Source: an uncultured Clostridia bacterium (lineage in GTDB: Bacteria > Bacillota > Clostridia > TANB77 > CAG-508). From it: DNA of 64,000 nt. Positions 1 through 64,000 of this stretch are shown piece after piece. Position 1 is the stretch's first letter, and each line of letters opens with the position of its first letter. The position numbers were made by a program, and so were the translations under genes. The stretch covers positions 1 through 64,000 of the forward strand of contig CAJFHE010000002.1 of NCBI GenBank assembly GCA_904378095.1, written 5' to 3'. The notes beneath the pieces are model-generated. The model was not told where the DNA came from and did not search any database. It worked only from the letters and a program-made list of their open reading frames with translations.

Positions 1-399
1 CATATAGAAATATGCTGGTGCTACAGTTTGTCCTGCTTTTTCCATTGCTTCTTTTGCAAGCATTCTACCTGTTGCTCTAGCATCTTTTTGTTTTGCTGAC
101 CCTGCAACTCCTACAGTTGTATCTGGGTCTCCAATTGCCATAATTCCAACAAATCCATTTTCTGATGAAATGTATCCATCTGGAACTATAATTCCGCCAC
201 TTGAAGTACATCCAATAATTGGTGCTGTACCAAGTTCAGCTTTTGCTCCTTCTAGCACTTTTTTAACATCATTGTCTGATGATGTGTATAAAAATGCCAC
301 CTTTGTTTGAACTAAATCTACTACAGCCTTCTTAGCTGAGGCTCTTCCTGCTTCGAAATTATCTGTTTCTGTGCTCCAACCTATGTTTGCTTTTAACAT
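1..399 (-). CDS. FIST N-terminal domain protein (partial)
   Basis: The first 133 codons of a gene whose 3' part lies outside the window. The product opens with MLKANIGWSTETDNFEAG and continues with an alternating beta/alpha pattern containing APIIGCTSSGGIIVPDGY and VGIMAIGDPDTTVG. This is the layout of the FIST sensory domain, a family thought to bind small ligands and feed signal-transduction systems; no transmembrane segment is seen in the visible part. The ATG at 397-399 follows a clear GGAGG. A TTGTCA/TATAAT promoter lies upstream at 450-478, so this gene is separate from the ligA unit. What it senses cannot be told from the fragment. Confidence 0.75.
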   Translation of the reverse strand, partial: MLKANIGWSTETDNFEAGRASAKKAVVDLVQTKVAFLYTSSDNDVKKVLEGAKAELGTAPIIGCTSSGGIIVPDGYISSENGFVGIMAIGDPDTTVGVAGSAKQKDARATGRMLAKEAMEKAGQTVAPAYFYM

Positions 400-449
400 A
401 AAAATTCCTCCTTTGTCTTAATAAATTTATATAAATTCATTATACCCCA

Positions 450-478
450 ATTATATACTTAATATTATTTTTTGACAA
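450..478 (-). promoter_or_regulatory. sigma-A promoter for the FIST gene
   Basis: On the minus strand TTGTCA (473-478) and TATAAT (450-455) are separated by exactly 17 bases. They lie about 50 bases upstream of the FIST-gene ATG. A second TATAAT occurs a few bases downstream. Confidence 0.7.
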
Positions 479-484
479 CATTTT

Positions 485-513
485 TTACAAAAAATTCACA
501 ATTTATTTTGTAA
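485..513 (-). terminator. weak AT-rich hairpin after the 81-residue gene
   Basis: TTACAAAA and TTTTGTAA face each other just after the stop of the gene ending at 518. The stem has no GC content to speak of, so terminator function is doubtful. Confidence 0.25.
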
Positions 514-517
514 TATT

Positions 518-763
518 TTATTCCCCCACACCAATCTTATATTCTATTGCTTCCATGTGCGGAAACATCTCTTTTACTCTTTTAAAAGTTATCATACTAT
601 GGCGTGGCTGCGGGTTTTTAGAATCGTCTGTTAATAACTTTTGTGTATAACAATTTTCTGCAGTCTTAAAAAGCAAATATCTATTACGCACATAGGTAAA
701 ATATATTTGGTATCCATCGTCTAGATTTTGTTTGAATTCTTTGAATGTGTATTGCCCGTCCAT
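518..763 (-). CDS. small hypothetical protein, 81 aa
   Basis: An 81-residue soluble protein (MDGQYTFKEFKQNLDDGYQIYFTY...) with a mixed aromatic and charged composition and no signal peptide or membrane segment. I do not recognise a family. It is probably real: its ATG is 8 bases beyond the ligA stop, and its ribosome site AGGAGG overlaps the TAG of ligA, the typical geometry of translational coupling. It is therefore the last gene of the pgsA-ligA direction of transcription. The reading EFKQNLDDGYQIYFTYVRNRYLLFKT suggests a small beta-rich fold, but no function is assigned. Confidence 0.7.
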   Translation of the reverse strand: MDGQYTFKEFKQNLDDGYQIYFTYVRNRYLLFKTAENCYTQKLLTDDSKNPQPRHSMITFKRVKEMFPHMEAIEYKIGVGE

Positions 764-771
764 TTTTCCTC

Positions 772-2823
<2,052 letters not shown>

Positions 2824-2833
2824 TCACTCATTT

Positions 2834-3433
2834 TTATAACTCTCCTTTAAACAACTCCTTTGAGCCCTTTAAATAATCTATTCCAGAGAAAATTGTAGCA
2901 ATTACAGAGATACTTAAAAGTACTGTTGTGACTAAGTTTAGACCAAATGCGAATCCTGTTAAGTTTCCACTAAAGATTGCTCCAAAACTATTCACGTCAA
3001 CAAAAGCAACTACTAAGCCAAGTATTTGCGTACATGTCTTTATTTTTCCCCAAACACTTGCTGCTATTACCTTACCTTGCTTTTCTACTGCAATTAATCT
3101 ATAACCTGAAACAACGAATTCACGTATTACTACTATCGCTGGTATCCAAGCAGGAAGTCTTCCTACTTCTACTAATATAAGCATTGCCACAATAACTAAT
3201 ATTTTGTCTGCTATTGGGTCTAGGAATTTTCCAAAAGTAGTTATTTGGTTTCTTGAGCGTGCAATATATCCATCCAATTTATCTGTTAATGATGCTAATA
3301 TAAAAATAATATCTATTATTAAATATGTAAGTGGCACTCCCCACAATTCTCCCTGTATGTTTAAATATGGTATTATCAAAATAATAGGTACTAATATAAT
3401 TCTAAATATTGTTAATTTATTGGCTAAATTCAT
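2834..3433 (-). CDS. pgsA: CDP-diacylglycerol-glycerol-3-phosphate 3-phosphatidyltransferase
   Basis: 199 residues, a typical length for PgsA, the membrane enzyme that makes phosphatidylglycerol phosphate, the committed step to phosphatidylglycerol. The CDP-alcohol phosphatidyltransferase signature is complete: D51KLDGYIAR, then G68KFLDPIAD, supplying the metal- and substrate-binding aspartates. Hydrophobic segments at about 8-25, 35-52, 78-95 and 160-185 fit an integral membrane enzyme. The gene is divergent from the DUF4912 gene; the 186-base gap between them is AT-rich and carries the plus-strand promoter at 3559-3587. ATG with GGAGA upstream. Confidence 0.95.
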   Translation of the reverse strand: MNLANKLTIFRIILVPIILIIPYLNIQGELWGVPLTYLIIDIIFILASLTDKLDGYIARSRNQITTFGKFLDPIADKILVIVAMLILVEVGRLPAWIPAIVVIREFVVSGYRLIAVEKQGKVIAASVWGKIKTCTQILGLVVAFVDVNSFGAIFSGNLTGFAFGLNLVTTVLLSISVIATIFSGIDYLKGSKELFKGEL

Positions 3434-3558
3434 GACTTTTTGTCTCCTTGAATTTTATATTATTAATATATGCTTTGCTTATACATTATATATAAGATTG
3501 AAAAAAAAATAAATAGAAAAATGGAAAAAAATCAATTTTCTTTTTTTTATTTTTTCTC

Positions 3559-3587
3559 TTGAATTTCTTTTTCTTTTGATATATTAT
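3559..3587 (+). promoter_or_regulatory. sigma-A promoter for the DUF4912-GH57 pair
   Basis: TTGAAT (3559-3564), 17-base spacer, TATTAT (3582-3587), 33 bases before the DUF4912 ATG. Confidence 0.6.
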
Positions 3588-3619
3588 ATTATAGAATATT
3601 TTATTTTACGGAGGAAGAA

Positions 3620-4504
3620 ATGCCAAGGAAATCAAAAGAAGAATTAAAAACAGACAAAAAATTAGTAGAAAGCACTGAAATATTAACTAAAACAAAAACA
3701 GCTAAAACGACTAAAAAAGCAAGTAATTCTACCAAAAACAAATTAAATGCTGATACTGCAAAAAAGTCAGCAAACAGCTCTAAAACTAGCAAATCAAAAA
3801 CTAGTAAATCAGCAAGCACAAAATCCACAAAGAAAACTAGTGCAACTAAAACTGCTGCAAAAACTACCACTAGAGCCAAAAGTAAAGCTAGCGAAAAAAC
3901 AAACTCTGTTATTCCTAGTGTAGAATACTATGACTTGCCATATAGATATAATGAAACTGTAGTAAAAATTTTAGCTCAAACTCCTACTATGCTTTTCATT
4001 TATTGGGATATTTCAGATGCAGATAGAAATTCATATGTAGAAAAATACGGAGAAAATTTCTTTAATGAAACTAAACCTGTTCTAATTGTTAGAAATAAAA
4101 CTATGAATTATACTTTTGAAGTCGATATTAATGATTTTGCAAACAGTTGGTATTTGCATGTAAATGATGCTGACTGTGATTACTCCGTCGAGCTTGGCAG
4201 AAGACCTATAAATCACAATACAAATATAGGTAATTATGTTTATGTAACAACTTCAAATGATATGGAAATGCCAAATAATCATATTTTGTTTGACAGGCTT
4301 GGTAAATCTGTCTTCTTTAAAAACGTAAAAAATAATTTTGTTGAAGAAAAAGAAACTGGCTCTATATCATTTATTAAAAATATGGGCAAAGTATATGATA
4401 TATATGAATTTTATAAAGAAATATATAAAGATGAGATTAACGAAGAAACTAATTCAGCATTAAAATTAAATTTATCATCTTCAAGTAGCTCTACATTTAT
4501 GTAA
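3620..4504 (+). CDS. DUF4912 protein with Lys/Ser/Thr/Ala-rich tail
   Basis: 294 residues in two parts. Residues 1 to about 95 are low-complexity, built almost entirely of Lys, Ser, Thr and Ala in short units such as KTSKSKTSKSASTKSTKK, strongly basic and reminiscent of histone H1 tails. From about residue 100 a globular DUF4912 domain follows (YDLPYRYNETVVKILAQTP...LFIYWDISD, VLIVRN, WYLHVNDADCDYSVELGR). DUF4912 proteins often sit beside GH57 glucan enzymes, and here the GH57 gene begins 60 bases downstream. The WxVxxxxYxLELGRR-like stretch resembles carbohydrate-binding sandwich domains, so glucan binding is plausible but inferred. GGAGG precedes the ATG. A hydrophobic antisense frame over the tail is only a by-product of its composition. 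Confidence 0.88.
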   Translation: MPRKSKEELKTDKKLVESTEILTKTKTAKTTKKASNSTKNKLNADTAKKSANSSKTSKSKTSKSASTKSTKKTSATKTAAKTTTRAKSKASEKTNSVIPSVEYYDLPYRYNETVVKILAQTPTMLFIYWDISDADRNSYVEKYGENFFNETKPVLIVRNKTMNYTFEVDINDFANSWYLHVNDADCDYSVELGRRPINHNTNIGNYVYVTTSNDMEMPNNHILFDRLGKSVFFKNVKNNFVEEKETGSISFIKNMGKVYDIYEFYKEIYKDEINEETNSALKLNLSSSSSSTFM

Positions 4505-4564
4505 TATTTTAATTATATAGCATTTATCTAGTAATAAATATACTAAGAAAGGTTTTGATTAAAC

Positions 4565-6157
4565 ATGACAAAAGAAAAAGGATATGTAAGTTTTGTGCTT
4601 CATGCACATTTGCCTTTCATACATCATCCAGAAAGTGAAGATTATCTAGAAGAGCAATGGCTTTATGAGGCCATCTCTGAAACATATATACCACTTCTTT
4701 TAAACTTTCAAAAGCTAGAGGAGGAAAAAGTTGACTTTAGAATTACCATGTCACTTACTCCCCCTCTTCTTAATATGCTTGATAACAAACTTTTGCAAAA
4801 AAGATATATTAAATATTTAAAAAAGCACATTGAATTATGCGAAAAAGAAGTAGTTAGAACAAAATACGATAGTAGATTAAATGAGCTATCCAAATATTAT
4901 TTAGAAAGATATACCAATGATTTGCATGTATTTAAAGATGTATATAATTGCAATCTTATTCAAGGCTTCAAGCATTTTCAGGATATTGGTAAATTAGAAA
5001 TTATAACATGTGGTGCAACCCATGGATATTTTCCTATTCTTTACATTACTGAGCAAACTGTAAAAGCTCAAATAGCTGTTGGTGTACAAACTTATGAAAA
5101 ATATTTTGGTAGAAAACCTCGTGGCATATGGCTTCCTGAATGTGGTTATGTACCAGAAGCAGATAAATATTTAAAAGAATTTGGCATAGATTACATTATT
5201 ACTGAATCTCATGGTATTTTGTACGCAGACCCTACTCCAGTTTATGGAACTTTTGCTCCTATTGTCTCTCCAGAAGGAGTTATCGCTTTCGGAAGAGATA
5301 TTGAATCTTCTAGGCAGGTGTGGAGCTCTATAAATGGATATCCTGGTGATTTTAATTATAGGGAATTTTATAGAGATATTGGATATGATACTGATTATGA
5401 TTATATTAAGCCATATATTGCTTCAAATGGTGTAAGAGTTCATACTGGAATTAAATATTATCGAATTACTGGAAAAAATTGTGAAAAAGATATATACAAT
5501 CTACAATGGGCTAAGGATTCCGCAGAAAAGCAAGCCGGACATTTCTTTGATAGTAGAGAGGCTCAAATAGAAAAAGTTTCTTCTGTTATGGGAAATCCAC
5601 CTATTATTCTATGTCCTTATGATGCTGAGCTTTATGGGCACTGGTGGTACGAAGGTCCTTATTGGCTTTATATTTTATTTAAGAAAATCTATTATGATGA
5701 CTGTAATTTTAAATTAATCACACCTAGTGAATATATTGATAAATATCCTTTAATGCAAGTTGCTACTCCTTGTAGGTCAAGTTGGGGTGCAAATGGATAT
5801 AGCGAAGTATGGCTTAACCAGACAAATGACTATGTACATAGACATCTTCACAAAGCAGGTAATAGAATGGTAGAGCTAGCACATTTATACCCAAATGAGA
5901 AAAAGACTTCTTTACGTAGAAAAGCATTAAACCAATGTGCTAGAGAGCTTTTACTTGCACAGAGCAGTGACTGGCTATTTATTATAACAAATGGAACTAT
6001 GGTTGACTATGCAAAGAAACGAATTAAAGACCATATTGGTAGATTTACTAAATTATATTATCAAATAACTGATGATAAAATTGATGAAGAGTTTTTGAAA
6101 AGAATAAATAAGCAAGACTGCATCTTTCCAGAGATTGATTATATGATTTATTATTAA
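4565..6157 (+). CDS. GH57 1,4-alpha-glucan branching enzyme
   Basis: 530 residues, the usual size of bacterial GH57 branching enzymes, which transfer alpha-1,4 chain segments to form alpha-1,6 branches in glycogen. The N-terminus YVSFVLHAHLPFIHHPE is the family opening. The nucleophile is E192 in GIWLPECGY, and the acid/base is D353 in ILCPYDAELYGHWW, matching the E and D of characterised Thermus and Thermococcus enzymes. The C-terminal DUF1957 helical region (RSSWGANGYSEVWLNQTNDYVHRHLHKA) supports branching activity over amylase activity. AAAGG lies 11-15 bases before the ATG. It forms a two-gene unit with DUF4912. Glucan phosphorylase is 350 bases away on the other strand. Confidence 0.92.
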   Translation: MTKEKGYVSFVLHAHLPFIHHPESEDYLEEQWLYEAISETYIPLLLNFQKLEEEKVDFRITMSLTPPLLNMLDNKLLQKRYIKYLKKHIELCEKEVVRTKYDSRLNELSKYYLERYTNDLHVFKDVYNCNLIQGFKHFQDIGKLEIITCGATHGYFPILYITEQTVKAQIAVGVQTYEKYFGRKPRGIWLPECGYVPEADKYLKEFGIDYIITESHGILYADPTPVYGTFAPIVSPEGVIAFGRDIESSRQVWSSINGYPGDFNYREFYRDIGYDTDYDYIKPYIASNGVRVHTGIKYYRITGKNCEKDIYNLQWAKDSAEKQAGHFFDSREAQIEKVSSVMGNPPIILCPYDAELYGHWWYEGPYWLYILFKKIYYDDCNFKLITPSEYIDKYPLMQVATPCRSSWGANGYSEVWLNQTNDYVHRHLHKAGNRMVELAHLYPNEKKTSLRRKALNQCARELLLAQSSDWLFIITNGTMVDYAKKRIKDHIGRFTKLYYQITDDKIDEEFLKRINKQDCIFPEIDYMIYY

Positions 6158-6171
6158 AAAGTAAAGAAATA

Positions 6172-6249
6172 GACACTCCTAAGCCTCCAAAACTTGGACG
6201 CAAAAAAGGAGTGTTTAAAAAAATTTTAAGAGCCCGATGTTCGAGCTCT
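6172..6249. terminator. double hairpin between convergent genes
   Basis: Two stems follow the GH57 stop. The first pairs ACACTCCT (6173-6180) with AGGAGTGT (6207-6214) and is followed by an A/T run. The second is AGAGCcCGA/TCGaGCTCT (6229-6249). They separate GH57 (plus) from the small gene at 6257-6424 (minus) and can serve either strand. The rest of the 6158-6509 interval holds only that small gene and AT-rich spacer. Confidence 0.6.
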
Positions 6250-6256
6250 AATTAAT

Positions 6257-6424
6257 TTATTTTGTGACAAAGTATTGAATAAGTAACATTGCTATAATAG
6301 CTATTATAACTATTCCTACAAGAATATATATTAAAGTAAATGTGTTTTTTTTGTTTTTGATTTCTTCTTCTGTTTTTTCCTGCTCTTTTTTGTTTTCTAA
6401 TTTTTCATTTTTTAATTCTTCCAT
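6257..6424 (-). CDS. 55-residue single-pass membrane protein
   Basis: A short gene reading MEELKNEKLENKKEQEKTEE and on to YFVTK. Residues 1-26 are highly charged (Glu/Lys) and likely helical. Residues 29-52 (FTLIYILVGIVIIAIIAMLLIQYF) are one long hydrophobic helix at the very C-terminus, so this is a tail-anchored protein facing the cytoplasm. AGGAGG sits 8 bases before the ATG, and the frame is closed by TAA. It lies between the phosphorylase and the GH57 gene but is convergent with the latter. No family is recognised. The strong ribosome site and clear two-part composition argue that it is expressed. Confidence 0.7.
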   Translation of the reverse strand: MEELKNEKLENKKEQEKTEEEIKNKKNTFTLIYILVGIVIIAIIAMLLIQYFVTK

Positions 6425-6509
6425 AGTTCTTTCCTCCTTTTTTCTTATTGTTTTTGTATATACATTTTAAATTTTAATAACGAATTTATAATTCTTTGAA
6501 ATAGTTTTT

Positions 6510-9068
6510 CTAAATCCATTTTACTAAATCTAAGTTTTCAGGGTCTAGTATCATTTCATGCTTTGGCATTACTCTAAATGTATATCCATACTCTCCACCA
6601 TTTACTAGCTTTATTTTTGCTGTATAAGTAAATACTTTATTGGCATAATCTGCATCTTCTAGTTTCATTGGTATTACCTGAACGTCATCAACTATACCAC
6701 TTTCTTCTATTCTTCCATAATATACTTGTGCCTGTATATTTTCTTGCAAAATATTAGGTAAAGTTACTTTACATTTTACCTCTATATAATTTCCCGCATC
6801 TACTGTAACATTGTCTAAGTTGTTCTCCTGAGTTATTTTAATGTCATCCCAATTTTTATATAGCTCTTCTTTCCATCCATTAAATTCTGTTACTTTATCC
6901 AATTGACTATAATAATTATCATATAGATTGCATAATGGAAGATATAATTTTTCTACATAATCGACAAGCATTCTCGATGTACTAAATCTGCCCCCTGTAG
7001 AAGTAATTGAGTTCTTCATAATTTTTACCCATTTTTCTGGGATATTTTTTTCATTTCTATCATAATATGTAGGTATTATTTTATTTTCTAAAGTGTTGTA
7101 AATATCGTCACTATCTGCTTTATCTTGTATGTCATAATTTTCATATTCAGCATTTAAACCAATATACCATCCATTTTTAGAATTATATCCTTCTGCCCAC
7201 CAGCCATCTAATACGCTAAAGTTTGGCACTCCACATACAGATGCTTTTTGTCCACTAGTTCCTGATGCTTCCATTGGTCTTCTTGGTGTATTAAGCCACA
7301 CATCAACACCACTTATTAAATATCTTGACATTCCTATGTTATAATTTTCTAGCAAGAATATCTTTCCTTTAAATTGTGGTTTCATAGATATTTCATGTAT
7401 GTATTTTATTAAATCTTGTCCTTCTTTGTCTGCTGGATGTGCTTTTCCTGCAAATATTATTTGTATTGGTCTATTTTCATTGCTAAATATTTGTGTTATT
7501 CTCTCTAAATCTTTAAAAATTAATGTTGCTCTTTTATACGTTGCAAATCTTCTTGCAAACCCTATAGTTAGTACATTTTCACTCAATTTTGATGTTATTT
7601 TATTTATTTCTTGATAGCTATATCCACATCTGTGCAATCTTTTTGTTGTATTTTCCTTAACCATAGCTATCATTTTTCTTTTTCTGTCCATATGTGCATT
7701 CCACATTTTTTCATCTGGAATGTTATTTATTTTTTCCCATACATCATCATTAAATATGTTATCCTGCCAATATGGTGTTAAATATTCATTATATAAACTT
7801 TTTATGTTTTGTGGAAGCCATGAGCAAGTATGAATTCCGTTTGTTATATATGTAATTGGTGCTTCATTTTCAGCTATATTAGGCCAAATGTCTCCGAACA
7901 ATTCTCTTGAAACTGCTCCATGAAGTTTACTTACACCGTTTTTCTTTCCTGCAACTTTTAGAGCTAAAACTCCCATGTCAAATCCACTATTTGTATTGGC
8001 ATTAGGCTTCATTCCCATTTTAAAGAAGTCCTGTTTGCTAATTCCAATTTTATCCCAATAATCTTTAAAGTATTTGTCCATAAGCTCTAAAGGAAATATA
8101 TCATTTCCTGCAGGCACTGGTGTGTGCGTAGTAAATACTGTTTTAGAGCTTACTATGTCTTTTGCTATGTTAAATGAAACTTTCTTTTCATTTATAGTGT
8201 TTTCGATTAATTTTAATATTAAAAATGATGAATGTCCTTCATTCATATGATATACTGTTGGCTTTACTCCTACTCTTCTTAAAAGCTCAACTCCTGCCAT
8301 TCCAAGGACAATTTCTTGTTGGATACGTGTTTCTTGATTTCCACCATATAGAGTTCTTGTAATCTCTTTATATTCATCTATATTGGCATCAATATCTGAA
8401 TCCATTAAATATAAAGTTACACGTCCCACTTTAATTTCCCATACTTTAATATATAATTTCTTTTTAGGCATATCAACAGAAATGATTAAATCTTTTCCAT
8501 CAACATCTTTTACTGGCGTTATAGGCAAATTTTCCAAGTCTAAATCTTTATATTCTGTCTCTTGAAAACCTTGTCCGTTAATTGTTTGCCAAAAGTATCC
8601 GTTCTTATATAAAAGTCCTACTGCAATAAGTGGAACACCTAAATCACTTGCTGATTTTAAGTGGTCTCCTGACAAAATCCCAAGACCTCCAGAATATATT
8701 GGTAATATCTCATCTAATCCATATTCAGCTGAAAAATATGCTATTAAATCTCCCTCATTTTCTGGATGTTTTTTATTAAACCAAGTATTTTTGCTTTTCA
8801 TATAATCATCAAAGTCTTTAACAAATTTATCATATTGCTTTAAAAATTCTTGATTTTTACATACCTCTTCTAATTTTTCTTGAGAAACATTTTTTAAAAA
8901 TTTTACAGGATTTTTTCCTACTCTTTCCCATAAATCTATATCAATTACTTTAAATAATTTCAAAAAGTCAGTATTCCATGACCACCATAAATTATTTGCT
9001 ATAACTGACAATTTTTCAATCCTACTTGGTAATTGTGGGTTTACTTTTATCCTATTAAATGTGTACAT
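6510..9068 (-). CDS. glgP: alpha-glucan phosphorylase
   Basis: 852 residues. Catalyses phosphorolysis of alpha-1,4 glucan to glucose 1-phosphate with pyridoxal phosphate. Residues 1-110 form the DUF3417 N-domain typical of the alpha-glucan phosphorylase branch (LPSRIEKLSVIANNLWWSWN). The body has YSGGLGILSGDHLKSASDLG, VYHMNEGHSSF, TTHTPVPAGND and FARRFATYKR. The cofactor lysine is K608 in ASGTSGQKASVCGVPN. The last 120 residues are a beta-rich extension. AAGGAGG precedes the ATG, and a strong promoter lies at 9154-9182. It probably degrades the storage glucan made by the GH57 and GT4 enzymes of this window. Confidence 0.95.
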   Translation of the reverse strand: MYTFNRIKVNPQLPSRIEKLSVIANNLWWSWNTDFLKLFKVIDIDLWERVGKNPVKFLKNVSQEKLEEVCKNQEFLKQYDKFVKDFDDYMKSKNTWFNKKHPENEGDLIAYFSAEYGLDEILPIYSGGLGILSGDHLKSASDLGVPLIAVGLLYKNGYFWQTINGQGFQETEYKDLDLENLPITPVKDVDGKDLIISVDMPKKKLYIKVWEIKVGRVTLYLMDSDIDANIDEYKEITRTLYGGNQETRIQQEIVLGMAGVELLRRVGVKPTVYHMNEGHSSFLILKLIENTINEKKVSFNIAKDIVSSKTVFTTHTPVPAGNDIFPLELMDKYFKDYWDKIGISKQDFFKMGMKPNANTNSGFDMGVLALKVAGKKNGVSKLHGAVSRELFGDIWPNIAENEAPITYITNGIHTCSWLPQNIKSLYNEYLTPYWQDNIFNDDVWEKINNIPDEKMWNAHMDRKRKMIAMVKENTTKRLHRCGYSYQEINKITSKLSENVLTIGFARRFATYKRATLIFKDLERITQIFSNENRPIQIIFAGKAHPADKEGQDLIKYIHEISMKPQFKGKIFLLENYNIGMSRYLISGVDVWLNTPRRPMEASGTSGQKASVCGVPNFSVLDGWWAEGYNSKNGWYIGLNAEYENYDIQDKADSDDIYNTLENKIIPTYYDRNEKNIPEKWVKIMKNSITSTGGRFSTSRMLVDYVEKLYLPLCNLYDNYYSQLDKVTEFNGWKEELYKNWDDIKITQENNLDNVTVDAGNYIEVKCKVTLPNILQENIQAQVYYGRIEESGIVDDVQVIPMKLEDADYANKVFTYTAKIKLVNGGEYGYTFRVMPKHEMILDPENLDLVKWI

Positions 9069-9153
9069 TTATTTATTTCCTCCTTAGGTTTATTTCATTT
9101 ATTTTTCTTTTGTCTAGTTAAGTTAGAGACATTTCTCCTATTTTTCTGTTTAT

Positions 9154-9182
9154 ATTTTATAAATAATCTTAAAATATGTCAA
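9154..9182 (-). promoter_or_regulatory. sigma-A promoter for glgP
   Basis: On the minus strand TTGACA (9177-9182) and TAAAAT (9154-9159) are 17 bases apart. A leader of about 80 bases follows, ending at AAGGAGG. Confidence 0.75.
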
Positions 9183-9199
9183 TAAGTTTTAAAAAAGTT

Positions 9200-9589
9200 T
9201 TAAAATACATTTTTAATGTTAAGTACTGTCTTATCCTGTATATGCTCTAAGATAAATATGCACTTATCTAATTCTGGTACTATTTCATCATATTTTTTTA
9301 TTTCTGCAAAGCCCTTCATTGCAAAAATTTGTGTTTCTACTTTTTCTAACTCATCATGCTCTATATAAAACGCAAGTTTCTCTTGAAGTAGATTCCACTT
9401 ATTTTCTATATTATTAATTTCTGTAGTAATATTTTCTTCCTCTATATCTTCTTCTAAGCTAGCCTCTTTCAAAATATCTAATCGCTCATTCATTTGAGAA
9501 ACACACTCTTTTGTATAACTCTGAGTTACAATGTTTAAAATTATAATTACAGCAATTATAAATATGCAAATTACTAATTCTTTTTTCAT
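9200..9589 (-). CDS. DUF4363 protein
   Basis: 129 residues. An N-terminal hydrophobic helix (residues 4-22, LVICIFIIAVIIILNIVTQ) acts as signal anchor. A helical, acidic extracytoplasmic part follows (about 25-129) with a WNLLQEKLAFYIEHDELEKVE segment, the pattern of DUF4363. The start codon overlaps the stop of the DUF421 gene (ATGA, 9586-9589), so the two are translationally coupled. Such pairs recur in sporulating Clostridia. The function of DUF4363 is not established; the context suggests it works with the DUF421 membrane protein. Confidence 0.85.
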   Translation of the reverse strand: MKKELVICIFIIAVIIILNIVTQSYTKECVSQMNERLDILKEASLEEDIEEENITTEINNIENKWNLLQEKLAFYIEHDELEKVETQIFAMKGFAEIKKYDEIVPELDKCIFILEHIQDKTVLNIKNVF

Positions 9590-10272
9590 TTTTTCCCTTC
9601 TTTGCGCATTTTCTCTTGGCAGAAAATTTGCCCCTTTCCATCCAAAGTCACAATCAATGCCTGCTCCGGTTTAATTCCAAATTTAGTAACTTGTTTTTCC
9701 AGCCATTGATAATCTTTCTTCAATATTTTTAGATTTTCATACATAACTTTTCCATCTAACACTAAATCGTAAGCCAAACCTTCATATTCAGATTTTAATT
9801 CCAAATCTTCCACTGTAACATTTTTCTTTTCTGGTTTTTGTATTACTGTGACTTGTCCACTTGTTTCTAAAATTGCATATTCTACATCTCCTATATTTAC
9901 TACATTACTTCCTCTTAACCTTTCCTCTAATTCATTTACTGTAAATCTTTCTTTTCTTAACATTTTTTCATCTATTCTGCCTCTATAAATTAAAATAGAA
10001 GGCTTGCCACAAAGAATTTCTCTTCCTTTAATACTTTTTATATTTATCATTGATATAACAAGATGCATCACCAAAAGTGCTAAAATAGGTATAATTCCAT
10101 TTGTAAGAGGAATTCCAGCATCAGCCATCGGTGTTGATGCCAAATCTGCAATCATTATTGAAATTGCAAGCTCAAAGGGCTGAAGTTGACCAATCTCTCT
10201 TTTTCCCATTAACCTCATTACTATTAGCACAATTATGTATAAAAAAATTGACCTAATAAAAGTAATTAACAT
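9586..10272 (-). CDS. DUF421 (YetF-type) membrane protein
   Basis: 228 residues. Three membrane helices occupy about residues 1-20, 33-50 and 58-75. A cytoplasmic part follows with GKPSILIYRGRIDEKMLRKERFTVNELEERLR, the core DUF421 motif, and then QVTVIQKPEKK and a C-terminal domain ending in VTLDGKGQIFCQEK. Members such as YetF/YdfS are membrane proteins of unclear function; some are linked to spores. It is first in a two-gene unit with DUF4363. The ATG follows TTAGGAG. Confidence 0.88.
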   Translation of the reverse strand: MLITFIRSIFLYIIVLIVMRLMGKREIGQLQPFELAISIMIADLASTPMADAGIPLTNGIIPILALLVMHLVISMINIKSIKGREILCGKPSILIYRGRIDEKMLRKERFTVNELEERLRGSNVVNIGDVEYAILETSGQVTVIQKPEKKNVTVEDLELKSEYEGLAYDLVLDGKVMYENLKILKKDYQWLEKQVTKFGIKPEQALIVTLDGKGQIFCQEKMRKEGKK

Positions 10273-10379
10273 ATTAACTCCTAATTATAAAATTTAACTT
10301 TAATTTTATTTTTTACAAAAAAAATTTATTTATTCATAATCTTTTGTATAAAAAATTTTTTTCCGTAAATAATATTAGT

Positions 10380-10506
10380 AATATCAAAGATTATTTTCGC
10401 TTTTTTTATGATTTTTTTATGATTTTTTGGAGTTTTTATGAAGTTCTTTGAAAATATAGATTTTTTTATTTTTTCTTTTGCTTTGTAGAAAATAATCTTT
10501 GATATT
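10380..10506. repeat. 19-bp perfect inverted repeat around a T-rich core
   Basis: The left arm 10380-10398 (AATATCAAAGATTATTTTC) is perfectly complementary to the right arm 10488-10506. The 89 bases between are very T-rich on the plus strand. No ORF of note lies inside. It occupies most of the 304-base gap between the DUF421 gene and the membrane protein starting at 10577. Confidence 0.85.
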
Positions 10507-10576
10507 GATTATATTTTATAAACTATCAATTTTATGTTTACAAAAAATCTATTTAAATAGATATAAGGAGGTTTAT

Positions 10577-10945
10577 ATGGAAAATAATCAAACACAAGCT
10601 AGAAGTAATACTTCTACAGTATGGCAAATTGTTGGTAGACTTGTAACAGCTGCAATAGTTCTTGCAATAACAGCATTCTTTACCCCAGGTTTTTCCATTA
10701 ATAACATATGGGCTTTAGCTGCTGCAGCAATCGTTCTTACTGTTATAGATTATTTAATTACTAAATTCACTGGCTTACATGCAAGTGCCTTTGGTAAAGG
10801 ATTTGTAGGATTTGTTTTAGCTGCCGTAGTATTATATGTAACTCAATATTTTGTTGCAGGCTATACCATTTCTTGGATTGCAGCAATTGTTGGTGCTTTA
10901 GTTTATGGTGTTGTTGATTACTTCTTACCAGGAGAGCAATCATAA
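10577..10945 (+). CDS. small four-helix membrane protein
   Basis: 122 residues from the ATG that follows AAGGAGG; an upstream in-frame ATG at 10499 is less likely because it lies inside an inverted repeat and has no ribosome site. Four hydrophobic helices are visible (about 18-38, 42-62, 72-92 and 98-116) with TPGFSINNIWALAAAAIVLTVIDYLI between the first two. The pattern resembles the four-helix phage-holin superfamily IV and DUF2512 (YndM) membrane proteins; I cannot separate these. A bidirectional terminator follows at once, so the gene is monocistronic. No lysis genes are nearby, so a phage role is unlikely. Confidence 0.75.
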   Translation: MENNQTQARSNTSTVWQIVGRLVTAAIVLAITAFFTPGFSINNIWALAAAAIVLTVIDYLITKFTGLHASAFGKGFVGFVLAAVVLYVTQYFVAGYTISWIAAIVGALVYGVVDYFLPGEQS

Positions 10946-10956
10946 CATGCTTATCA

Positions 10957-10984
10957 AAAAAAGACGGGTATTCCCGTCTTTTTT
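10957..10984. terminator. bidirectional intrinsic terminator
   Basis: AAAAAAGACGGG (10957-10968) pairs perfectly with CCCGTCTTTTTT (10973-10984) over a TATT loop. A/T runs on both sides serve the plus gene ending at 10945 and the minus ABC gene ending at 10987. Confidence 0.93.
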
Positions 10985-10986
10985 AT

Positions 10987-12814
10987 TTATTCCTCTTCCT
11001 CGTCGAACTGGCTGTTATATAAATCAGCATAGAATCCACCTTTTGCAAGAAGTTCATCATGTGTTCCTTGCTCTACTATGTCTCCCTGATTCATAACTAA
11101 AATCAAATCAGAATTTTTTATTGTAGACAATCTATGTGCTATAACAAAGCTTGTTCTTCCTTTCATAAGGTTATCCATCGCTGCTTGTATTTGTATTTCT
11201 GTTCTTGTATCGATTGAGCTTGTTGCTTCATCTAATATTAGTATTTTAGGGTTTGCTAAAATTACCCTTGCAATTGTAAGTAATTGTTTTTGTCCAGCAG
11301 AAATGTTAGAAGATTCTTCATTAATTACTGAATTATATCCCTTTGGTAAAGTTTTTATATAATGATGAACATGTGCAGCTTTTGCAGCTTGGATTACTTC
11401 ATCATCTGTTGCATCTTCTTTACCATATTTGATATTATCCTTTACAGTACCTCCAAATAGCCATGTATCTTGAAGTACCATGCCAAACATTTTACGAAGT
11501 TCTCCTCTTTCAAAATCTTTTATGTTATGACCATCTACTAAAATGGCTCCGTCTGTGACATCATAGAACCTCATTAAAAGTTTTACCATGGTTGATTTTC
11601 CTGCACCTGTAGGTCCAACAATTGCAATTTTTTGACCCTCTTTTACTTTTGTGCTAAAATCTTTTATGATTATTTTATCTGGATTATATCCAAATTTAAC
11701 ATGTTTGAATTCTACATTTCCTTTTAATGTACTTGTGTCTATATTTCCTTTAGCCGTAATTACTTCTTCTGGTTCTTCTAAGAATTCAAATACTCTTTCT
11801 GCTGCTGCAACCATTGATTGTAACATAGAGGAAATTTGTGCAATTTGGTTAATTGGCCCGAGTAAATTGTTTATTATATTGTATAAAACTTTGTATATTA
11901 CCAACTGTAATAGTTCCATTTATTGCTAAATATCCACCAGCTACTGCAACCCCTACATATCCAATATTAGATATAAAGTTCATAACAGGATGCATTAATC
12001 CAGATAAGAATTGTGCTCTCCAAGCAGAATGGTATAATTCATCATTTGCTTTGTCAAAAGTATTTGTTACTTTGTTTTCTGCATTAAATGCTTTTACAAC
12101 TGTAAGTCCACCATAAATTTCTTCAACTTGACCATTTACATGTCCTAGGTACTCTTGTTGCTTATTGAAGTATTTTTGTGATTTCCCTACAATAAATTTT
12201 ACCAATAAACCAGCTACTGGAAGTATTACTAGAGATATTAATGTCATTTGCCAGCTTATTGAAAACATCATTATAAGTATTCCTATAATTGTACATACTG
12301 CTGTAATAATATGAGTAATACTTTGGTTTAAGTTCATACTTAAAGTATCAATATCGTTTGTAATTATTGATAAAACTTCACCGTTTGTTTTCTTGTCAAA
12401 ATAATTCATAGGTAATCTATTTATTTTTGCAGCAATATCATTACGTATTTTATATGTAATTTTTTGTGCTACACCTGTCATCATAAATCCTTGAATGAAG
12501 GAAAATAATGCACTTAATAGATATAATCCTAAAAGCATAATTGCAATTTGTGCAATTTTACCAAAATCTATTCCGCTTCCACCAGATATTTTACTCATTA
12601 AACCATTAAAAATTTCTGTGGTTGCATTTCCCAAAATTTTTGGTCCTACTATAGTAAATATAGTACTTCCAATCGCAAAGATGATAACAACTATCAATGC
12701 TATTTTATATTTAGATAGATATGACTCAATTAATTTTTTAGTAGTTTTCTTAAAATCTTTTGGTTTTTCTGTTGTAGTTTGACCACGCATTGGTCCACCC
12801 ATTGGTCCTGGCAT
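10987..12814 (-). pseudogene. ABC exporter subunit split by a one-base frameshift
   Basis: Two overlapping frames together make one exporter half. The upstream frame (11849-12814) carries the six-helix membrane domain (MPGPMGGPMRGQTTTEKPKDF...) and runs to SFIQYNKQFTRAN-stop. The downstream frame holds PINQIAQISSMLQ and the whole ATPase domain: Walker A GPTGAGKST, a variant signature ISAGQ, and Walker B ILILDEATSS. The total of 1828 bases is one more than a multiple of three. Removing one G from the GGG on the minus strand (CCC at 11857-11859) restores QFTRPINQIA, which is what the family has here. It directly follows its partner at 12815. It may be a true mutation, a sequencing error or a slippage site; if intact, it is the catalytically competent half of the dimer. 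Confidence 0.85.
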
Positions 12815-15112
12815 CTATTTTCCTCCTTTCCTATTTTCGTTTAATTCTTCTTCAGATAACTGTGATAACGCTATTTGTCTATATGTTTCGTTATTCTTTA
12901 ACAATTCTTCATGTGTACCCTCTCCTACTATTTTTCCTTCTTCTAGTACAATAATTTTGTCTGCATTTAAAATAGTACTAATTCTTTGGGCAACAATAAT
13001 AACTGTTTTATTTTCTGTTTTCTCTGCTAATGCTTCTCTTAAGTTGCTATCTGTTTTAAAGTCTAGTGCAGAAAAACTATCGTCAAATATAAATATCTCT
13101 GGGTCTTTTGCAATTGCTCTTGCTATAGATAAACGTTGTTTTTGTCCACCTGATACGTTACTTCCTCCTTGTGCTATTGGGTCTTGGTATTTTTCAGGTT
13201 TTGTATTAATAAATTCCTCTGCTTGGGCAATTTGAGCTGCTTTTACCATTTGCTCATCTGACATATTGTCATCTGCATATTTTATATTCGATTCAATTGT
13301 TCCAGAGAAAAGAATTCCTTTTTGTGGCACAAATCCTATAATGTCTCTTAAATCTTTTTGAGATACATCTTTAACGTTTACACCATCTACTAAAAGTTCA
13401 CCTTCTGTTACGTCATAAAATCTTGGTATTAAGTTTACAACTGTTGATTTACCACTACCTGTACTTCCTATCAAAGCTGTAGTCTTTCCAGGCTCTGCTG
13501 TAAAGTTAATATCTTCTAATATTTCCGTATCTGCATCTGGATATCTAAATGAAACATTTTTAAATTCTACTAATCCTTTCTTTTCTGGATTAAATGGTTT
13601 TGTTTCTTCTTTATCTTTTATACTTGGCTCTGTATCTATAACTTCGTTAATACGTCTTGCAGATACAGATGCTCTTGGAAGCATAATTGATATCATAGAT
13701 ATCATTAAGAATGCCATTACAATTTGCATTGTGTATTGAATAAATGCCATCATATCCCCAACTTGCATTGTTCCGCTATCTACATTATGTGCTCCTACCC
13801 ATACAATTAAAACTGTAATAGAGCTCATGATGAACATTAAAAGTGGCATCATCATCGACATTGCTCTATTTACGAAAATATTTGCTTTCATTAATAATGT
13901 ATTTGAATTATCAAATCTTTTCTCTTCTTTCTTTTCTTTGTTAAATGCTCTAATTACAGGAAGACCTGTTAAGATTTCTCTTGATACTTGATTTAACTTA
14001 TCAATCAAATCTTGTAATTTTTTAAATTTAGGCATTGCTACTGCAAATAGTGTTGCAACTACAACTAATATTGCAAATATTGCTACACCAATAATCCAAG
14101 CCATTGAATTATCACTCGTTGTAAGAACTTTTACAAATCCTCCAATACCTATAATTGGTGCATACACAACAACTCTAAATAATAATGTAATTAATTGTTG
14201 AATTTGTTGTACGTCGTTTGTACTACGTGTAATAAGGGATGCAGTTGAAAATTCTCGAAGTTCTGCTGTTGAGAAGCTTAAAACTTTTTTGAAAACTTTG
14301 TCTCTTAAAGTTTTACCAAGTTTTGCTGCAACCCTTGATGATAATAGCATAATGGTTACTGCACATAGCATACTAATTAATGCTATACCAAGCATTTGTA
14401 GACCTGACATTAATATGTAGTCATTTTGTAGTTTATCTGTGTCCACTCCCAAATCAATATATACTTGCTTTACGCTACTAATTGCAGCTTGCTCTTTGAT
14501 AGAATCTGACATTTGAGATACATAACTAGTAAATTGCTCTAAAACCACATCTCTTTGCGCTTCTGGCATTTGCTTTAATAATTCCATTACACTCATAGAT
14601 TCTAAATTAGTTTGCATTTCAGCTACAGCATTTCCCGAAACATTTGCCTGCATGCCTTGCATTAATTGCTCTTTAATTTTATTTGATGTTTCTTCATTGG
14701 TTACTGCGCTATACTCTACAAGTGGCTCAGCGATTAAATTTACTAGGCTGTCTAATTGTTCCTCTTCTAAATCTTTTAACACATAAATTTTATTTTCTTC
14801 TGTGTTAAACTCCTCACTAAGATATTTGTTTTTTACTTTTTCTTGGTAATTTGTTGGCTCATCTCCCACTAATTCATAGTTTTCTAAAATTTGCTCATCA
14901 TCATCTGTAAAGAATAAAATATTCTCCATGTCTTCTTCAGCAATTACTTCTGGTGCTACTTCTTCTATTCCGCCATACTGTATTCCCACATTAACAATTT
15001 TTGATGTATAGTCTGGAAGTGCTAAATCTGTTGCTGCTTGAACACATAATAGAATAATGATAACTAAAACAGATACCCATGAATTCTTTAAGTTCTTTAA
15101 TACCTTTAACAT
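12815..15112 (-). CDS. heterodimeric ABC exporter, degenerate-site subunit
   Basis: 765 residues, longer than usual because about 190 residues are inserted between the first two membrane helices (about 30-235). The insert is acidic and Gln/Met-rich (GIEEVAPEVIAEEDMENILFF...) and presumably lies outside the cell. The ATPase domain has Walker A GSTGSGKST, signature VSGGQKQR and Walker B IFIFDDSFSAL. The catalytic Glu is replaced by Asp, the hallmark of the non-hydrolysing half of heterodimeric multidrug exporters such as BmrCD. The stop touches the ATG of the partner gene, whose AAAGGAGG lies in the last codons here. A strong promoter is at 15187-15215. Confidence 0.92.
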   Translation of the reverse strand: MLKVLKNLKNSWVSVLVIIILLCVQAATDLALPDYTSKIVNVGIQYGGIEEVAPEVIAEEDMENILFFTDDDEQILENYELVGDEPTNYQEKVKNKYLSEEFNTEENKIYVLKDLEEEQLDSLVNLIAEPLVEYSAVTNEETSNKIKEQLMQGMQANVSGNAVAEMQTNLESMSVMELLKQMPEAQRDVVLEQFTSYVSQMSDSIKEQAAISSVKQVYIDLGVDTDKLQNDYILMSGLQMLGIALISMLCAVTIMLLSSRVAAKLGKTLRDKVFKKVLSFSTAELREFSTASLITRSTNDVQQIQQLITLLFRVVVYAPIIGIGGFVKVLTTSDNSMAWIIGVAIFAILVVVATLFAVAMPKFKKLQDLIDKLNQVSREILTGLPVIRAFNKEKKEEKRFDNSNTLLMKANIFVNRAMSMMMPLLMFIMSSITVLIVWVGAHNVDSGTMQVGDMMAFIQYTMQIVMAFLMISMISIMLPRASVSARRINEVIDTEPSIKDKEETKPFNPEKKGLVEFKNVSFRYPDADTEILEDINFTAEPGKTTALIGSTGSGKSTVVNLIPRFYDVTEGELLVDGVNVKDVSQKDLRDIIGFVPQKGILFSGTIESNIKYADDNMSDEQMVKAAQIAQAEEFINTKPEKYQDPIAQGGSNVSGGQKQRLSIARAIAKDPEIFIFDDSFSALDFKTDSNLREALAEKTENKTVIIVAQRISTILNADKIIVLEEGKIVGEGTHEELLKNNETYRQIALSQLSEEELNENRKGGK

Positions 15113-15186
15113 ATTTCCTCCTTCTATTTTATTTTTTTAATTGCAATAAAAAATATTACTACAAAAAAAGATAATTGCAGTAATAT

Positions 15187-15215
15187 ATTATATTATAAAT
15201 TATAGTTAGTGTCAA
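15187..15215 (-). promoter_or_regulatory. sigma-A promoter for the ABC exporter pair, with leader hairpin
   Basis: TTGACA (15210-15215) and TATAAT (15187-15192) on the minus strand are 17 bases apart. The leader then contains an 8-bp inverted repeat (ATATTACT/AGTAATAT, about 15150-15185) that could be an operator or an RNA hairpin. No regulator gene adjoins this pair. Confidence 0.7.
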
Positions 15216-15267
15216 TTAGTTTGCACCCGAACTTTTGTGAATTTTTTGTGAATTTTATCTGAGTTAT

Positions 15268-15912
15268 TTAATCAACATATTTTTTATTCGAAAAAACCTC
15301 ATCCATATATTCATCTGGATACATGTTGTCTAAAAATCTATCGACTCCATCTTCAGCAGGTATATTTTCTAATCTTTCTTTTTGCCTTATTGCAGCCATT
15401 GAAGATATTGTAATATTAAATACCATAAACACAGCAACTGTTGACGCCATTATTTTTACTTTATGACTTTTTACAAATTCTTCAATTTTAGGTATTATCG
15501 GCTCAATGTAAGAAATATATAACAACCCTGCAAATCCCCAATAAGTACAATGAATTAAAGTAGTCCTTCCATTTATATTAAATAGCCACTGCGAATAATC
15601 CCACGAAATTGTACCAAACACTTTCTCTTGAATGTAAGAGCATAGATATTCTGTAATTCCTCCCAATATCATAGACGATATAAATACTATTCCCTTGTTT
15701 CTATTTTTCATTATACTAAAAAATATATAATACACCAAAATGCCTATTCCATACACTGGTGTAAACGGTCCATAAATAAGCCCTTGCCTTGATACAAAAT
15801 GTCCGTTTTGTACAAGTGCTACTATCATTTCAACAATATAACCAATAATGCTTCCTATCATGAAAATTATAAAAATTTTTACTATTTCATTAAAAATACT
15901 TTTTTTAGACAT
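15268..15912 (-). CDS. CmpB-type membrane protein (putative ABC permease family)
   Basis: 214 residues with about five hydrophobic segments (13-33, 45-65, 75-92, 118-135 and 152-172). It matches the family annotated as putative ABC transporter permease type IV (CmpB-like): GSIIGYIVEMI, RQGLIYGPFTPVYGIG, GGITEYLCSYIQEKVFGTISWDYS, and HCTYWGFAGL. Despite the name, no ATPase or substrate-binding partner is adjacent, and the role of the family is uncertain. The cytoplasmic C-terminus is charged. The ATG follows AGGGGCGAGG. It stands alone between the exporter operon and dps. Confidence 0.85.
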   Translation of the reverse strand: MSKKSIFNEIVKIFIIFMIGSIIGYIVEMIVALVQNGHFVSRQGLIYGPFTPVYGIGILVYYIFFSIMKNRNKGIVFISSMILGGITEYLCSYIQEKVFGTISWDYSQWLFNINGRTTLIHCTYWGFAGLLYISYIEPIIPKIEEFVKSHKVKIMASTVAVFMVFNITISSMAAIRQKERLENIPAEDGVDRFLDNMYPDEYMDEVFSNKKYVD

Positions 15913-16066
15913 TTTACCTCGCCCCTTAACTTTCTCTTATTATTTCCTAAAATTCTACATATTATTATTTTTTATTAAATTTAATATATCAGCAAAATAT
16001 TAAATTTGTTTTTAGTTCTTATTAAAGTTTTCTTAATTTAAAGTAGAGCGAGGTGCCTGGTTTAAA

Positions 16067-16501
16067 CTATTTCATTAACATTTGTCTAATCATCCAGACC
16101 TTTTTTTCAAAGTCTAACAAGTACTCATCCATTAAAGCAGATGTTGCATATTTCTTTTCATTGTCAGCATCTTCTTTTATTTTTGTCACATTTTCTGATA
16201 ATATGCAATAATCCTTTAAAATTTTTTCAAATATATCTCTTGAAAACTTTTTCTCATTTTGAGCTTCTTTTATTTGTGTAATTTCTAGATAATCATGCAT
16301 AGAGCCAAGAGGCTCACCATCTATTATTAATATGTGCTCTGCTACTTCATCTATCTGCTTATTTACATCATTATATAGCTCTTCCAATTTTACATGTACA
16401 TTAAAAAAATCTTCTCCTTTAATGTTCCAATGGTAATTTTGTAGCTTCCTATAAAAAACATTTAAATTAGCTAAAAATAAATTTAGGTCTTCTGTAATCA
16501 T
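16067..16501 (-). CDS. dps: Dps-family ferritin-like protein
   Basis: 144 residues of four-helix bundle. Dps dodecamers oxidise and store iron and protect DNA from peroxide. Ferroxidase-site ligands are visible: H24 in NYHWNIKG, H36 in FNVHVKLEELYNDV, and D51/E55 in NKQIDEVAEHI, followed by the LGSMHDYLE loop. I take the ATG at 16501; a GTG three codons earlier is too close to the AAGGAAAG site. There is no long basic N-terminal tail, so direct DNA binding is not obvious. The stop is followed by a CCAGGYACCTCGC motif related to the intergenic palindromes elsewhere in the window. Confidence 0.9.
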   Translation of the reverse strand: MITEDLNLFLANLNVFYRKLQNYHWNIKGEDFFNVHVKLEELYNDVNKQIDEVAEHILIIDGEPLGSMHDYLEITQIKEAQNEKKFSRDIFEKILKDYCILSENVTKIKEDADNEKKYATSALMDEYLLDFEKKVWMIRQMLMK

Positions 16502-16555
16502 ATAAATCACTCTTTCCTTTTTATTATATTTACATTATGAGCAAAATTTATTTTT

Positions 16556-17539
16556 TTATTCACTTTTTTTATCCTCTATAGCACAATTAATTTGTCCTTT
16601 TATATATTTAATTACTTCATCAATGCTTTCTCTTGGTGTCGATGCTCCTGCAGTAATCCCCACTTTATCACATGTTTTTAATTCAGCTAGATTTTCATTT
16701 GTTAATTCCTGGTATGATTCAATTAAAATGCTTTTACAATTTTTCAAAGCTATATCATATAATTTCTTAGTATTGGAGCTGTTTTTCCCTCCAATAATAA
16801 TCATATAATTTACATCTTTAGAAATGTTTTCAGTCTCTTCCTGTCTAAGTTTAGTAGCATTGCAAATAGTATTTTTAATTTGCAAAGTTATTTCTGATTT
16901 ACCATGCTCGTAATTTACTTTATTATTATAATCATTTACCTGGTTTTGTATGTCCTCACAAATTTTGTAAAACTTCTCTAGACTAAACGTTGTCTGCGCT
17001 ACCACTAAAATTTTATCTTTTCCTTTATTTGAAATCTCAGCAAATGCACTATCTATATCTTCTTCATTTTCAATGATAGAGCAATTGCCTTTGCAAAATC
17101 CGTGTGTTCCAATTGCTTCTGGATGTGATTTCTGTCCAATCAAAAAAATATAAAATCCTTTTTCAATACTATCTTCCACTAGCTTATGAATTGCGACCAC
17201 ATTTGGGCAGGTTAAATCCAGTATCTCAATATTATTGTTTTTCATAAATTCATAAGTTGACTTTGGCTCCCCATGAGCTCTTATAATTACAGTTGCCTCT
17301 TTTTCAAATTGTTGCCTTTCATCTTTTAAAGTTATCTCTTTTTTTATAATTTCAGATACATCATCTATAAAAATTAGTCCTGCTTCTTCTAACTTCTTTA
17401 CTACCTGCCCATTATGTACAAGCTCTCCTAGGCAATAAATCTTTTTATTTCTATTATTTTTTACATATTCTTCAGCTTTAGTTACTGCATTATTTACTCC
17501 ATAGCAAAAGCCTGCCATTTTTCCAAGTATTATCTCCAT
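16556..17539 (-). CDS. ispH: 4-hydroxy-3-methylbut-2-enyl diphosphate reductase
   Basis: 327 residues. The last enzyme of the MEP isoprenoid pathway, converting HMBPP to IPP and DMAPP with a 4Fe-4S cluster. The three cluster cysteines are visible in GFCYGV, LTCPNV and ICNATKLRQEE. Substrate histidines appear in LVHNGQVV, IRAHGEP and GTHGFC. The region KSHPEAIGTHGF is also typical. The ATG at 17539 follows GAGAGGAG; an upstream in-frame start at 17575 has no such site. It faces the rluA-type gene across a 190-base divergent region whose promoters share a hexamer. No rpsA-like S1 fusion is present. Confidence 0.95.
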   Translation of the reverse strand: MEIILGKMAGFCYGVNNAVTKAEEYVKNNRNKKIYCLGELVHNGQVVKKLEEAGLIFIDDVSEIIKKEITLKDERQQFEKEATVIIRAHGEPKSTYEFMKNNNIEILDLTCPNVVAIHKLVEDSIEKGFYIFLIGQKSHPEAIGTHGFCKGNCSIIENEEDIDSAFAEISNKGKDKILVVAQTTFSLEKFYKICEDIQNQVNDYNNKVNYEHGKSEITLQIKNTICNATKLRQEETENISKDVNYMIIIGGKNSSNTKKLYDIALKNCKSILIESYQELTNENLAELKTCDKVGITAGASTPRESIDEVIKYIKGQINCAIEDKKSE

Positions 17540-17598
17540 CAATTTTCTCCTCTCTTTCTTCTCTCGAAGGTGCAAATAGTTATGAATAAATCACAAAA

Positions 17599-17627
17599 AT
17601 TTTATCATAGGTTGTAAATTATAGCAA
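17599..17627 (-). promoter_or_regulatory. ispH promoter
   Basis: On the minus strand TTGCTA (17622-17627), 17-base spacer, TAAAAT (17599-17604). The same six bases read on the plus strand form the -35 of the opposite promoter. Confidence 0.65.
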
Positions 17628-17650
17628 CTCTAAAAAATTTATGTTATAAT
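17622..17650 (+). promoter_or_regulatory. rluA-type gene promoter
   Basis: TAGCAA (17622-17627), 17-base spacer, TATAAT (17645-17650) on the plus strand. The -35 match is poor, but the -10 is perfect and the start codon is 79 bases on. Confidence 0.45.
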
Positions 17651-17728
17651 TAAGTAAAATTGCAGTTTAATCCACAATGAAAAATTTAAAAGAAAGGATG
17701 TATATTTATTATACAAGAAATAAAATAA

Positions 17729-18625
17729 ATGCAAAAAATAATTGTAGATAAAAAATTCGATAACAAAAAAGTAAGCGATGCTCTTTATTTTCATTTTAAT
17801 GCTCTTACTAAAAATACTTTATATAAGGCTTTTAGAAAAAAAGACGTACGCATAAATGATATCAAAATCAACGAAGATAAGCTTGTTCATGCGGGCGACG
17901 TTATAAGCGTGTATATTGTTGATGATTTATTATACAAAAATATAAAAATAGAAAAAGTGTATGAGGACGAAAATATTTTGATTATAAATAAACCTGTAAA
18001 TATAGAAGTCGTAGGAAAAGACTCGTTAACCGCAATGCTAGAAAAAGAATACTCTTTTATCTCGCCTTGCCACAGACTAGATAGAAATACCACAGGATTA
18101 GTATTATTTGCAAAAAATCAAGAATCTTTGGACATTTTACTTGAGAAATTTAAATATCAAGAAATTGAAAAACATTATTTAGCTAAAGTATATAATGCTA
18201 AAAAACATAATAATTTCGGCATAAACCAAAAAAGTCAAAATAGCGTTGTAGGGAAAAATATATCTTTAACTCTTACAGCCTACTTGTTTAAAGATAATAA
18301 AAAATCCATGGTTTATATTTCAGATATTCCAAAAAAAGGTTATGTAAAAATTGAAACCTCTATTACACTATTAGAAAAAAACGATAAAGAAAACTATAGC
18401 ATATTGGATGTAGAACTTCACACAGGTAAAACCCACCAAATCAGAGCACATCTAGCCCATATTGGTCTCCCAATAATCGGTGATGGAAAATATGGAATAA
18501 ACGAAATCAACAAAAAATTCGGTTGTAAAACTCAACAGCTCTGCAGCTCCAAACTAAAATTCAATTTTAAAACAGATGCGGGAATTTTGAATTATCTAAA
18601 TGGAAAAGAAATTATATTAAATTAA
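17729..18625 (+). CDS. RluA-family pseudouridine synthase
   Basis: 298 residues. Residues 1-75 form an S4-like RNA-binding domain (KVSDALYFHFNALTKNTLYKAFRKKDVRIN...VHAGDVISVYI). From about residue 85 the catalytic domain follows, with the aspartate in SPCHRLDRNTTGLVLFAKN and the conserved ELHTGKTHQIRAHLAHIGLPIIGDGKYG. Such enzymes isomerise uridines in 23S rRNA or tRNA; the exact target cannot be read from sequence. A stop codon lies directly before the ATG, so the start is fixed. The nearest Shine-Dalgarno (GAAAGG) is about 30 bases upstream, where it heads a 16-codon reading frame, so initiation may be weak or coupled. Confidence 0.92.
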   Translation: MQKIIVDKKFDNKKVSDALYFHFNALTKNTLYKAFRKKDVRINDIKINEDKLVHAGDVISVYIVDDLLYKNIKIEKVYEDENILIINKPVNIEVVGKDSLTAMLEKEYSFISPCHRLDRNTTGLVLFAKNQESLDILLEKFKYQEIEKHYLAKVYNAKKHNNFGINQKSQNSVVGKNISLTLTAYLFKDNKKSMVYISDIPKKGYVKIETSITLLEKNDKENYSILDVELHTGKTHQIRAHLAHIGLPIIGDGKYGINEINKKFGCKTQQLCSSKLKFNFKTDAGILNYLNGKEIILN

Positions 18626-18701
18626 CCTGTAAAGGAATGGAGCCATTCCTTTGCTCCAAAAATGCGGAGACAGGTTTAAATCTGTCTCCGCATTTTTGGA
18701 G
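18626..18701. terminator. large bidirectional hairpin with alternative stems
   Basis: A perfect 20-bp stem (arms 18654-18673 and 18682-18701, loop GTTTAAAT) separates the convergent rluA-type gene and ftsH. Before it AAAGGAAT/ATTCCTTT (18631-18652) forms a second stem. GGAGC/GCTCC (18639-18657) and CCTGT/ACAGG (18626-18674) offer competing pairings. The inner GACAGGTTTAAATCTGTC belongs to the window's repeat family. Confidence 0.85.
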
Positions 18702-18711
18702 TGTTTATTTT

Positions 18712-20511
18712 TTACTTGATTAATTCTTGGAATTCTTCTGCTGAGATTACTTCTTTTTCTAGCAATGCATTTGCTACTCTGTCTAGTTTTTCTCTATTTT
18801 CTATTATTAATTTTTGTGCAGTTGCGTATGCATTATCAAGCAATATCTTAACTTCTGCACCTATTGCATCACCAAATTTTTCTCCAAGCATTTGTAATTC
18901 ATATGGGTCTTGCTCTGTGTTTATTGAAATTGGTCCCAATGTTTCACTCATTCCGTATTTTGTTATCATATTTTTTGCAATATCAGTTGCAACTTCTATA
19001 TCATTACTTGCTCCTGTTGATATGTCATTTAATACTACTTTTTCTGCTGCTCTTCCACCAAGTAGTGCTACTAGTTTTTCTTGCATTTCTGTCTTAGAGA
19101 TATAGTACTTATCTTCATCAGATTTATACATTGTATATCCACCGGCAACACCTCTTGGAATTATAGATACCTCTTTTACACCTTTTTGTGTTTCTAGTCT
19201 ACTGCTTACTATAGCATGTCCTGCTTCATGATATGCTGTAAGTTTTTTATCTTTGTCTGAGATTACTCTACTTTGTTTTTCTAGTCCTACTGTTACTTTC
19301 TTTACAGCATCTTCTATATCTTTATTTGTTATTGCTTCATGCTCATTTATTGTTGCTATGATTGCAGCTTCGTTTAATATATTTGCTAAATCTGCACCTG
19401 TAAATCCTGCTGTATCTTCTGCAATACTCTTTAAGTCAACATCTTCTGCAAATGTCTTTTCTTTTGCATGAATTTTAAGTATTGCTTCTCTTCCTCTCAT
19501 ATCAGGAAGTCCTATTGTTATTCTTCTATCAAATCTTCCAGGTCTTAAAAGTGCTTTATCTAGCATTTCTGGTCTATTTGTAGCAGCTAAAACTATTATT
19601 GTTTCATCTGTGTCAAACCCATCCATTTCAACTAATAATTGATTTAAAGTTTGATTATTTTCTGATTCTGCTCCTCCACTACTGTTTCTTCTAGAGCCTA
19701 TTGCATCAATTTCATCTATGAATATAATACAAGGTGATACTTTTTTAGCCTTTTCGAATAATTTTCTTACTCTGGATGCACCAAGTCCTGCAAACATTTC
19801 TATAAATTCAGAGCCACTCATTGATATAAATGGAACTTTAGCTTCTCCTGCAATTGCTTTTGCAATTAATGTTTTTCCAGTACCAGGTTGTCCACAAAGT
19901 AGCACACCTCTTGGAATTTTTGCTCCCATCTTGTTAAACCTTTCAGGGTTTTTTAAGAAATCTACAATTTCTATCATTTCGTGTTTTTCTTCATCCAATC
20001 CTGCAACATCATCAAATGTAGTTTTTGATTTTATGGTTTCACTATCATAAACTTTGCCCTTGTCTCCAATTCCTTGCATTTTAAAGAATAATATTATAAG
20101 TACTACTAAAAGTAATGTTGGTAGCAAAGAAAATAATGTTGTGGATATTGATACAAATACATTTGTTGGATTTTGTATAAGCTCAAATTCATTACCATCC
20201 TCATACTTTTGTTGAACTAGCTCTATAAATGCTTGCGTACTTGGAATTATACAATTTTTTTCTTCTTCCACATCTTTTAATTTTACTTTTACTGTTGTAC
20301 TTCCTACTGTCATTTCAATTTTTTCTACATTTTCTTGATTTATCGCATCTATTAACTCTGTATATGAAAGTTCTTTTTCATCTGTCTCTTCATTATTTGT
20401 GGTTATAAAGTATATTCCAATTGCTAATGCAATCATTAATATAACAAGAACTGCAAGTAAAATATACTGTTTTTTATTATTTTGCTTATTATTGTTTTGC
20501 TTCTCTTCCAT
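18712..20511 (-). CDS. ftsH: ATP-dependent zinc metalloprotease FtsH
   Basis: 599 residues. A membrane-bound AAA protease that degrades misassembled membrane proteins and some regulators. Membrane helices lie at about 16-36 and 124-143 around a periplasm-side domain. Walker A is GQPGTGKT (207-214), Walker B is IIFIDEID, and the zinc site is HEAGH at 428-432. The pore motif reads MFAGLGASR where most homologues have FVG, a mild variation. The tail is short and Glu-rich. It follows the DUF1189 gene after 32 bases, with GAAAGGAAG before the ATG, and probably shares transcription with cysS and DUF1189. Confidence 0.96.
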   Translation of the reverse strand: MEEKQNNNKQNNKKQYILLAVLVILMIALAIGIYFITTNNEETDEKELSYTELIDAINQENVEKIEMTVGSTTVKVKLKDVEEEKNCIIPSTQAFIELVQQKYEDGNEFELIQNPTNVFVSISTTLFSLLPTLLLVVLIILFFKMQGIGDKGKVYDSETIKSKTTFDDVAGLDEEKHEMIEIVDFLKNPERFNKMGAKIPRGVLLCGQPGTGKTLIAKAIAGEAKVPFISMSGSEFIEMFAGLGASRVRKLFEKAKKVSPCIIFIDEIDAIGSRRNSSGGAESENNQTLNQLLVEMDGFDTDETIIVLAATNRPEMLDKALLRPGRFDRRITIGLPDMRGREAILKIHAKEKTFAEDVDLKSIAEDTAGFTGADLANILNEAAIIATINEHEAITNKDIEDAVKKVTVGLEKQSRVISDKDKKLTAYHEAGHAIVSSRLETQKGVKEVSIIPRGVAGGYTMYKSDEDKYYISKTEMQEKLVALLGGRAAEKVVLNDISTGASNDIEVATDIAKNMITKYGMSETLGPISINTEQDPYELQMLGEKFGDAIGAEVKILLDNAYATAQKLIIENREKLDRVANALLEKEVISAEEFQELIK

Positions 20512-20543
20512 TTATTTCTTCCTTTCACTTTTAGATTTAACCT

Positions 20544-21620
20544 CTAAGCATTTCCGCCTTCTGGTGTTTCTCCTATTTCTCCTTCTCCCTTGTTTTTCTT
20601 TTTTTCTTCTCGCTCCTTCTTCTGTTTTTCCTTTTCCTTTTTTTTAGCTCTTTCTCTTTCTCTTCTTTCTTGTTCTTCCTTTTCTTTCTGCTCTTCTTCT
20701 TTTCTTTTTAGCTCTTGTCTAACTCTTTCTTGCTCCTCAATTATTTTATTAAGCTCATACTGTTTTTTTATAACATCAGATTTTATCATTAGTATTGAAG
20801 TTATAATATATATTGAAGCTATTGCTGTGTACATAATTTGGAAATATTCTATTGTAAAACCTGTAAATCTATTAATTACAATGTAAATTATATTTAATAA
20901 AACTGGTAATGTCAAAGAATATGTAGCTATATTATATATAGCACTATATTTAAGTCTTAATCCAGCCAATCTGGTTACTATATATGCTAAAATTACAAGT
21001 AAAAATATGTCTATTAATATGCTTGAAAAATATATTATAAACATATAAATTAGCATAACAATAAAGAACGCTACTAAAAATGTGTACATAGTTTGTCCAG
21101 ATAAAATATTTATAATTTCCTGTTTATCTATTTTATTGATATTATACTCTTCTGAAATATCTTTATATGAATATTCCATCAATTTAGTAGATAATTCCGT
21201 TTTTATTATTATTCTATCTTTCAAAAATAATATTCCATTATTTTGTTTACTAATTTTGTCAATAGTTTCCTGAATTTTTGCTTCTTCTGTCGTTTGTGTA
21301 TTAATTATTATCTTGCTATTTATTATGTTATTAACATCAATTTCTGTAACTTCTTCGCCATTGGTTGGTATTACAGTCATTTGGTAATCTTCATATTTTA
21401 TTTCTGATATATTATTGTTAATATAATTTTTCGCTTGATTTATTAACTCATAAAACTGAGAAACATATATACAAGATATAACAATACTAAATATTAGCAT
21501 CAGTAAAACAATATAAATTATTGTTTTACTGATTTTTTCTGCTGCTAAATCTTGATAACCATCAAAATCAAATATGCTAATTTTAATTTTCTTGAAAAAC
21601 GAAAGTTTATTTTTTTCCAC
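20544..21620 (-). CDS. DUF1189 membrane protein with charged C-tail
   Basis: About 358 residues. DUF1189 hallmarks are the N-terminal FFKKIKISIFDFDGYQDLAAEK followed by a membrane helix, an external domain of about 130 residues, and a cluster of helices (about 190-290). The last 70 residues are an uninterrupted charged helix of Glu, Lys and Arg (QERVRQELKRKEEEQKEKEE...), then GETPEGGNA. I prefer the GTG at 21620, which has AAGGGAG 7 bases upstream. An earlier TTG at 21665 would overlap the cysS stop. The family's function is unknown; it often sits with housekeeping membrane genes. Confidence 0.78.
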   Translation of the reverse strand: MEKNKLSFFKKIKISIFDFDGYQDLAAEKISKTIIYIVLLMLIFSIVISCIYVSQFYELINQAKNYINNNISEIKYEDYQMTVIPTNGEEVTEIDVNNIINSKIIINTQTTEEAKIQETIDKISKQNNGILFLKDRIIIKTELSTKLMEYSYKDISEEYNINKIDKQEIINILSGQTMYTFLVAFFIVMLIYMFIIYFSSILIDIFLLVILAYIVTRLAGLRLKYSAIYNIATYSLTLPVLLNIIYIVINRFTGFTIEYFQIMYTAIASIYIITSILMIKSDVIKKQYELNKIIEEQERVRQELKRKEEEQKEKEEQERRERERAKKKEKEKQKKEREEKKKNKGEGEIGETPEGGNA

Positions 21621-21661
21621 CTTTGTGCTCCCTTCGCTATTTATATATGCAGACACATATA

Positions 21662-23062
21662 TCAAATTTTTTCTACTGTCATTCCGTCTTTTGTATCTTT
21701 TACAATATAGCCTTTTACTTTAATCTCGTCTCTTAATTTATCTGAAAGAGCCCAATCTTTTTCTAGTCTGGCTTGTTTTCTTTGCTCTAACAATTTCAAT
21801 ATTTCTTCTGGTACATCTACATTGTTTTGTTTTTTTAGATATTCTTCCGAATTTATTAATTCCAATCCCAATACTTTATCAAATTCTAATAATAAATTAG
21901 CTATCTTGTAAGATTTTTTCTCGTTTCTTGCTATCTCCCATACTATGCCCATTGCAAGTGGCATATTTAAATCATCATTTACAGCTTCTAGAAATCTTTT
22001 TTTATACTCGTCTATAATGTCATCGTCTATTTCTTCTTTTCCTTCTTTGTGTTTAAGATAATTCTCTCTTAGTCTATTTAAAGCTTTTTGCGAAGAATGT
22101 GCACCTTCAAATGTAAAATTTAACTTTGTTCTATAATGTGCAGTATAGCAAAATAGCTTATATGCTAATGCTTCTATTCCTTTTTCTTCTAACTGACTAA
22201 TAGTATATACATTTCCTAAACTTTTAGACATTTTGCCACCATTAACCTGCAAGAATTCAACATGCATCCATATTTTTGCTGGTATTTTCCCAAAAGCTCC
22301 TTTGCTTTGTGCAATCTCATTTTCGTGGTGTGTTGGTATATGGTCAACTCCTCCAGTATGAATGTCAAACACTTCACCCAAGTATTTTCTAGACATTGCA
22401 GAGCACTCTAAATGCCATCCTGGATATGACTCTCCCCATGGACTATCCCACTTCATTATATGATTTTTTGGCGCTTTTATCCAAATTGCAAAATCATATG
22501 GATTTCTTTTTTCTGGGTCTACATCTACTCTGGCACCAGCAATTTGGTCATCTATATTTCTATTTGAAAGCACAGGATATTTATCTAATTTAGAAACATC
22601 AAAATATATAGCAGAGCTGGTCTCGTATCCATAACCATTTTTTACTATTTTTTTTGCGAATTCTAACATATCTGGTATATGCTCTGTCGCTTTTGCGATA
22701 ATCTCTGGCATCTCTATATTTAGTTTCTTCATATCTGCGAAGAAAGCATCTGTATAAAATTTAGCAATTTCATATGGGCTTTTATTTTCTTTTTTAGCCG
22801 CTTTTTCCATCTTGTCTTCGCCCTCATCACCATCTGACTCAAGGTGACCTACATCAGTAATATTCATTACATGTTTTAATGTATAACCATTATATTCTAA
22901 AACCCTTCTTAAGTTATCCATAAAGACATATGTCCTGAAATTACCTATATGTGCATAACTATACACAGTTGGTCCACAAGAATATATCCTAACTTCACTC
23001 CCATTTAAGGGAGTAAAGTCTTCTTTTTGTTTTGTTAATGTATTATATAACTTTACTGTCAT
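21662..23062 (-). CDS. cysS: cysteinyl-tRNA synthetase
   Basis: 466 residues, the usual length. Class I synthetase charging tRNA-Cys. The HIGH motif is HIGNFRTYV, preceded by the zinc cysteine in YSCGPTVY. Other zinc ligands sit in GWHLECSAM and HHENEIAQS, and KMSKSLGN is the KMSKS loop. The C-terminal DALR-type helical region follows. GGAGG lies ahead of the ATG. It ends in TGA, which shows that TGA acts as a stop codon in this genome. It lies 55 bases downstream of the penicillin-binding protein gene. Confidence 0.97.
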   Translation of the reverse strand: MTVKLYNTLTKQKEDFTPLNGSEVRIYSCGPTVYSYAHIGNFRTYVFMDNLRRVLEYNGYTLKHVMNITDVGHLESDGDEGEDKMEKAAKKENKSPYEIAKFYTDAFFADMKKLNIEMPEIIAKATEHIPDMLEFAKKIVKNGYGYETSSAIYFDVSKLDKYPVLSNRNIDDQIAGARVDVDPEKRNPYDFAIWIKAPKNHIMKWDSPWGESYPGWHLECSAMSRKYLGEVFDIHTGGVDHIPTHHENEIAQSKGAFGKIPAKIWMHVEFLQVNGGKMSKSLGNVYTISQLEEKGIEALAYKLFCYTAHYRTKLNFTFEGAHSSQKALNRLRENYLKHKEGKEEIDDDIIDEYKKRFLEAVNDDLNMPLAMGIVWEIARNEKKSYKIANLLLEFDKVLGLELINSEEYLKKQNNVDVPEEILKLLEQRKQARLEKDWALSDKLRDEIKVKGYIVKDTKDGMTVEKI

Positions 23063-23117
23063 AAAACCTCCAAATATTTAATTTTATTATGTCTTCTGTT
23101 TATAATCATCAACATAT

Positions 23118-25802
23118 TTATACCACAGTATTTGTATCTACAATTGTATTTGTGTCAACAACTGTATTAGTTCCTCCTATTTCGTTTGCTCCTGGGTCAC
23201 TTGGCTCTTCTGTTGGTGGCGGCATAGTAGCTACTTCATTTACTGTTATAGTAATTGCATCACCCTTCTTTAACGCTGTTCCTTCTGCGACACTTTGCTT
23301 TAATACAACTCCATTTGCCTTTGTCGAGTCAGTTTCATAAACAACTGTAATTGTTAAACCACTTAGCGCCTGTCTAGCTTCCGCTTCTGTTTTGCCAACC
23401 ACATTTGGAACTGTTACTCCCATTGTCGCTTCTGTATGAATATCACAAGTTTCTGTAATTTCTTTATATTTATTTCCTACACTTGTTTTCCAAGATGGAT
23501 TAACTTCTTTTTCTGGCGTTGATAAATATGTCTTTTTTTCTGTCTCTGGGCAGAACTCTGTTGCAAGTTTTCCTGTTTCTTTACAAATGTCTACAGTTTT
23601 GTGTCCATCACATTTTCCTGGAACTGTTCCAGACACAAATTGCTCTGTATAAGTACGTGTACATTCATCTGTTGCTGCTCTTCCAGAATCCATACATATT
23701 TCTGCTTTTACAATATTGCTTGGTCTTTCAAACCTCTTGCCTTCTAAGTCTTCATGTATATCTGTCATTATTGCATCCCATATAGTTAGTGCCGGATTAG
23801 ACATGCCTCTATTACCAAAGGCTATAGTCTCTGGCTCATCATATCCAAACCAAGTTGCACCAGCATAATATGGAGTAAATCCACAAAGCCATCTATCTTT
23901 CATACTTGTTGTTGTACCTGTTTTAGCTGCAACATCCATTCCAGATATTGCACAAGACCCAGCTGTACCATTAACCCCTGTAACAGGTGCTGTTAATATA
24001 CTAGATAAAATATATGCATTTCCTTCAGACATTACTCTTTTTGTCTCTTGTTTTGTTTCTAATATAACATTACCATTGCTATCTTCTACCTTAGTATAGA
24101 AAGTTGGCTCAATATATTCTCCGCCATTTGCAATCATAGCATAACCTGCAGCCATTTGTAGTGGTGTTGTTCCGTTTTCAGAGCCACCTAATGCTAAGCT
24201 TAGTATTTCATCTTTTTCATTAAATTGAGTCATCCCAATCTCATTTAAAAATTCTACTCCTCTGCTAGTACCTACATTAGATAATATTTTTATGTTTACA
24301 ATATTAGAAGAAACTTCTATTGCTTTTCTAACTGTAATTAATCCAAAATAACCTGTTGAATTACCAGGAGAATAAGGTGGATTTCCTCCAAAGTTAGTTT
24401 TAGAGTCATCATATACCGTTGCAGCAGTTATAACACCATCTTCTAATCCTGGTGCTACTGCTACCAATGGTTTAATTGACGAACCTGGTTGTCTTCCTCC
24501 AGCATCCATCGAAGTTGCTCTATTCAATCCGTATGTAGGAGAATCATCACCAAGACCTCCAACACATCCCACTACTTGACCATTTGTATGGTCTATTATT
24601 ACCATACCTGATTGTGAATGTGCATCTTCTTCTTTACCTTTTTTAGTAGTTGCATCTTTAATGTATTTATCTTTTAAGTACTCTTCTTCCATTCTGTCTT
24701 GTATGTCAGAATTTTGAGTTGTATATATTCTATAACCATTGTTGTAAACCATTGTATAAGCTCTCTCGTAATCCACATCATGTTCTTCCATTAAGTCTTC
24801 AATAACTTCATTTATAGCCTCTACCTCTAAGAATGACAAATCGGATTTTTCAGAGAAGTTACCTTGTTTAAATTTTAGACCTTCATCAACTTCTGCTATT
24901 GCTGCATCATATTCTTCTTGAGTTATAAATGGTACTCCGTTTTCATCTTCTACTTCTAACATTTTTCCAAGTACTAATTTAGTTTTATTATTTATTGTTT
25001 CGGTTTTATCCTCTTCACCAAATGGGTTATAATAATTTGGCGAATCATTTATTCCGGCTAAAAATGCTGCTTCTGCTAAGCTCAAATCTTTTGCAGATTT
25101 GCTAAAATAATACTTAGCTCCACTTTCCACACCATAACATTGTCCACCAACAAATATTTCATTTAAGTATAACTCTAATATTTGGCTCTTTGATAACATT
25201 TGCTCTACTTTATATGCACGTGACCATTCTCTTATTTTTCTAGCAATGCTGTCATCATCATCTTCCATTAAGTTTTTAACCAATTGCTGTGTTATAGTAC
25301 TTCCACCAAATGATGAGCTACCACCATTTGTTATATATGTAAATATTGCACCTGCTGTTCTGTATAAATCTATTCCACTATGTTTATAGAATCTTTCATC
25401 TTCAATTGCCACATATGCTTTTGGTATGTATTCACCCATTTCGTTTAAAGGAATAATTTTTCTATTTTCCTCACCTGCCAATTCATGGAGTTGATTTCCT
25501 TCACTATCATATGTAATTGAGTTTTGCATTTTTATTACTAGATTATCTTCTGTTATATTCCATGTATCACCAAAGAATATAGCCGCAAAAACCCCAACCG
25601 CTGCTAAACACAACAATATACATACGATAATAAATATTTTTATAAATTTTCGTAATTTAGGATGTTTTCTGTTTTTCTTTTTCTCTTCTTTTTTCAATTT
25701 TTTTGCTTCTTTTTTTGGATTCGTTTTTTTAGTGCTTTCCTTTTTTGGAGTCTCTGGTGTTTTAATATTGTATTTTTTAGTTTTATCATCGTCTATGTCC
25801 AT
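23118..25802 (-). CDS. class A penicillin-binding protein (PBP1A type) with PASTA domain
   Basis: 894 residues. Bifunctional peptidoglycan synthase. A Lys-rich cytoplasmic tail of about 50 residues precedes the membrane anchor (53-77). The glycosyltransferase domain has AIEDERFYKHSG (catalytic Glu about 134), TITQQLVKN and ILELYLNEIFVGG. The transpeptidase domain has SxxK in PGSSIKP, SSN in VSSNIVN and KTG in AAKTGTT. After a cysteine-bearing linker there is one PASTA repeat (VPNVVGKTEAEARQALSG). The product ends in a Thr/Asn/Val repeat (NTVVDTNTIVDTNTVV), which is unusual. AAAGGAGG precedes the ATG. Confidence 0.94.
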   Translation of the reverse strand: MDIDDDKTKKYNIKTPETPKKESTKKTNPKKEAKKLKKEEKKKNRKHPKLRKFIKIFIIVCILLCLAAVGVFAAIFFGDTWNITEDNLVIKMQNSITYDSEGNQLHELAGEENRKIIPLNEMGEYIPKAYVAIEDERFYKHSGIDLYRTAGAIFTYITNGGSSSFGGSTITQQLVKNLMEDDDDSIARKIREWSRAYKVEQMLSKSQILELYLNEIFVGGQCYGVESGAKYYFSKSAKDLSLAEAAFLAGINDSPNYYNPFGEEDKTETINNKTKLVLGKMLEVEDENGVPFITQEEYDAAIAEVDEGLKFKQGNFSEKSDLSFLEVEAINEVIEDLMEEHDVDYERAYTMVYNNGYRIYTTQNSDIQDRMEEEYLKDKYIKDATTKKGKEEDAHSQSGMVIIDHTNGQVVGCVGGLGDDSPTYGLNRATSMDAGGRQPGSSIKPLVAVAPGLEDGVITAATVYDDSKTNFGGNPPYSPGNSTGYFGLITVRKAIEVSSNIVNIKILSNVGTSRGVEFLNEIGMTQFNEKDEILSLALGGSENGTTPLQMAAGYAMIANGGEYIEPTFYTKVEDSNGNVILETKQETKRVMSEGNAYILSSILTAPVTGVNGTAGSCAISGMDVAAKTGTTTSMKDRWLCGFTPYYAGATWFGYDEPETIAFGNRGMSNPALTIWDAIMTDIHEDLEGKRFERPSNIVKAEICMDSGRAATDECTRTYTEQFVSGTVPGKCDGHKTVDICKETGKLATEFCPETEKKTYLSTPEKEVNPSWKTSVGNKYKEITETCDIHTEATMGVTVPNVVGKTEAEARQALSGLTITVVYETDSTKANGVVLKQSVAEGTALKKGDAITITVNEVATMPPPTEEPSDPGANEIGGTNTVVDTNTIVDTNTVV

Positions 25803-25954
25803 GATAAACCTCCTTTGATATTAATATATTTATCATGCTGTACAAAAAATTACTCATTTATTATATAATATATTGAAAAAAAAGAAAAGCTTTTTCATAA
25901 ATTTTTAAGAAATGGTCATTAAATGGTTGCAATTTTGCCATATAAACCCGAAAC

Positions 25955-25982
25955 GAGGGAGCAGATTTAAATCTGCTCCCTC
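25955..25982. repeat. 28-base perfect palindrome after pnp
   Basis: GAGGGAGCAGATTT is followed directly by its reverse complement. It lies 12 bases beyond the pnp stop. The centre CAGATTTAAATCTG matches the core of the 18654-18701 hairpin. It may end pnp transcription, although no T-run follows on the minus strand. The remaining 190-base gap to the PBP gene is plain AT-rich sequence. Confidence 0.85.
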
Positions 25983-25993
25983 ATATTTTAATA

Positions 25994-28120
25994 TTATATC
26001 TCTTTTTCTGCTCTGTTTCCGGCTTCTAAATCCTTCATGCTAAGATTAATTCTTCCTTGATGGTCTATGTCACTTACTTTTACAGTTACTTCATCACCTA
26101 CAGAAAGTACATCTTCTACTTTATCTACTCTTCTACTAGAAATTTTTGAAATATGAAGTAGCCCTTCTTTTCCTCCACCTAAGTCAACAAATGCCCCAAA
26201 TGACATTATTTTTGTAACAACTCCATCATATATTCCGCCAACTTCTATTTCTCTAACTATGTCTTCTATCATCTTCATTGCTTTTTTAGCATTTTCCACA
26301 TCATTAGAGTAGACACAAACTCTTCCGTCTTCTTCAATATCTATTTTTACGCCTGTTTCATCAATTATTTTATTTATCGTTTTTCCGCCTGCTCCTATTA
26401 CATCTTTTATTTTGTCTACATTAATTTGTGTTGTAAGAATTCTAGGTGCATATTTAGAAATTTCAGCTCTTGGCTTGTCTATTACTGGAAGCATTATTTC
26501 ATCTAATATATAATCTCTTGCAACTTTTGTTCTTTCAAATGCTTCTTTTATAATGTCATATGTTAATCCATCTATTTTTATATCAACTTGTATAGCTGTG
26601 ATACCATCTTTCGTACCACCAACTTTAAAGTCCATATCTCCAAAGAAGTCTTCTATTCCTTGAATATCAGTAAGCATTATATATCTATTTGAATCGCTTC
26701 TATCTGTAACAAGTCCTGTTGAGATACCTGCAACTGGTTTCTTTATCGGAACACCAGCATCCATTAAAGCTAATGTACTTCCACAAATACTTGCTTGTGA
26801 TGTTGAGCCATTTGAAGATAGTACTTCAGATACAACTCTTATTGCATATGGGAATTCATCTTCTGATGGAATTACTGGAACTAGTGCTTTTTCTGCCAAA
26901 GCTCCATGTCCTATTTCTCTTCTACCAGGTCCTCTTGATGGTCTTGCTTCCCCTACTGAATATGATGGGAAATTGTATTGATGCATATATCTTTTTGACT
27001 CTTCTTCATCAATTCCGTCAAGCATTTGCTCCTCGCTCATCATTCCAAGTGTTACAACAGACATAACTTGAGTTTGTCCTCTTGTAAATATTGCGCTACC
27101 ATGTGTACGTGGAAGTACTCCTACTTCACAAGATAGTGGTCTAATTTCATCTATTTTTCTTCCATCTGGACGTTTGTGCTCCTCTAGTATCATTTCTCTT
27201 ACACAAGCTTTTTCCAAATCATGTACACTATCTGCGATGTCCATTTTTCTTTCTTCTGCTTCGTCTTCTCCATATTTTTCTACTACATACGCTGTGATAT
27301 CTTCTGTAATTTTATCAATATTTGCGTCCCTTACTTCTTTATCTGTAGCTTGTACATCTTGGTACATTCTGTCTTTAAAATGCTCTACTATATCTTGATA
27401 AAAATCTGCATCAACAGCAAATGACTTGTACTCAAATTTTGGCTTTCCGATTTCAGCTTGAATATCTGATATGAAATGACAAATATTTTTGATTTCTTCA
27501 TGCGCTTTCTTTATTGCTTCTAGCATTGTCTCATTTGGTATTTCATCTGCTCCTGCTTCAATCATTGTAATTTTTTCTAGAGTTCCTGCCACTGTTGCAG
27601 TTATTTTACTTTTTTCTCTTTGTGCTACAGTTGGGTTTATAACTATTTTCCCATCTACCCATCCTACATTTACTGCTGCTGTAGGTCCTCCAAATGGTAT
27701 GTCAGAAATTGAAAGTGCTGCAGACGCACCAATCATGGCACATACTTCTGGGCTATTATCTTGCTCTACAGATAGCACTGTTGCTGTAACACACACATCA
27801 TTTCTAAAATCCTTTGGGAATAATGGACGAAGTGGTCTATCTATTGCTCTTGATGTAAGAATTGCCTTGTCTGATGGCTTTCCTTCCCTTTTTGTAAAAC
27901 TTCCAGGTATTTTACCTACTGCATATAGCTTTTCCTCATAATCTACTGAAAGTGGGAAGAAATCGATTCCTTCCTTTGGCTCTTTTGCAGCTGTAACATT
28001 TACCATTACAACTGTATCTCCATATTTTACAACTACACTTCCATTTGCAAGTCCTGCAATCTTTCCAGTCTCAATTGTTAGCTCTCTTCCTGCTAAATTT
28101 GTACTATAACTTTTAAACAT
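25994..28120 (-). CDS. pnp: polynucleotide phosphorylase
   Basis: 708 residues. Phosphorolytic 3'-5' exoribonuclease of mRNA turnover. Two RNase PH domains are visible (GREL...[19 protein letters not shown] and [18 protein letters not shown]...[14 protein letters not shown]), with a helical linker between. The KH domain carries [17 protein letters not shown], and the C-terminal S1 domain carries [31 protein letters not shown]. It follows rpsO, the classic rpsO-pnp order, with an intervening terminator and repeat region. AAAGGAAAGGAAC precedes the ATG. Confidence 0.97.
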
Positions 28121-28200
28121 AATTTTTTGTTCCTTTCCTTTTTATATTTAATTAATAGCACTTTAATTAGTTGTAACCTCTATACTATGCTGTCGCTATA

Positions 28201-28250
28201 GGGACAGGCCTAAAAACGACAAAGTTGTCGTTTTGGGGACAGGCTTAACC
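28201..28250. repeat. hairpin flanked by direct repeats
   Basis: GGGACAGGC occurs at 28201-28209 and again at 28236-28244, both followed by YTAA. Between them AAAACGACAA (28213-28222) pairs perfectly with TTGTCGTTTT (28225-28234). It lies between rpsO and pnp. Confidence 0.85.
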
Positions 28251-28342
28251 AGTTCTTATACATGTAGTTATTTAGAATAGCACAGTATACAAGCTACTTA
28301 CTAATTTTTTGTGCTAATAATTATTTTACATTTTACTTAATA

Positions 28343-28377
28343 AGTGGACGTCAGGCTTAAAAGCCAAAACGCCCACT
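28343..28377 (-). terminator. hairpin after rpsO
   Basis: AGTGG(a)CG...AGGCTT pairs with AAGCC...CG(c)CCACT, giving a two-part imperfect stem 12 bases after the rpsO stop. The AGGCTTAAAAGCC centre again resembles the dispersed GACAGGYTTAA repeats. Confidence 0.6.
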
Positions 28378-28387
28378 AAAATAACAA

Positions 28388-28651
28388 CTATTTTCTTAAA
28401 CCTAATTTTTCAACTATGTCTCTGTATCTTTGAACATCTTTTCTAGCTAAGTAGTTTAGTAAATTTCTTCTTGAACCTACCATTTTTAAAAGACCTCTTC
28501 TTGAATGGTTATCTTTTTTATGAACTTTAAGATGCTCTGTTAATTCATTAATTCTTTCTGTTAGAAGAGCTATTTGAACCTCTGGAGAACCAGTATCTTT
28601 TTCATCTCTTCTATAAGTTTTAATTATTTCTTGTTTTCTTTCTACTGTCAT
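28388..28651 (-). CDS. rpsO: 30S ribosomal protein S15
   Basis: 87 residues, the exact family length. S15 binds 16S rRNA early in small-subunit assembly. The sequence [28 protein letters not shown], the [39 protein letters not shown] core and the [13 protein letters not shown] end are diagnostic. The correct start is the ATG at 28651, which follows AGGAGG; the frame is open further upstream, but that part is leader RNA. S15 represses its own synthesis in many bacteria through leader structure. Confidence 0.97.
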
Positions 28652-28772
28652 AATTGCACCTCCTATTTTTTTATTTGCCTTAAACTGAGTTAAAGTGGTG
28701 TCATAACCTAAAACTAAGTATAAGGTATCTATTAACATAGAGTATTGTACCATAGATTGGCAGAAAAAGCAA
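28652..28772 (-). promoter_or_regulatory. rpsO promoter and folded leader
   Basis: TTGCTT (28767-28772), 17-base spacer and TACAAT (28744-28749) form the promoter on the minus strand. The leader of about 85 nt can fold through ACCT/AGGT and TTAA...TTAA pairings. It may be an S15 autoregulatory leader, but I cannot match a known class. Confidence 0.5.
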
Positions 28773-28807
28773 GAGTTTTAAATAAATTCATAGGCAAAAA
28801 TCTCCTA

Positions 28808-29512
28808 TTATATCAATACCAAAACCGCCAAAATCATGGCTTTTATAATTGTTACCGTAATCAGCTGAAAATTTGTAAGCGGAATTCCTATTTTATTTAA
28901 CTCTGCAAATTTATTTACTAGTATTTCAATTTCTTCATCTGTAACATTCTTGCTGTCCTGCTGGTAATCTTTCATATACTCCTTAGCAACGTATATCGCT
29001 TTGCTCATTGCTTCATTTTCTAAGTACATGCGTACTGTACAATATATTATTCCTAATATAAAAAATGTTTGTATAAAAATCATTGAATTTCCAATATCAA
29101 ACAATATCAAGAAAATTGCAACTATAAAATATAACAAGAATACATTTGAAAATATAAAGTTAAATAACAGTATTTTTCTGTTTTGTACAGAATGCAAGCA
29201 TTCATGAGCAATTGTTTGAATTCGTGTAAAAGTATCTTGTATATCTGCTATTATTATTTTGTTTGAAATAGCTATGTATAAGCTAGTTTTTGAGTCTTTA
29301 TCTTCTTCTATTTTTACGTCTTTATTGTTTAACTTTTCTAATATGTTTTTGCATATTTCTATATTCGTTGGAAATTTATTTCCTATTTTATTTAATTCTT
29401 TGTCATAACCAATTTCTTTTATTTTTTGTACATCGTTAAAATGTATATTTAATCCTATTTTGAGTAAAATAATCGCTATTACGTTTATTATAATAATTAC
29501 TATATATTCCAT
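28808..29512 (-). CDS. membrane zinc metallopeptidase-like protein
   Basis: 234 residues. One N-terminal helix (2-18) is followed by a soluble part, then the zinc motif in TIAHECLHSVQNRK (HExxH, about residue 99). Two helices come next, then LENEAMSKAIYVAKEYM, whose Glu may be the third ligand, and a last helix. The plan resembles the Zn-peptidase-2 family (YugP-like, usually HEIGHAIQ) but is divergent. The context with rpsO and ylbF gives no clue to substrate. GAAGGAGAG precedes the ATG. Confidence 0.65.
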   Translation of the reverse strand: MEYIVIIIINVIAIILLKIGLNIHFNDVQKIKEIGYDKELNKIGNKFPTNIEICKNILEKLNNKDVKIEEDKDSKTSLYIAISNKIIIADIQDTFTRIQTIAHECLHSVQNRKILLFNFIFSNVFLLYFIVAIFLILFDIGNSMIFIQTFFILGIIYCTVRMYLENEAMSKAIYVAKEYMKDYQQDSKNVTDEEIEILVNKFAELNKIGIPLTNFQLITVTIIKAMILAVLVLI

Positions 29513-29586
29513 TTGTTATCTCTCCTTCTATACTTTAAAAGTATATCAAAAGCTAAATAACAACAATTTTCCATATAATATTGACA

Positions 29587-29919
29587 TTAGAGTACGTCTC
29601 TAATTGCTTCTGCTATTATTTTATTTACATCAGCAATCATCACATTAAACTTCACTTCTAAATCGAAGTATTGCTTTATTTGATTATCTTGAACAAGCAT
29701 TGCATACATTTCTTCCAGTTTTTTTGCCTTTGTTTCGTCTTTACCTTCCCCAGTGTATTGCATTAATTGAACTTCATACCTTAACTGTTCAAAGTCTTCT
29801 ACCTTTTTCTTTGAATCTGGATTTGACATTACTGCCTCTTTTGTTTTTTTATATTCTTTATATTCGTCAGATTCTTGTATCTCACGAGCCAATCTATTCG
29901 CTGTATCATAAACGTTCAT
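29587..29919 (-). CDS. YlbF-family regulator
   Basis: 110 residues, all helical. It matches the YlbF/YmcA (DUF964) family, whose Bacillus members form a complex that steers RNase Y and affects sporulation and biofilm genes. Diagnostic stretches are ANRLAREIQESDEYKEYKKTKEAV, VEDFEQLRYEVQLMQYTGEG and YFDLEVKFNVMIADVNKIIAEAI. Only one family member is seen in this window. The ATG follows AAAGGAGAG. The gap upstream contains a GGGACAGCC/TGTCC hairpin (about 29944-29975) of the repeat family. Confidence 0.85.
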   Translation of the reverse strand: MNVYDTANRLAREIQESDEYKEYKKTKEAVMSNPDSKKKVEDFEQLRYEVQLMQYTGEGKDETKAKKLEEMYAMLVQDNQIKQYFDLEVKFNVMIADVNKIIAEAIRDVL

Positions 29920-29943
29920 TGTATTATCTCTCCTTTTATTTTA

Positions 29944-29976
29944 AGGGCTGTCCCTTTGGACAAATACGCCTGTTCC
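29944..29976. repeat. GGGACAG-type intergenic hairpin
   Basis: TGTCCctttGGACA (29950-29962) with flanking GGGC and a following CGCCTGTTCCC. It resembles the GGGACAGGC units at 28201-28250 and lies just ahead of the ylbF ribosome site. Confidence 0.55.
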
Positions 29977-29987
29977 CAAATTCCACA

Positions 29988-30095
29988 TTAAGCATAAGCA
30001 TGCTTTTTCTTGAATGCTAGTAAATTTGTAATCTCTCTTTCCGTATTTTTCGCTTTTGTGGTTTTCTTTGCCTTTTCTTGTGCAATTTGCTCTGC
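29988..30095 (-). other. possible C-terminal extension of the GT4 gene beyond its TGA
   Basis: In frame with the GT4 gene, 35 sense codons follow its TGA before TAA. They encode an Ala/Lys/Glu/Thr-rich stretch (AEQIAQEKAKKTTKAKN... ending FKKKHAYA). It uses ordinary codons and is helical in character. This suggests either a nonsense mutation in a longer ancestral gene (TGG Trp to TGA is one step) or readthrough. Confidence 0.5.
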
Positions 30096-31259
30096 TCAGA
30101 TTGCTTTTTCATATATATAGTGAGTATCTTGTGCAATTTTATTCCAATTGAATTCTTCTTTTACCTTTGCTTTTGCTTTTTTAGCTACATTTGCTGCAAG
30201 TTGCTGGTCAAATAATAAGCTTAAAACAGAATCTGCTATAGAGTTTGGATTTCCTGCATAGCTCTTCATTCCATCTACTCTATGCTCTACTATTTCATTT
30301 AATCCACCTATATCTGATACAACTGTTGGCACTCCAGCCAGCATTGCTTCTAATGCCACTATGCCAAATGGCTCATATGTACTTGGGAATACTGCCACAT
30401 CTGCACATTTATACATTTTTTGTACTTGTTTTGCATTTAAATATCCCGTAAAATATACTTTATTTGAAAGTCCCATATTGTTTGCCTGTGCCTTTAATTC
30501 GTCAAGCATTCCGCCTTTTCCTGCAATAATTAATTTTGCATCATGATAATTCTCTAAAATTTTTGGCATAGCTGAAATTAGATGTTGTACACCTTTTTCA
30601 TACACAAGTCTTCCCATATATAAAATTATTTTTTCGTTATCCATTGCATATTGTCTTCTAAAGTCGTAATCTCTATCTATGCCAGTAAAATTATTTAAAT
30701 TTATTCCATTTGGTACCACATTTATTTTATCAAATGGAAGTCCAAATAAGCCTTGTACATGGCCTTTCATATAATTGCTATTAACTATAACCTCTGTAGA
30801 TTCATATGTTAATAACCACTCTGTATCATTTATATATCTTTGTGTTTCATCATGTATGCCAGAATTTCTGCCAGATTCTGTTGCATGAATTGTAGAAACC
30901 ACTGGTATGTCAAATGAATTTTTTAGTGTTTTAGCAGCATTTGCAACTAGCCAATCATGTGCATGAATAACATCAAACTTTCCGTTTTTGTTCATTATCT
31001 CTGTTGCTTTAGCTACTAAATTAAAGTTTAACTGTAAAATCCAATCTATAAAGTTATTTGGATGTATCATATAGTTGTCTACTCGATATACATCTACACC
31101 TTTATCGTTCTCATAATATGGCACATCTCCATCTTTATATGTTACTACAGTAACTTCATGTCCATCTTTAATTAATCTTTTCGACAAGTCATGTACAACT
31201 CTAGCAATTCCCCCAATTATTCTTGGTGGATATTCCCATGTAAGCATTAATATTTTCAT
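30096..31259 (-). CDS. GT4 glycosyltransferase (glycogen synthase-like)
   Basis: 387 residues in the GT-B fold. The N-domain has MKILMLTWEYPPRIIGGIARVVHDL, typical of ADP- or UDP-glucose-dependent starch/glycogen synthase relatives. The C-domain carries GRLVYEKGVQHLI, KADVAVFPS-like CADVAVFPSTYEPFGIVALEAMLAG and the EX7E pair. Together with GH57 branching enzyme and phosphorylase in this window, glucan elongation is likely, but sugar donor and acceptor are inferred. I take the ATG at 31259 with AAAGGGG nine bases upstream; a TTG two codons earlier is too close. The gene stops at TGA (30096-30098), after which the same frame stays open for 35 coding-like codons to a TAA at 29988-29990. Confidence 0.88.
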   Translation of the reverse strand: MKILMLTWEYPPRIIGGIARVVHDLSKRLIKDGHEVTVVTYKDGDVPYYENDKGVDVYRVDNYMIHPNNFIDWILQLNFNLVAKATEIMNKNGKFDVIHAHDWLVANAAKTLKNSFDIPVVSTIHATESGRNSGIHDETQRYINDTEWLLTYESTEVIVNSNYMKGHVQGLFGLPFDKINVVPNGINLNNFTGIDRDYDFRRQYAMDNEKIILYMGRLVYEKGVQHLISAMPKILENYHDAKLIIAGKGGMLDELKAQANNMGLSNKVYFTGYLNAKQVQKMYKCADVAVFPSTYEPFGIVALEAMLAGVPTVVSDIGGLNEIVEHRVDGMKSYAGNPNSIADSVLSLLFDQQLAANVAKKAKAKVKEEFNWNKIAQDTHYIYEKAI

Positions 31260-31320
31260 TGGCAAAGGCCCCTTTCATCTTTTTTCTTTTGATTTTTCTC
31301 TTAAAATTTTAGCTGGATAT

Positions 31321-31349
31321 ATTTTATACAAAAATATTACAAAAGTAAA
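31321..31349 (-). promoter_or_regulatory. promoter for the GT4 gene
   Basis: On the minus strand TTTACT (31344-31349), 17-base spacer, TAAAAT (31321-31326), about 60 bases before the ATG. Confidence 0.55.
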
Positions 31350-31503
31350 CAATTTTTGAGAAAATTTTTGAAGAAATTAAATTCTTTTAAAGCACTTTCA
31401 TTTTGCTTGACAATTTACAAGTATATCAACGCCTTTCGTTATATTATACAAGCATATTGTATAATATATATGTTTTTTTGACTATATCTATATTAAAAGT
31501 TTT

Positions 31504-31623
31504 AGCTTTAAGGCAGTGGTAGGTGAGAAGCGAGCCCAGATATATTGGAATTATAAGCTGAGACTGCCAACACACGCAACACTAGACATAGCTTTTGTGC
31601 TATGTCTAGTTGTTCATTTTCTC
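31504..31623 (+). ncRNA. candidate small RNA with pseudoknot and terminator
   Basis: On the plus strand GGCAGT (31512-31517) can pair with ACTGCC (31563-31568). AGCTT (31504-31508) can pair with AAGCT (31555-31559). The two helices cross, as in a pseudoknot, or compete. A perfect 12-bp hairpin (31581-31592/31599-31610, loop TTTTGT) and a T-rich tract follow, as in an intrinsic terminator. No ORF fits. I could not match it to 6S, SRP, tmRNA or any riboswitch class I know. Confidence 0.35.
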
Positions 31624-31634
31624 TTTCTTTTCTA

Positions 31635-31762
31635 CAGATTACAGAATTACTTTATATAAATCTGGACACGCGCCGAGGTGAAATCGCTGGAATCGCTCGT
31701 ACTGCTGTAGTGGCGAGAGGAAGCGTAATTGTCGCTTAAGCTTTCGATGTAATAGCCACCTC
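31635..31762. ncRNA. candidate multi-stem structured element downstream of rnr
   Basis: An outer helix GAGGTG (31675-31680)/CACCTC (31757-31762) encloses ATCG/CGAT (31683-31686/31745-31748), TCGCT/GGCGA (31693-31697/31712-31716) and AAGCG/CGCTT (31721-31725/31733-31737). CAGATT/AATCTG (31635-31640/31659-31664) lies outside. The stretch is richer in G and C than its surroundings, which is typical of structured RNA in AT-rich genomes. The strand is not decided. Confidence 0.4.
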
Positions 31763-31855
31763 TATACACACGTTGCAGTAGCTAATATATATCCTTCACT
31801 ATTCGTTTGACATATGAAGTTTAATGCTGTATCCCATGCATAACTACATGCAAAA

Positions 31856-33700
31856 TTAATCCGAAACTTCCTCAACTTTTTCAAAATCAATTCTTCTTGT
31901 CTGTTTATCAGCTGCAATTACGCGTATATTAATCTTGTCTCCTATATGATACATTGTTTTCGTTTTTTCGCCCATCAAAGTTTTTCTGTCCTCGTCATAT
32001 ATGAAATATTCATTACCTAGCTTGTCAAATCTTATCATACCTTCTACAGTATTTTCTAACTCTACAAATACACCAAATGATGTAATACTTGAGATAATTC
32101 CTGGATATTCCTCTCCAATGTGATTTTCCATATATTCTGCCATTTTGATGTCTACGCTTTCTCTTTCTACCTTCTGTGCTATTTTCTCTCTTTCTGAAGA
32201 TGTTTCCGCATATTTTGTGGCTTGGGCACTATATTTTTCTATTTCTTCTTCTGATAAATTATATCCTTGTTTTAAATACTTTGAAATTATCCTATGAATA
32301 AATAAATCTGGATATCTTCTAATTGGTGATGTAAAGTGACAATAATATTTACTTGCAATTCCAAAATGGCCTTTGTTTTCACTTTCATATCTAGCTACTT
32401 TAAGTGTTCTTAAAATCAAGTTGGAGATAACTCTTTCTTCTGGCTTACCTTTAATTTTTTCTAATACATCTGCAAATGCTGTTGGATGTACTTCTTCTTT
32501 ATTGCACTTTACTCTATAACCTAAGTTAAATAAAAATTTATTAAGCTCAGTAACTTTTTCCATGTCTGGTGCTTCGTGTACTCTGTAGATAAAAGGAGCT
32601 TCTAACCAGTAAAATTTCTCTGCAACGGTTTCATTTGCAGTTAGCATAAATTGCTCTATTATTTCATTTGCAAATGTTATTTCATATTTTTTAATGTCGA
32701 CTGCAATTCCTCTTTCGTCCAAAACGACTTTACTTTCTGGAATATCTAAGTCTAAGCTTCCATCTTTTGCTCTTCTATTTTTTAAAATATGAGCTAGCTC
32801 TTCCATTAATCTAAAATGCTCTATATATTTAGAATATCTTTTTGTAACTTCTCTATCTGAATTATCTAGTATTTTTTGTACATTAGTATATGACATTCTT
32901 TCTGTTACATTAATTACACTTTTAAAAATGTCAGAAGAAATAACTTGCCCCTTTGCATTAATTTCCATAATACATGAAATTGCGAATCTATCTTTACCTG
33001 CATTTAAGCTACATATCCCGTTTGAAAGTTCCACTGGAAGCATTGGTATAACTCTATCTAACATGTAGACACTTGTCCCTCTTATAATTGCTTCTTTATC
33101 TAAGAATGAGCCTTCTTTAACATAATGACTGACATCTGCAATGTGAACTCCTAAAATATAATTTCCATTATCTAGTTTCTTCACATTTACAGCATCATCT
33201 AAATCTTTGGCATCTTCTCCATCTATTGTAAAAATTTCTTCTTCTCTCAAGTCTCTCCTGTTTTTTATGTCATCCTCATCTACTTCTTGAGCTATTTTTT
33301 TAGCTTCTTTTGAGACTGGCTCTGGAAATTCATATGGTAAATCATATTCTTTTATTAGAGACATCATATCAACACCTGCTTGGTCAATATATCCTATTAT
33401 CTCTATAATTTTCCCCTCTGCACTCTTATCTTTCTTAGGAAGTTTTGTAATTTCTACAACTACTTTTTGATTATTTTTTGCCTTCATGGCATCTTTCTTA
33501 GAAATATAAATGTCGGAGCCAAGCTTTTTATCATCTGGAATTACAAATCCAAAATTTCTGCTCTTTTGATAAGTTCCAACAACAGTATTCTTTTCCAAAT
33601 CAAATATCTTACTGTCTTCTTTTACTTTAGGCTTTAATTCTTTCTTAAATTTCATATTTAAATTTTTAAACTGTTTTTTACTAATTTTCTTTTTACTCAA
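31856..33700 (-). CDS. rnr: ribonuclease R
   Basis: 614 residues, shorter than most RNase R (about 700 or more) because the N-terminal winged-helix domain is absent. After a Lys-rich start (MSKKKISKKQFKNLNMKFKKELKPK) comes a cold-shock domain (GTYQKSRNFGFVIPDD). The RNB catalytic core follows with TIDGEDAKDLDDAVNV, whose aspartates bind magnesium, and HYCHFTSPIRRYPDLFIHR. The C-terminal S1 domain begins near GEEYPGIISSITSFGVFVELEN. The start is TTG, with AGAGGTAAGAAT ahead of it. It follows secG after a terminator. The usual smpB is not downstream; the structured gap is. Confidence 0.94.
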   Translation of the reverse strand: MSKKKISKKQFKNLNMKFKKELKPKVKEDSKIFDLEKNTVVGTYQKSRNFGFVIPDDKKLGSDIYISKKDAMKAKNNQKVVVEITKLPKKDKSAEGKIIEIIGYIDQAGVDMMSLIKEYDLPYEFPEPVSKEAKKIAQEVDEDDIKNRRDLREEEIFTIDGEDAKDLDDAVNVKKLDNGNYILGVHIADVSHYVKEGSFLDKEAIIRGTSVYMLDRVIPMLPVELSNGICSLNAGKDRFAISCIMEINAKGQVISSDIFKSVINVTERMSYTNVQKILDNSDREVTKRYSKYIEHFRLMEELAHILKNRRAKDGSLDLDIPESKVVLDERGIAVDIKKYEITFANEIIEQFMLTANETVAEKFYWLEAPFIYRVHEAPDMEKVTELNKFLFNLGYRVKCNKEEVHPTAFADVLEKIKGKPEERVISNLILRTLKVARYESENKGHFGIASKYYCHFTSPIRRYPDLFIHRIISKYLKQGYNLSEEEIEKYSAQATKYAETSSEREKIAQKVERESVDIKMAEYMENHIGEEYPGIISSITSFGVFVELENTVEGMIRFDKLGNEYFIYDEDRKTLMGEKTKTMYHIGDKINIRVIAADKQTRRIDFEKVEEVSD

Positions 33701-33724
33701 ATTCTTACCTCTTTCTTATATAAA

Positions 33725-33756
33725 AAGAACATATATAAAAATCTATATATGTTCTT
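33725..33756 (-). terminator. hairpin between secG and rnr
   Basis: AAGAACATATATA pairs with TATATATGTTCTT over a six-base loop, with T-runs on the minus strand. It suggests secG transcripts partly end before rnr. Confidence 0.7.
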
Positions 33757-33781
33757 AAGTCTATTTCTATATAATAAAATA

Positions 33782-34033
33782 CTACATTACAAATAATATT
33801 GAAAGTACAACTGCAAGTACAACAAATAAAACTCCAGAGATTATAGTAGTTCTTTTAAGCCTTCCTTCCTTTGTTCTACCTTTATTATTTTCATAAAAGT
33901 TATTTGCTGCTGCACCTGTAACTGTTTGTGATGCTCCACTTGTATCTCTTGCTTGAATTGTTGCAAGTACAATTAATACTATACATACTATAACATATAT
34001 AACTAAAACTATATTTCTTATTATTTCTATCAT
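33782..34033 (-). CDS. secG: preprotein translocase subunit SecG
   Basis: 83 residues. Accessory subunit of the SecYEG channel. Two membrane helices (about 7-26 and 62-82) flank a conserved cytoplasmic loop: IVLATIQARDTSGASQTVTGA, then NNFYENNKGRTKEGRLKRTT. The ATG at 34033 follows GGAGGTTACA; an earlier ATG four codons upstream overlaps that ribosome site. The secG-rnr order is common in Firmicutes. The promoter is at 34113-34141. Confidence 0.93.
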   Translation of the reverse strand: MIEIIRNIVLVIYVIVCIVLIVLATIQARDTSGASQTVTGAAANNFYENNKGRTKEGRLKRTTIISGVLFVVLAVVLSILFVM

Positions 34034-34112
34034 TGTAACCTCCATACTTTAGCTAAACCTTTTATAAGTTATTATTGCTATCTGTTAAATTCTCTTTTTT
34101 GTAACATTAAAT

Positions 34113-34141
34113 ATTTTACCATATCTTTGAATTCATTTCAA
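34113..34141 (-). promoter_or_regulatory. sigma-A promoter for secG
   Basis: On the minus strand TTGAAA (34136-34141), 17-base spacer, TAAAAT (34113-34118). Confidence 0.65.
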
Positions 34142-34176
34142 GTCTTTTTGTTAAAAACACATTGATTTTATTGAAT

Positions 34177-34713
34177 TTATACTACATCCTTCATATTTTT
34201 CATAAATATAAAGCTTTCTATCAAGTCCATTATCGCATATATCAAAACAATTACGCCTAAAGTTAAGATTAATGCACCTGGATAAAAAGTAACATATAGA
34301 CCACCAATAACCATTAACACTGCAAGTGTTAATACTACTGCCCATAATTTAGTATTTACATCTTTTAATCTAAAAGATAAGGTAAATCTAGTAAATCCGC
34401 TATATATAATCCATATACCTATCATAATTCTAAATATACTTTCAATTGTATTACTATATACTATTGTTACTAAACCTATTACAATTGCAATTAATCCCCA
34501 TGCAATGTCATTTGAAAAAAATGTAGAATTTCCTTTTGATGCAAAATAACTAATTACTTTTAAAATTCCTATTATTATAAAAAATGCTCCAAGTATTGTA
34601 GAAATAAATTTCATTGTTGTATCTGGGAAAAATATCATAATTAATCCTATTATTGCAAATATAATTGATGTTAGTACAGATGTCCAACCTGCTTTTTTTA
34701 AAAATTTCTCCAT
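34177..34713 (-). CDS. DUF308 (HdeD-like) membrane protein
   Basis: 178 residues with six hydrophobic helices in three similar pairs, each beginning with a small-residue turn (IGLIMIFFPDTTMKFIS, IGLVTIVYSNTIESIFRI, IGGLYVTFYPGALILTL). This internal repetition is the HdeD/DUF308 pattern. HdeD relatives are linked to acid resistance in enterics, but the role in Clostridia is unknown. It lies 25 bases after clpX with AGGAGG before the ATG, so it is probably the last gene of the clpP-clpX transcript. Confidence 0.87.
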   Translation of the reverse strand: MEKFLKKAGWTSVLTSIIFAIIGLIMIFFPDTTMKFISTILGAFFIIIGILKVISYFASKGNSTFFSNDIAWGLIAIVIGLVTIVYSNTIESIFRIMIGIWIIYSGFTRFTLSFRLKDVNTKLWAVVLTLAVLMVIGGLYVTFYPGALILTLGVIVLIYAIMDLIESFIFMKNMKDVV

Positions 34714-34738
34714 TTTTTTGCTCCTCCTTTTTTACATT

Positions 34739-36055
34739 CTATGCAGTAGTTACATTTTTCTTAGTTGTTACTCTTTTACTTGAATTAGTCTTTTTTGGTA
34801 CTTCCCTATTATTATTGATTATTATTTTTGGTGGCTCTCCATTTGCTACAGTTTCCTTCGTTATAATGCATTTTTCTATTTTAGGGTTTGATGGAATTTC
34901 AAACATTATATCCCTCATAATCTCCTCTATAATAGAGCGAAGTCCTCTAGCACCTGTTTTTCTTTCTATTGCTTTATCTACTATTAATCCTAATGCTTCT
35001 GGCTCAAATTCAAGCTCAACATTATCCATTTCAAACAATTTTTTATATTGTTTCACTAGAGCATTCTTAGGTTTTGTTACAATATCTATTAATGCATTTC
35101 TATCTAATTCTTCTAATGTTGCTATTATTGGCAAACGTCCTACAAATTCAGGAATTAGTCCAAATTTTAATAAATCTTGTGGTAACAATTGCTCAAATAC
35201 TTTATACTTATCTATATCTTTGTTACTATCAATAGTAGCTCCAAAACCTATAGATTTCTTTCCGATTCTATCTTTCACAATTTTTTCTAGTCCTTCAAAA
35301 GCTCCTCCACATATAAATAGTATATTTGATGTGTCGATTTGGATAAATTCCTGATGTGGATGCTTTCTTCCCCCCTGTGGAGGTACTGAAGCAATTGTTC
35401 CTTCAACTATTTTTAATAATGCTTGTTGTACACCTTCTCCACTTACATCCCTTGTTATAGATGGATTTTCTGATTTTCTAGAAATTTTGTCTATTTCATC
35501 TATATATATAATTCCTCTTTCTGCCTTTTCCACGTCATAATCTGCTGCCTGGATTAGTTTTAGCAATATATTTTCTACATCTTCGCCAACATATCCAGCT
35601 TCTGTAAGAGTAGTAGCATCTGCTATTGCAAATGGCACCTTTAATATTCTAGCAAGTGTTTGTGCTAAAAGTGTTTTTCCACATCCTGTAGGTCCTAAAA
35701 GTAATACATTACTTTTTTGAAGCTCTACTTCATCTTTATCTTTTTCTTCTTTACTATTAATACGTTTGTAATGATTATACACAGCAACTGCTAAAGTTTT
35801 TTTAGCTTCATCTTGACCAATTACATAAGTATCTAAAATTTCTTTAATTTCTGCTGGATTAGGTAATTCTTCTTTATCTGCTAAAGTATATGTCATTTCT
35901 GCATCTTCATACAAATCATCCTCTACAATATTAGAGCATATTTTTACACAATCGCTGCATATATATACTCCAGGTCCAGCAATAATTCTATCAACTTCAT
36001 CTTGTGATTTTCCACAAAAAGAACATCTAATACTTTTTTGTCTACTATTTGCCAT
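34739..36055 (-). CDS. clpX: ATP-dependent Clp protease ATPase subunit ClpX
   Basis: 438 residues. AAA unfoldase that feeds ClpP. The N-terminal zinc-binding domain has CSFCGKSQ...YICSDCV. The AAA module has Walker A GPTGCGKT, Walker [10 protein letters not shown] and the sensor GARGLRSI. The IGF loop that docks on ClpP appears as [11 protein letters not shown]. The last 25 residues are a basic Lys/Thr/Asn tail ([15 protein letters not shown]) not usual in ClpX. It begins 24 bases after clpP with GAAAGGAAA. Confidence 0.97.
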
Positions 36056-36079
36056 TTTTATTTCCTTTCTATTTACTAA

Positions 36080-36682
36080 TTATTTTCTTTTGTCCATAAT
36101 TCCATCAATAAGACCATACTTCAAAGCCTCTTCTGCTGTCATCCAATGGTCTCTTTCAGTATCTCTTTCTATTGTTTCTATACTTTGACCAGTTTTATCA
36201 CTTAACAATTTATTTAATTTTTCTCTTGTCTTAATCATATGGTCTGCATGTATTTTTATTTCTGTTGTTTGTCCTGCAATTCCATTTCCGCCTATTAATG
36301 GTTGATGGATTAATATTTCTGCATTTGGTGTTGCAAATCTTTTTCCTTTTTCACCATTTGCAAGTAATACAGCACCAAAACTTGCTGCTAAACCCACACA
36401 GATTGTAGATACTGGGCATTTTATATAATTCATAGTGTCTACAATTCCCATTCCATCTGTAATTGAGCCTCCAGGGCTATTGATGTATAAACTAATTTCT
36501 CTATCTGGATCTTCTGACTCCAAGAATAACAATTGTGCTATTACTAAACTTGCTGTTGTAGCATTTACATCTTCTCCTAAAAATATAATTCTATCTTTTA
36601 ATAATCTAGAGAATATATCATATGATCTTTCTCCCTTTGCTGTTTGCTCTATAACATATGGAACTAAACTATTTCTTTCCAT
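36080..36682 (-). CDS. clpP: ATP-dependent Clp protease proteolytic subunit
   Basis: 200 residues. Serine protease chamber partnering ClpX. The catalytic serine is in [14 protein letters not shown] (most ClpP have AASMGA), the histidine in [10 protein letters not shown], and the aspartate in the [18 protein letters not shown] region. The N-terminal part has [11 protein letters not shown] and [13 protein letters not shown]. The ATG at 36682 follows AAAGGAGGAATT; the frame extends eight codons further but without a better site. The promoter TTGACA/TATATA is at 36725-36753. Confidence 0.96.
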
Positions 36683-36724
36683 TAAAATTCCTCCTTTATT
36701 AATCAACTTAATTTACATTGATAT

Positions 36725-36753
36725 TATATATCATTTTAATCTTAAATTGTCAA
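36725..36753 (-). promoter_or_regulatory. clpP promoter
   Basis: TTGACA (36748-36753), 17-base spacer, TATATA (36725-36730) on the minus strand. No CtsR heptad repeat was seen nearby. Confidence 0.7.
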
Positions 36754-36877
36754 ATTTATATTAATGTTTTAGCAAAAAAAGTTAGCGGTAAAATGTATTT
36801 TTCTAAATCAACTTTTTCCCCCTAACTTTCTTTATTTTTTACTCTCTTTTTTAGTCTGTTTTGATTAGTTGGAAAAG

Positions 36878-36978
36878 AATTGATGTTTTGGCTAGGCGAA
36901 CAAGTGAGAAAACCGGAAGCGTACTTTGTGTACGCTGAGGATTTTCGAAACGCAGTTTAACAACGCTAAAACTCAATT
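36878..36978. other. 100-base nested hairpin element after tig
   Basis: AATTGA(T)GTTTTGGC (36878-36892) pairs with GCTAAAACTCAATT (36965-36978), 14 base pairs with one bulge and one G-U. Inside, GAAAACC (36908-36914) pairs with GG(A)TTTTC (36939-36946). At the tip AGCGTAC/GTACGCT (36918-36924/36930-36936) closes a TTTGT loop. The outer stem overlaps the tig stop codon. Between this and the clpP promoter (36754-36877) is AT-rich spacer with an AAAGTTAG/CTAACTTT repeat. Confidence 0.7.
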
Positions 36979-38266
36979 ATTTTTCAACTCTCTTTGCATT
37001 TTGTACAATAAAATCAATAGCCTTTTCTGTCTTTAAATTTTCTTCTATGTATTCTTTTAATTGTACATTTTCTAGTAATTCTTCTTCTTTTCTTCCATAT
37101 TGTTTTGCCATTTCTTTTATTTTCTCTGTTACTTCTTCTGGAGTAACTTCTATCTTTTCTGCTTTTACTATAGCTTCTAATACTAATCTAGATTTAACAG
37201 ATTTTTCTGCTTGCTCTTTATAATCTTTTCTTATATCTTCTTCTGTTCTACCCATTATTTGAAGATATTGATTTAAGTTTAATCCTTGATAAGATAATCT
37301 ATTTTCTAGCTCTCTTACCATATTGTCTATTTCCATTTCAATCATTCCGTTTGGAATATCTAATTTAGTATTATCACATACAGTCTTTATAGCTTCTTCT
37401 TCTGTCTCATATTTTGCTTTATTAGTATTTTCTGTATCTAATTTCTCTTTTATACTATTCTTTAATTCGTCTAAAGTGTCAAATTCACTAACATCTTTTG
37501 CGAATTCATCATCCATTTTTGGTAATTCTTTTTTCTTTATTTCATGTAATTTAACTTTAAATACAGCATCTTTTCCAGCTAAATCTTTAGAGAAGTAATC
37601 ATCTGGGAATTTTACTTTTATATCTTTTTCTTCGTCTATTTTCATACCAATTACTTGGTCTTCAAATCCTGGTATAAAAGTATTGCTTCCAATTTCTAAT
37701 TCGTGGTTTTCAGCTTTTCCACCTTCAAATTCTACTCCATCTACTGAGCCAACAAAATCTATTGTTGTTATATCACCTTTTTCTACTGCTCTATCTTCTA
37801 CAGTAACTAATCTTGCATTTCTTTCTGCCATATGTCCTAATTCATGCTCTATATCTTTGTCAGATGTAGTATACTCAATTTTTTTGATTTCTATACCTTT
37901 ATATTTTCCAAGCTCAACTTCTGGCTTTGTTTCAACAGTTGCTGTAAAGATTAATTCTTTTCCTTTTTCCATTTGTACTATATCTATATTTGGTCTGCTA
38001 ACCGCTTCTACTTTATTCTCTTTTATTGCTTCATCATATATATCTGGCACTAATTCATTAAAAGCATCTTCATAAAATATAGCAGATCCATATTGTCTTT
38101 CTACTAATTGCATTGGTGCTTTTCCTTTTCTAAATCCAGGTATATTAAAATATTTAGCAGTTTTTGCATATACCTTTTTCATTGCTTCTTCAAATTTTTC
38201 TGCCTCGATGTTAAATGTTAATTTTACTTCATTTTTGTTTTCTGTGTTTTCTACTTTTACGTTCAT
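36977..38266 (-). CDS. tig: trigger factor
   Basis: 429 residues. Ribosome-bound chaperone and peptidyl-prolyl isomerase. The N-terminal ribosome-binding signature is NIPGFRKGKAPMQLVERQYG. The FKBP-type domain follows (VEKGDITTIDFVGSVDGVEFEGGKAENHELEIGSNTFIPGFEDQVIGM). The C-terminal helical arms end in KAIDFIVQNAKRVEK. The ATG at 38266 is preferred, since AAAGG lies seven bases upstream; another ATG three codons earlier abuts that site. tig-clpP-clpX is the classic order. A structured element sits at its 3' end. Confidence 0.96.
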   Translation of the reverse strand: MNVKVENTENKNEVKLTFNIEAEKFEEAMKKVYAKTAKYFNIPGFRKGKAPMQLVERQYGSAIFYEDAFNELVPDIYDEAIKENKVEAVSRPNIDIVQMEKGKELIFTATVETKPEVELGKYKGIEIKKIEYTTSDKDIEHELGHMAERNARLVTVEDRAVEKGDITTIDFVGSVDGVEFEGGKAENHELEIGSNTFIPGFEDQVIGMKIDEEKDIKVKFPDDYFSKDLAGKDAVFKVKLHEIKKKELPKMDDEFAKDVSEFDTLDELKNSIKEKLDTENTNKAKYETEEEAIKTVCDNTKLDIPNGMIEMEIDNMVRELENRLSYQGLNLNQYLQIMGRTEEDIRKDYKEQAEKSVKSRLVLEAIVKAEKIEVTPEEVTEKIKEMAKQYGRKEEELLENVQLKEYIEENLKTEKAIDFIVQNAKRVEK

Positions 38267-38307
38267 ATTATTCATCCTTTCACGATATATTTCTATTAAG
38301 CTTAATT

Positions 38308-38335
38308 ATTATATCACATTTTTTAAATTTTGCAA
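38308..38335 (-). promoter_or_regulatory. tig promoter
   Basis: TTGCAA (38330-38335), 16-base spacer, TATAAT (38308-38313) on the minus strand. Confidence 0.65.
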
Positions 38336-38354
38336 TAGTTTACATATTTTTTTC

Positions 38355-38582
38355 TCAAGTTTCATTTGTATCTACACTACTTCCAGCATTAATTGAATTT
38401 AATCTATTCTCTACATCTAACGCATTCTCTAAGTGTTGAAAGTCACTTTCCATTTTTTCATTACTTTCAATTATAAAGTCTCTAGTAAAATCCACGACAT
38501 ATACAAGTACTGCAGTAGCGACAGCAACTAGTATTATTATTCCTATAAACATCGGTATATTTATTTTTACTTCTCTATACAT
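38355..38582 (-). CDS. 75-residue single-pass membrane protein
   Basis: A short N-terminal part MYREVKINIP is followed by one hydrophobic helix (about 11-32, MFIGIIILVAVATAVLVYVV). A 43-residue polar segment follows with RDFIIESNEKMESDFQHLENALDVENRLN, probably helical and outside the membrane. No family is recognised. TAGGAG stands six bases before the ATG, and it follows the phosphoesterase gene after 16 bases, so the two are likely cotranscribed. Confidence 0.65.
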   Translation of the reverse strand: MYREVKINIPMFIGIIILVAVATAVLVYVVDFTRDFIIESNEKMESDFQHLENALDVENRLNSINAGSSVDTNET

Positions 38583-38598
38583 ATAAAAACTCCTAATT

Positions 38599-39303
38599 TT
38601 ACAATTTTATTAGATTAAAATTCAAATAATCTGCACTAATTAATTTATATTCAATTCCATTTACTAAGCCTTCTATTGCCTCCTTATGTGATAATCCATG
38701 TAAATGTCCATAAAAGCATCGATGTATATTGTATTTTTGAAATGTCTTTACAAACTCTGTTTTTTCTCCTCCCATTAAATCACTTTTATTAATTGGTGGA
38801 TAATGCATAAAAACTATTATTTCTTTATCTGAGCCATATTTTTTTAATCCGTCTTGTATAGATAGCTCAAGCCTAGCATTTTCCCTTTTTATCATTTTGC
38901 TATCATTTTCTGTATCTAGTATATTCCATCCTCTAGTCCCAACAATTATTTTATCTTCTACTAAATAGCTATTATTATATAAAAAATATATATTTTTAAA
39001 GCCGTTTTCTTTTATAAACTCATTCATTTTAGTTAAAGTTGTCCACCAATAGTCATGGTTTCCTTTTAACAAAATCTTTGTACCTGGCAAACTATTTAAA
39101 TACTGAAAATCAAGTTTTGTGTTGTTTAAATACATTTCCCATGAGAAATCTCCAGGAAGTATAACATAATCTTCTTCTTTTACTTGTTTTATCCAATTTT
39201 CTTTTATTTTTTCAGCATGATTTTCCCAGTTATCTCCAAATATATCCATTGGCTTATCTTCTGAAAAAGATAAGTGTAAATCAGCTATTGCGTATATTGC
39301 CAT
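38599..39303 (-). CDS. calcineurin-like metallophosphoesterase
   Basis: 234 residues. All metal motifs of the calcineurin-like superfamily are present in order: IADLHLS (D-x-H), ILPGDFSWE (GD), LKGNHDYWW (GNHD), VFMHYPP (H) and CFYGHLHGL (GHxH). The DNWENHAEKIKENW and WNILDTEND stretches place it with a small group of Firmicutes phosphohydrolases of unknown substrate. It is cytoplasmic, without a signal peptide. AAAGGAG precedes the ATG. Confidence 0.9.
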   Translation of the reverse strand: MAIYAIADLHLSFSEDKPMDIFGDNWENHAEKIKENWIKQVKEEDYVILPGDFSWEMYLNNTKLDFQYLNSLPGTKILLKGNHDYWWTTLTKMNEFIKENGFKNIYFLYNNSYLVEDKIIVGTRGWNILDTENDSKMIKRENARLELSIQDGLKKYGSDKEIIVFMHYPPINKSDLMGGEKTEFVKTFQKYNIHRCFYGHLHGLSHKEAIEGLVNGIEYKLISADYLNFNLIKL

Positions 39304-39405
39304 AGCATTGCTCCTTTATTTATATCATTGCTATTAATCCTTTTTGATTATATCACTTTTAATATTAATATACTACATAAAATATTAAATTTTTAAATAA
39401 TATTT

Positions 39406-40395
39406 TTAATTAATTTTTAAATTAGGCACTGCATTTAATGTTAAATCTGATGTCACTCCTGAAACATATCTATAATATCCAGCTGATGCAATCATTGCTG
39501 CATTATCAGTACAAAGTATAGGCTCTGGATAATAGATTTTATATCCTTGATTTTCTAAATTTATAAACTGCTCTCTTATGTATGAATTTGCAGATACTCC
39601 GCCTGCTAACGCAATTGTTCTAATATTTAATTTTTCTGCCGCTTTTATTGTATTATTGATTAATATTTCTGTAACATATTTTTCAAAGCTTGCGCATAAA
39701 TCTGCTTTATTAATATCTGGATTTTTATGATGTAAATTTATTATGGCTGTTTTTATTCCGCTAAAGCTAAAATCAAGTCCCTCTATATGTGTTTTTGGGA
39801 GCTCTATATTTGGATTTCCTTCTTTTGCCAACTTGTCTACCTTTGGTCCTCCTGGATATCCAAGCCCTATAACTCTTGCCACTTTATCAAAAGCTTCTCC
39901 TATAGCATCATCTCTGGTTTTACCTAATATTTCAAATTTACCATAATCTTGAATATGTACTAAATGGGTATGCCCTCCAGAAATTATTAAACATAAAAAT
40001 GGTGGCTTTAATTCCTTATGAGTAATATAGTTTGCTGCTATATGACCTTCTATATGATTTGTTCCAGTAAGTGGTTTATTTAACGCATAGCTTAATCCCT
40101 TTGCATATGATACTCCAACTAGTAATGCGCCTACAAGTCCTGGTCCATACGTACAGGCTATGTTATCAATATCTTGAAATGTAACATTTGCTTCTTTTAA
40201 TGCTTCTTTTGTCACATCAGAAATAGCTTCTATATGATTTCTAGAAGCTATTTCTGGCACAACTCCACCAAATTTTTCATGTATTTTTATTTGTGAATTT
40301 ATAACATTGGACAAAACCTCTCTGCCATTTTTCACAACAGCTACAGAGGTTTCATCACAACTTGATTCAATTCCTAGTGTAATTATATCTTGCAT
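39406..40395 (-). CDS. tsaD: tRNA N6-adenosine threonylcarbamoyltransferase
   Basis: 329 residues. Catalyses the last step of t6A37 synthesis on ANN-decoding tRNAs with TsaB/TsaE. The start [16 protein letters not shown] is diagnostic. The metal-binding histidines are H114 and H118 in [11 protein letters not shown]. The nucleotide-binding stretches [37 protein letters not shown] and [13 protein letters not shown] are all intact. tsaB and tsaE are not in the window. The ATG follows GAAAGGAAT. Confidence 0.96.
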
Positions 40396-40486
40396 TTCAT
40401 ATTCCTTTCCGAAATGAATTTTTAGTGCAATTTCAAAGCTAGTTAAAAAACTTTATTTGAAAATTGCAAATATTTTAATGTTTTAT

Positions 40487-41224
40487 TTATCTCATAATCA
40501 AGCCAAAAGCACTAGCACAAATATACTCCAATCCATTATATGCCCAAGTTATTATTGGTGATATTATTAAGCTTAATATTCCTACAATCCATAATGCAAT
40601 AAAGATAATTTCAAATATTTGGCTATGAGAATCCATCCAGTTTCTTGCATTATATGGTAAAAATCCCCCTAATACTTTTGAGCCATCAAGTGGTGGTAAT
40701 GGAATTAAGTTAAATATTCCAAGACCTAAATTTGTAATAACAATTGATGATAATATTGAATTTACAATAATTCCTGCGTTTGTAAAGTAAAAACTTGGTG
40801 CAAACTTCATAATGCAACATGAGATAATTTCAAACACAATTGCAATAATAAAATTCATTATTGGACCTGCTGCTGCCACTATTGCTTCTGCTTTAGAAAG
40901 TGATATATCTCTATTAAAATTTCTCGGATTGATTTCAACCGGTTTTCCCCATCCAAATCCAGCAAAAACTAGCATTATAGTTCCAAAAGGGTCTAAATGC
41001 TTAAATGGGTTTAAATTTAATCTTCCCTGTCTTCGTGGCGTATCATCTCCCAGTCTATCTGCAGCAAATGCATGTGCAAACTCATGGAATGTAATTGCTA
41101 TTAATATTCCAGGTATAGAAATCACAAAACTAAGTAATGCCCCCTCCTGCGAAAACAGCGACATAAATGAGCTAAATAGCATTAAAGCTATAATTAAAAA
41201 TATTAATCTTCTATCAATATACAT
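40487..41224 (-). CDS. M50 site-2 protease family protein
   Basis: 245 residues. Intramembrane zinc metalloprotease of the short, PDZ-free type. The zinc motif HEFAH is at about residues 47-51 in a membrane helix, with the second motif NLIPLPPLDGSKVLGG. RRQGRLNLNPFKHLDPFGT and GWGKPVEINPRNF are typical of this subgroup. Five or six hydrophobic helices are visible. The substrate is unknown. I favour the second ATG (41224), because AAAGGA lies almost against the first. Confidence 0.92.
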   Translation of the reverse strand: MYIDRRLIFLIIALMLFSSFMSLFSQEGALLSFVISIPGILIAITFHEFAHAFAADRLGDDTPRRQGRLNLNPFKHLDPFGTIMLVFAGFGWGKPVEINPRNFNRDISLSKAEAIVAAAGPIMNFIIAIVFEIISCCIMKFAPSFYFTNAGIIVNSILSSIVITNLGLGIFNLIPLPPLDGSKVLGGFLPYNARNWMDSHSQIFEIIFIALWIVGILSLIISPIITWAYNGLEYICASAFGLIMR

Positions 41225-41262
41225 ACTCATATTCCTTTATAAATAAATTTTGTAATATATAA

Positions 41263-42759
41263 CTAATTTAAAGGCTTCATTGTTGGGAAGAATAGTACAT
41301 CTCTTATAGATGCTTCATTTGTAAGAAGCATTACAAATCTATCTATACCTATTCCTAGTCCACCTGTTGGAGGTAAGCCAATCTCTAATGCTTGAATGTA
41401 GTCTTCATCCATCATTCCAGCTTCTTCGTCTCCTGCATTTCTTGCTTCAACTTGTTTTTTAAATCTTTCATATTGGTCTATTGGGTCATTTAACTCTGAA
41501 AATGCATTTCCATATTCTCTTCCACCAATGAACACTTCAAATCTTTCAGTAAGTCTGTTGTCTTTTACACTTCTCTTAGCTAATGGAGATATCTCTACTG
41601 GATAATCATATATAAAAGTTGGCTGTATAAGTGTTTTTTCAACATATTCATCAAAGAATAAACTTATAACATCTCCTCTAGTTTCTTTTGTAGTATCTGG
41701 TATAATAATTTTTCTTTCTTTTGCAAGTGCTACTGCTTCTTCATCTGTTTTTATTTCGTTGAAATCAATGCCAGTAACTTCTTTTATAGAATCTATCATA
41801 GAAATTCTCTTCCATCCAGGTGCTAAATCTATTTCTTGCTCTCCATATGTAATTTTAGTTGTACCAAGGACTTCTTTAGCTGTTCTTGAGAATAATTCTT
41901 CTGTGATATTCATCATATCATTATAATCTTCAAATGCTGCATATAATTCTAGCATTGTAAATTCAGGGTTATGTCTAATATCCATACCCTCATTTCTAAA
42001 TACTCTACCTATTTCAAAAACTTTATCATATCCACCGACAATTAGTCTTTTTAAATTAAGCTCTAATGCAATTCTTAAATACATATCTATATCCAAAGTA
42101 TTGTGGTGAGTTATAAATGGTCTTGCTGTTGCTCCACCAGAAATAGTGTTAAGTATTGGTGTTTCAACCTCTAAATATCCTTTTTCTTCCAATATTTTTC
42201 TTATATTACTAATTATTTTGCTTCTTAATATAAAAGTTTCTTTAACTTCTGGATTTACTATTAAATCTACATATCTTTGTCTATATCTTAAATCTGTATC
42301 TTTTAAGCCATGGAATTTTTCTGGAAGTGGTCTTAATGATTTTGAAAGAAGTGTTACTTCTTTTGCATGAATAGAAATTTCTCCTGTTCTTGTTTTAAAT
42401 ACAAATCCAGTTATTCCTATAATATCTCCAATGTCATCTTCTTTAAATGCTTTGTAGCTTTCTTCTCCTAAGTCATTTATACTAACATAGCTTTGAATTT
42501 TTCCTTCGCTATCTTGTATATGGCAAAATGATGCTTTTCCCATAATTCTTTTTGCCATAATTCTTCCGGCTACAGTTACATCTTTTCCTTCTAATTCATC
42601 ATAATTATCTATAATTTGTTTACTAGTATGTGTTCTGTTAAATTTTGTTATTTCATAAGGATTTTTTCCTTCTTCTTTTAGTTTATCTAATTTTTCTCTT
42701 CTAACTTTCATTAATTGGTTTATGTCCAATTCTTGTTCTACATTATTATTTTCAGCCAT
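41263..42759 (-). CDS. lysS: lysyl-tRNA synthetase, class II
   Basis: 498 residues. Charges tRNA-Lys. The N-terminal OB-fold anticodon-binding domain spans about residues 55-160 ([24 protein letters not shown]). The class II core follows, with motif 2 in [18 protein letters not shown] and motif 3 in [14 protein letters not shown]. The correct start is the ATG at 42759 following GGAGGAAAAGAAT; two earlier in-frame ATGs precede that ribosome site. No T-box is seen in its short leader. Confidence 0.97.
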
Positions 42760-42812
42760 ATTCTTTTCCTCCATTCGCATTGTAGTGTATTCCTTACTTG
42801 TACACGTAAAAT

Positions 42813-42841
42813 ATTATATACTATTTTGATTTTTTTGTAAA
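42813..42841 (-). promoter_or_regulatory. lysS promoter
   Basis: On the minus strand TTTACA (42836-42841), 17-base spacer, TATAAT (42813-42818). Confidence 0.7.
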
Positions 42842-42850
42842 CCATTTTTT

Positions 42851-42881
42851 CTTGTTTTTGGGGACGGAGGAAAAAAACAAG
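42851..42881. repeat. 31-base intergenic repeat, copy 2
   Basis: Exact reverse complement of 2789-2819. Here it lies between recN and lysS and overlaps the T-run of the recN terminator. Confidence 0.9.
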
Positions 42882-42910
42882 ATATGAAACAACATCATAT
42901 CTTGTTTTCT
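42873..42910 (-). terminator. recN intrinsic terminator
   Basis: On the minus strand AAAACAAGATATGA pairs perfectly with TCATATCTTGTTTT over a TGTTGTT loop, followed by a T-run. It lies a few bases after the recN stop. Confidence 0.9.
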
Positions 42911-42913
42911 CCC

Positions 42914-44542
42914 TTACGATGCCATTCTCAACTCCTTTGCATGAGCTATAGAGATATCTGTAACATCTCCTGATGAAATTCTTGCGATTTCTTCAATTGT
43001 TTCTTTTTCATTTAATTGTCTTATTTCTGTATATGTTTTTTCATTAACTGTCTTTTTACTAATGTAGTAATTATATGCTCCTTTTGCAGCTATAGAAGCT
43101 GAATGTGTTACTACCATCACTTGATGATTGTTTGAAATTGTTTTAAGCTTTTCTCCAACAGCTTTTGCAGCTTTTCCACTAATTCCTGTATCAATTTCAT
43201 CAAACACAAGTGTAAGCACTTTATCTACGTCCGCTAGAACTGTTTTTATTGCTAGCATTACTCTGGACATCTCTCCACCAGATGCTATTTTTGCAAGCTC
43301 TTTCTCTTCTTCTCCTTTATTCGTACATATCATGAATTCTACTTTATCTAAACCATTGCTATTAAACTTGTCTTCTCCTAGCTTTTCTACACTCACTCTT
43401 AATGTAGCATTACTCATTTCCAAATCTTTCAACTCATTATTTATCTTATCAGAAATTATTTTTGCATAGTTTACTCTAATCAAATGGATTTTTTCGCATA
43501 ATTCTAGCATTTGATTTCTTGCAATTTCTTTTTCTGCTTTTAATTTTTTATTTATTTCGTCTACATTTTCTATTTCTGAAATCTCTGTTTCTAACTTTTC
43601 TTTATAGACAAGTATCTCTTCTATGCTATTTCCATATTTTCTCTTCAATGAATAAATTTCATCTAATCTTCTTTCTACTTCATCTCTTTCTTGCTCATCA
43701 AAGCATACATCTTCTCTCATGCTTGATATATCCCTTGCAATCTCTTGCACTTCATAATATATATTTTTTAGCTCTGTAAGTTTTTCTTCATAAATATCTC
43801 CACAATATGAAATTCTCTCTAAACATCTAATAGAATTAGAAATACTTTCAATTCCCTGGTTATTCAATGTTTCGTCTATTTTCTCTAAATTTTCTTGTAA
43901 TTTTTCTGAATTTTTCATCATGTTATGCTCTTCCTGTAATTTTATGTCTTCTCCTACTTTTAATTTGGCATTTTTTATTTCTTTTAATTGATAATTAAGT
44001 AAATCTAGTTTTCTTTCCTTCTCTCTATCATCACCATAGTTTTTATCAAGCTCTGCATTTATCTCATTATATCTTTTAAATAGCTCGCTATATTTGCCCT
44101 TTAATTCTAGCATTTCTTGTCCTATAAAATCATCCAAATAATAAATATGCTTAGAAGGATTTAATAGGTTTTGATTGTCTTGTTGTCCATGTATATTTAT
44201 AATATTTGCCATAAAATCTTTTAGCTCATTTACAGTAACTAACCTTCCATTTACTTTACATGAGTTTCTGCCATTTGAATATATTTCTCTTGAAACAATA
44301 ATATTTCCATCTACCGCTTCTGGATTTTCTGGGCAAAATATACTAGCTTCCACAAAAGAATATTTTTCTCCATTTCTTATCATATCTTTTGCGAATCTTC
44401 CTCCCGCTATGATTGAAAGTGCTCCTATAATTAATGTTTTTCCAGCACCAGTTTCTCCAGTGAGTACATTAAATCCGTCATTAAAATCAATCACCAAGTC
44501 CTCTATAATTCCTATATTTTTTATATGTAGTGTAGATATCAT
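42914..44542 (-). CDS. recN: DNA repair protein RecN
   Basis: 542 residues. SMC-like ATPase of double-strand break repair. The N-terminal half carries Walker A in LTGETGAGKTLIIGAL and NIHGQQDNQNLLNP. A central coiled coil spans roughly residues 150-350 (KERKLDLLNYQLKEIKNAK...). The C-terminal half has the signature ASGGEMSRVMLAIK, Walker B LVFDEIDTGISGKAAK and VVTHSASIA. The ATG at 44542 follows TGGAGG. A CGAAC-N4-ATTTG sequence in the leader is a degenerate match to a Gram-positive LexA site. Confidence 0.95.
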   Translation of the reverse strand: MISTLHIKNIGIIEDLVIDFNDGFNVLTGETGAGKTLIIGALSIIAGGRFAKDMIRNGEKYSFVEASIFCPENPEAVDGNIIVSREIYSNGRNSCKVNGRLVTVNELKDFMANIINIHGQQDNQNLLNPSKHIYYLDDFIGQEMLELKGKYSELFKRYNEINAELDKNYGDDREKERKLDLLNYQLKEIKNAKLKVGEDIKLQEEHNMMKNSEKLQENLEKIDETLNNQGIESISNSIRCLERISYCGDIYEEKLTELKNIYYEVQEIARDISSMREDVCFDEQERDEVERRLDEIYSLKRKYGNSIEEILVYKEKLETEISEIENVDEINKKLKAEKEIARNQMLELCEKIHLIRVNYAKIISDKINNELKDLEMSNATLRVSVEKLGEDKFNSNGLDKVEFMICTNKGEEEKELAKIASGGEMSRVMLAIKTVLADVDKVLTLVFDEIDTGISGKAAKAVGEKLKTISNNHQVMVVTHSASIAAKGAYNYYISKKTVNEKTYTEIRQLNEKETIEEIARISSGDVTDISIAHAKELRMAS

Positions 44543-44580
44543 AAAAAACCTCCAGACATACAAATTTTTGTTCGGTTATC

Positions 44581-44609
44581 ATTCTACAACCATTTGTTTG
44601 TTTTGTCAA
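44581..44609 (-). promoter_or_regulatory. recN promoter
   Basis: TTGACA (44604-44609), 17-base spacer, TAGAAT (44581-44586) on the minus strand. The half-matching LexA-like sequence lies downstream at about 44562-44576. Confidence 0.75.
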
Positions 44610-44631
44610 GAGGTTTTATAAAAAATGTTAA

Positions 44632-46977
44632 TTACTCTGCATCATACTCGTACACTTGAATTTGTTTTGTATTGAAATCAAATTCATTTACTTTGTAATT
44701 AATATAAAAATTTTCTTCTTTTACAAATTTTAAATTTAATTTAGAAACATCAATTAACACTTCTGGCGAAAGATTCATTCCAACTGGTAATGTTTTATTA
44801 AAATTATCATAAAACATTATATTTGTATAAAATACTGCTGGTGTGTTTTCTTTTATATTTATTTTACATAATGTAATTATGGCTTTTTTACCGTTTAACT
44901 CTTCTTTTATTGCATCTTTCGGATTAATGTTAAATATATTTATTCCTTCTATACTTTTTTTAGTATTTATACAATATACTGACATATCATATGGTGATTG
45001 TATTTTATTTAAAGCTTCTCTAATCAACTGCATATAGCTTTCTAGATTTTCCGTATAAACTTTTATATCTGTATCCATATTTATATTTAATACTTTATAT
45101 TTATCTTTTTCTACTTCTCTATGTTTTTCATTGTTAATTGTTTTTACTTTTGTATTATCTTCAATCATTCCACCAAAAATGTCAAAGTCTTTAGCATTTA
45201 TTATTTCTGCATCATTTTCATACTCTTTCTTTAATCTATTTAAGTCTTTATTTAATGCATCTATTTTTTTACTTTTAGCTCTTCCTTTTTTTACTTCGTC
45301 TTCTTCTTTTAAGGCAAAAATTTCCACTGATGTATCTTTCTCTTTTTCCAATTCTTTAAAAGATTCTGGCACTTCTCTTATTGCAAATATCGCATCTGTT
45401 TCGTTTTTAGATAATTTTCTTCTTTGTAATTCATCTACCATCTTACCCAAATCTTCTAAATCTGTCTCATAATCAAAATATTTTCTCATTTTTGTTTTTT
45501 CTGTATCTTCCTGCTCATCTGCTTCTGCCAATGTCTGCATCTCATCTTTACTAGTAAATTTCCAGAATTCAAAAATACTTTTTTTATGTTTATCGATTTC
45601 TTTTATATATAGCTCCGCATTATCTATTTTTTTAGATAATATCTCTTTTTTTGTTTCAATAGCATCAATATCTAAGTTGAAATTTGTATTGCTCTTTTTG
45701 AGCTCTTCTAATTTTGTACAAATATTAATTAAATCTTCTATTGTATATTGTTGTTTCAATGCATATAACTCATTTAATGTTTCATCTTTTTGCTCGTCAT
45801 CATGCTCACGCTCTGTTTTTCTTAGTGGTCTTGCCTCAACATTACCTTCTTTTTTCTTTTTAAAGAAATATCTTACTTTGCCAAAAAAAGTCTTTTTACA
45901 TTCCAAAAAAGTAGCAATTTGTTTTTGCCTTAAAAGATATTCTTGTGTCAAATCTTCTATAATAGACTTAAACTTATTTAATTTTCTTTTTAACTCTTTT
46001 TGCTCTTTTTCTTCATATTTTAATTTATCTATCTTATCTAAATATTCTAATTTTATAAAATCTGAAAGTCCTGCATACTCTATTTTTGTGTTTTCATTCC
46101 AAAATTCAACTTCACCATTTTCATTTATTTTTACCACAAAATCATATTCTTCTTTAGCACCTGTTGCTAATATAAACATCGCTTTTAGCAATTTATAAAA
46201 TTCCAATGCTTCTTGCTTCGTTTCTAAGCTTATGCTATATGTACTCTGTATTTTATCATATATATTGGTTTCTCCCAATATTCTTATAAACATATTTTCC
46301 TGTTTATCATAAACCTCATACACATTTGGCCATTCTTTTGTAAAATACCACAAATAATTTTCAATGTCTGCAATTTCTGATTTTGTTAAAAATTCACCTG
46401 AATATTCCATATGGCTTATTGGCACAAAAATAAACTTACCTTTTCTAGACCTAGTATTAGCAAGTTGCTCTTTTAATAAATAAAATAGTGCATTATTGTC
46501 TTGCTCATTTGTTGGAACAAGCATAAAATATTTTTTTGCATAATCCGAATAATAAATTTGCCATATATAATTGTTTGGATATTTTACTTCATATGGGATT
46601 TTTTCGTTCAATTCTTTCTGCTCTTTTTCTATCTCATCCATTCTGTCTTTATTAATAGTAGATACCATTTTCATAAACGTAGCAAATTTTTCTATATTTT
46701 CTTCGTTTTTTGAGTCTACATATTCACATATTGGGCTAGATAATTTATACCTTTGCTTTATTTCCATTAATCTATCAGCTGGTGTTATTAAAATTTGTAT
46801 ATCTTTAATATTAACATATCTATAAACTTTATAGATAGTATCATCATAAGATTTAGAAGGTCTAAAATTAAGGCTTTCATATGTCTTTAAAAAGTTTGGT
46901 ATTTTATCTAATTTAAGTCCAATATATTCTAAATTTTTCTCTATAGTTTTTTCAGAATCTTTTGTAGTTCTAGCCAT
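44632..46977 (-). CDS. unrecognised 781-residue coiled-coil protein
   Basis: A large soluble protein that I cannot place in a family. Residues 1-270 look globular (SPICEYVDSKNEENIEKFATFMKMV, WQIYYSDYAKKYFMLVPTNEQDNNALFYLLKEQL). Residues about 310-560 are charged and largely coiled coil, interrupted by KKTFFGKVRYFFKKKKEGN and an Arg/Asp-rich patch. The last 190 residues appear globular with beta strands (INMDTDIKVYTENLESYMQLI...MSVYCINTKKS...FYTNIMFYDNFNK). There is no signal peptide, membrane helix or nucleotide-binding motif. AGGAGG is ahead of the ATG. It stands upstream of recN with separate promoters and borders the accessory stretch to 49.4 kb. Confidence 0.85.
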   Translation of the reverse strand: MARTTKDSEKTIEKNLEYIGLKLDKIPNFLKTYESLNFRPSKSYDDTIYKVYRYVNIKDIQILITPADRLMEIKQRYKLSSPICEYVDSKNEENIEKFATFMKMVSTINKDRMDEIEKEQKELNEKIPYEVKYPNNYIWQIYYSDYAKKYFMLVPTNEQDNNALFYLLKEQLANTRSRKGKFIFVPISHMEYSGEFLTKSEIADIENYLWYFTKEWPNVYEVYDKQENMFIRILGETNIYDKIQSTYSISLETKQEALEFYKLLKAMFILATGAKEEYDFVVKINENGEVEFWNENTKIEYAGLSDFIKLEYLDKIDKLKYEEKEQKELKRKLNKFKSIIEDLTQEYLLRQKQIATFLECKKTFFGKVRYFFKKKKEGNVEARPLRKTEREHDDEQKDETLNELYALKQQYTIEDLINICTKLEELKKSNTNFNLDIDAIETKKEILSKKIDNAELYIKEIDKHKKSIFEFWKFTSKDEMQTLAEADEQEDTEKTKMRKYFDYETDLEDLGKMVDELQRRKLSKNETDAIFAIREVPESFKELEKEKDTSVEIFALKEEDEVKKGRAKSKKIDALNKDLNRLKKEYENDAEIINAKDFDIFGGMIEDNTKVKTINNEKHREVEKDKYKVLNINMDTDIKVYTENLESYMQLIREALNKIQSPYDMSVYCINTKKSIEGINIFNINPKDAIKEELNGKKAIITLCKINIKENTPAVFYTNIMFYDNFNKTLPVGMNLSPEVLIDVSKLNLKFVKEENFYINYKVNEFDFNTKQIQVYEYDAE

Positions 46978-47111
46978 ACTTACCTCCTGTAATTTTTTCG
47001 CTTAATATTATATCACATGTTTTTGGATTATTCTATACAAAAGAAATGATTTTTGAAATAAAATTATTGTGCAGTTATAATTCACAGTTAACTTTCGTCA
47101 TATTACCTAAA

Positions 47112-47145
47112 ACGCTGGTGACAGCATTTAATCTATCACCAGCGT
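47112..47145 (-). terminator. terminator after the Rpn-type gene
   Basis: ACGCTGGTGA (47112-47121) pairs perfectly with TCACCAGCGT (47136-47145). It lies 34 bases beyond the stop at 47179. Only AT-rich spacer lies between it and the 781-residue gene. Confidence 0.75.
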
Positions 47146-47178
47146 CTCTATATTATAAAGTAAAATACAACATCTCAT

Positions 47179-48057
47179 TTATAATGTTTCTATATCTTCT
47201 TTAGTTAAACCTGTTATTTTTACTATGGTTTCGGTCGCCATTCCTTCATCTTTCATCTTTTTTGCTATCTCTTGTTGTTTTTTCTTTTCGCCTCTTTCTT
47301 CTGCTTGTGCCATTGTCATGTTATAATCTATTATTTCTAATTTTCTCTTATATGCCTCTATTCTTGCATTCTCGTCTGCACTCATTTCATCCAAGTCTTC
47401 TACTACTTTCTCTATTGTTTTATTCTCTTCACTTGCCATCTTTATTTTCTCATCCTCCCCCGTTAGCAGCCATAGCCATTGCTCCAACTTACTATTCATT
47501 CCTGGCTTACTTTTTATAAATTTTTTTAATTCTATATAATGAAATTCTACTATGTCTGTTAAATCCTCTTGCTCTTCTTTATAACCCATATTTACATATT
47601 TTTTTGGATTGTTTTTGTCAAACTTCAAATGTACTATACTATGATATGTATTCCTTTTCAACAAATTTTCTGCTAATATATTTATTGATATGAATTTCTT
47701 TAGCCCTTGGTATGACTCGCTTACTCGTGTATCCTCTGCTATTAACCTTGCTCCATAACCTATATTTCTATTTACAAAAGTATATATATTAGACACCTGC
47801 ATTTCTATATCTAAAATTGTATTATCATCAATTGTTGCTCGTATATCCAATACTCCCAGTTTTTCACCTGCATAATTCTTTGTTATCTCTGAATTTTTTA
47901 CCTCTATTTTCTTGATTTTAATGTCTAATATTGCCTCAACAAATTCCTTTAACTCTTGGTTATTTTCTGGCTTTGCAAATATCCTCTTAAATACATAGTC
48001 ATTTGTTAATTCTAGTCTCTTTTGTTCACTTTGTGTTTTTGTCTCATTTTTTTGCAT
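47179..48057 (-). CDS. Rpn-family PD-(D/E)XK nuclease/putative transposase
   Basis: 292 residues. Recombination-promoting nuclease family, often labelled PD-(D/E)XK family transposase. The opening LTNDYVFKRIFAKPENNQELKEFVEAIL is diagnostic. The nuclease core has D71 in GVLDIRATIDDN and E85/Q87 in LDIEMQV. Next comes NRNIGYGARLIAEDTRVSESYQGLKK, and a C-terminal helical region ends in AKKMKDEGMATETIVKITGLTKEDIETL, a typical terminal helix-turn motif. No inverted repeats flank it as a mobile element would need. The ATG at 48057 follows GGGAGG. It is intact and may move by homologous recombination. Confidence 0.9.
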   Translation of the reverse strand: MQKNETKTQSEQKRLELTNDYVFKRIFAKPENNQELKEFVEAILDIKIKKIEVKNSEITKNYAGEKLGVLDIRATIDDNTILDIEMQVSNIYTFVNRNIGYGARLIAEDTRVSESYQGLKKFISINILAENLLKRNTYHSIVHLKFDKNNPKKYVNMGYKEEQEDLTDIVEFHYIELKKFIKSKPGMNSKLEQWLWLLTGEDEKIKMASEENKTIEKVVEDLDEMSADENARIEAYKRKLEIIDYNMTMAQAEERGEKKKQQEIAKKMKDEGMATETIVKITGLTKEDIETL

Positions 48058-48494
48058 ATTGCTACCTCCCATATTCTATCAAATTTCATGTTGGTATTCA
48101 ATACTTTTTCTTAATTTTAGTCTTATTATTTTTCTTATTGGTAAATGTTAATTAGAAATAATCTTTGCAGATGATTAGAGATAAAAAGATTTATTTTTAA
48201 TGATTTAAATATTTTAAGAAGAAATAATAATATGGATAAAGATTAAAGATATATTGAATAAAATTAGTTGATGTTAAATTTTTTAGAATCAAATATTACT
48301 GAATTAATTTAATATCACTAATGTAAAACATATTTTATATATAGCATGATTTTATGTATAATGCAAGAAAAATCGTTCGACAAAAATCGACACCTTAGAA
48401 AAAAAGAATTTCCTATTTGTAATATTTTTGTAATATATAAAAACCGCCTAAGAAATTAATCTTAGGTGGTTATAAATTGGTTGATTATAGCAAG
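48058..48494. other. 437-base gap with a possible Spo0A-box pair and promoter
   Basis: AT-rich and without an ORF. On the minus strand TGTCGATTTTTGTCGAA (about 48374-48392) holds two Spo0A-box-like units (TGTCGA and TTTTTGTCGAA). They lie just upstream of TTGCAT-N17-TATATA (about 48335-48365), pointing to the Rpn-type gene through a 280-base leader. The relA-like terminator lies at 48443-48470. Confidence 0.3.
48443..48470 (-). terminator. terminator after the RelA-like gene
   Basis: ACCGCCTAAG (48443-48452) pairs with CTTAGGTGGT (48461-48470), with one G-U and a T-run on the minus strand. Confidence 0.88.
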
Positions 48495-49361
48495 TCACAA
48501 TAAACTAAATGGATCCACTGAGTAGACTAACCCTATATTGTCTACAACTGTGTTGTCAGGCAGAATAGCAAATCCGGGCATGTTCACCTTATGCAAGTCA
48601 ATTTTGACACTTTGTTCTTCATACCTTTTAACCTTGTAAGGAATATGATTTGCGCTTCCATACTCAGCTCTGATATCCATCGACATCGTACGTACTTGAA
48701 CTTCAAAGTTCAGTCCATCACTCTTCTTGAACACGCAGTGGAGACTTTGGTACCCGTTAGCTTTAGGGTTAAGAACATAGTCCTTAATATTGTTTTCAAA
48801 GCCCGGCATTACCAAGGATTTCTTTGGCACAATTACGTCTGTGTTTTCTTCTTTTTTAAAGCCACTATCTAAGATAGGCTCAGCCTCAGTTAGCAAGCAG
48901 TTACGCTCTACCACGAAATACGAAATTATTTTATTCATTACTTCGTAACACAGACCGACAGATGTTTCATCATCCTTTGCATCAGAAAGAATTGTAATTC
49001 TAAATCCTAGCAAATCCTGCATTCTATCAAGAGGTCTGTTGGTCCTTAAGAACAATCGTATCTTTTCGTTGACTCCAATAAAATCCTTTTTACGTCTCTT
49101 GATGTTTACATTAATTTCGCTGTTTTTGCATGTATCACGCAGGTGCTCCTTTAATTCCTGGAATTCTCGCTCCAGCTCCCGAAGTTTGGTCACTAAAACC
49201 ATCCTTCTGAATTGCTGAAGCTTGTTTGCATACAATATAGAGTAGATATCTCCTCCATTTCTTAGTGTCTTTTCGTACTTTTTACTTGCTTCCTCAATTG
49301 TTTTAGAAGAAATAATTGCTTCTTCTAAACTAGGAAACCGTATTTGGTCCAGTGCTGTCAT
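48495..49361 (-). CDS. stand-alone RelA/SpoT synthetase-domain protein
   Basis: 288 residues with a (p)ppGpp-synthetase-type fold and no HD hydrolase, TGS or ACT domain. Visible signatures are MQDLLGFRI with D116, the guanine-binding loop DYVLNPKANGYQSLH with Y204, EVQVRT with E220, and AEYGSANHIPYK. The N-terminal 100 residues are helical with basic stretches (NIKRRKKDF). The C-terminal 40 residues (GFAILPDNTVVDNIGLVYSVDPF) are not typical of RelQ/RelP. It could make alarmone, or be a toxic small alarmone synthetase that modifies tRNA; sequence alone does not decide. Base composition is visibly richer in G and C than the neighbours. It has its own promoter, start-site palindrome and terminator. 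No small antitoxin gene adjoins it. Confidence 0.88.
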   Translation of the reverse strand: MTALDQIRFPSLEEAIISSKTIEEASKKYEKTLRNGGDIYSILYANKLQQFRRMVLVTKLRELEREFQELKEHLRDTCKNSEINVNIKRRKKDFIGVNEKIRLFLRTNRPLDRMQDLLGFRITILSDAKDDETSVGLCYEVMNKIISYFVVERNCLLTEAEPILDSGFKKEENTDVIVPKKSLVMPGFENNIKDYVLNPKANGYQSLHCVFKKSDGLNFEVQVRTMSMDIRAEYGSANHIPYKVKRYEEQSVKIDLHKVNMPGFAILPDNTVVDNIGLVYSVDPFSLL

Positions 49362-49383
49362 GTTTACTCCTCCAATTTATTTT

Positions 49384-49434
49384 TTGTAGTTTGTACTACA
49401 ACTATATTGTAGCATAAATTATGTAAATTTGCAA
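49384..49434 (-). promoter_or_regulatory. promoter and start-site palindrome of the RelA-like gene
   Basis: TTGCAA (49429-49434), 17-base spacer and TACAAT (49406-49411) on the minus strand. TTGTAGT/ACTACAA with a four-base centre (49384-49401) falls at the expected transcription start, where a repressor would act. GGAGG precedes the ATG. Confidence 0.65.
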
Positions 49435-49445
49435 AAATATTAACA

Positions 49446-51356
49446 TTATTTAGCAAATGTGTCAATCTCTTCTACTACTTTTGCTATAAACTCATCTATT
49501 GGCATTGCTCCAATATCTCCATCTTTTCTAGAGCGTACTCCTACTGCTCCAGCTTCTTTTTCTTTGTCTCCTAATACTAACATATATGGTATTTTTTGAA
49601 GTTGAGCTTCTCTTATTTTGTATCCTATCTTTTCATTTCTGTCATCTACTTCTACTCTTATACCAACATCTTCAAGTCTAGCTTTTACTTCATTAGCATA
49701 TTCTACATGTGCATCTGCTATTGGAAGAACTTTTACTTGTACTGGTGCAAGCCATGTTGGGAATGCTCCTGCATAATTTTCAATAAGTACACCAATAAAT
49801 CTCTCAATACTTCCAAATATAACTCTGTGAAGCATAACTGGTCTATGTTTTTCTCCATCTTCACCAATATATGTTAAATCAAATCTTTCTGGCATTTGGA
49901 AATCTAATTGTATTGTGCCACATTGCCATTCACGTCCTAAAGAATCTTTAATATGAAAATCTATTTTTGGTCCATAGAAAGCTCCATCGCCTTCATTTAA
50001 TTCATATGGCATATTTAAATCTTTAAGAACTTTCTTTAATGCTCCTTCTGCCATCTCCCATTGCTCATCAGAGCCCATTGAATCATCTGGTCTTGTAGAT
50101 AATTCTAGAGTATATTCAAATCCAAATATACTATATACTTCATCAACAAGTTTTATTATTCTAGATATTTCTTCTTCTATTTGCTCTGGCAAACAGAATA
50201 TGTGAGCATCATCTTGTGTAAAGCATCTTACTCTAAATAATCCATTTAACTCCCCAGATTTTTCATGTCTGTGAACTAGTCCTAATTCTCCAGCTCTAAT
50301 TGGTAAATCTTTATAAGAATGCATTTTGCTCTTATATACAAGCATACCACCAGGGCAGTTCATTGGTTTAATTCCATAATCTACACCATCTATTTTTGTT
50401 GTGTACATATTTTCTTTGTAATGGTCCCAATGTCCTGAGCGATGCCATAACTCTTCGTTTAATATCATAGGTGTTTTTATTTCAACATATCCATTTTTTC
50501 TATGAATATCTCTCCAAAAGTCTTCTAATACATTTCTTAGTACCATACCTTTTGGTAAGAAAAATGGGAATCCTGGTCCTTCTGGAGCTATCATAAATAA
50601 CTCTAATTCTTTTCCTAATTTTTTATGGTCACGTTTTTTTGCTTCTTCTAGCATATTTAGATATTCTTCTAGCTGGCTTGCCTTTGGATATGAAATCCCA
50701 TAAAATCTTTGAAGCATTTTATTATGCTCGTCACCTCTCCAATATGCGCCTGAAGAAGATAATATTTTTACAGCTTTAACCTTTCCTGTACTCATCAAGT
50801 GTGGTCCAGCACATAAATCTGTAAATTCACCTTGTTTATAGAAAGAAATTTCTTCCCCTTCTGGTAGCTCTTCTATTAGCTCTACTTTGTAATCCTCGCC
50901 TTGCTCTTTCATGAATTTAATTGCTTCATCTCTTGGAAGAGAATATCTTTCAATTGGTAAATCTTCTTTTATAATTTTCTTCATTTCTGCTTCAATTTTT
51001 TCAAAATCATCTGAAGAAATATTTTCTTTAACATCAAAATCATAATAGAAGCCATTTGCAATAGCTGGTCCTATTGTTAATTTAACATCATTTCCATAAA
51101 TTCTCTTTATAGCTTGTGCCATAATGTGAGATGTAGTATGCCAATAAGCTTTTTTACCATCTTCGCTATTATCAAAGGTAAGAATTTCTACTTCTGAGTC
51201 CTCCTCTATGTTATACCTTAAATCCTTAACCTCGCCATTTACCTTAGCGCAAGTTGCATTTCTAGCTAATCCTTCGCTTATCTCTTTAGCTAATTCCAGT
51301 ACACTAATTCCTTTGTTTACCTCTTTTACAGAGCCATCTTTTAACGTAATCTTCAT
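49446..51356 (-). CDS. thrS: threonyl-tRNA synthetase
   Basis: 636 residues. The TGS domain (1-60, MKITLKDGSVKEVNKGISVLELA) is followed by the editing domain with HTTSHIMAQAIKRIYG (HxxxH) and the later TDLCAGPHLMSTG. The class II core has PMNCPGGMLVYK, RVRCFTQDDAHIFC and GPKIDFHIKDSLGREWQCGT, and the C-terminal anticodon domain begins near APVQVKVLPIAD. The start is the ATG at 51356 with AAAGGATG; the frame continues upstream, but that part is leader. Expression is controlled by the T-box at 51430-51675. Confidence 0.97.
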   Translation of the reverse strand: MKITLKDGSVKEVNKGISVLELAKEISEGLARNATCAKVNGEVKDLRYNIEEDSEVEILTFDNSEDGKKAYWHTTSHIMAQAIKRIYGNDVKLTIGPAIANGFYYDFDVKENISSDDFEKIEAEMKKIIKEDLPIERYSLPRDEAIKFMKEQGEDYKVELIEELPEGEEISFYKQGEFTDLCAGPHLMSTGKVKAVKILSSSGAYWRGDEHNKMLQRFYGISYPKASQLEEYLNMLEEAKKRDHKKLGKELELFMIAPEGPGFPFFLPKGMVLRNVLEDFWRDIHRKNGYVEIKTPMILNEELWHRSGHWDHYKENMYTTKIDGVDYGIKPMNCPGGMLVYKSKMHSYKDLPIRAGELGLVHRHEKSGELNGLFRVRCFTQDDAHIFCLPEQIEEEISRIIKLVDEVYSIFGFEYTLELSTRPDDSMGSDEQWEMAEGALKKVLKDLNMPYELNEGDGAFYGPKIDFHIKDSLGREWQCGTIQLDFQMPERFDLTYIGEDGEKHRPVMLHRVIFGSIERFIGVLIENYAGAFPTWLAPVQVKVLPIADAHVEYANEVKARLEDVGIRVEVDDRNEKIGYKIREAQLQKIPYMLVLGDKEKEAGAVGVRSRKDGDIGAMPIDEFIAKVVEEIDTFAK

Positions 51357-51381
51357 TCTATCAACATCCTTTCTTTTGGCT

Positions 51382-51432
51382 GGAACAAGGGGACGGTTCC
51401 ATCGTTCCAGAAATGGAACATGGGGACACATC
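51382..51432. repeat. GGGGAC-type repeat between T-box terminator and thrS start
   Basis: On the minus strand GTGTCCCC, then GTTCCATTTCTGGAAC, then GATGGAACCGTCCCCTTGTTCC. It contains three related GTTCCA/TGGAAC units that can form small hairpins. It resembles the GGGGACGGAGG and GGGACAGG repeats and is not part of the T-box itself. Confidence 0.6.
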
Positions 51433-51675
51433 AAAAAAGCACTCCTCCAGCAATCACTTCAATTGCCAGAGGGGTGCTATATAACACGGTTCCACCCTTT
51501 GTTTTACTTCATTTACTTTTAACGCAAGCTTACGTCTAGTTTTGCTAGAAACAATGAGGTAGTTTTTCAAATACGTTTATTTAGAATAGCTTGCAGCCAC
51601 GACCATTCCTCTCTTAAAACAACCTTTATTTTACTTTGTCTCATTTATGTTTTTTATTTATTCAAAATTCATTAT
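51433..51675 (-). promoter_or_regulatory. threonine T-box leader of thrS
   Basis: A complete T-box. Stem I closes with AATGAG/CTCATT (51553-51558/51640-51645) and contains the AGAGAGG motif. The specifier region on its 3' side reads ACTACC, so either ACU or ACC, both Thr codons. The T-box proper is AAAGGGTGGAACCGTG (51485-51500). The terminator stem spans 51438-51478 and ends in a T-run. Uncharged tRNA-Thr is expected to stabilise the antiterminator and allow thrS transcription. Confidence 0.95.
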
Positions 51676-51680
51676 GCATT

Positions 51681-51709
51681 ATTATACAACTGCATTAAAA
51701 TTATGTCAA
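51681..51709 (-). promoter_or_regulatory. consensus promoter for the thrS T-box transcript
   Basis: TTGACA (51704-51709), exactly 17 bases, TATAAT (51681-51686) on the minus strand. It is a perfect match to the sigma-A consensus. Confidence 0.9.
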
Positions 51710-51718
51710 TACTAAATT

Positions 51719-54415
51719 CTATTTATCTATATTCCTATGTTGTACATATGTAACTATTGCGAGTCCAATTAATATTACTATAGCTATTCCTACTGTTATA
51801 ACTCCTGTTTGTGGAATTGTTCCTCCTGCTACTGTATTGTCCTCGTTGTTTGAATTATTTCCATTAGCATTATTTCCACTATTATGATTATTATCTTCTA
51901 TATTTATTACATCATCAATTGAGCCTGCATTTTCATCATCTGTATAAACATTAACATGTGTATTTTCTGTTTGCTGTACTTCGTCTACTGCAATCTGCTC
52001 TAATGTTTCATCCCCTGCTGTTGCTTCTTCTTTGATGTACAAGTATAGTTTGTCCGCATCTTTTATCTCATTATAGTTTGGAATATTTCTGCTATCCACA
52101 CTAAAAGTTAATGTTTTATCTCCACCATTACCTACAGTGATTTGTGGGCTCTCAATTTTTGTCCAATTGTCTATGTTACCTTCTGAGTCTGTGTCTGAGA
52201 AATAGTAGTAATATGTATAGTTCGTTTTGTCACTGCCATTTATTATATTAGATACTTCTATTGTCATATCTATATATGAATCTCTTTCCGAGTTAGGATA
52301 TACATAGATTGATACTTCCGTGGCTTCTGTATTCATATTTGTAAAGTCTGACAATATTGGTCTAACTATCTCTTCATCGCCTCCATCATCATCTCCACCT
52401 TGCTCAACTTGAGTTACAGTTATTGCTTGAGTTACTATTCTTGTGACTCCATTTTCTGTATAACTTATTGTTACATATTTCTGTCCGTATTGTAAGCTGG
52501 CGCCATCAAGCACTTCATAATTTGTTATTGTTTTACTACTAGAATCGCTATAAGTTGCTGTCACTACCATTCCTGTCTTGTCAAATGCTTCTCCTTCTTG
52601 ATACTCTGTTTTATTTGGAGCCGTTGTAACTGCTATGCTTTCTAATGTAACAGGTACTTCTTCTTTTTCATGGCTTGTATATGCTCTTATTGATACATTT
52701 CCTCTTACGTCTAAATCGCTATAAGTTCCTAAATCCACCCAGTTATCCCTTTCAAAAGAAGCGCTATCTGTAAAAAAGCTTTCATTTGCATTAATTTCTA
52801 CATTTTCGTCAGTTAATCTTGTCTCTGCCATAAATGTAGTTTTTGCCTCACCTGAAGTTAACTCTAAAGCTATTGCAAATGAATCACCTGTTAATTGTAT
52901 TGGTTCTGCAAATTCTAGAATGTGATATCCAGGCTCAACTACAACATTGTCACCATCTTTTAAATTTACTTTTTGTAGTTTGTCTTTTGTTAAACTATTA
53001 TCTCCTGAATTTACATATACATTACATGTAACTTCTTGTAATGTATAAAATCCAACTTTATTTAAGTATTCAGTCTCATTTGAATTCCTATCAAATTTAT
53101 TTGCTATATATACTTTTGAGTCTTCAATTTCAATTGGAATATCTGCTAATAATTTATCATGTTCATATAAATTATCGTAATCTTTCTTGTTTGACGCCTT
53201 TTCTACCGCATATAAATGACTATAAATATTAGCATCTTCATATGATATGTACATGTAGCCTTCATCGCCAACTTCAATTTCTATATTTTCGCCATTTATT
53301 TTTACTTTATCCTCGCCATATCCATTTGCAATGTATAGTTGTCTTACTGTTTCGTCCGGTATTTCCTCTGGTGAATTCCATTCTATATCAATTTCTTGCT
53401 CTTTAAAAGCGTCAAATAATTCTTGTTTTTCATCTGCCAAGTTATTAACTATTTTATCTCCCCAAGAATTTTTTACTATCCAAGCTCCATTACTTGAAGG
53501 CCTACTTGTTTCGTTAAAATTATCTACGCTATAATTGTCGTCCCAGCCAATTATTACAACCGCATGGTCCATTTTATATTCTGTTGCACTATCGCAATAT
53601 ATTGCTCCAGTAGCATTATTATATGCATCTGATATTAGCTGTGCTCCATGAACTCCTGCGAAAATTCCGCCATAATTTGTTATTGTCTCTTTCATTTTTG
53701 CCATAAGCTCAGCTTTTCCAACATCGTCTATGCTTTCAAATTCAATTGTATCATACAAAGTTGTAACAACATCTTTGTTTTGTATATCAGAAAGATTTAT
53801 AAGATTTTCATTATTTTCAAAAGGCATATCAGCTTCTTTAATAGCTCCCATACCATTTATAAAATAATTCTGTACTTCTTTAAAGTTGCCGCCTGAAATG
53901 TCCGTAGTATAGCCATATTCATTTACTGCATTATTACTGAACATAGACCTTTTTGAAGAATAAAACATATGTCTTTCTGAAAAATCATATATATTGCCAG
54001 TGTTTCCCATTCTGTAATCTCCCATGCCTAGGTTACTTTCTAGCATACCAATACCTGCAAAAGCCCAGCATGAATCTGTTTGCATTTGATTTCTTATTGC
54101 AACATTATTTAGGATTATAGCTCTCAAATCATAATCCGTATCCAAAGAATTTTCAAGCAAGTTTCCAATTCTAAGGACATTACTTAATTGGTTTAAGTAC
54201 TCTGAATTTGATTTTGGCGCAATCACATCATATTTTTTTGGCTCTAGTACTTTTGCTTTTTCTTCATCACTTAAATTCATATACTCTTTATATTCTTCTG
54301 TTGGCTCTACAACACTTAAGCTTTGACTAGCATATACTTTACTTGAAAACATTATTACAAATAAAATAACTGTTAGAAATAATATTTTTCTAAATATCTT
54401 TACTTTATTATTCAT
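51719..54415 (-). CDS. secreted wall-anchored C1-family cysteine peptidase
   Basis: 898 residues. A signal peptide (about 1-29) ends near SKVYA. The papain-like domain has its cysteine C116 in QMQTDSCWAFAG, histidine in MDHAVVIIGWDDNY (about 281) and asparagine in WIVKNSWGDK. A lectin-like beta domain follows (VGFYTLQEVTCNVYVNSG...SFAIALELTSG). Then comes a bacterial Ig-like domain (LESIAVTTAPNKTEYQEGEAFDKTGMVVTATYSD). The C-terminus has an Asn-rich linker, the sorting-type motif TIPQTG, a membrane helix and a short charged tail, so sortase attachment is likely. It starts 12 bases after pgi and is probably cotranscribed with it. The substrate is unknown. Confidence 0.93.
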   Translation of the reverse strand: MNNKVKIFRKILFLTVILFVIMFSSKVYASQSLSVVEPTEEYKEYMNLSDEEKAKVLEPKKYDVIAPKSNSEYLNQLSNVLRIGNLLENSLDTDYDLRAIILNNVAIRNQMQTDSCWAFAGIGMLESNLGMGDYRMGNTGNIYDFSERHMFYSSKRSMFSNNAVNEYGYTTDISGGNFKEVQNYFINGMGAIKEADMPFENNENLINLSDIQNKDVVTTLYDTIEFESIDDVGKAELMAKMKETITNYGGIFAGVHGAQLISDAYNNATGAIYCDSATEYKMDHAVVIIGWDDNYSVDNFNETSRPSSNGAWIVKNSWGDKIVNNLADEKQELFDAFKEQEIDIEWNSPEEIPDETVRQLYIANGYGEDKVKINGENIEIEVGDEGYMYISYEDANIYSHLYAVEKASNKKDYDNLYEHDKLLADIPIEIEDSKVYIANKFDRNSNETEYLNKVGFYTLQEVTCNVYVNSGDNSLTKDKLQKVNLKDGDNVVVEPGYHILEFAEPIQLTGDSFAIALELTSGEAKTTFMAETRLTDENVEINANESFFTDSASFERDNWVDLGTYSDLDVRGNVSIRAYTSHEKEEVPVTLESIAVTTAPNKTEYQEGEAFDKTGMVVTATYSDSSSKTITNYEVLDGASLQYGQKYVTISYTENGVTRIVTQAITVTQVEQGGDDDGGDEEIVRPILSDFTNMNTEATEVSIYVYPNSERDSYIDMTIEVSNIINGSDKTNYTYYYYFSDTDSEGNIDNWTKIESPQITVGNGGDKTLTFSVDSRNIPNYNEIKDADKLYLYIKEEATAGDETLEQIAVDEVQQTENTHVNVYTDDENAGSIDDVINIEDNNHNSGNNANGNNSNNEDNTVAGGTIPQTGVITVGIAIVILIGLAIVTYVQHRNIDK

Positions 54416-54427
54416 AGTTATAACCTC

Positions 54428-55759
54428 TTATTCTTCATTAGATTTTTTATCTACATATCCTGGCTTGCCTAACAATTTAAACATATTCGTTTTGTATTTT
54501 TCTACACCTGGTTGATTAAACGGGTTTATTCCCAATATTTTTCCAGACATCGCACATGCTAGCTCAAAAAAATATATCAACTGTCCAATATTTGAAGCAT
54601 CTAATTTTTCTATATTTATTTTGATATTTGGTACATCTCCTTCTGTATGTGCTTCTATCGTGCCCTCCATTGCTTTTTTATTTACAAAATCTAAAGTCTT
54701 GCCCTCAAGGTAATTCAAATTATCTAAATCATCTTCTTCTAATTTCATTTTTATATCATTACTAGATTTCTCTATATTAATTACCGTTTCAAATAAATTT
54801 CGTCTGCCCTCTTGTATATATTGGCCTAAAGAATGTAAATCTGTTGTAAACTCTGCTCCTGATGGATATATTCCTTTTTGCTCTTTTCCTTCACTTTCTC
54901 CAAAGAGCTGCTTCCACCATTCTATAAAGTAATACATTTTAGGCTCATATGTAACTAAAATCTCAATATTTTTTTCTTTAGCATACAACATATTCCTTAT
55001 AACAGCATATTTATAACACTCATTATATTTTAAGTTACTATCAGAATATTTATCTTGAGCAATCCTTGCTCCTTCCATTAATTTATCTATATTAATACCT
55101 GCTACTGCAATTGGAAGTAAGCCTACAGCTGTAAGCACTGAATATCTGCCCCCTATATTATCTGGTATGACAAAAGTTGTATATTTTTCTTTGTCTGCAA
55201 GTTTTTTTAATGCTCCTTTATTGGCATCTGTTGTAACATAAATCCTGCTTCTTGCTTCCTTTAGGCTATATTTATTTTCCATTATTTCTCTAAAAATTCT
55301 AAATGCAATTGCTGGCTCGGTTGTTGTTCCAGATTTGGATATAACATTAATTGAAACATCCTTGTCAGCTATATAATCCATTAAATCATTTATATAATTA
55401 GTACTCAAATTATTTCCAACATATAGTATTTGAGGCGTTTTTCTTGCAGATTTATCTTGCATATTGTAAAAAGTATTCGTAAGCGACTCTATTACAGCTC
55501 TTGAGCCCAAATACGAGCCTCCAATTCCTATAACTAGCAAAACATCTGAATTTGCTTGAATTTTTTTCGCAGCATTTTTTATTCTTTCAAACTCTACTTT
55601 ATTATAATCTGTTGGCAAATTAAGCCATCCACAAGGCTCATTTTCATCAGCTGCTTTACTATGTAATTCATTATGTATGTCAGAAACTAGCTTTGCATAA
55701 TTCATTACATTTTTCTCAAAAACTCGTGCATTTTTAAAATCAACTTTAATATTAAACAT
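54428..55759 (-). CDS. pgi: glucose-6-phosphate isomerase
   Basis: 443 residues, the short Firmicutes form. Interconverts glucose 6-phosphate and fructose 6-phosphate in glycolysis. Visible motifs are [56 protein letters not shown], and [29 protein letters not shown] take the ATG at 55759 with AAGGGG eight bases upstream; a GTG three codons earlier overlaps that site. It links the glucan set of this window to central metabolism only by function, not by position. Confidence 0.96.
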
Positions 55760-55865
55760 GATTTTCACCCCTTATCTTTAGTATATTATTCATCTAATTA
55801 TATGATATTATATTAATGAATTTTTAGCAAGAGATTTTTGAAATATTTTATTGATAATTTTTAAA

Positions 55866-55891
55866 AAGCGAAAAGACATGTCTTTTCGCTT
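55866..55891. terminator. 26-base perfect palindromic terminator
   Basis: AAGCGAAAAGACA is followed directly by its reverse complement, then a T-run on the minus strand. It ends the marR-ABC operon before pgi. Confidence 0.9.
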
Positions 55892-55918
55892 ATCTTATAT
55901 ATAAAATTAATAAAAAAT

Positions 55919-57778
55919 TTACTCAATCTCAATTGCTCCTGTATATAATCCATAATACATACCTTTTTTAGCAATTAACTCTTGATGATTTCCCCTTTCT
56001 ATAATCCTACCATGGTCTAATACCATAATTAAATCAGAGTTTCTAATTGTAGATAATCTATGTGCAATAACAAATACTGTCCTTCCTTTCATAAGTTTAT
56101 CCATACCATCTTGCACGATTTTCTCTGTACGAGTGTCTATGCTTGATGTTGCTTCGTCTAATATTAATACTGGTGCATTATCTAACGCTGCTCTTGCAAT
56201 AGATAAAAGCTGTCTTTGTCCTTGAGATAATCCTTCTCCATTGCCTGTAATTACAGTGTCATATCCCTGTGGTAGATGCTGTATGAATTGGTCCGCATTT
56301 GCAAGTTTTGCTGCTGCGATTACTTCTTCGTCTGTAGCTTCTTGTCTTGCATAACGTATATTATCTCTTATTGTTCCAGTAAATAAGCTTGTGTCTTGGA
56401 GTACCATTCCCAATGACCTTCTTAAATCACTTTTCTTAATTTTCTGTATATTAATTCCGTCGTAACGTATTTTCCCATCTTGTATATCGTAAAAGCGATT
56501 AATTAGATTTGTAATTGTAGTCTTACCAGCACCTGTTGCACCAACAAACGAAACTTTTTGTCCTTCTTTTGCTTCAAGTGAAATATCATGTAATACTACT
56601 TTTTTGTCTGTATATCCAAAAACTACATCTGTAAATGTAACACGGCCTCTAAGTCTTGCATATGTAATCCTTTCGTCGTGATGAGGATGCTTCCATGCCC
56701 ACATTCCTGTTCTTTCTTCTGTCTCTACTATTTTTCCATTTTCCATTTTAGCATTTACAAGTGTAACATATCCGTCATCTTCTTCTGATTTTTCATCAAT
56801 CAATTTGAATATTCTCTCTGCTCCAGCTAATGCCATCGCAATAAAGTTCATTTGTTGTGAAACTTGGCTTAGAGGATTAGTAAATGCTCTTATATATTGT
56901 AAAAATGCTGCGATATTACCAATAGTTAAAATTCCATTTACAGATAAAATACCTCCAATTACAGCTACTAAAACATATCCAAGATTACCAATATTAGCAA
57001 TACATGGCATTAAAACATTTGCATAAATATTCGCGCTAGTTGCACTGTCACATAAATTTTCATTTAGCTCATCAAATTTTTTCATATTTTCTTCTTCATG
57101 GCAAAAAACTTTTACAACTTTTTGTCCTTCCATCATTTCTTCTATGTATCCGTTTACTTTTCCTAAATCTTCTTGTTGTTTTATAAAGAATCTAGAGCTA
57201 TTTCCTCCCAAATATTTTGCTACGAATATCATAAGAATAACCATGGCAATTACAACTAATGTCAAGTAAATATTTGTAGTAAACATTGATATTAAAACCG
57301 TTATCATTGTAATAATTGCTGAAAAAACTTGTGGGATGCTTTGACTTAAACACTGTCTTAAAGCATCGACATCATTTGTATAAGTACTCATTGTTTCACC
57401 ATGTGAATGGCTATCAAAATAACCTATTGGCAAAGTTTGCATATGCTCAAACATCTCTGTACGGATTTTATTTAATATTCCTTGCGATATATTAATCATG
57501 AGTCTGTTATATATATATGTCGCCAACACTCCTGTAAAATATACTCCTGCCATACCTAAAATTGCCTGTGATAAAGAGCTGAAGTCTGGGTTTTCTTGTC
57601 CTATTAATGGCACAATGTAATTATCTATCAATCTTTGTATAAATTGTATTCCCAAAACATTTGCAAGTGCACTAATAATAATCGCCACAAGCACTATAAA
57701 GAATTGCAATTTATATGTAGTAAATACATATTTTAAAAGTCTAAGTACTGTCTTAGATTTTTTAGTTTTCTTCCCCAT
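55919..57778 (-). CDS. heterodimeric ABC exporter, catalytic subunit
   Basis: 619 residues. Six membrane helices (about 20-320) are followed by the ATPase domain with Walker A GATGAGKTT, signature LSQGQRQLL and Walker B VLILDEATSS, all of the hydrolysing type. Between the two domains lies an extra loop of about 35 residues with TGMWAWKHPHHDERITYARLRG, rich in Trp and His. The ATG at 57778 follows AAAGGAG; a start three codons earlier is too close. It overlaps the end of its partner gene by 17 bases. With that partner it should form a multidrug-type exporter under MarR control. Confidence 0.93.
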   Translation of the reverse strand: MGKKTKKSKTVLRLLKYVFTTYKLQFFIVLVAIIISALANVLGIQFIQRLIDNYIVPLIGQENPDFSSLSQAILGMAGVYFTGVLATYIYNRLMINISQGILNKIRTEMFEHMQTLPIGYFDSHSHGETMSTYTNDVDALRQCLSQSIPQVFSAIITMITVLISMFTTNIYLTLVVIAMVILMIFVAKYLGGNSSRFFIKQQEDLGKVNGYIEEMMEGQKVVKVFCHEEENMKKFDELNENLCDSATSANIYANVLMPCIANIGNLGYVLVAVIGGILSVNGILTIGNIAAFLQYIRAFTNPLSQVSQQMNFIAMALAGAERIFKLIDEKSEEDDGYVTLVNAKMENGKIVETEERTGMWAWKHPHHDERITYARLRGRVTFTDVVFGYTDKKVVLHDISLEAKEGQKVSFVGATGAGKTTITNLINRFYDIQDGKIRYDGINIQKIKKSDLRRSLGMVLQDTSLFTGTIRDNIRYARQEATDEEVIAAAKLANADQFIQHLPQGYDTVITGNGEGLSQGQRQLLSIARAALDNAPVLILDEATSSIDTRTEKIVQDGMDKLMKGRTVFVIAHRLSTIRNSDLIMVLDHGRIIERGNHQELIAKKGMYYGLYTGAIEIE

Positions 57779-59510
57779 TATCTTCATCTCCTTTCATTTG
57801 AGACTCATATACTTCTCTATAAATTTGATTTGTTTTTAATAATTCCTCTGAAGTACCAATTCCGTCAATTCTACCATTATTAAGCACAATTATTTTGTCT
57901 GCATCTTCTATAGATGTAATACGCTGTGCAATAATAATTTTTGTGGTGTTTGGTATTTCTTCTCTAAATGCTTTCCTAATTAAAGCATCTGTTTTTGTGT
58001 CTACTGCACTTGTTGAATCGTCTAATATTAGTATTTTTGGCTTTTTCAAAAGTGCTCTTGCAATACAAATTCTTTGTTTTTGTCCACCAGATACATTAGT
58101 ACCACCTTGGTCTAGTACTGTTTCATATTTTGCAGGAAATTGTTGTATGAACTCATCTGCTTGTGCTAGTTTGCAGACTCTTTCTAGCTCTTCGTCACTT
58201 GCCTCTTTATTTCCCCATCTCAAGTTTTCACTAATTGTGCCTGAGAATAATACATTTTTCTGTAGAACCATAGAAACGCTATCTCTTAAAGTTTCTATAT
58301 CATAATTTTTTACATCTACTCCTCCAACTTTTACCTTACCCTTTGTTGCTTCATATAGTCTTGGTATTAACTGCACTAGAGTAGATTTTGAGCTACCTGT
58401 TCCTCCAATGATTCCAACTGTTTCTCCTGCTTTGATTTCTAGATTAATATTGCGTAAAGCAAATTTGTTTTTATCTTTTTCATCACTATAACAAAAACTT
58501 ACATTATCAAATACAATAGAGCCATCTTCTACTGTTTTTATATTTTTCTCTTTATTCTTTATTGCAGGCTCTTCATCAAGTACTTCGATAATTCTTTCTG
58601 CAGATGATTGAGATATAATTATCATAACAAATACCATAGAAAGCATCATTAAACTCATTAATATTTGCCATGCATATGTAATAATACTTGAAAGTTGACC
58701 TGTTTGCATTGAGCCACCAACAATAAGTTGTGAGCCAAACCATGATATTAGTAAAATACAAGTATAAATTGTAAGTTGCATTACTGGACTGTTAAATGCT
58801 ACTATTTTTTCCGCTTTTTTGAAGAAATAGTACACCTCATCATTTATGTTTTTGAATTTCTGTTTTTCAAAATCTTCTTTTGCATATGCTTTTACAACTC
58901 TTATTCCATTTAAGTCCTCTTGCACAACTCTATTTAATGTGTCATATTTTTTAAACACCGTTTCAAAATTTGGGTGGGCTTTTTTAGCAATAAAAATTAA
59001 AAGAAATCCTAAAACAGGTATTGCAACAAAAAAGATGCATGCAAGTTTTGGACTGATTGTAAAACACATAAATAATGCAAAAATCATCATGATAGGTCCT
59101 CTGACTAGAGTTCTTATAATCATTTGGAAAGCATTTTGAACATTAGTAACATCTGTTGTAAGTCTTGTAATTAAGCTTGAAGTAGAGAATTTGTCTATAT
59201 TTTCAAAAGCATATGTTTGAATTTTGTCAAACATCGCCTTTCTTAAATTTTTGGCATATCCTGAAGATGCTTTTGCTGCATACTTTCCTGATAGCATACC
59301 AAATATTAATGATAATATTGCAGATACAATTAAAAATACACCTATTTCTAGGATATACTTAACATCACTATTTTGAATTCCTACATCGATAATTCTTGCC
59401 ATCAAATAAGGAATTACAATTTCCATAACCACTTCAAAGATAACAAAAATAGGCGTCAAAATTGCATCTTTTTTGTATTCTTTAATATAGCTTGCTAGTT
59501 TTTTTATCAT
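57762..59510 (-). CDS. heterodimeric ABC exporter, degenerate-site subunit
   Basis: 582 residues. Six membrane helices, then an ATPase domain with Walker A reading GGTGSSKST, where the usual GK is SK. The signature is VSGGQKQR and Walker B is ILILDDSTSAV with Asp in place of the catalytic Glu. These changes mark the non-hydrolysing half of a heterodimer. It begins 97 bases after marR with GGGAGG before the ATG. The interval holds several TATGC-type repeats (59536-59600). The neighbour at 55919-57778 supplies the canonical site. Confidence 0.93.
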   Translation of the reverse strand: MIKKLASYIKEYKKDAILTPIFVIFEVVMEIVIPYLMARIIDVGIQNSDVKYILEIGVFLIVSAILSLIFGMLSGKYAAKASSGYAKNLRKAMFDKIQTYAFENIDKFSTSSLITRLTTDVTNVQNAFQMIIRTLVRGPIMMIFALFMCFTISPKLACIFFVAIPVLGFLLIFIAKKAHPNFETVFKKYDTLNRVVQEDLNGIRVVKAYAKEDFEKQKFKNINDEVYYFFKKAEKIVAFNSPVMQLTIYTCILLISWFGSQLIVGGSMQTGQLSSIITYAWQILMSLMMLSMVFVMIIISQSSAERIIEVLDEEPAIKNKEKNIKTVEDGSIVFDNVSFCYSDEKDKNKFALRNINLEIKAGETVGIIGGTGSSKSTLVQLIPRLYEATKGKVKVGGVDVKNYDIETLRDSVSMVLQKNVLFSGTISENLRWGNKEASDEELERVCKLAQADEFIQQFPAKYETVLDQGGTNVSGGQKQRICIARALLKKPKILILDDSTSAVDTKTDALIRKAFREEIPNTTKIIIAQRITSIEDADKIIVLNNGRIDGIGTSEELLKTNQIYREVYESQMKGDEDNGEEN

Positions 59511-59535
59511 TTATCTTCCTCCCTTTCTTTTCATT

Positions 59536-59600
59536 GATTGTATGCAATTAAGTATGCGCAATTTTGGACGCTGAAGTGCATCCATTTTGCGCATCTTTTG
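59536..59600. promoter_or_regulatory. operator-like repeat cluster between marR and the ABC genes
   Basis: Four related units occur: TATGCAATT and TATGCGCAATT, then their inverted forms TTTTGCGCAT and TTTTGCATACTT. AAGTATGC pairs with GCATACTT, and ATGCGCAA with TTGCGCAT. It may be a hairpin that trims the transcript or a second protein-binding site. Confidence 0.5.
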
Positions 59601-59607
59601 CATACTT

Positions 59608-60051
59608 TTAATTCTCTAAATTTTTTGACATTTTCTCTAGTATATTCATAAAATTTTGTAATTCTTCCTCTGTTAAATCTTTTTTCAAATCTTTTTCAAC
59701 TTTTTTTACTTCTGTTTCTACACTATTTATTATTTCTGTTGATTTTTTAGTTAAAGTAATTTCCTTTAATCTAGCATCTTCACTCATCGACTTTCTCTCG
59801 ATTAATCCATTTTTCTCCATCAAACTTAAAATTTCAGCAACCGTTGCTCTTCTCATGTTAAATCTGCTTTCTATATCTTTGGCATAAACATTGCCTTCTT
59901 TGCGGTTTCTATTGATGAACTCTATAAAGCTACATTGTACTGCTGTAACATTATATTTTGAAACAGCTTCGTCCACTTTTCTTTTTATTTGCCTTGATAA
60001 AATATGTATGCTTCTACCTATATCATTATTTTCTATTTTTACCACCTCCAA
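59608..60051 (-). CDS. MarR-family transcriptional regulator
   Basis: 147 residues. Helical dimerisation ends flank a winged helix (QCSFIEFINRNRKEGNVYAKDIESRFNMRRATVAEILSLMEKNGLIERK, then SEDARLKEITLT). MarR proteins repress exporters until a drug-like ligand binds. It is the first gene of an operon with two ABC genes. The start is unclear: the first in-frame codon is TTG at 60051 and the next is a GTG, but the GGAGGTGG ribosome-like site overlaps them. The true start could lie a few codons downstream at a non-standard codon. Confidence 0.93.
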   Translation of the reverse strand: MEVVKIENNDIGRSIHILSRQIKRKVDEAVSKYNVTAVQCSFIEFINRNRKEGNVYAKDIESRFNMRRATVAEILSLMEKNGLIERKSMSEDARLKEITLTKKSTEIINSVETEVKKVEKDLKKDLTEEELQNFMNILEKMSKNLEN

Positions 60052-60053
60052 GC

Positions 60054-60107
60054 ATTGTTAGTGCTCTAACAATATATTATTGTATAATTGTTTTTGGAGT
60101 TTGTCAA
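60054..60107 (-). promoter_or_regulatory. marR promoter with palindromic operator
   Basis: TTGACA (60102-60107), 17-base spacer and TACAAT (60079-60084) on the minus strand. Five bases past the -10 lies ATTGTTAG-AGCA-CTAACAAT (60054-60073), a palindrome with perfect 8-base arms, placed over the transcription start. It fits a MarR autorepression site. Confidence 0.85.
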
Positions 60108-60180
60108 GTTGTTGAAAGATTTTTTTGAGCAAATCTTGCCATTTTTAATATTTCTGTAACATTTTTGTAATATTTTTATA

Positions 60181-60216
60181 AAACATGGGGACAGTCTTAT
60201 AACTGTCTCCATGTTT
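60181..60216. terminator. spoIIP terminator of the GGGGACAG type
   Basis: AAACATGGGGACAGT (60181-60195) pairs with ACTGTCTCCATGTTT with one G-U. The stem begins at the spoIIP stop and is followed by T-rich sequence on the minus strand. Confidence 0.85.
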
Positions 60217-61361
60217 TACTTCAATACCTCACTTAATACCTTAGAAAGATATTTCATACTATTTAAGCATTGCTCCATTGTATTTCCAGTTGCTCCCACT
60301 TCAATAATGCTTGCACCTTTTGCAAGCTGTTGATTATATCTGCTATCTCGTAAAACAATTGGCTTAAATAACCCTGGATATAGCTCATTTGCTTTTTCTT
60401 GTATTTTTATTGCTAATTTTAAATTTTCATTCCAATTATCATGCTCACTTCCGCCTCCATTGCTTCCTATAACAAACATTAATTGTGCCGCTTCGTCATC
60501 GCCAATTTTTACTGTAGGTGCATATGAGCTATCACCAATTGCATCTCTATGCATATCAAACAATATATCAGTGTCTTTGTTCTCTTCTAAAAGTTTGGCC
60601 ACTCCTTTTAAAGACCTATCATATGATTGACTATATGATGAATCATAAATTGTTGTATCATGAATTACGTTGTATCCATAATGTTTCAAATATTTTTCAA
60701 GTTCTGCTCCCACTCGTACCATGTTGCAATTTAAATCTTTTGTTCTAAAATTTCCTGAAGCTTTATATTTATAATTGTCTGTTTGGGTATAGCTTTCGCA
60801 GGTATGGGTGTGATAAATTAATATATTTTTTGTGTTTACATCTACTTCTGGTACAAGCATTTCTTTGGTTAATTTTATGTTATCTGTTTCGTTTCGTATT
60901 TTTACCCCATTGTATTCACTTGTGTACTTCTCTGGTACACTGTTTTCTAGCACTTCTGTTTTTAATCCAGTTTCTGCTTCCTGTATTTCATCATCTATAT
61001 TATTGTTTCCTATAGCATTTTCCGCACTTGTTTCATTTTCCACTACATTTTCTGCCGCATTTTCTACGTTCTCCGTATTTGCTCCGTTTTTTTCTATGCT
61101 GTCCATCATGCCCAATTCCACACCTAGTGCCATTTTTAGTGGCTCTATATTGTTTTTTGCATTTTGCTCCTTTTTATTGACACTTCTTATACTTGGAATA
61201 ACAGTATCCAAACATGACAAAAACGAATTTTTATCTATATTGAGCTTTGTTTTGAAACCCGAGAAATATTTAGTAAGACCTACAATAATAGCTATTAATA
61301 AAGTTATTTTTATCAAATATTTAATTATATCTTTAAGCTCAATTACAGCTAAATTTATCAT
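60216..61361 (-). CDS. spoIIP: stage II sporulation protein P
   Basis: 381 residues. Membrane-anchored amidase/endopeptidase of the DMP engulfment machine, which thins septal peptidoglycan during sporulation. One N-terminal helix (about 10-32) is followed by a low-complexity Asn/Glu/Ala linker (NAAENVVENETSAENAIGNNN). The catalytic domain has LIYHTHTCESYTQTD, ILFDMHRDAIGD, MFVIGSNGGGSEHDNWNENLKLA and ASIIEVGATGNTMEQC; the His and Glu bind zinc. It implies that the organism or its ancestors form spores. AAAGGAAAT precedes the ATG. Partners spoIID and spoIIM are not in the window. Confidence 0.93.
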   Translation of the reverse strand: MINLAVIELKDIIKYLIKITLLIAIIVGLTKYFSGFKTKLNIDKNSFLSCLDTVIPSIRSVNKKEQNAKNNIEPLKMALGVELGMMDSIEKNGANTENVENAAENVVENETSAENAIGNNNIDDEIQEAETGLKTEVLENSVPEKYTSEYNGVKIRNETDNIKLTKEMLVPEVDVNTKNILIYHTHTCESYTQTDNYKYKASGNFRTKDLNCNMVRVGAELEKYLKHYGYNVIHDTTIYDSSYSQSYDRSLKGVAKLLEENKDTDILFDMHRDAIGDSSYAPTVKIGDDEAAQLMFVIGSNGGGSEHDNWNENLKLAIKIQEKANELYPGLFKPIVLRDSRYNQQLAKGASIIEVGATGNTMEQCLNSMKYLSKVLSEVLK

Positions 61362-61438
61362 TGATTATATTTCCTTTCAAAACAAGAGTACAAGTCATTA
61401 TATATAAATATATGCTTGTACTCTTAAAAATATAACCA

Positions 61439-63244
61439 TCAATAAGAACTATATTCAGTAGAGATATCTATTTGTGAATTAGTAATTATTTTATCATATT
61501 CATTTGATATTTCTTTAAAATCTTTATCTAACAATACCATTTTATTGTTATTATTTTTTATCAAATATACAGTATTGTATATATCCGAATCATATATATC
61601 TAACGCTGGTGTTTGTAATAATATATTTCCTGTTGTATCTATGATTATGTTATTCCAATTATATTCGGACTCTGTACTTCCGTCATAATTTTCATTATAA
61701 TAAATCATTTGTACATATATTTCACCATCGTCTACATCATATATATCTATGATTGAATAATCCCCAGATATAGTAGTTTGGTTTCCGTTATTATCATACC
61801 AACCAGTTACTGAATAATCTTTAGTTTCAAATTCAATAAAACCATTGTTAAATGTTTCTAATGTTAAATCATCTTCATCAAGCCCTGGCAAACATACTAT
61901 ACTAGATTGCTCTTCTCCATTACTTTTTAAAATGGTTACTTTGCACTCTTCCTCAACTGTAGACATATAATATGTATCTTCGTCTTCGTCATAATAATCA
62001 TCGCTGTATTCTTCATTTTCCTCTAATATAGGCTCAATTATCATAGAAAAATTTTGACTTGCATACATGTACCCTGTATTAATTCTTCTCAATGTCACTT
62101 CATCAGCACTACTATAATATCTGCTTTCAAGTTGTTGACTGCTTAATTGCTTTTCTCCTTTAGTAGTAGCTGCAGTCAATAATGCATTATATGATTCTAT
62201 ATATTGTAATCTATGAATTCCATCATTAATGTTTGTTAAATAGATGTCTAAAGTAGAGTTCACTGCCTGTACATATTTTTCTAAAACTCCACTTAATTCT
62301 ATACTAGCATTAGTTTTTGAAATTATATAGAATTTATTATCTTTTTGAGCTAAAGCTATATAATATGTATTATTATTAATTTCCATTTCAGTAAAAAATG
62401 ATACTCTATCATACTCACATGGTATTCTCTCTTGCCCATCTTCTGTTATAAATCCGTATTTATAATTTTTTTCAACCGGAATATATAATTCACTTTCTTT
62501 ATTTCCTTGTAGTGTAACAATACTATTATTTAACTCAGCTATTGCGTTTTCTAATTGAACTTCATTTATTTTTGTTATAATTAATGATGCTAAAATCATT
62601 AGTAAAAATCCAATAGCTAATATGCTCTGTAACACATAGTATAGTATAACATTTACAATTTTTCTTGCACTACTTTCTTCTATATTTTTATCTTGGAAAT
62701 GTATATAAATGAATTGCATTATTACAGCTATTATATTCCAATAATTTTCTTCCAATATGCCTAGTAAGCCCAATATTGCAATTATTATAACTGCCACATA
62801 AGATATCACTTGTATTACTTTTGGTCTGTTTTTTCTTATTCTAAAAAAGTTAATTATAGCTAATATTATTGGTATGACATTTACAGCTATCCATACTATA
62901 TGTGAAACATCATCATTATTTAAGAAATCACTATTAAAAAATGCAAACCAGATTTCATACAATCCAAATACAAGTTGCCAGAAAAATATTTTTTTGTTTT
63001 CTTTATTTTGAATTGCACAAATAATGTTTAATATACCTATACCGCCATATACTAAAAATAATATTGTTCCAAGATTATTTATTAAAGTTTCAATTAGGAA
63101 GCTATCATATAGAGATTTTATATCTGTATTTATATGCATCAGACCAGATGTCAAAAGCTCCCCCGAAAAATAAAAAATATATAATGAAGCTATAGCTATA
63201 GCATTTAGTATCGCAACAAAGCGATTAGTTCCCCTTTTATTCAT
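61439..63244 (-). CDS. membrane protein with WG-type beta repeats
   Basis: 601 residues. The N-terminal third has six or seven hydrophobic helices (about 10-30, 55-78, 88-105, 120-140, 145-170, 175-192 and 200-225). The rest is extracytoplasmic or soluble, beta-rich, and opens with a WG-repeat unit (KNYKYGFITEDGQERIPCEYDRVSFF). Later acidic tyrosine-rich parts follow (EENEEYSDDYYDEDEDTYYM; SDIYNTVYLIKNNNNKMVLLDKDFKEISNEYDKI), where the last segment looks like another repeat. I do not recognise the whole architecture. The ATG at 63244 follows AAAGGAG. Confidence 0.75.
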   Translation of the reverse strand: MNKRGTNRFVAILNAIAIASLYIFYFSGELLTSGLMHINTDIKSLYDSFLIETLINNLGTILFLVYGGIGILNIICAIQNKENKKIFFWQLVFGLYEIWFAFFNSDFLNNDDVSHIVWIAVNVIPIILAIINFFRIRKNRPKVIQVISYVAVIIIAILGLLGILEENYWNIIAVIMQFIYIHFQDKNIEESSARKIVNVILYYVLQSILAIGFLLMILASLIITKINEVQLENAIAELNNSIVTLQGNKESELYIPVEKNYKYGFITEDGQERIPCEYDRVSFFTEMEINNNTYYIALAQKDNKFYIISKTNASIELSGVLEKYVQAVNSTLDIYLTNINDGIHRLQYIESYNALLTAATTKGEKQLSSQQLESRYYSSADEVTLRRINTGYMYASQNFSMIIEPILEENEEYSDDYYDEDEDTYYMSTVEEECKVTILKSNGEEQSSIVCLPGLDEDDLTLETFNNGFIEFETKDYSVTGWYDNNGNQTTISGDYSIIDIYDVDDGEIYVQMIYYNENYDGSTESEYNWNNIIIDTTGNILLQTPALDIYDSDIYNTVYLIKNNNNKMVLLDKDFKEISNEYDKIITNSQIDISTEYSSY

Positions 63245-63326
63245 CAATTACTCCTTTCTTTTGTTCTTCTCCTATATTTTCATAATAAAATTATAACATT
63301 CTTTTTAAAATATGCAATTATAAATT

Positions 63327-64000
63327 TTAAAAAAATGAAATTGCTTCTTCAACCGTAACCTCTTTTTGCTCGCCTGTTTCCATATTTTTTAGGCTAACAG
63401 TTCCATTCTTTTCTTCTTCTTCTCCTATTATTGCCACATATGGAATTTGAAGCTTGTCTGCATATTTAAATTTAGTTTTTATTTTTTTGTTTTCTACATA
63501 TACATCTGTATTTATTCCTGCTTGTCTAAATCTTGTACCAATCTCTAATGCTCTATTCACATCATCTGTCATAGATACTACCAAAACTTTAGCTATAGAT
63601 TTTTTGTCTTCTTTTATTATGTTTAATTCATTTAATTTGTAAAATAATCTAGTAAGTCCAATTGACACGCCAACTCCAGGAAGTTTTTTGTCTGTATAAA
63701 ATTCAGCCAAATTGTCGTATCTTCCACCAGAGCACACACTGCCGATTTCTCTGTAGTCATTCAAAAATGTTTCGTATACAGTTCCTGTGTAGTAGTCTAA
63801 ACCTCTTGCAATGGTTAAATCTACTTTAAAATTATCATCTGGCACACCAAATAATCTTACATATTTTATTACCTGTGTTAATTCATCTAGTCCTTGCATG
63901 AAAAGCTCGTTTGAGAAATTTAGGTTTTGTAAAGCTTCCAATTTTTTATCAGTAGTACCATCAATCTTTAAAAATGTCATTATTTTTTCTATTTTGCTTT
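63327..64000 (-). CDS. hisS: histidyl-tRNA synthetase, C-terminal part (partial)
   Basis: The frame is open to the window edge, so this is the 3' two thirds or less of hisS. Visible are the histidine-binding motif ARGLDYYTGTVYETF, SVCSGGRYDNLAEFYTDKKLPGVGVSIGLTRLFYKL (class II motif 3), and the anticodon-binding domain (KVLVVSMTDDVNRALEIGTRFRQAGINTDVYV...LQIPYVAIIGEEEEKNGTVSLKNMETGEQ). An internal Met at 63980 is not the start, because the upstream codons continue without a stop. It is followed by the WG-repeat protein after 82 bases. Confidence 0.95.
   Translation of the reverse strand, partial: SKIEKIMTFLKIDGTTDKKLEALQNLNFSNELFMQGLDELTQVIKYVRLFGVPDDNFKVDLTIARGLDYYTGTVYETFLNDYREIGSVCSGGRYDNLAEFYTDKKLPGVGVSIGLTRLFYKLNELNIIKEDKKSIAKVLVVSMTDDVNRALEIGTRFRQAGINTDVYVENKKIKTKFKYADKLQIPYVAIIGEEEEKNGTVSLKNMETGEQKEVTVEEAISFF

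Follow-up and report, generated by a model that had tools for sequence, protein, structure and literature searches.

The palindromes that punctuate the gene ends of the 64,000-nt stretch of clostridial DNA analysed here (the window) are real. They fall into at least two families of short repeats, of a type associated with a REP transposase that is present as a single copy, and are located just after genes. We consider it likely that these repeats are non-autonomous short elements of RAYTs, of the TIRYT or RAYT group 1 kind. The genome from which the window derives is a 1.28 Mb draft that is 92% complete and has a low G+C content (30%).

The first-pass annotation had described a dispersed family of palindromes centered on GACAGGYTTAA. 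Enrichment of this core was confirmed: allowing ≤1 mismatch, the window contains 8 matches where 2.2 would be expected, and the whole genome contains 16 exact matches compared with 1 for the reversed control. In contrast, the proposal that every listed site represents one family was not borne out, being ruled out by the alignment of family B copies and by the covariance-model matches; at least two families and further tag-bearing hairpins are present. A search of the window against Rfam matched no family.

Repeat families and other tag-bearing hairpins

Aligned copies of the first family, family A, yield the consensus GTGAAAC-NNN-GG[T/G]GACAG[A/G]TTTAAA[T/C]CTGTC[A/C]CC-NNN-GTTTCAC, that is, GTGAAAC-NNN-GGTGACAGATTTAAATCTGTCACC-NNN-GTTTCAC. 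The 18-nt palindromic core, GACAGRTTTAAAYCTGTC, is found with ≤3 mismatches at 64 places in the whole genome compared with 2 for the control, and scanning the genome with a family A covariance model (R1) produced 147 strand-matches, corresponding to about 75 places. Pairing in family A is supported by covariation, with 61 cells in which both sides changed against 29 in shuffled alignments (0 of 500), whereas the spacer of approximately 3 nt pairs only about half of the time. The earlier impression that the core is kept while the outer arms vary holds for family A, with conservation of about 90% in the inner columns, although this contrast is partly a matter of ascertainment because most copies were gathered by core similarity. 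The GGGGWSAS motif is present, in the form GGGGACAG, in part of the family A copies, including many of those in the related species G002 and some in this genome, where GGTGACAG predominates.

Calibrated R1 matches occur at four places in the window, one of which (47106–47151) was absent from the earlier list. They are given here together with a hairpin that adjoins the first of them:

18630–18654, unstranded: hairpin AAAGGAATGG-AGCC-CCATTCCTTT, recognized by sequence and fold; adjoins the family A copy, lacks the tag and is not a member
18655–18700, unstranded: family A palindrome CTCCAAAAATGCGGAGACAGGTTTAAATCTGTCTCCGCATTTTTGGAG (R1 E 5e-11), in the gap where the rluD-type gene (stop 18625) and ftsH (stop 18712) converge
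25946–25991, unstranded: family A palindrome CGAAACGAGGGAGCAGATTTAAATCTGCTCCCTC (R1 E 1e-7), after pnp (stop 25994) and upstream of a PBP gene
47106–47151, unstranded: family A palindrome ACGCTGGTGACAGCATTTAATCTATCACCAGCGT (R1 E 5e-5), just past the stop of the minus-strand gene 47179–48072
60176–60221, unstranded: family A palindrome AAAACATGGGGACAGTCTTATAACTGTCTCCATGTTTTAC (R1 E 3e-10), at the 3′ end of spoIIP (the SpoIIP gene was identified by Pfam)

In the copy at 18655–18700, the outer GTGAAAC arms are swapped for A/T-rich arms; the site is terminator-like, and its fold together with the neighboring hairpin has an energy of −49 kcal/mol. The minus strand around the third copy (47090–47185) folds with −31.6 kcal/mol. 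The motif after dps (about 16048–16065), which had been listed as a further member, scores no better than chance with the covariance model (16041–16068, E about 4).

Across the 30 species of the genus that were compared, family A is unevenly distributed. At ≤1 mismatch, there are 28 matches in this genome, 30 in G002, and 1–6 in each of the congeners G028, G021, and G012; none were found in the other 25 members. Some copies share their place between species, clearly so for L084 and L022, and likely for L150 and L015 and for L149 and the window. The PBP gene downstream of the window copy at 25946–25991 is preceded by a family A copy in G002 as well, and a copy related to that at 18655–18700 lies beside rluD in G028. 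In the latter species, an ORF resembling inserted DNA separates ftsH from the family A copy in the interval between ftsH and the rluD-type gene (L195).

Family B, TGTCGTTATAGGGACAGGCCTAAAAACGACAA-GTTGTCGTTTTTGGGACAGACCT, is a distinct element. The genome contains 43 near-identical copies of it, and 35 of these are exact over 20 nt. The only copy in the window accounts for the site at 28201–28250 that had been assigned to the same family as the others:

28190–28248, plus strand: family B element of two half-units, TGTCGCTATAGGGACAGGCCTAAAAACGACAAAGTTGTCGTTTTGGGGACAGGCTTAA, between rpsO and pnp

The GGGGWSAS motif appears as GGGGACAG in the second half-unit of this copy (28235–28242) and in many other copies, while the first half-units mostly carry GGGACAG after A. 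Apart from a weak run of T, no strict target site was found for family B. The family B pattern has 42 matches in this genome and 0 in G002; B-like sequences are present in G004, G024, G015, G001, and other genomes, so that the family is not strictly private.

Two of the remaining listed sites matched neither family, and three further places in the window carry tagged hairpins of other kinds:

28345–28377, minus strand: hairpin downstream of rpsO, containing GTCAGGCTTAA; neither A nor B (minus-strand fold −20.8 kcal/mol)
29944–29976, unstranded: possible degenerate tag-bearing hairpin, GGGCTGTCCC...GCCTGTTCCC, carrying CTGTCCC
2789–2819, minus strand: family C hairpin CTTGTTTTTGGGGACGGAGGAAAAAAACAAG with the tag in the loop (seed matches)
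42851–42881, plus strand: second window copy of the family C hairpin (seed matches)
51381–51432, plus strand: tag-bearing hairpins TGGAACAAGGGGACGGTTCCATCGTTCCA...TGGAACATGGGGACACATC, like the repeats that flank a second kind of RAYT in G028 (L132)

The site at 28345 is a separate, unrelated hairpin with no R1 match. The site at 29944–29976, which R1 fails to match even when E values as high as 10 are allowed, can at most be counted as a degenerate relative. The family C seed matches at nine places in the stretches around earlier matches, to which that search was confined; the hairpin, AAATCTTGTTTTTGGGGACGGAGGAAAAAAACAAGATTTT, also occurs in L004, L023, L034, L049, L050, and L051, in several cases near a family A copy. 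For the GGAACAAGGGGACGGTTCCATCGTTCC hairpins at 51381–51432, the matching second-kind RAYT of G028 (L132) was not seen in this genome. Yet another tag-bearing repeat, with GGGACACTCC, lies in L006 (2880–2990) and has 15 matches in the analysed stretches of this genome.

The RAYT gene and its flanking repeats

The sole Y1_Tnp gene of the genome is located on contig C17 and encodes a 264-aa protein with H-x-H and Y-I-H-K-N-P motifs. In an alignment with its relatives (A2, 31 proteins), the HuH and Y---NP signatures correspond to H62-x-H64 and Y121-I-H-x-N-P126. The protein matches the NCBIfam model REP_Tyr_transpos better than the IS200 model, with a score of 61 bits that falls under the curated cut-off of 80. 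For a C-terminal helix-turn-helix, the protein itself gives only weak matches (HTH_29, E 0.14; Xre-like, 0.07), and HTH_23 is present in 7 of the 31 related RAYT proteins. Family B copies in inverted orientation flank the gene (L001/L082). With 43 copies dispersed through the genome, relatives arranged alike, and a shared GG[G/T]GACAG tag in family A, the suggestion that the repeats are REP-like is upheld.

The same arrangement recurs in the genus. Among 39 RAYT genes of the relatives, 33 are preceded by GGGAC and followed by GTCCC, the opposite orientation being rare. In 16 species, the RAYT gene occupies one fixed locus before radA, with the GGGAC tag kept and the stems differing; this inverted-tag layout is also found for most RAYT genes at other loci. 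For 22 species, we compared the RAYT flanks with the sequences bordering ftsH and pnp on either side. Best scores averaged 25.2 within species and 14.3 between species, and the within-species mean was not attained in any of 20,000 permutations (p 5e-5). This species-matched signal is carried by about nine species; the other 13 have no clear match at the two sampled loci, which simply hold no clear copy of the local repeat. The repeat that flanks the RAYT gene of G002 has 53 matches in that genome and, at two mismatches, 14 in G015; the remaining 28 genomes have none. In G018, tandem CTTTGTCACTTTTGGGGACAGGCTCTTTTCCGCCAA-like units that match this species' own RAYT flank follow ftsH (L211).

We propose that each element is a short hairpin consisting of a constant tag (GGGGACRG, here GGGACAGG or GG[G/T]GACAG) and a family-specific stem. 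In single-stranded DNA, tag and stem would be recognized by the RAYT, which would then copy the element or move it. Family B would then be the current family of the only RAYT in the genome. Family A, with its two head-to-head tags, may be an older double-tag palindrome, the RAYT of which was probably lost or missed by the assembly. Its place in the same system is suggested by the GG[G/T]GACAG tag that it shares with family B; counting against this reading, the RAYT gene of this genome is flanked by B and not by A. Among the better R1 matches at RAYT loci are A-like palindromes (R1 E about 1e-3) that border RAYT genes on either side in G019, G020, and G006, but none of the RAYT loci examined is flanked by a typical family A copy; the view of family A as an older layer of such elements is therefore an inference. 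Because copies share their place in some species pairs, family A is not obviously moving now. No clean empty site was seen for A or B copies.

The palindrome beyond the genus and alternative readings

An exact scan for GGKGACAGRTTTAAAYCTGTCMCC in 84,980 genomes (257 Gb) located the 24-bp inner core of family A in at least 114 genomic stretches, where about 0.015 would be expected by chance (257 Gb × 16 / 4^24, an estimate assuming uniform bases). The stretches come from Gammaproteobacteria, Deltaproteobacteria, Nitrospirae, Coprothermobacterota, and other groups, a taxonomic spread that is provisional on complete genomes since most of the records are draft metagenome bins. Among the matches listed, nearly all cores read GGGGACAGATTTAAATCTGTCCCC or GGGGACAGGTTTAAACCTGTCCCC with differing flanks, and 79 of the 102 placeable copies are intergenic, compared with about 10% of random positions. 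Two viral contigs contain the palindrome twice each, 4,083 bp apart (L363, 8047–8070 and 12130–12153; L364, 789–812 and 4872–4895), and each of the two copies in L363 falls in the gap that separates a stop codon from the following ribosome-binding site. A match in a Lokiarchaeota bin (L315) has flanks like those of the deltaproteobacterial copies and possibly represents a mis-binned contig. No association of the distant cores with RAYTs was evident: the 114 listed stretches yielded only two RAYT-like ORFs, 1.5 and 3.6 kb away. Literature searches with the exact core returned chance primer matches only, among them the one in the Thiomargarita paper.

These observations point to a short core common to distant bacteria. 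We tentatively raise the possibility, which we regard as somewhat doubtful, that the 24-bp palindrome GGGGACAG[A/G]TTTAAA[T/C]CTGTCCCC represents a single unit, mobile or functional, with the same letters across many phyla and lineage-specific outer arms. Short repeats at gene ends would in that case have widespread drivers that have been overlooked, either group 1 RAYTs or some other conserved protein reading the double site.

Identity of the core across many phyla could also be explained if the palindromes were selected binding sites of a host protein with a nucleoid, regulatory, or chromosome-segregation function, mobility being secondary or absent. The core is indeed far better conserved than the spacers, which pair poorly, and some copies are kept in place between species. 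However, 25 of the 30 members of the genus have no core at ≤1 mismatch, the RAYT tag lies inside the core, A-like palindromes flank RAYT genes, and a location past stop codons is unusual for regulator sites; we therefore consider this explanation unlikely.

The position of the copies bears on a further alternative, that they are ordinary intrinsic terminators sharing their stem sequence by chance. As the first-pass annotation had noted, the sites lie mostly right after stop codons: family A copies between tandem genes (32 cases) lie at a median of 14 nt from the stop of the upstream gene and 113 nt from the start of the downstream one, and 12 further copies are convergent and 1 is divergent. 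The hairpins are stable, and the main listed site, 18655–18700, is a strong terminator-like hairpin. Yet arms with ≥5 T in 8 nt make up 64% in family A against 63% among shuffled arms, and with U-tracts at this background level, termination is ruled out as the general role of the family. Nor would chance place one 18-nt core at so many sites when the control has two, or make it abundant in only two of the 30 species. In the relatives, sequences past the orthologous ftsH and pnp genes are mostly unrelated to the core. Taken together, this makes chance sharing among terminators quite improbable. Of the earlier idea of domesticated 3′ ends, the position after genes stands while a class-wide terminator function does not; individual copies may terminate transcription, as the very stable hairpins and T-runs of examples such as 18655–18700 suggest. 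Dispersed copies with near-perfect inverted repeats could also be read as MITEs of a conventional DDE transposase; this is very improbable, given that it is the RAYT genes that bear tag-carrying inverted repeats of the same sort.

In the RAYT-based explanation, most surviving elements would be those located after a stop codon and ahead of the next ribosome-binding site, with a few family A copies probably acting as terminators. Among the 43 family B copies, 11 were assigned to a class that closes the upstream ORF with a TAG of its own; two of these seem to belong rather with the 19 copies that abut a Shine-Dalgarno sequence. After this adjustment, about nine copies supply the stop codon, and about twenty abut a Shine-Dalgarno sequence.

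Relationship to known repeat systems

The classical REP and REPIN sequences of E. coli and Pseudomonas are short extragenic hairpins that form inverted pairs, are associated with a low-copy RAYT, and are often located downstream of genes. The repeats described here share these features: they are short, extragenic hairpins, occur in inverted pairs, are linked to a low-copy RAYT, and follow genes. Unlike classical REPs, the aligned A or B copies share no 5′ GTAG/GGAG foot, the constant tag is in the loop or the inner stem, and the copy number is in the tens.

A closer counterpart is provided by TIRYTs, or TIRtrons, which the part of the original account considered here describes as Y1 transposase genes with flanking inverted repeats, some sharing GGGGWSAS, and with moderately abundant dispersed families, often dimers, in some species (Di Nocera et al. 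2013, PMC3733652). Family B fits such TIR repeats, as it flanks the RAYT gene, carries GGGGWSAS, including GGGGACAG in the window copy, and is dispersed. The present case differs from that part of the account in that, within a single genus, one species after another has a family to itself, with the RAYT at a fixed locus. The same part names no clostridial family, and the double-tag 24-bp palindrome of family A was not found in the literature searched.

Most TIRYTs fall in TnpA_Y1 subclass 2.1, equivalent to RAYT group 1, which is characterized by HuH and Y---NP motifs, low copy number, a C-terminal helix-turn-helix in some members, and, in TIRYTs, GGGG[AT][CG]A[CG] repeats; neither automatic nor manual searches of this subclass yielded REP-like sequences (Quentin et al. 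2018, PMC6006769). The RAYTs studied here resemble subclass 2.1 in their HuH/Y---NP motifs, low copy number, and HTH_23 in some relatives, a likeness of features rather than a placement in a tree. In contrast to that account, tag-bearing hairpin repeats flank the large majority of the genes.

Group 1 is a large RAYT group, with no REP-like sequences reported in the 2018 classification, and here are about 30 related species, at least 16 with a RAYT at a fixed locus, in which the repeats change by species. Because a fixed-locus RAYT is combined with species-changing repeats in one genus, RAYT–repeat co-evolution becomes directly testable. RAYT repeats would also account for many of the palindromes that follow genes in these species and are otherwise hard to explain; the present repeats are best filed as a variant of the TIRYT / RAYT group 1 repeats.
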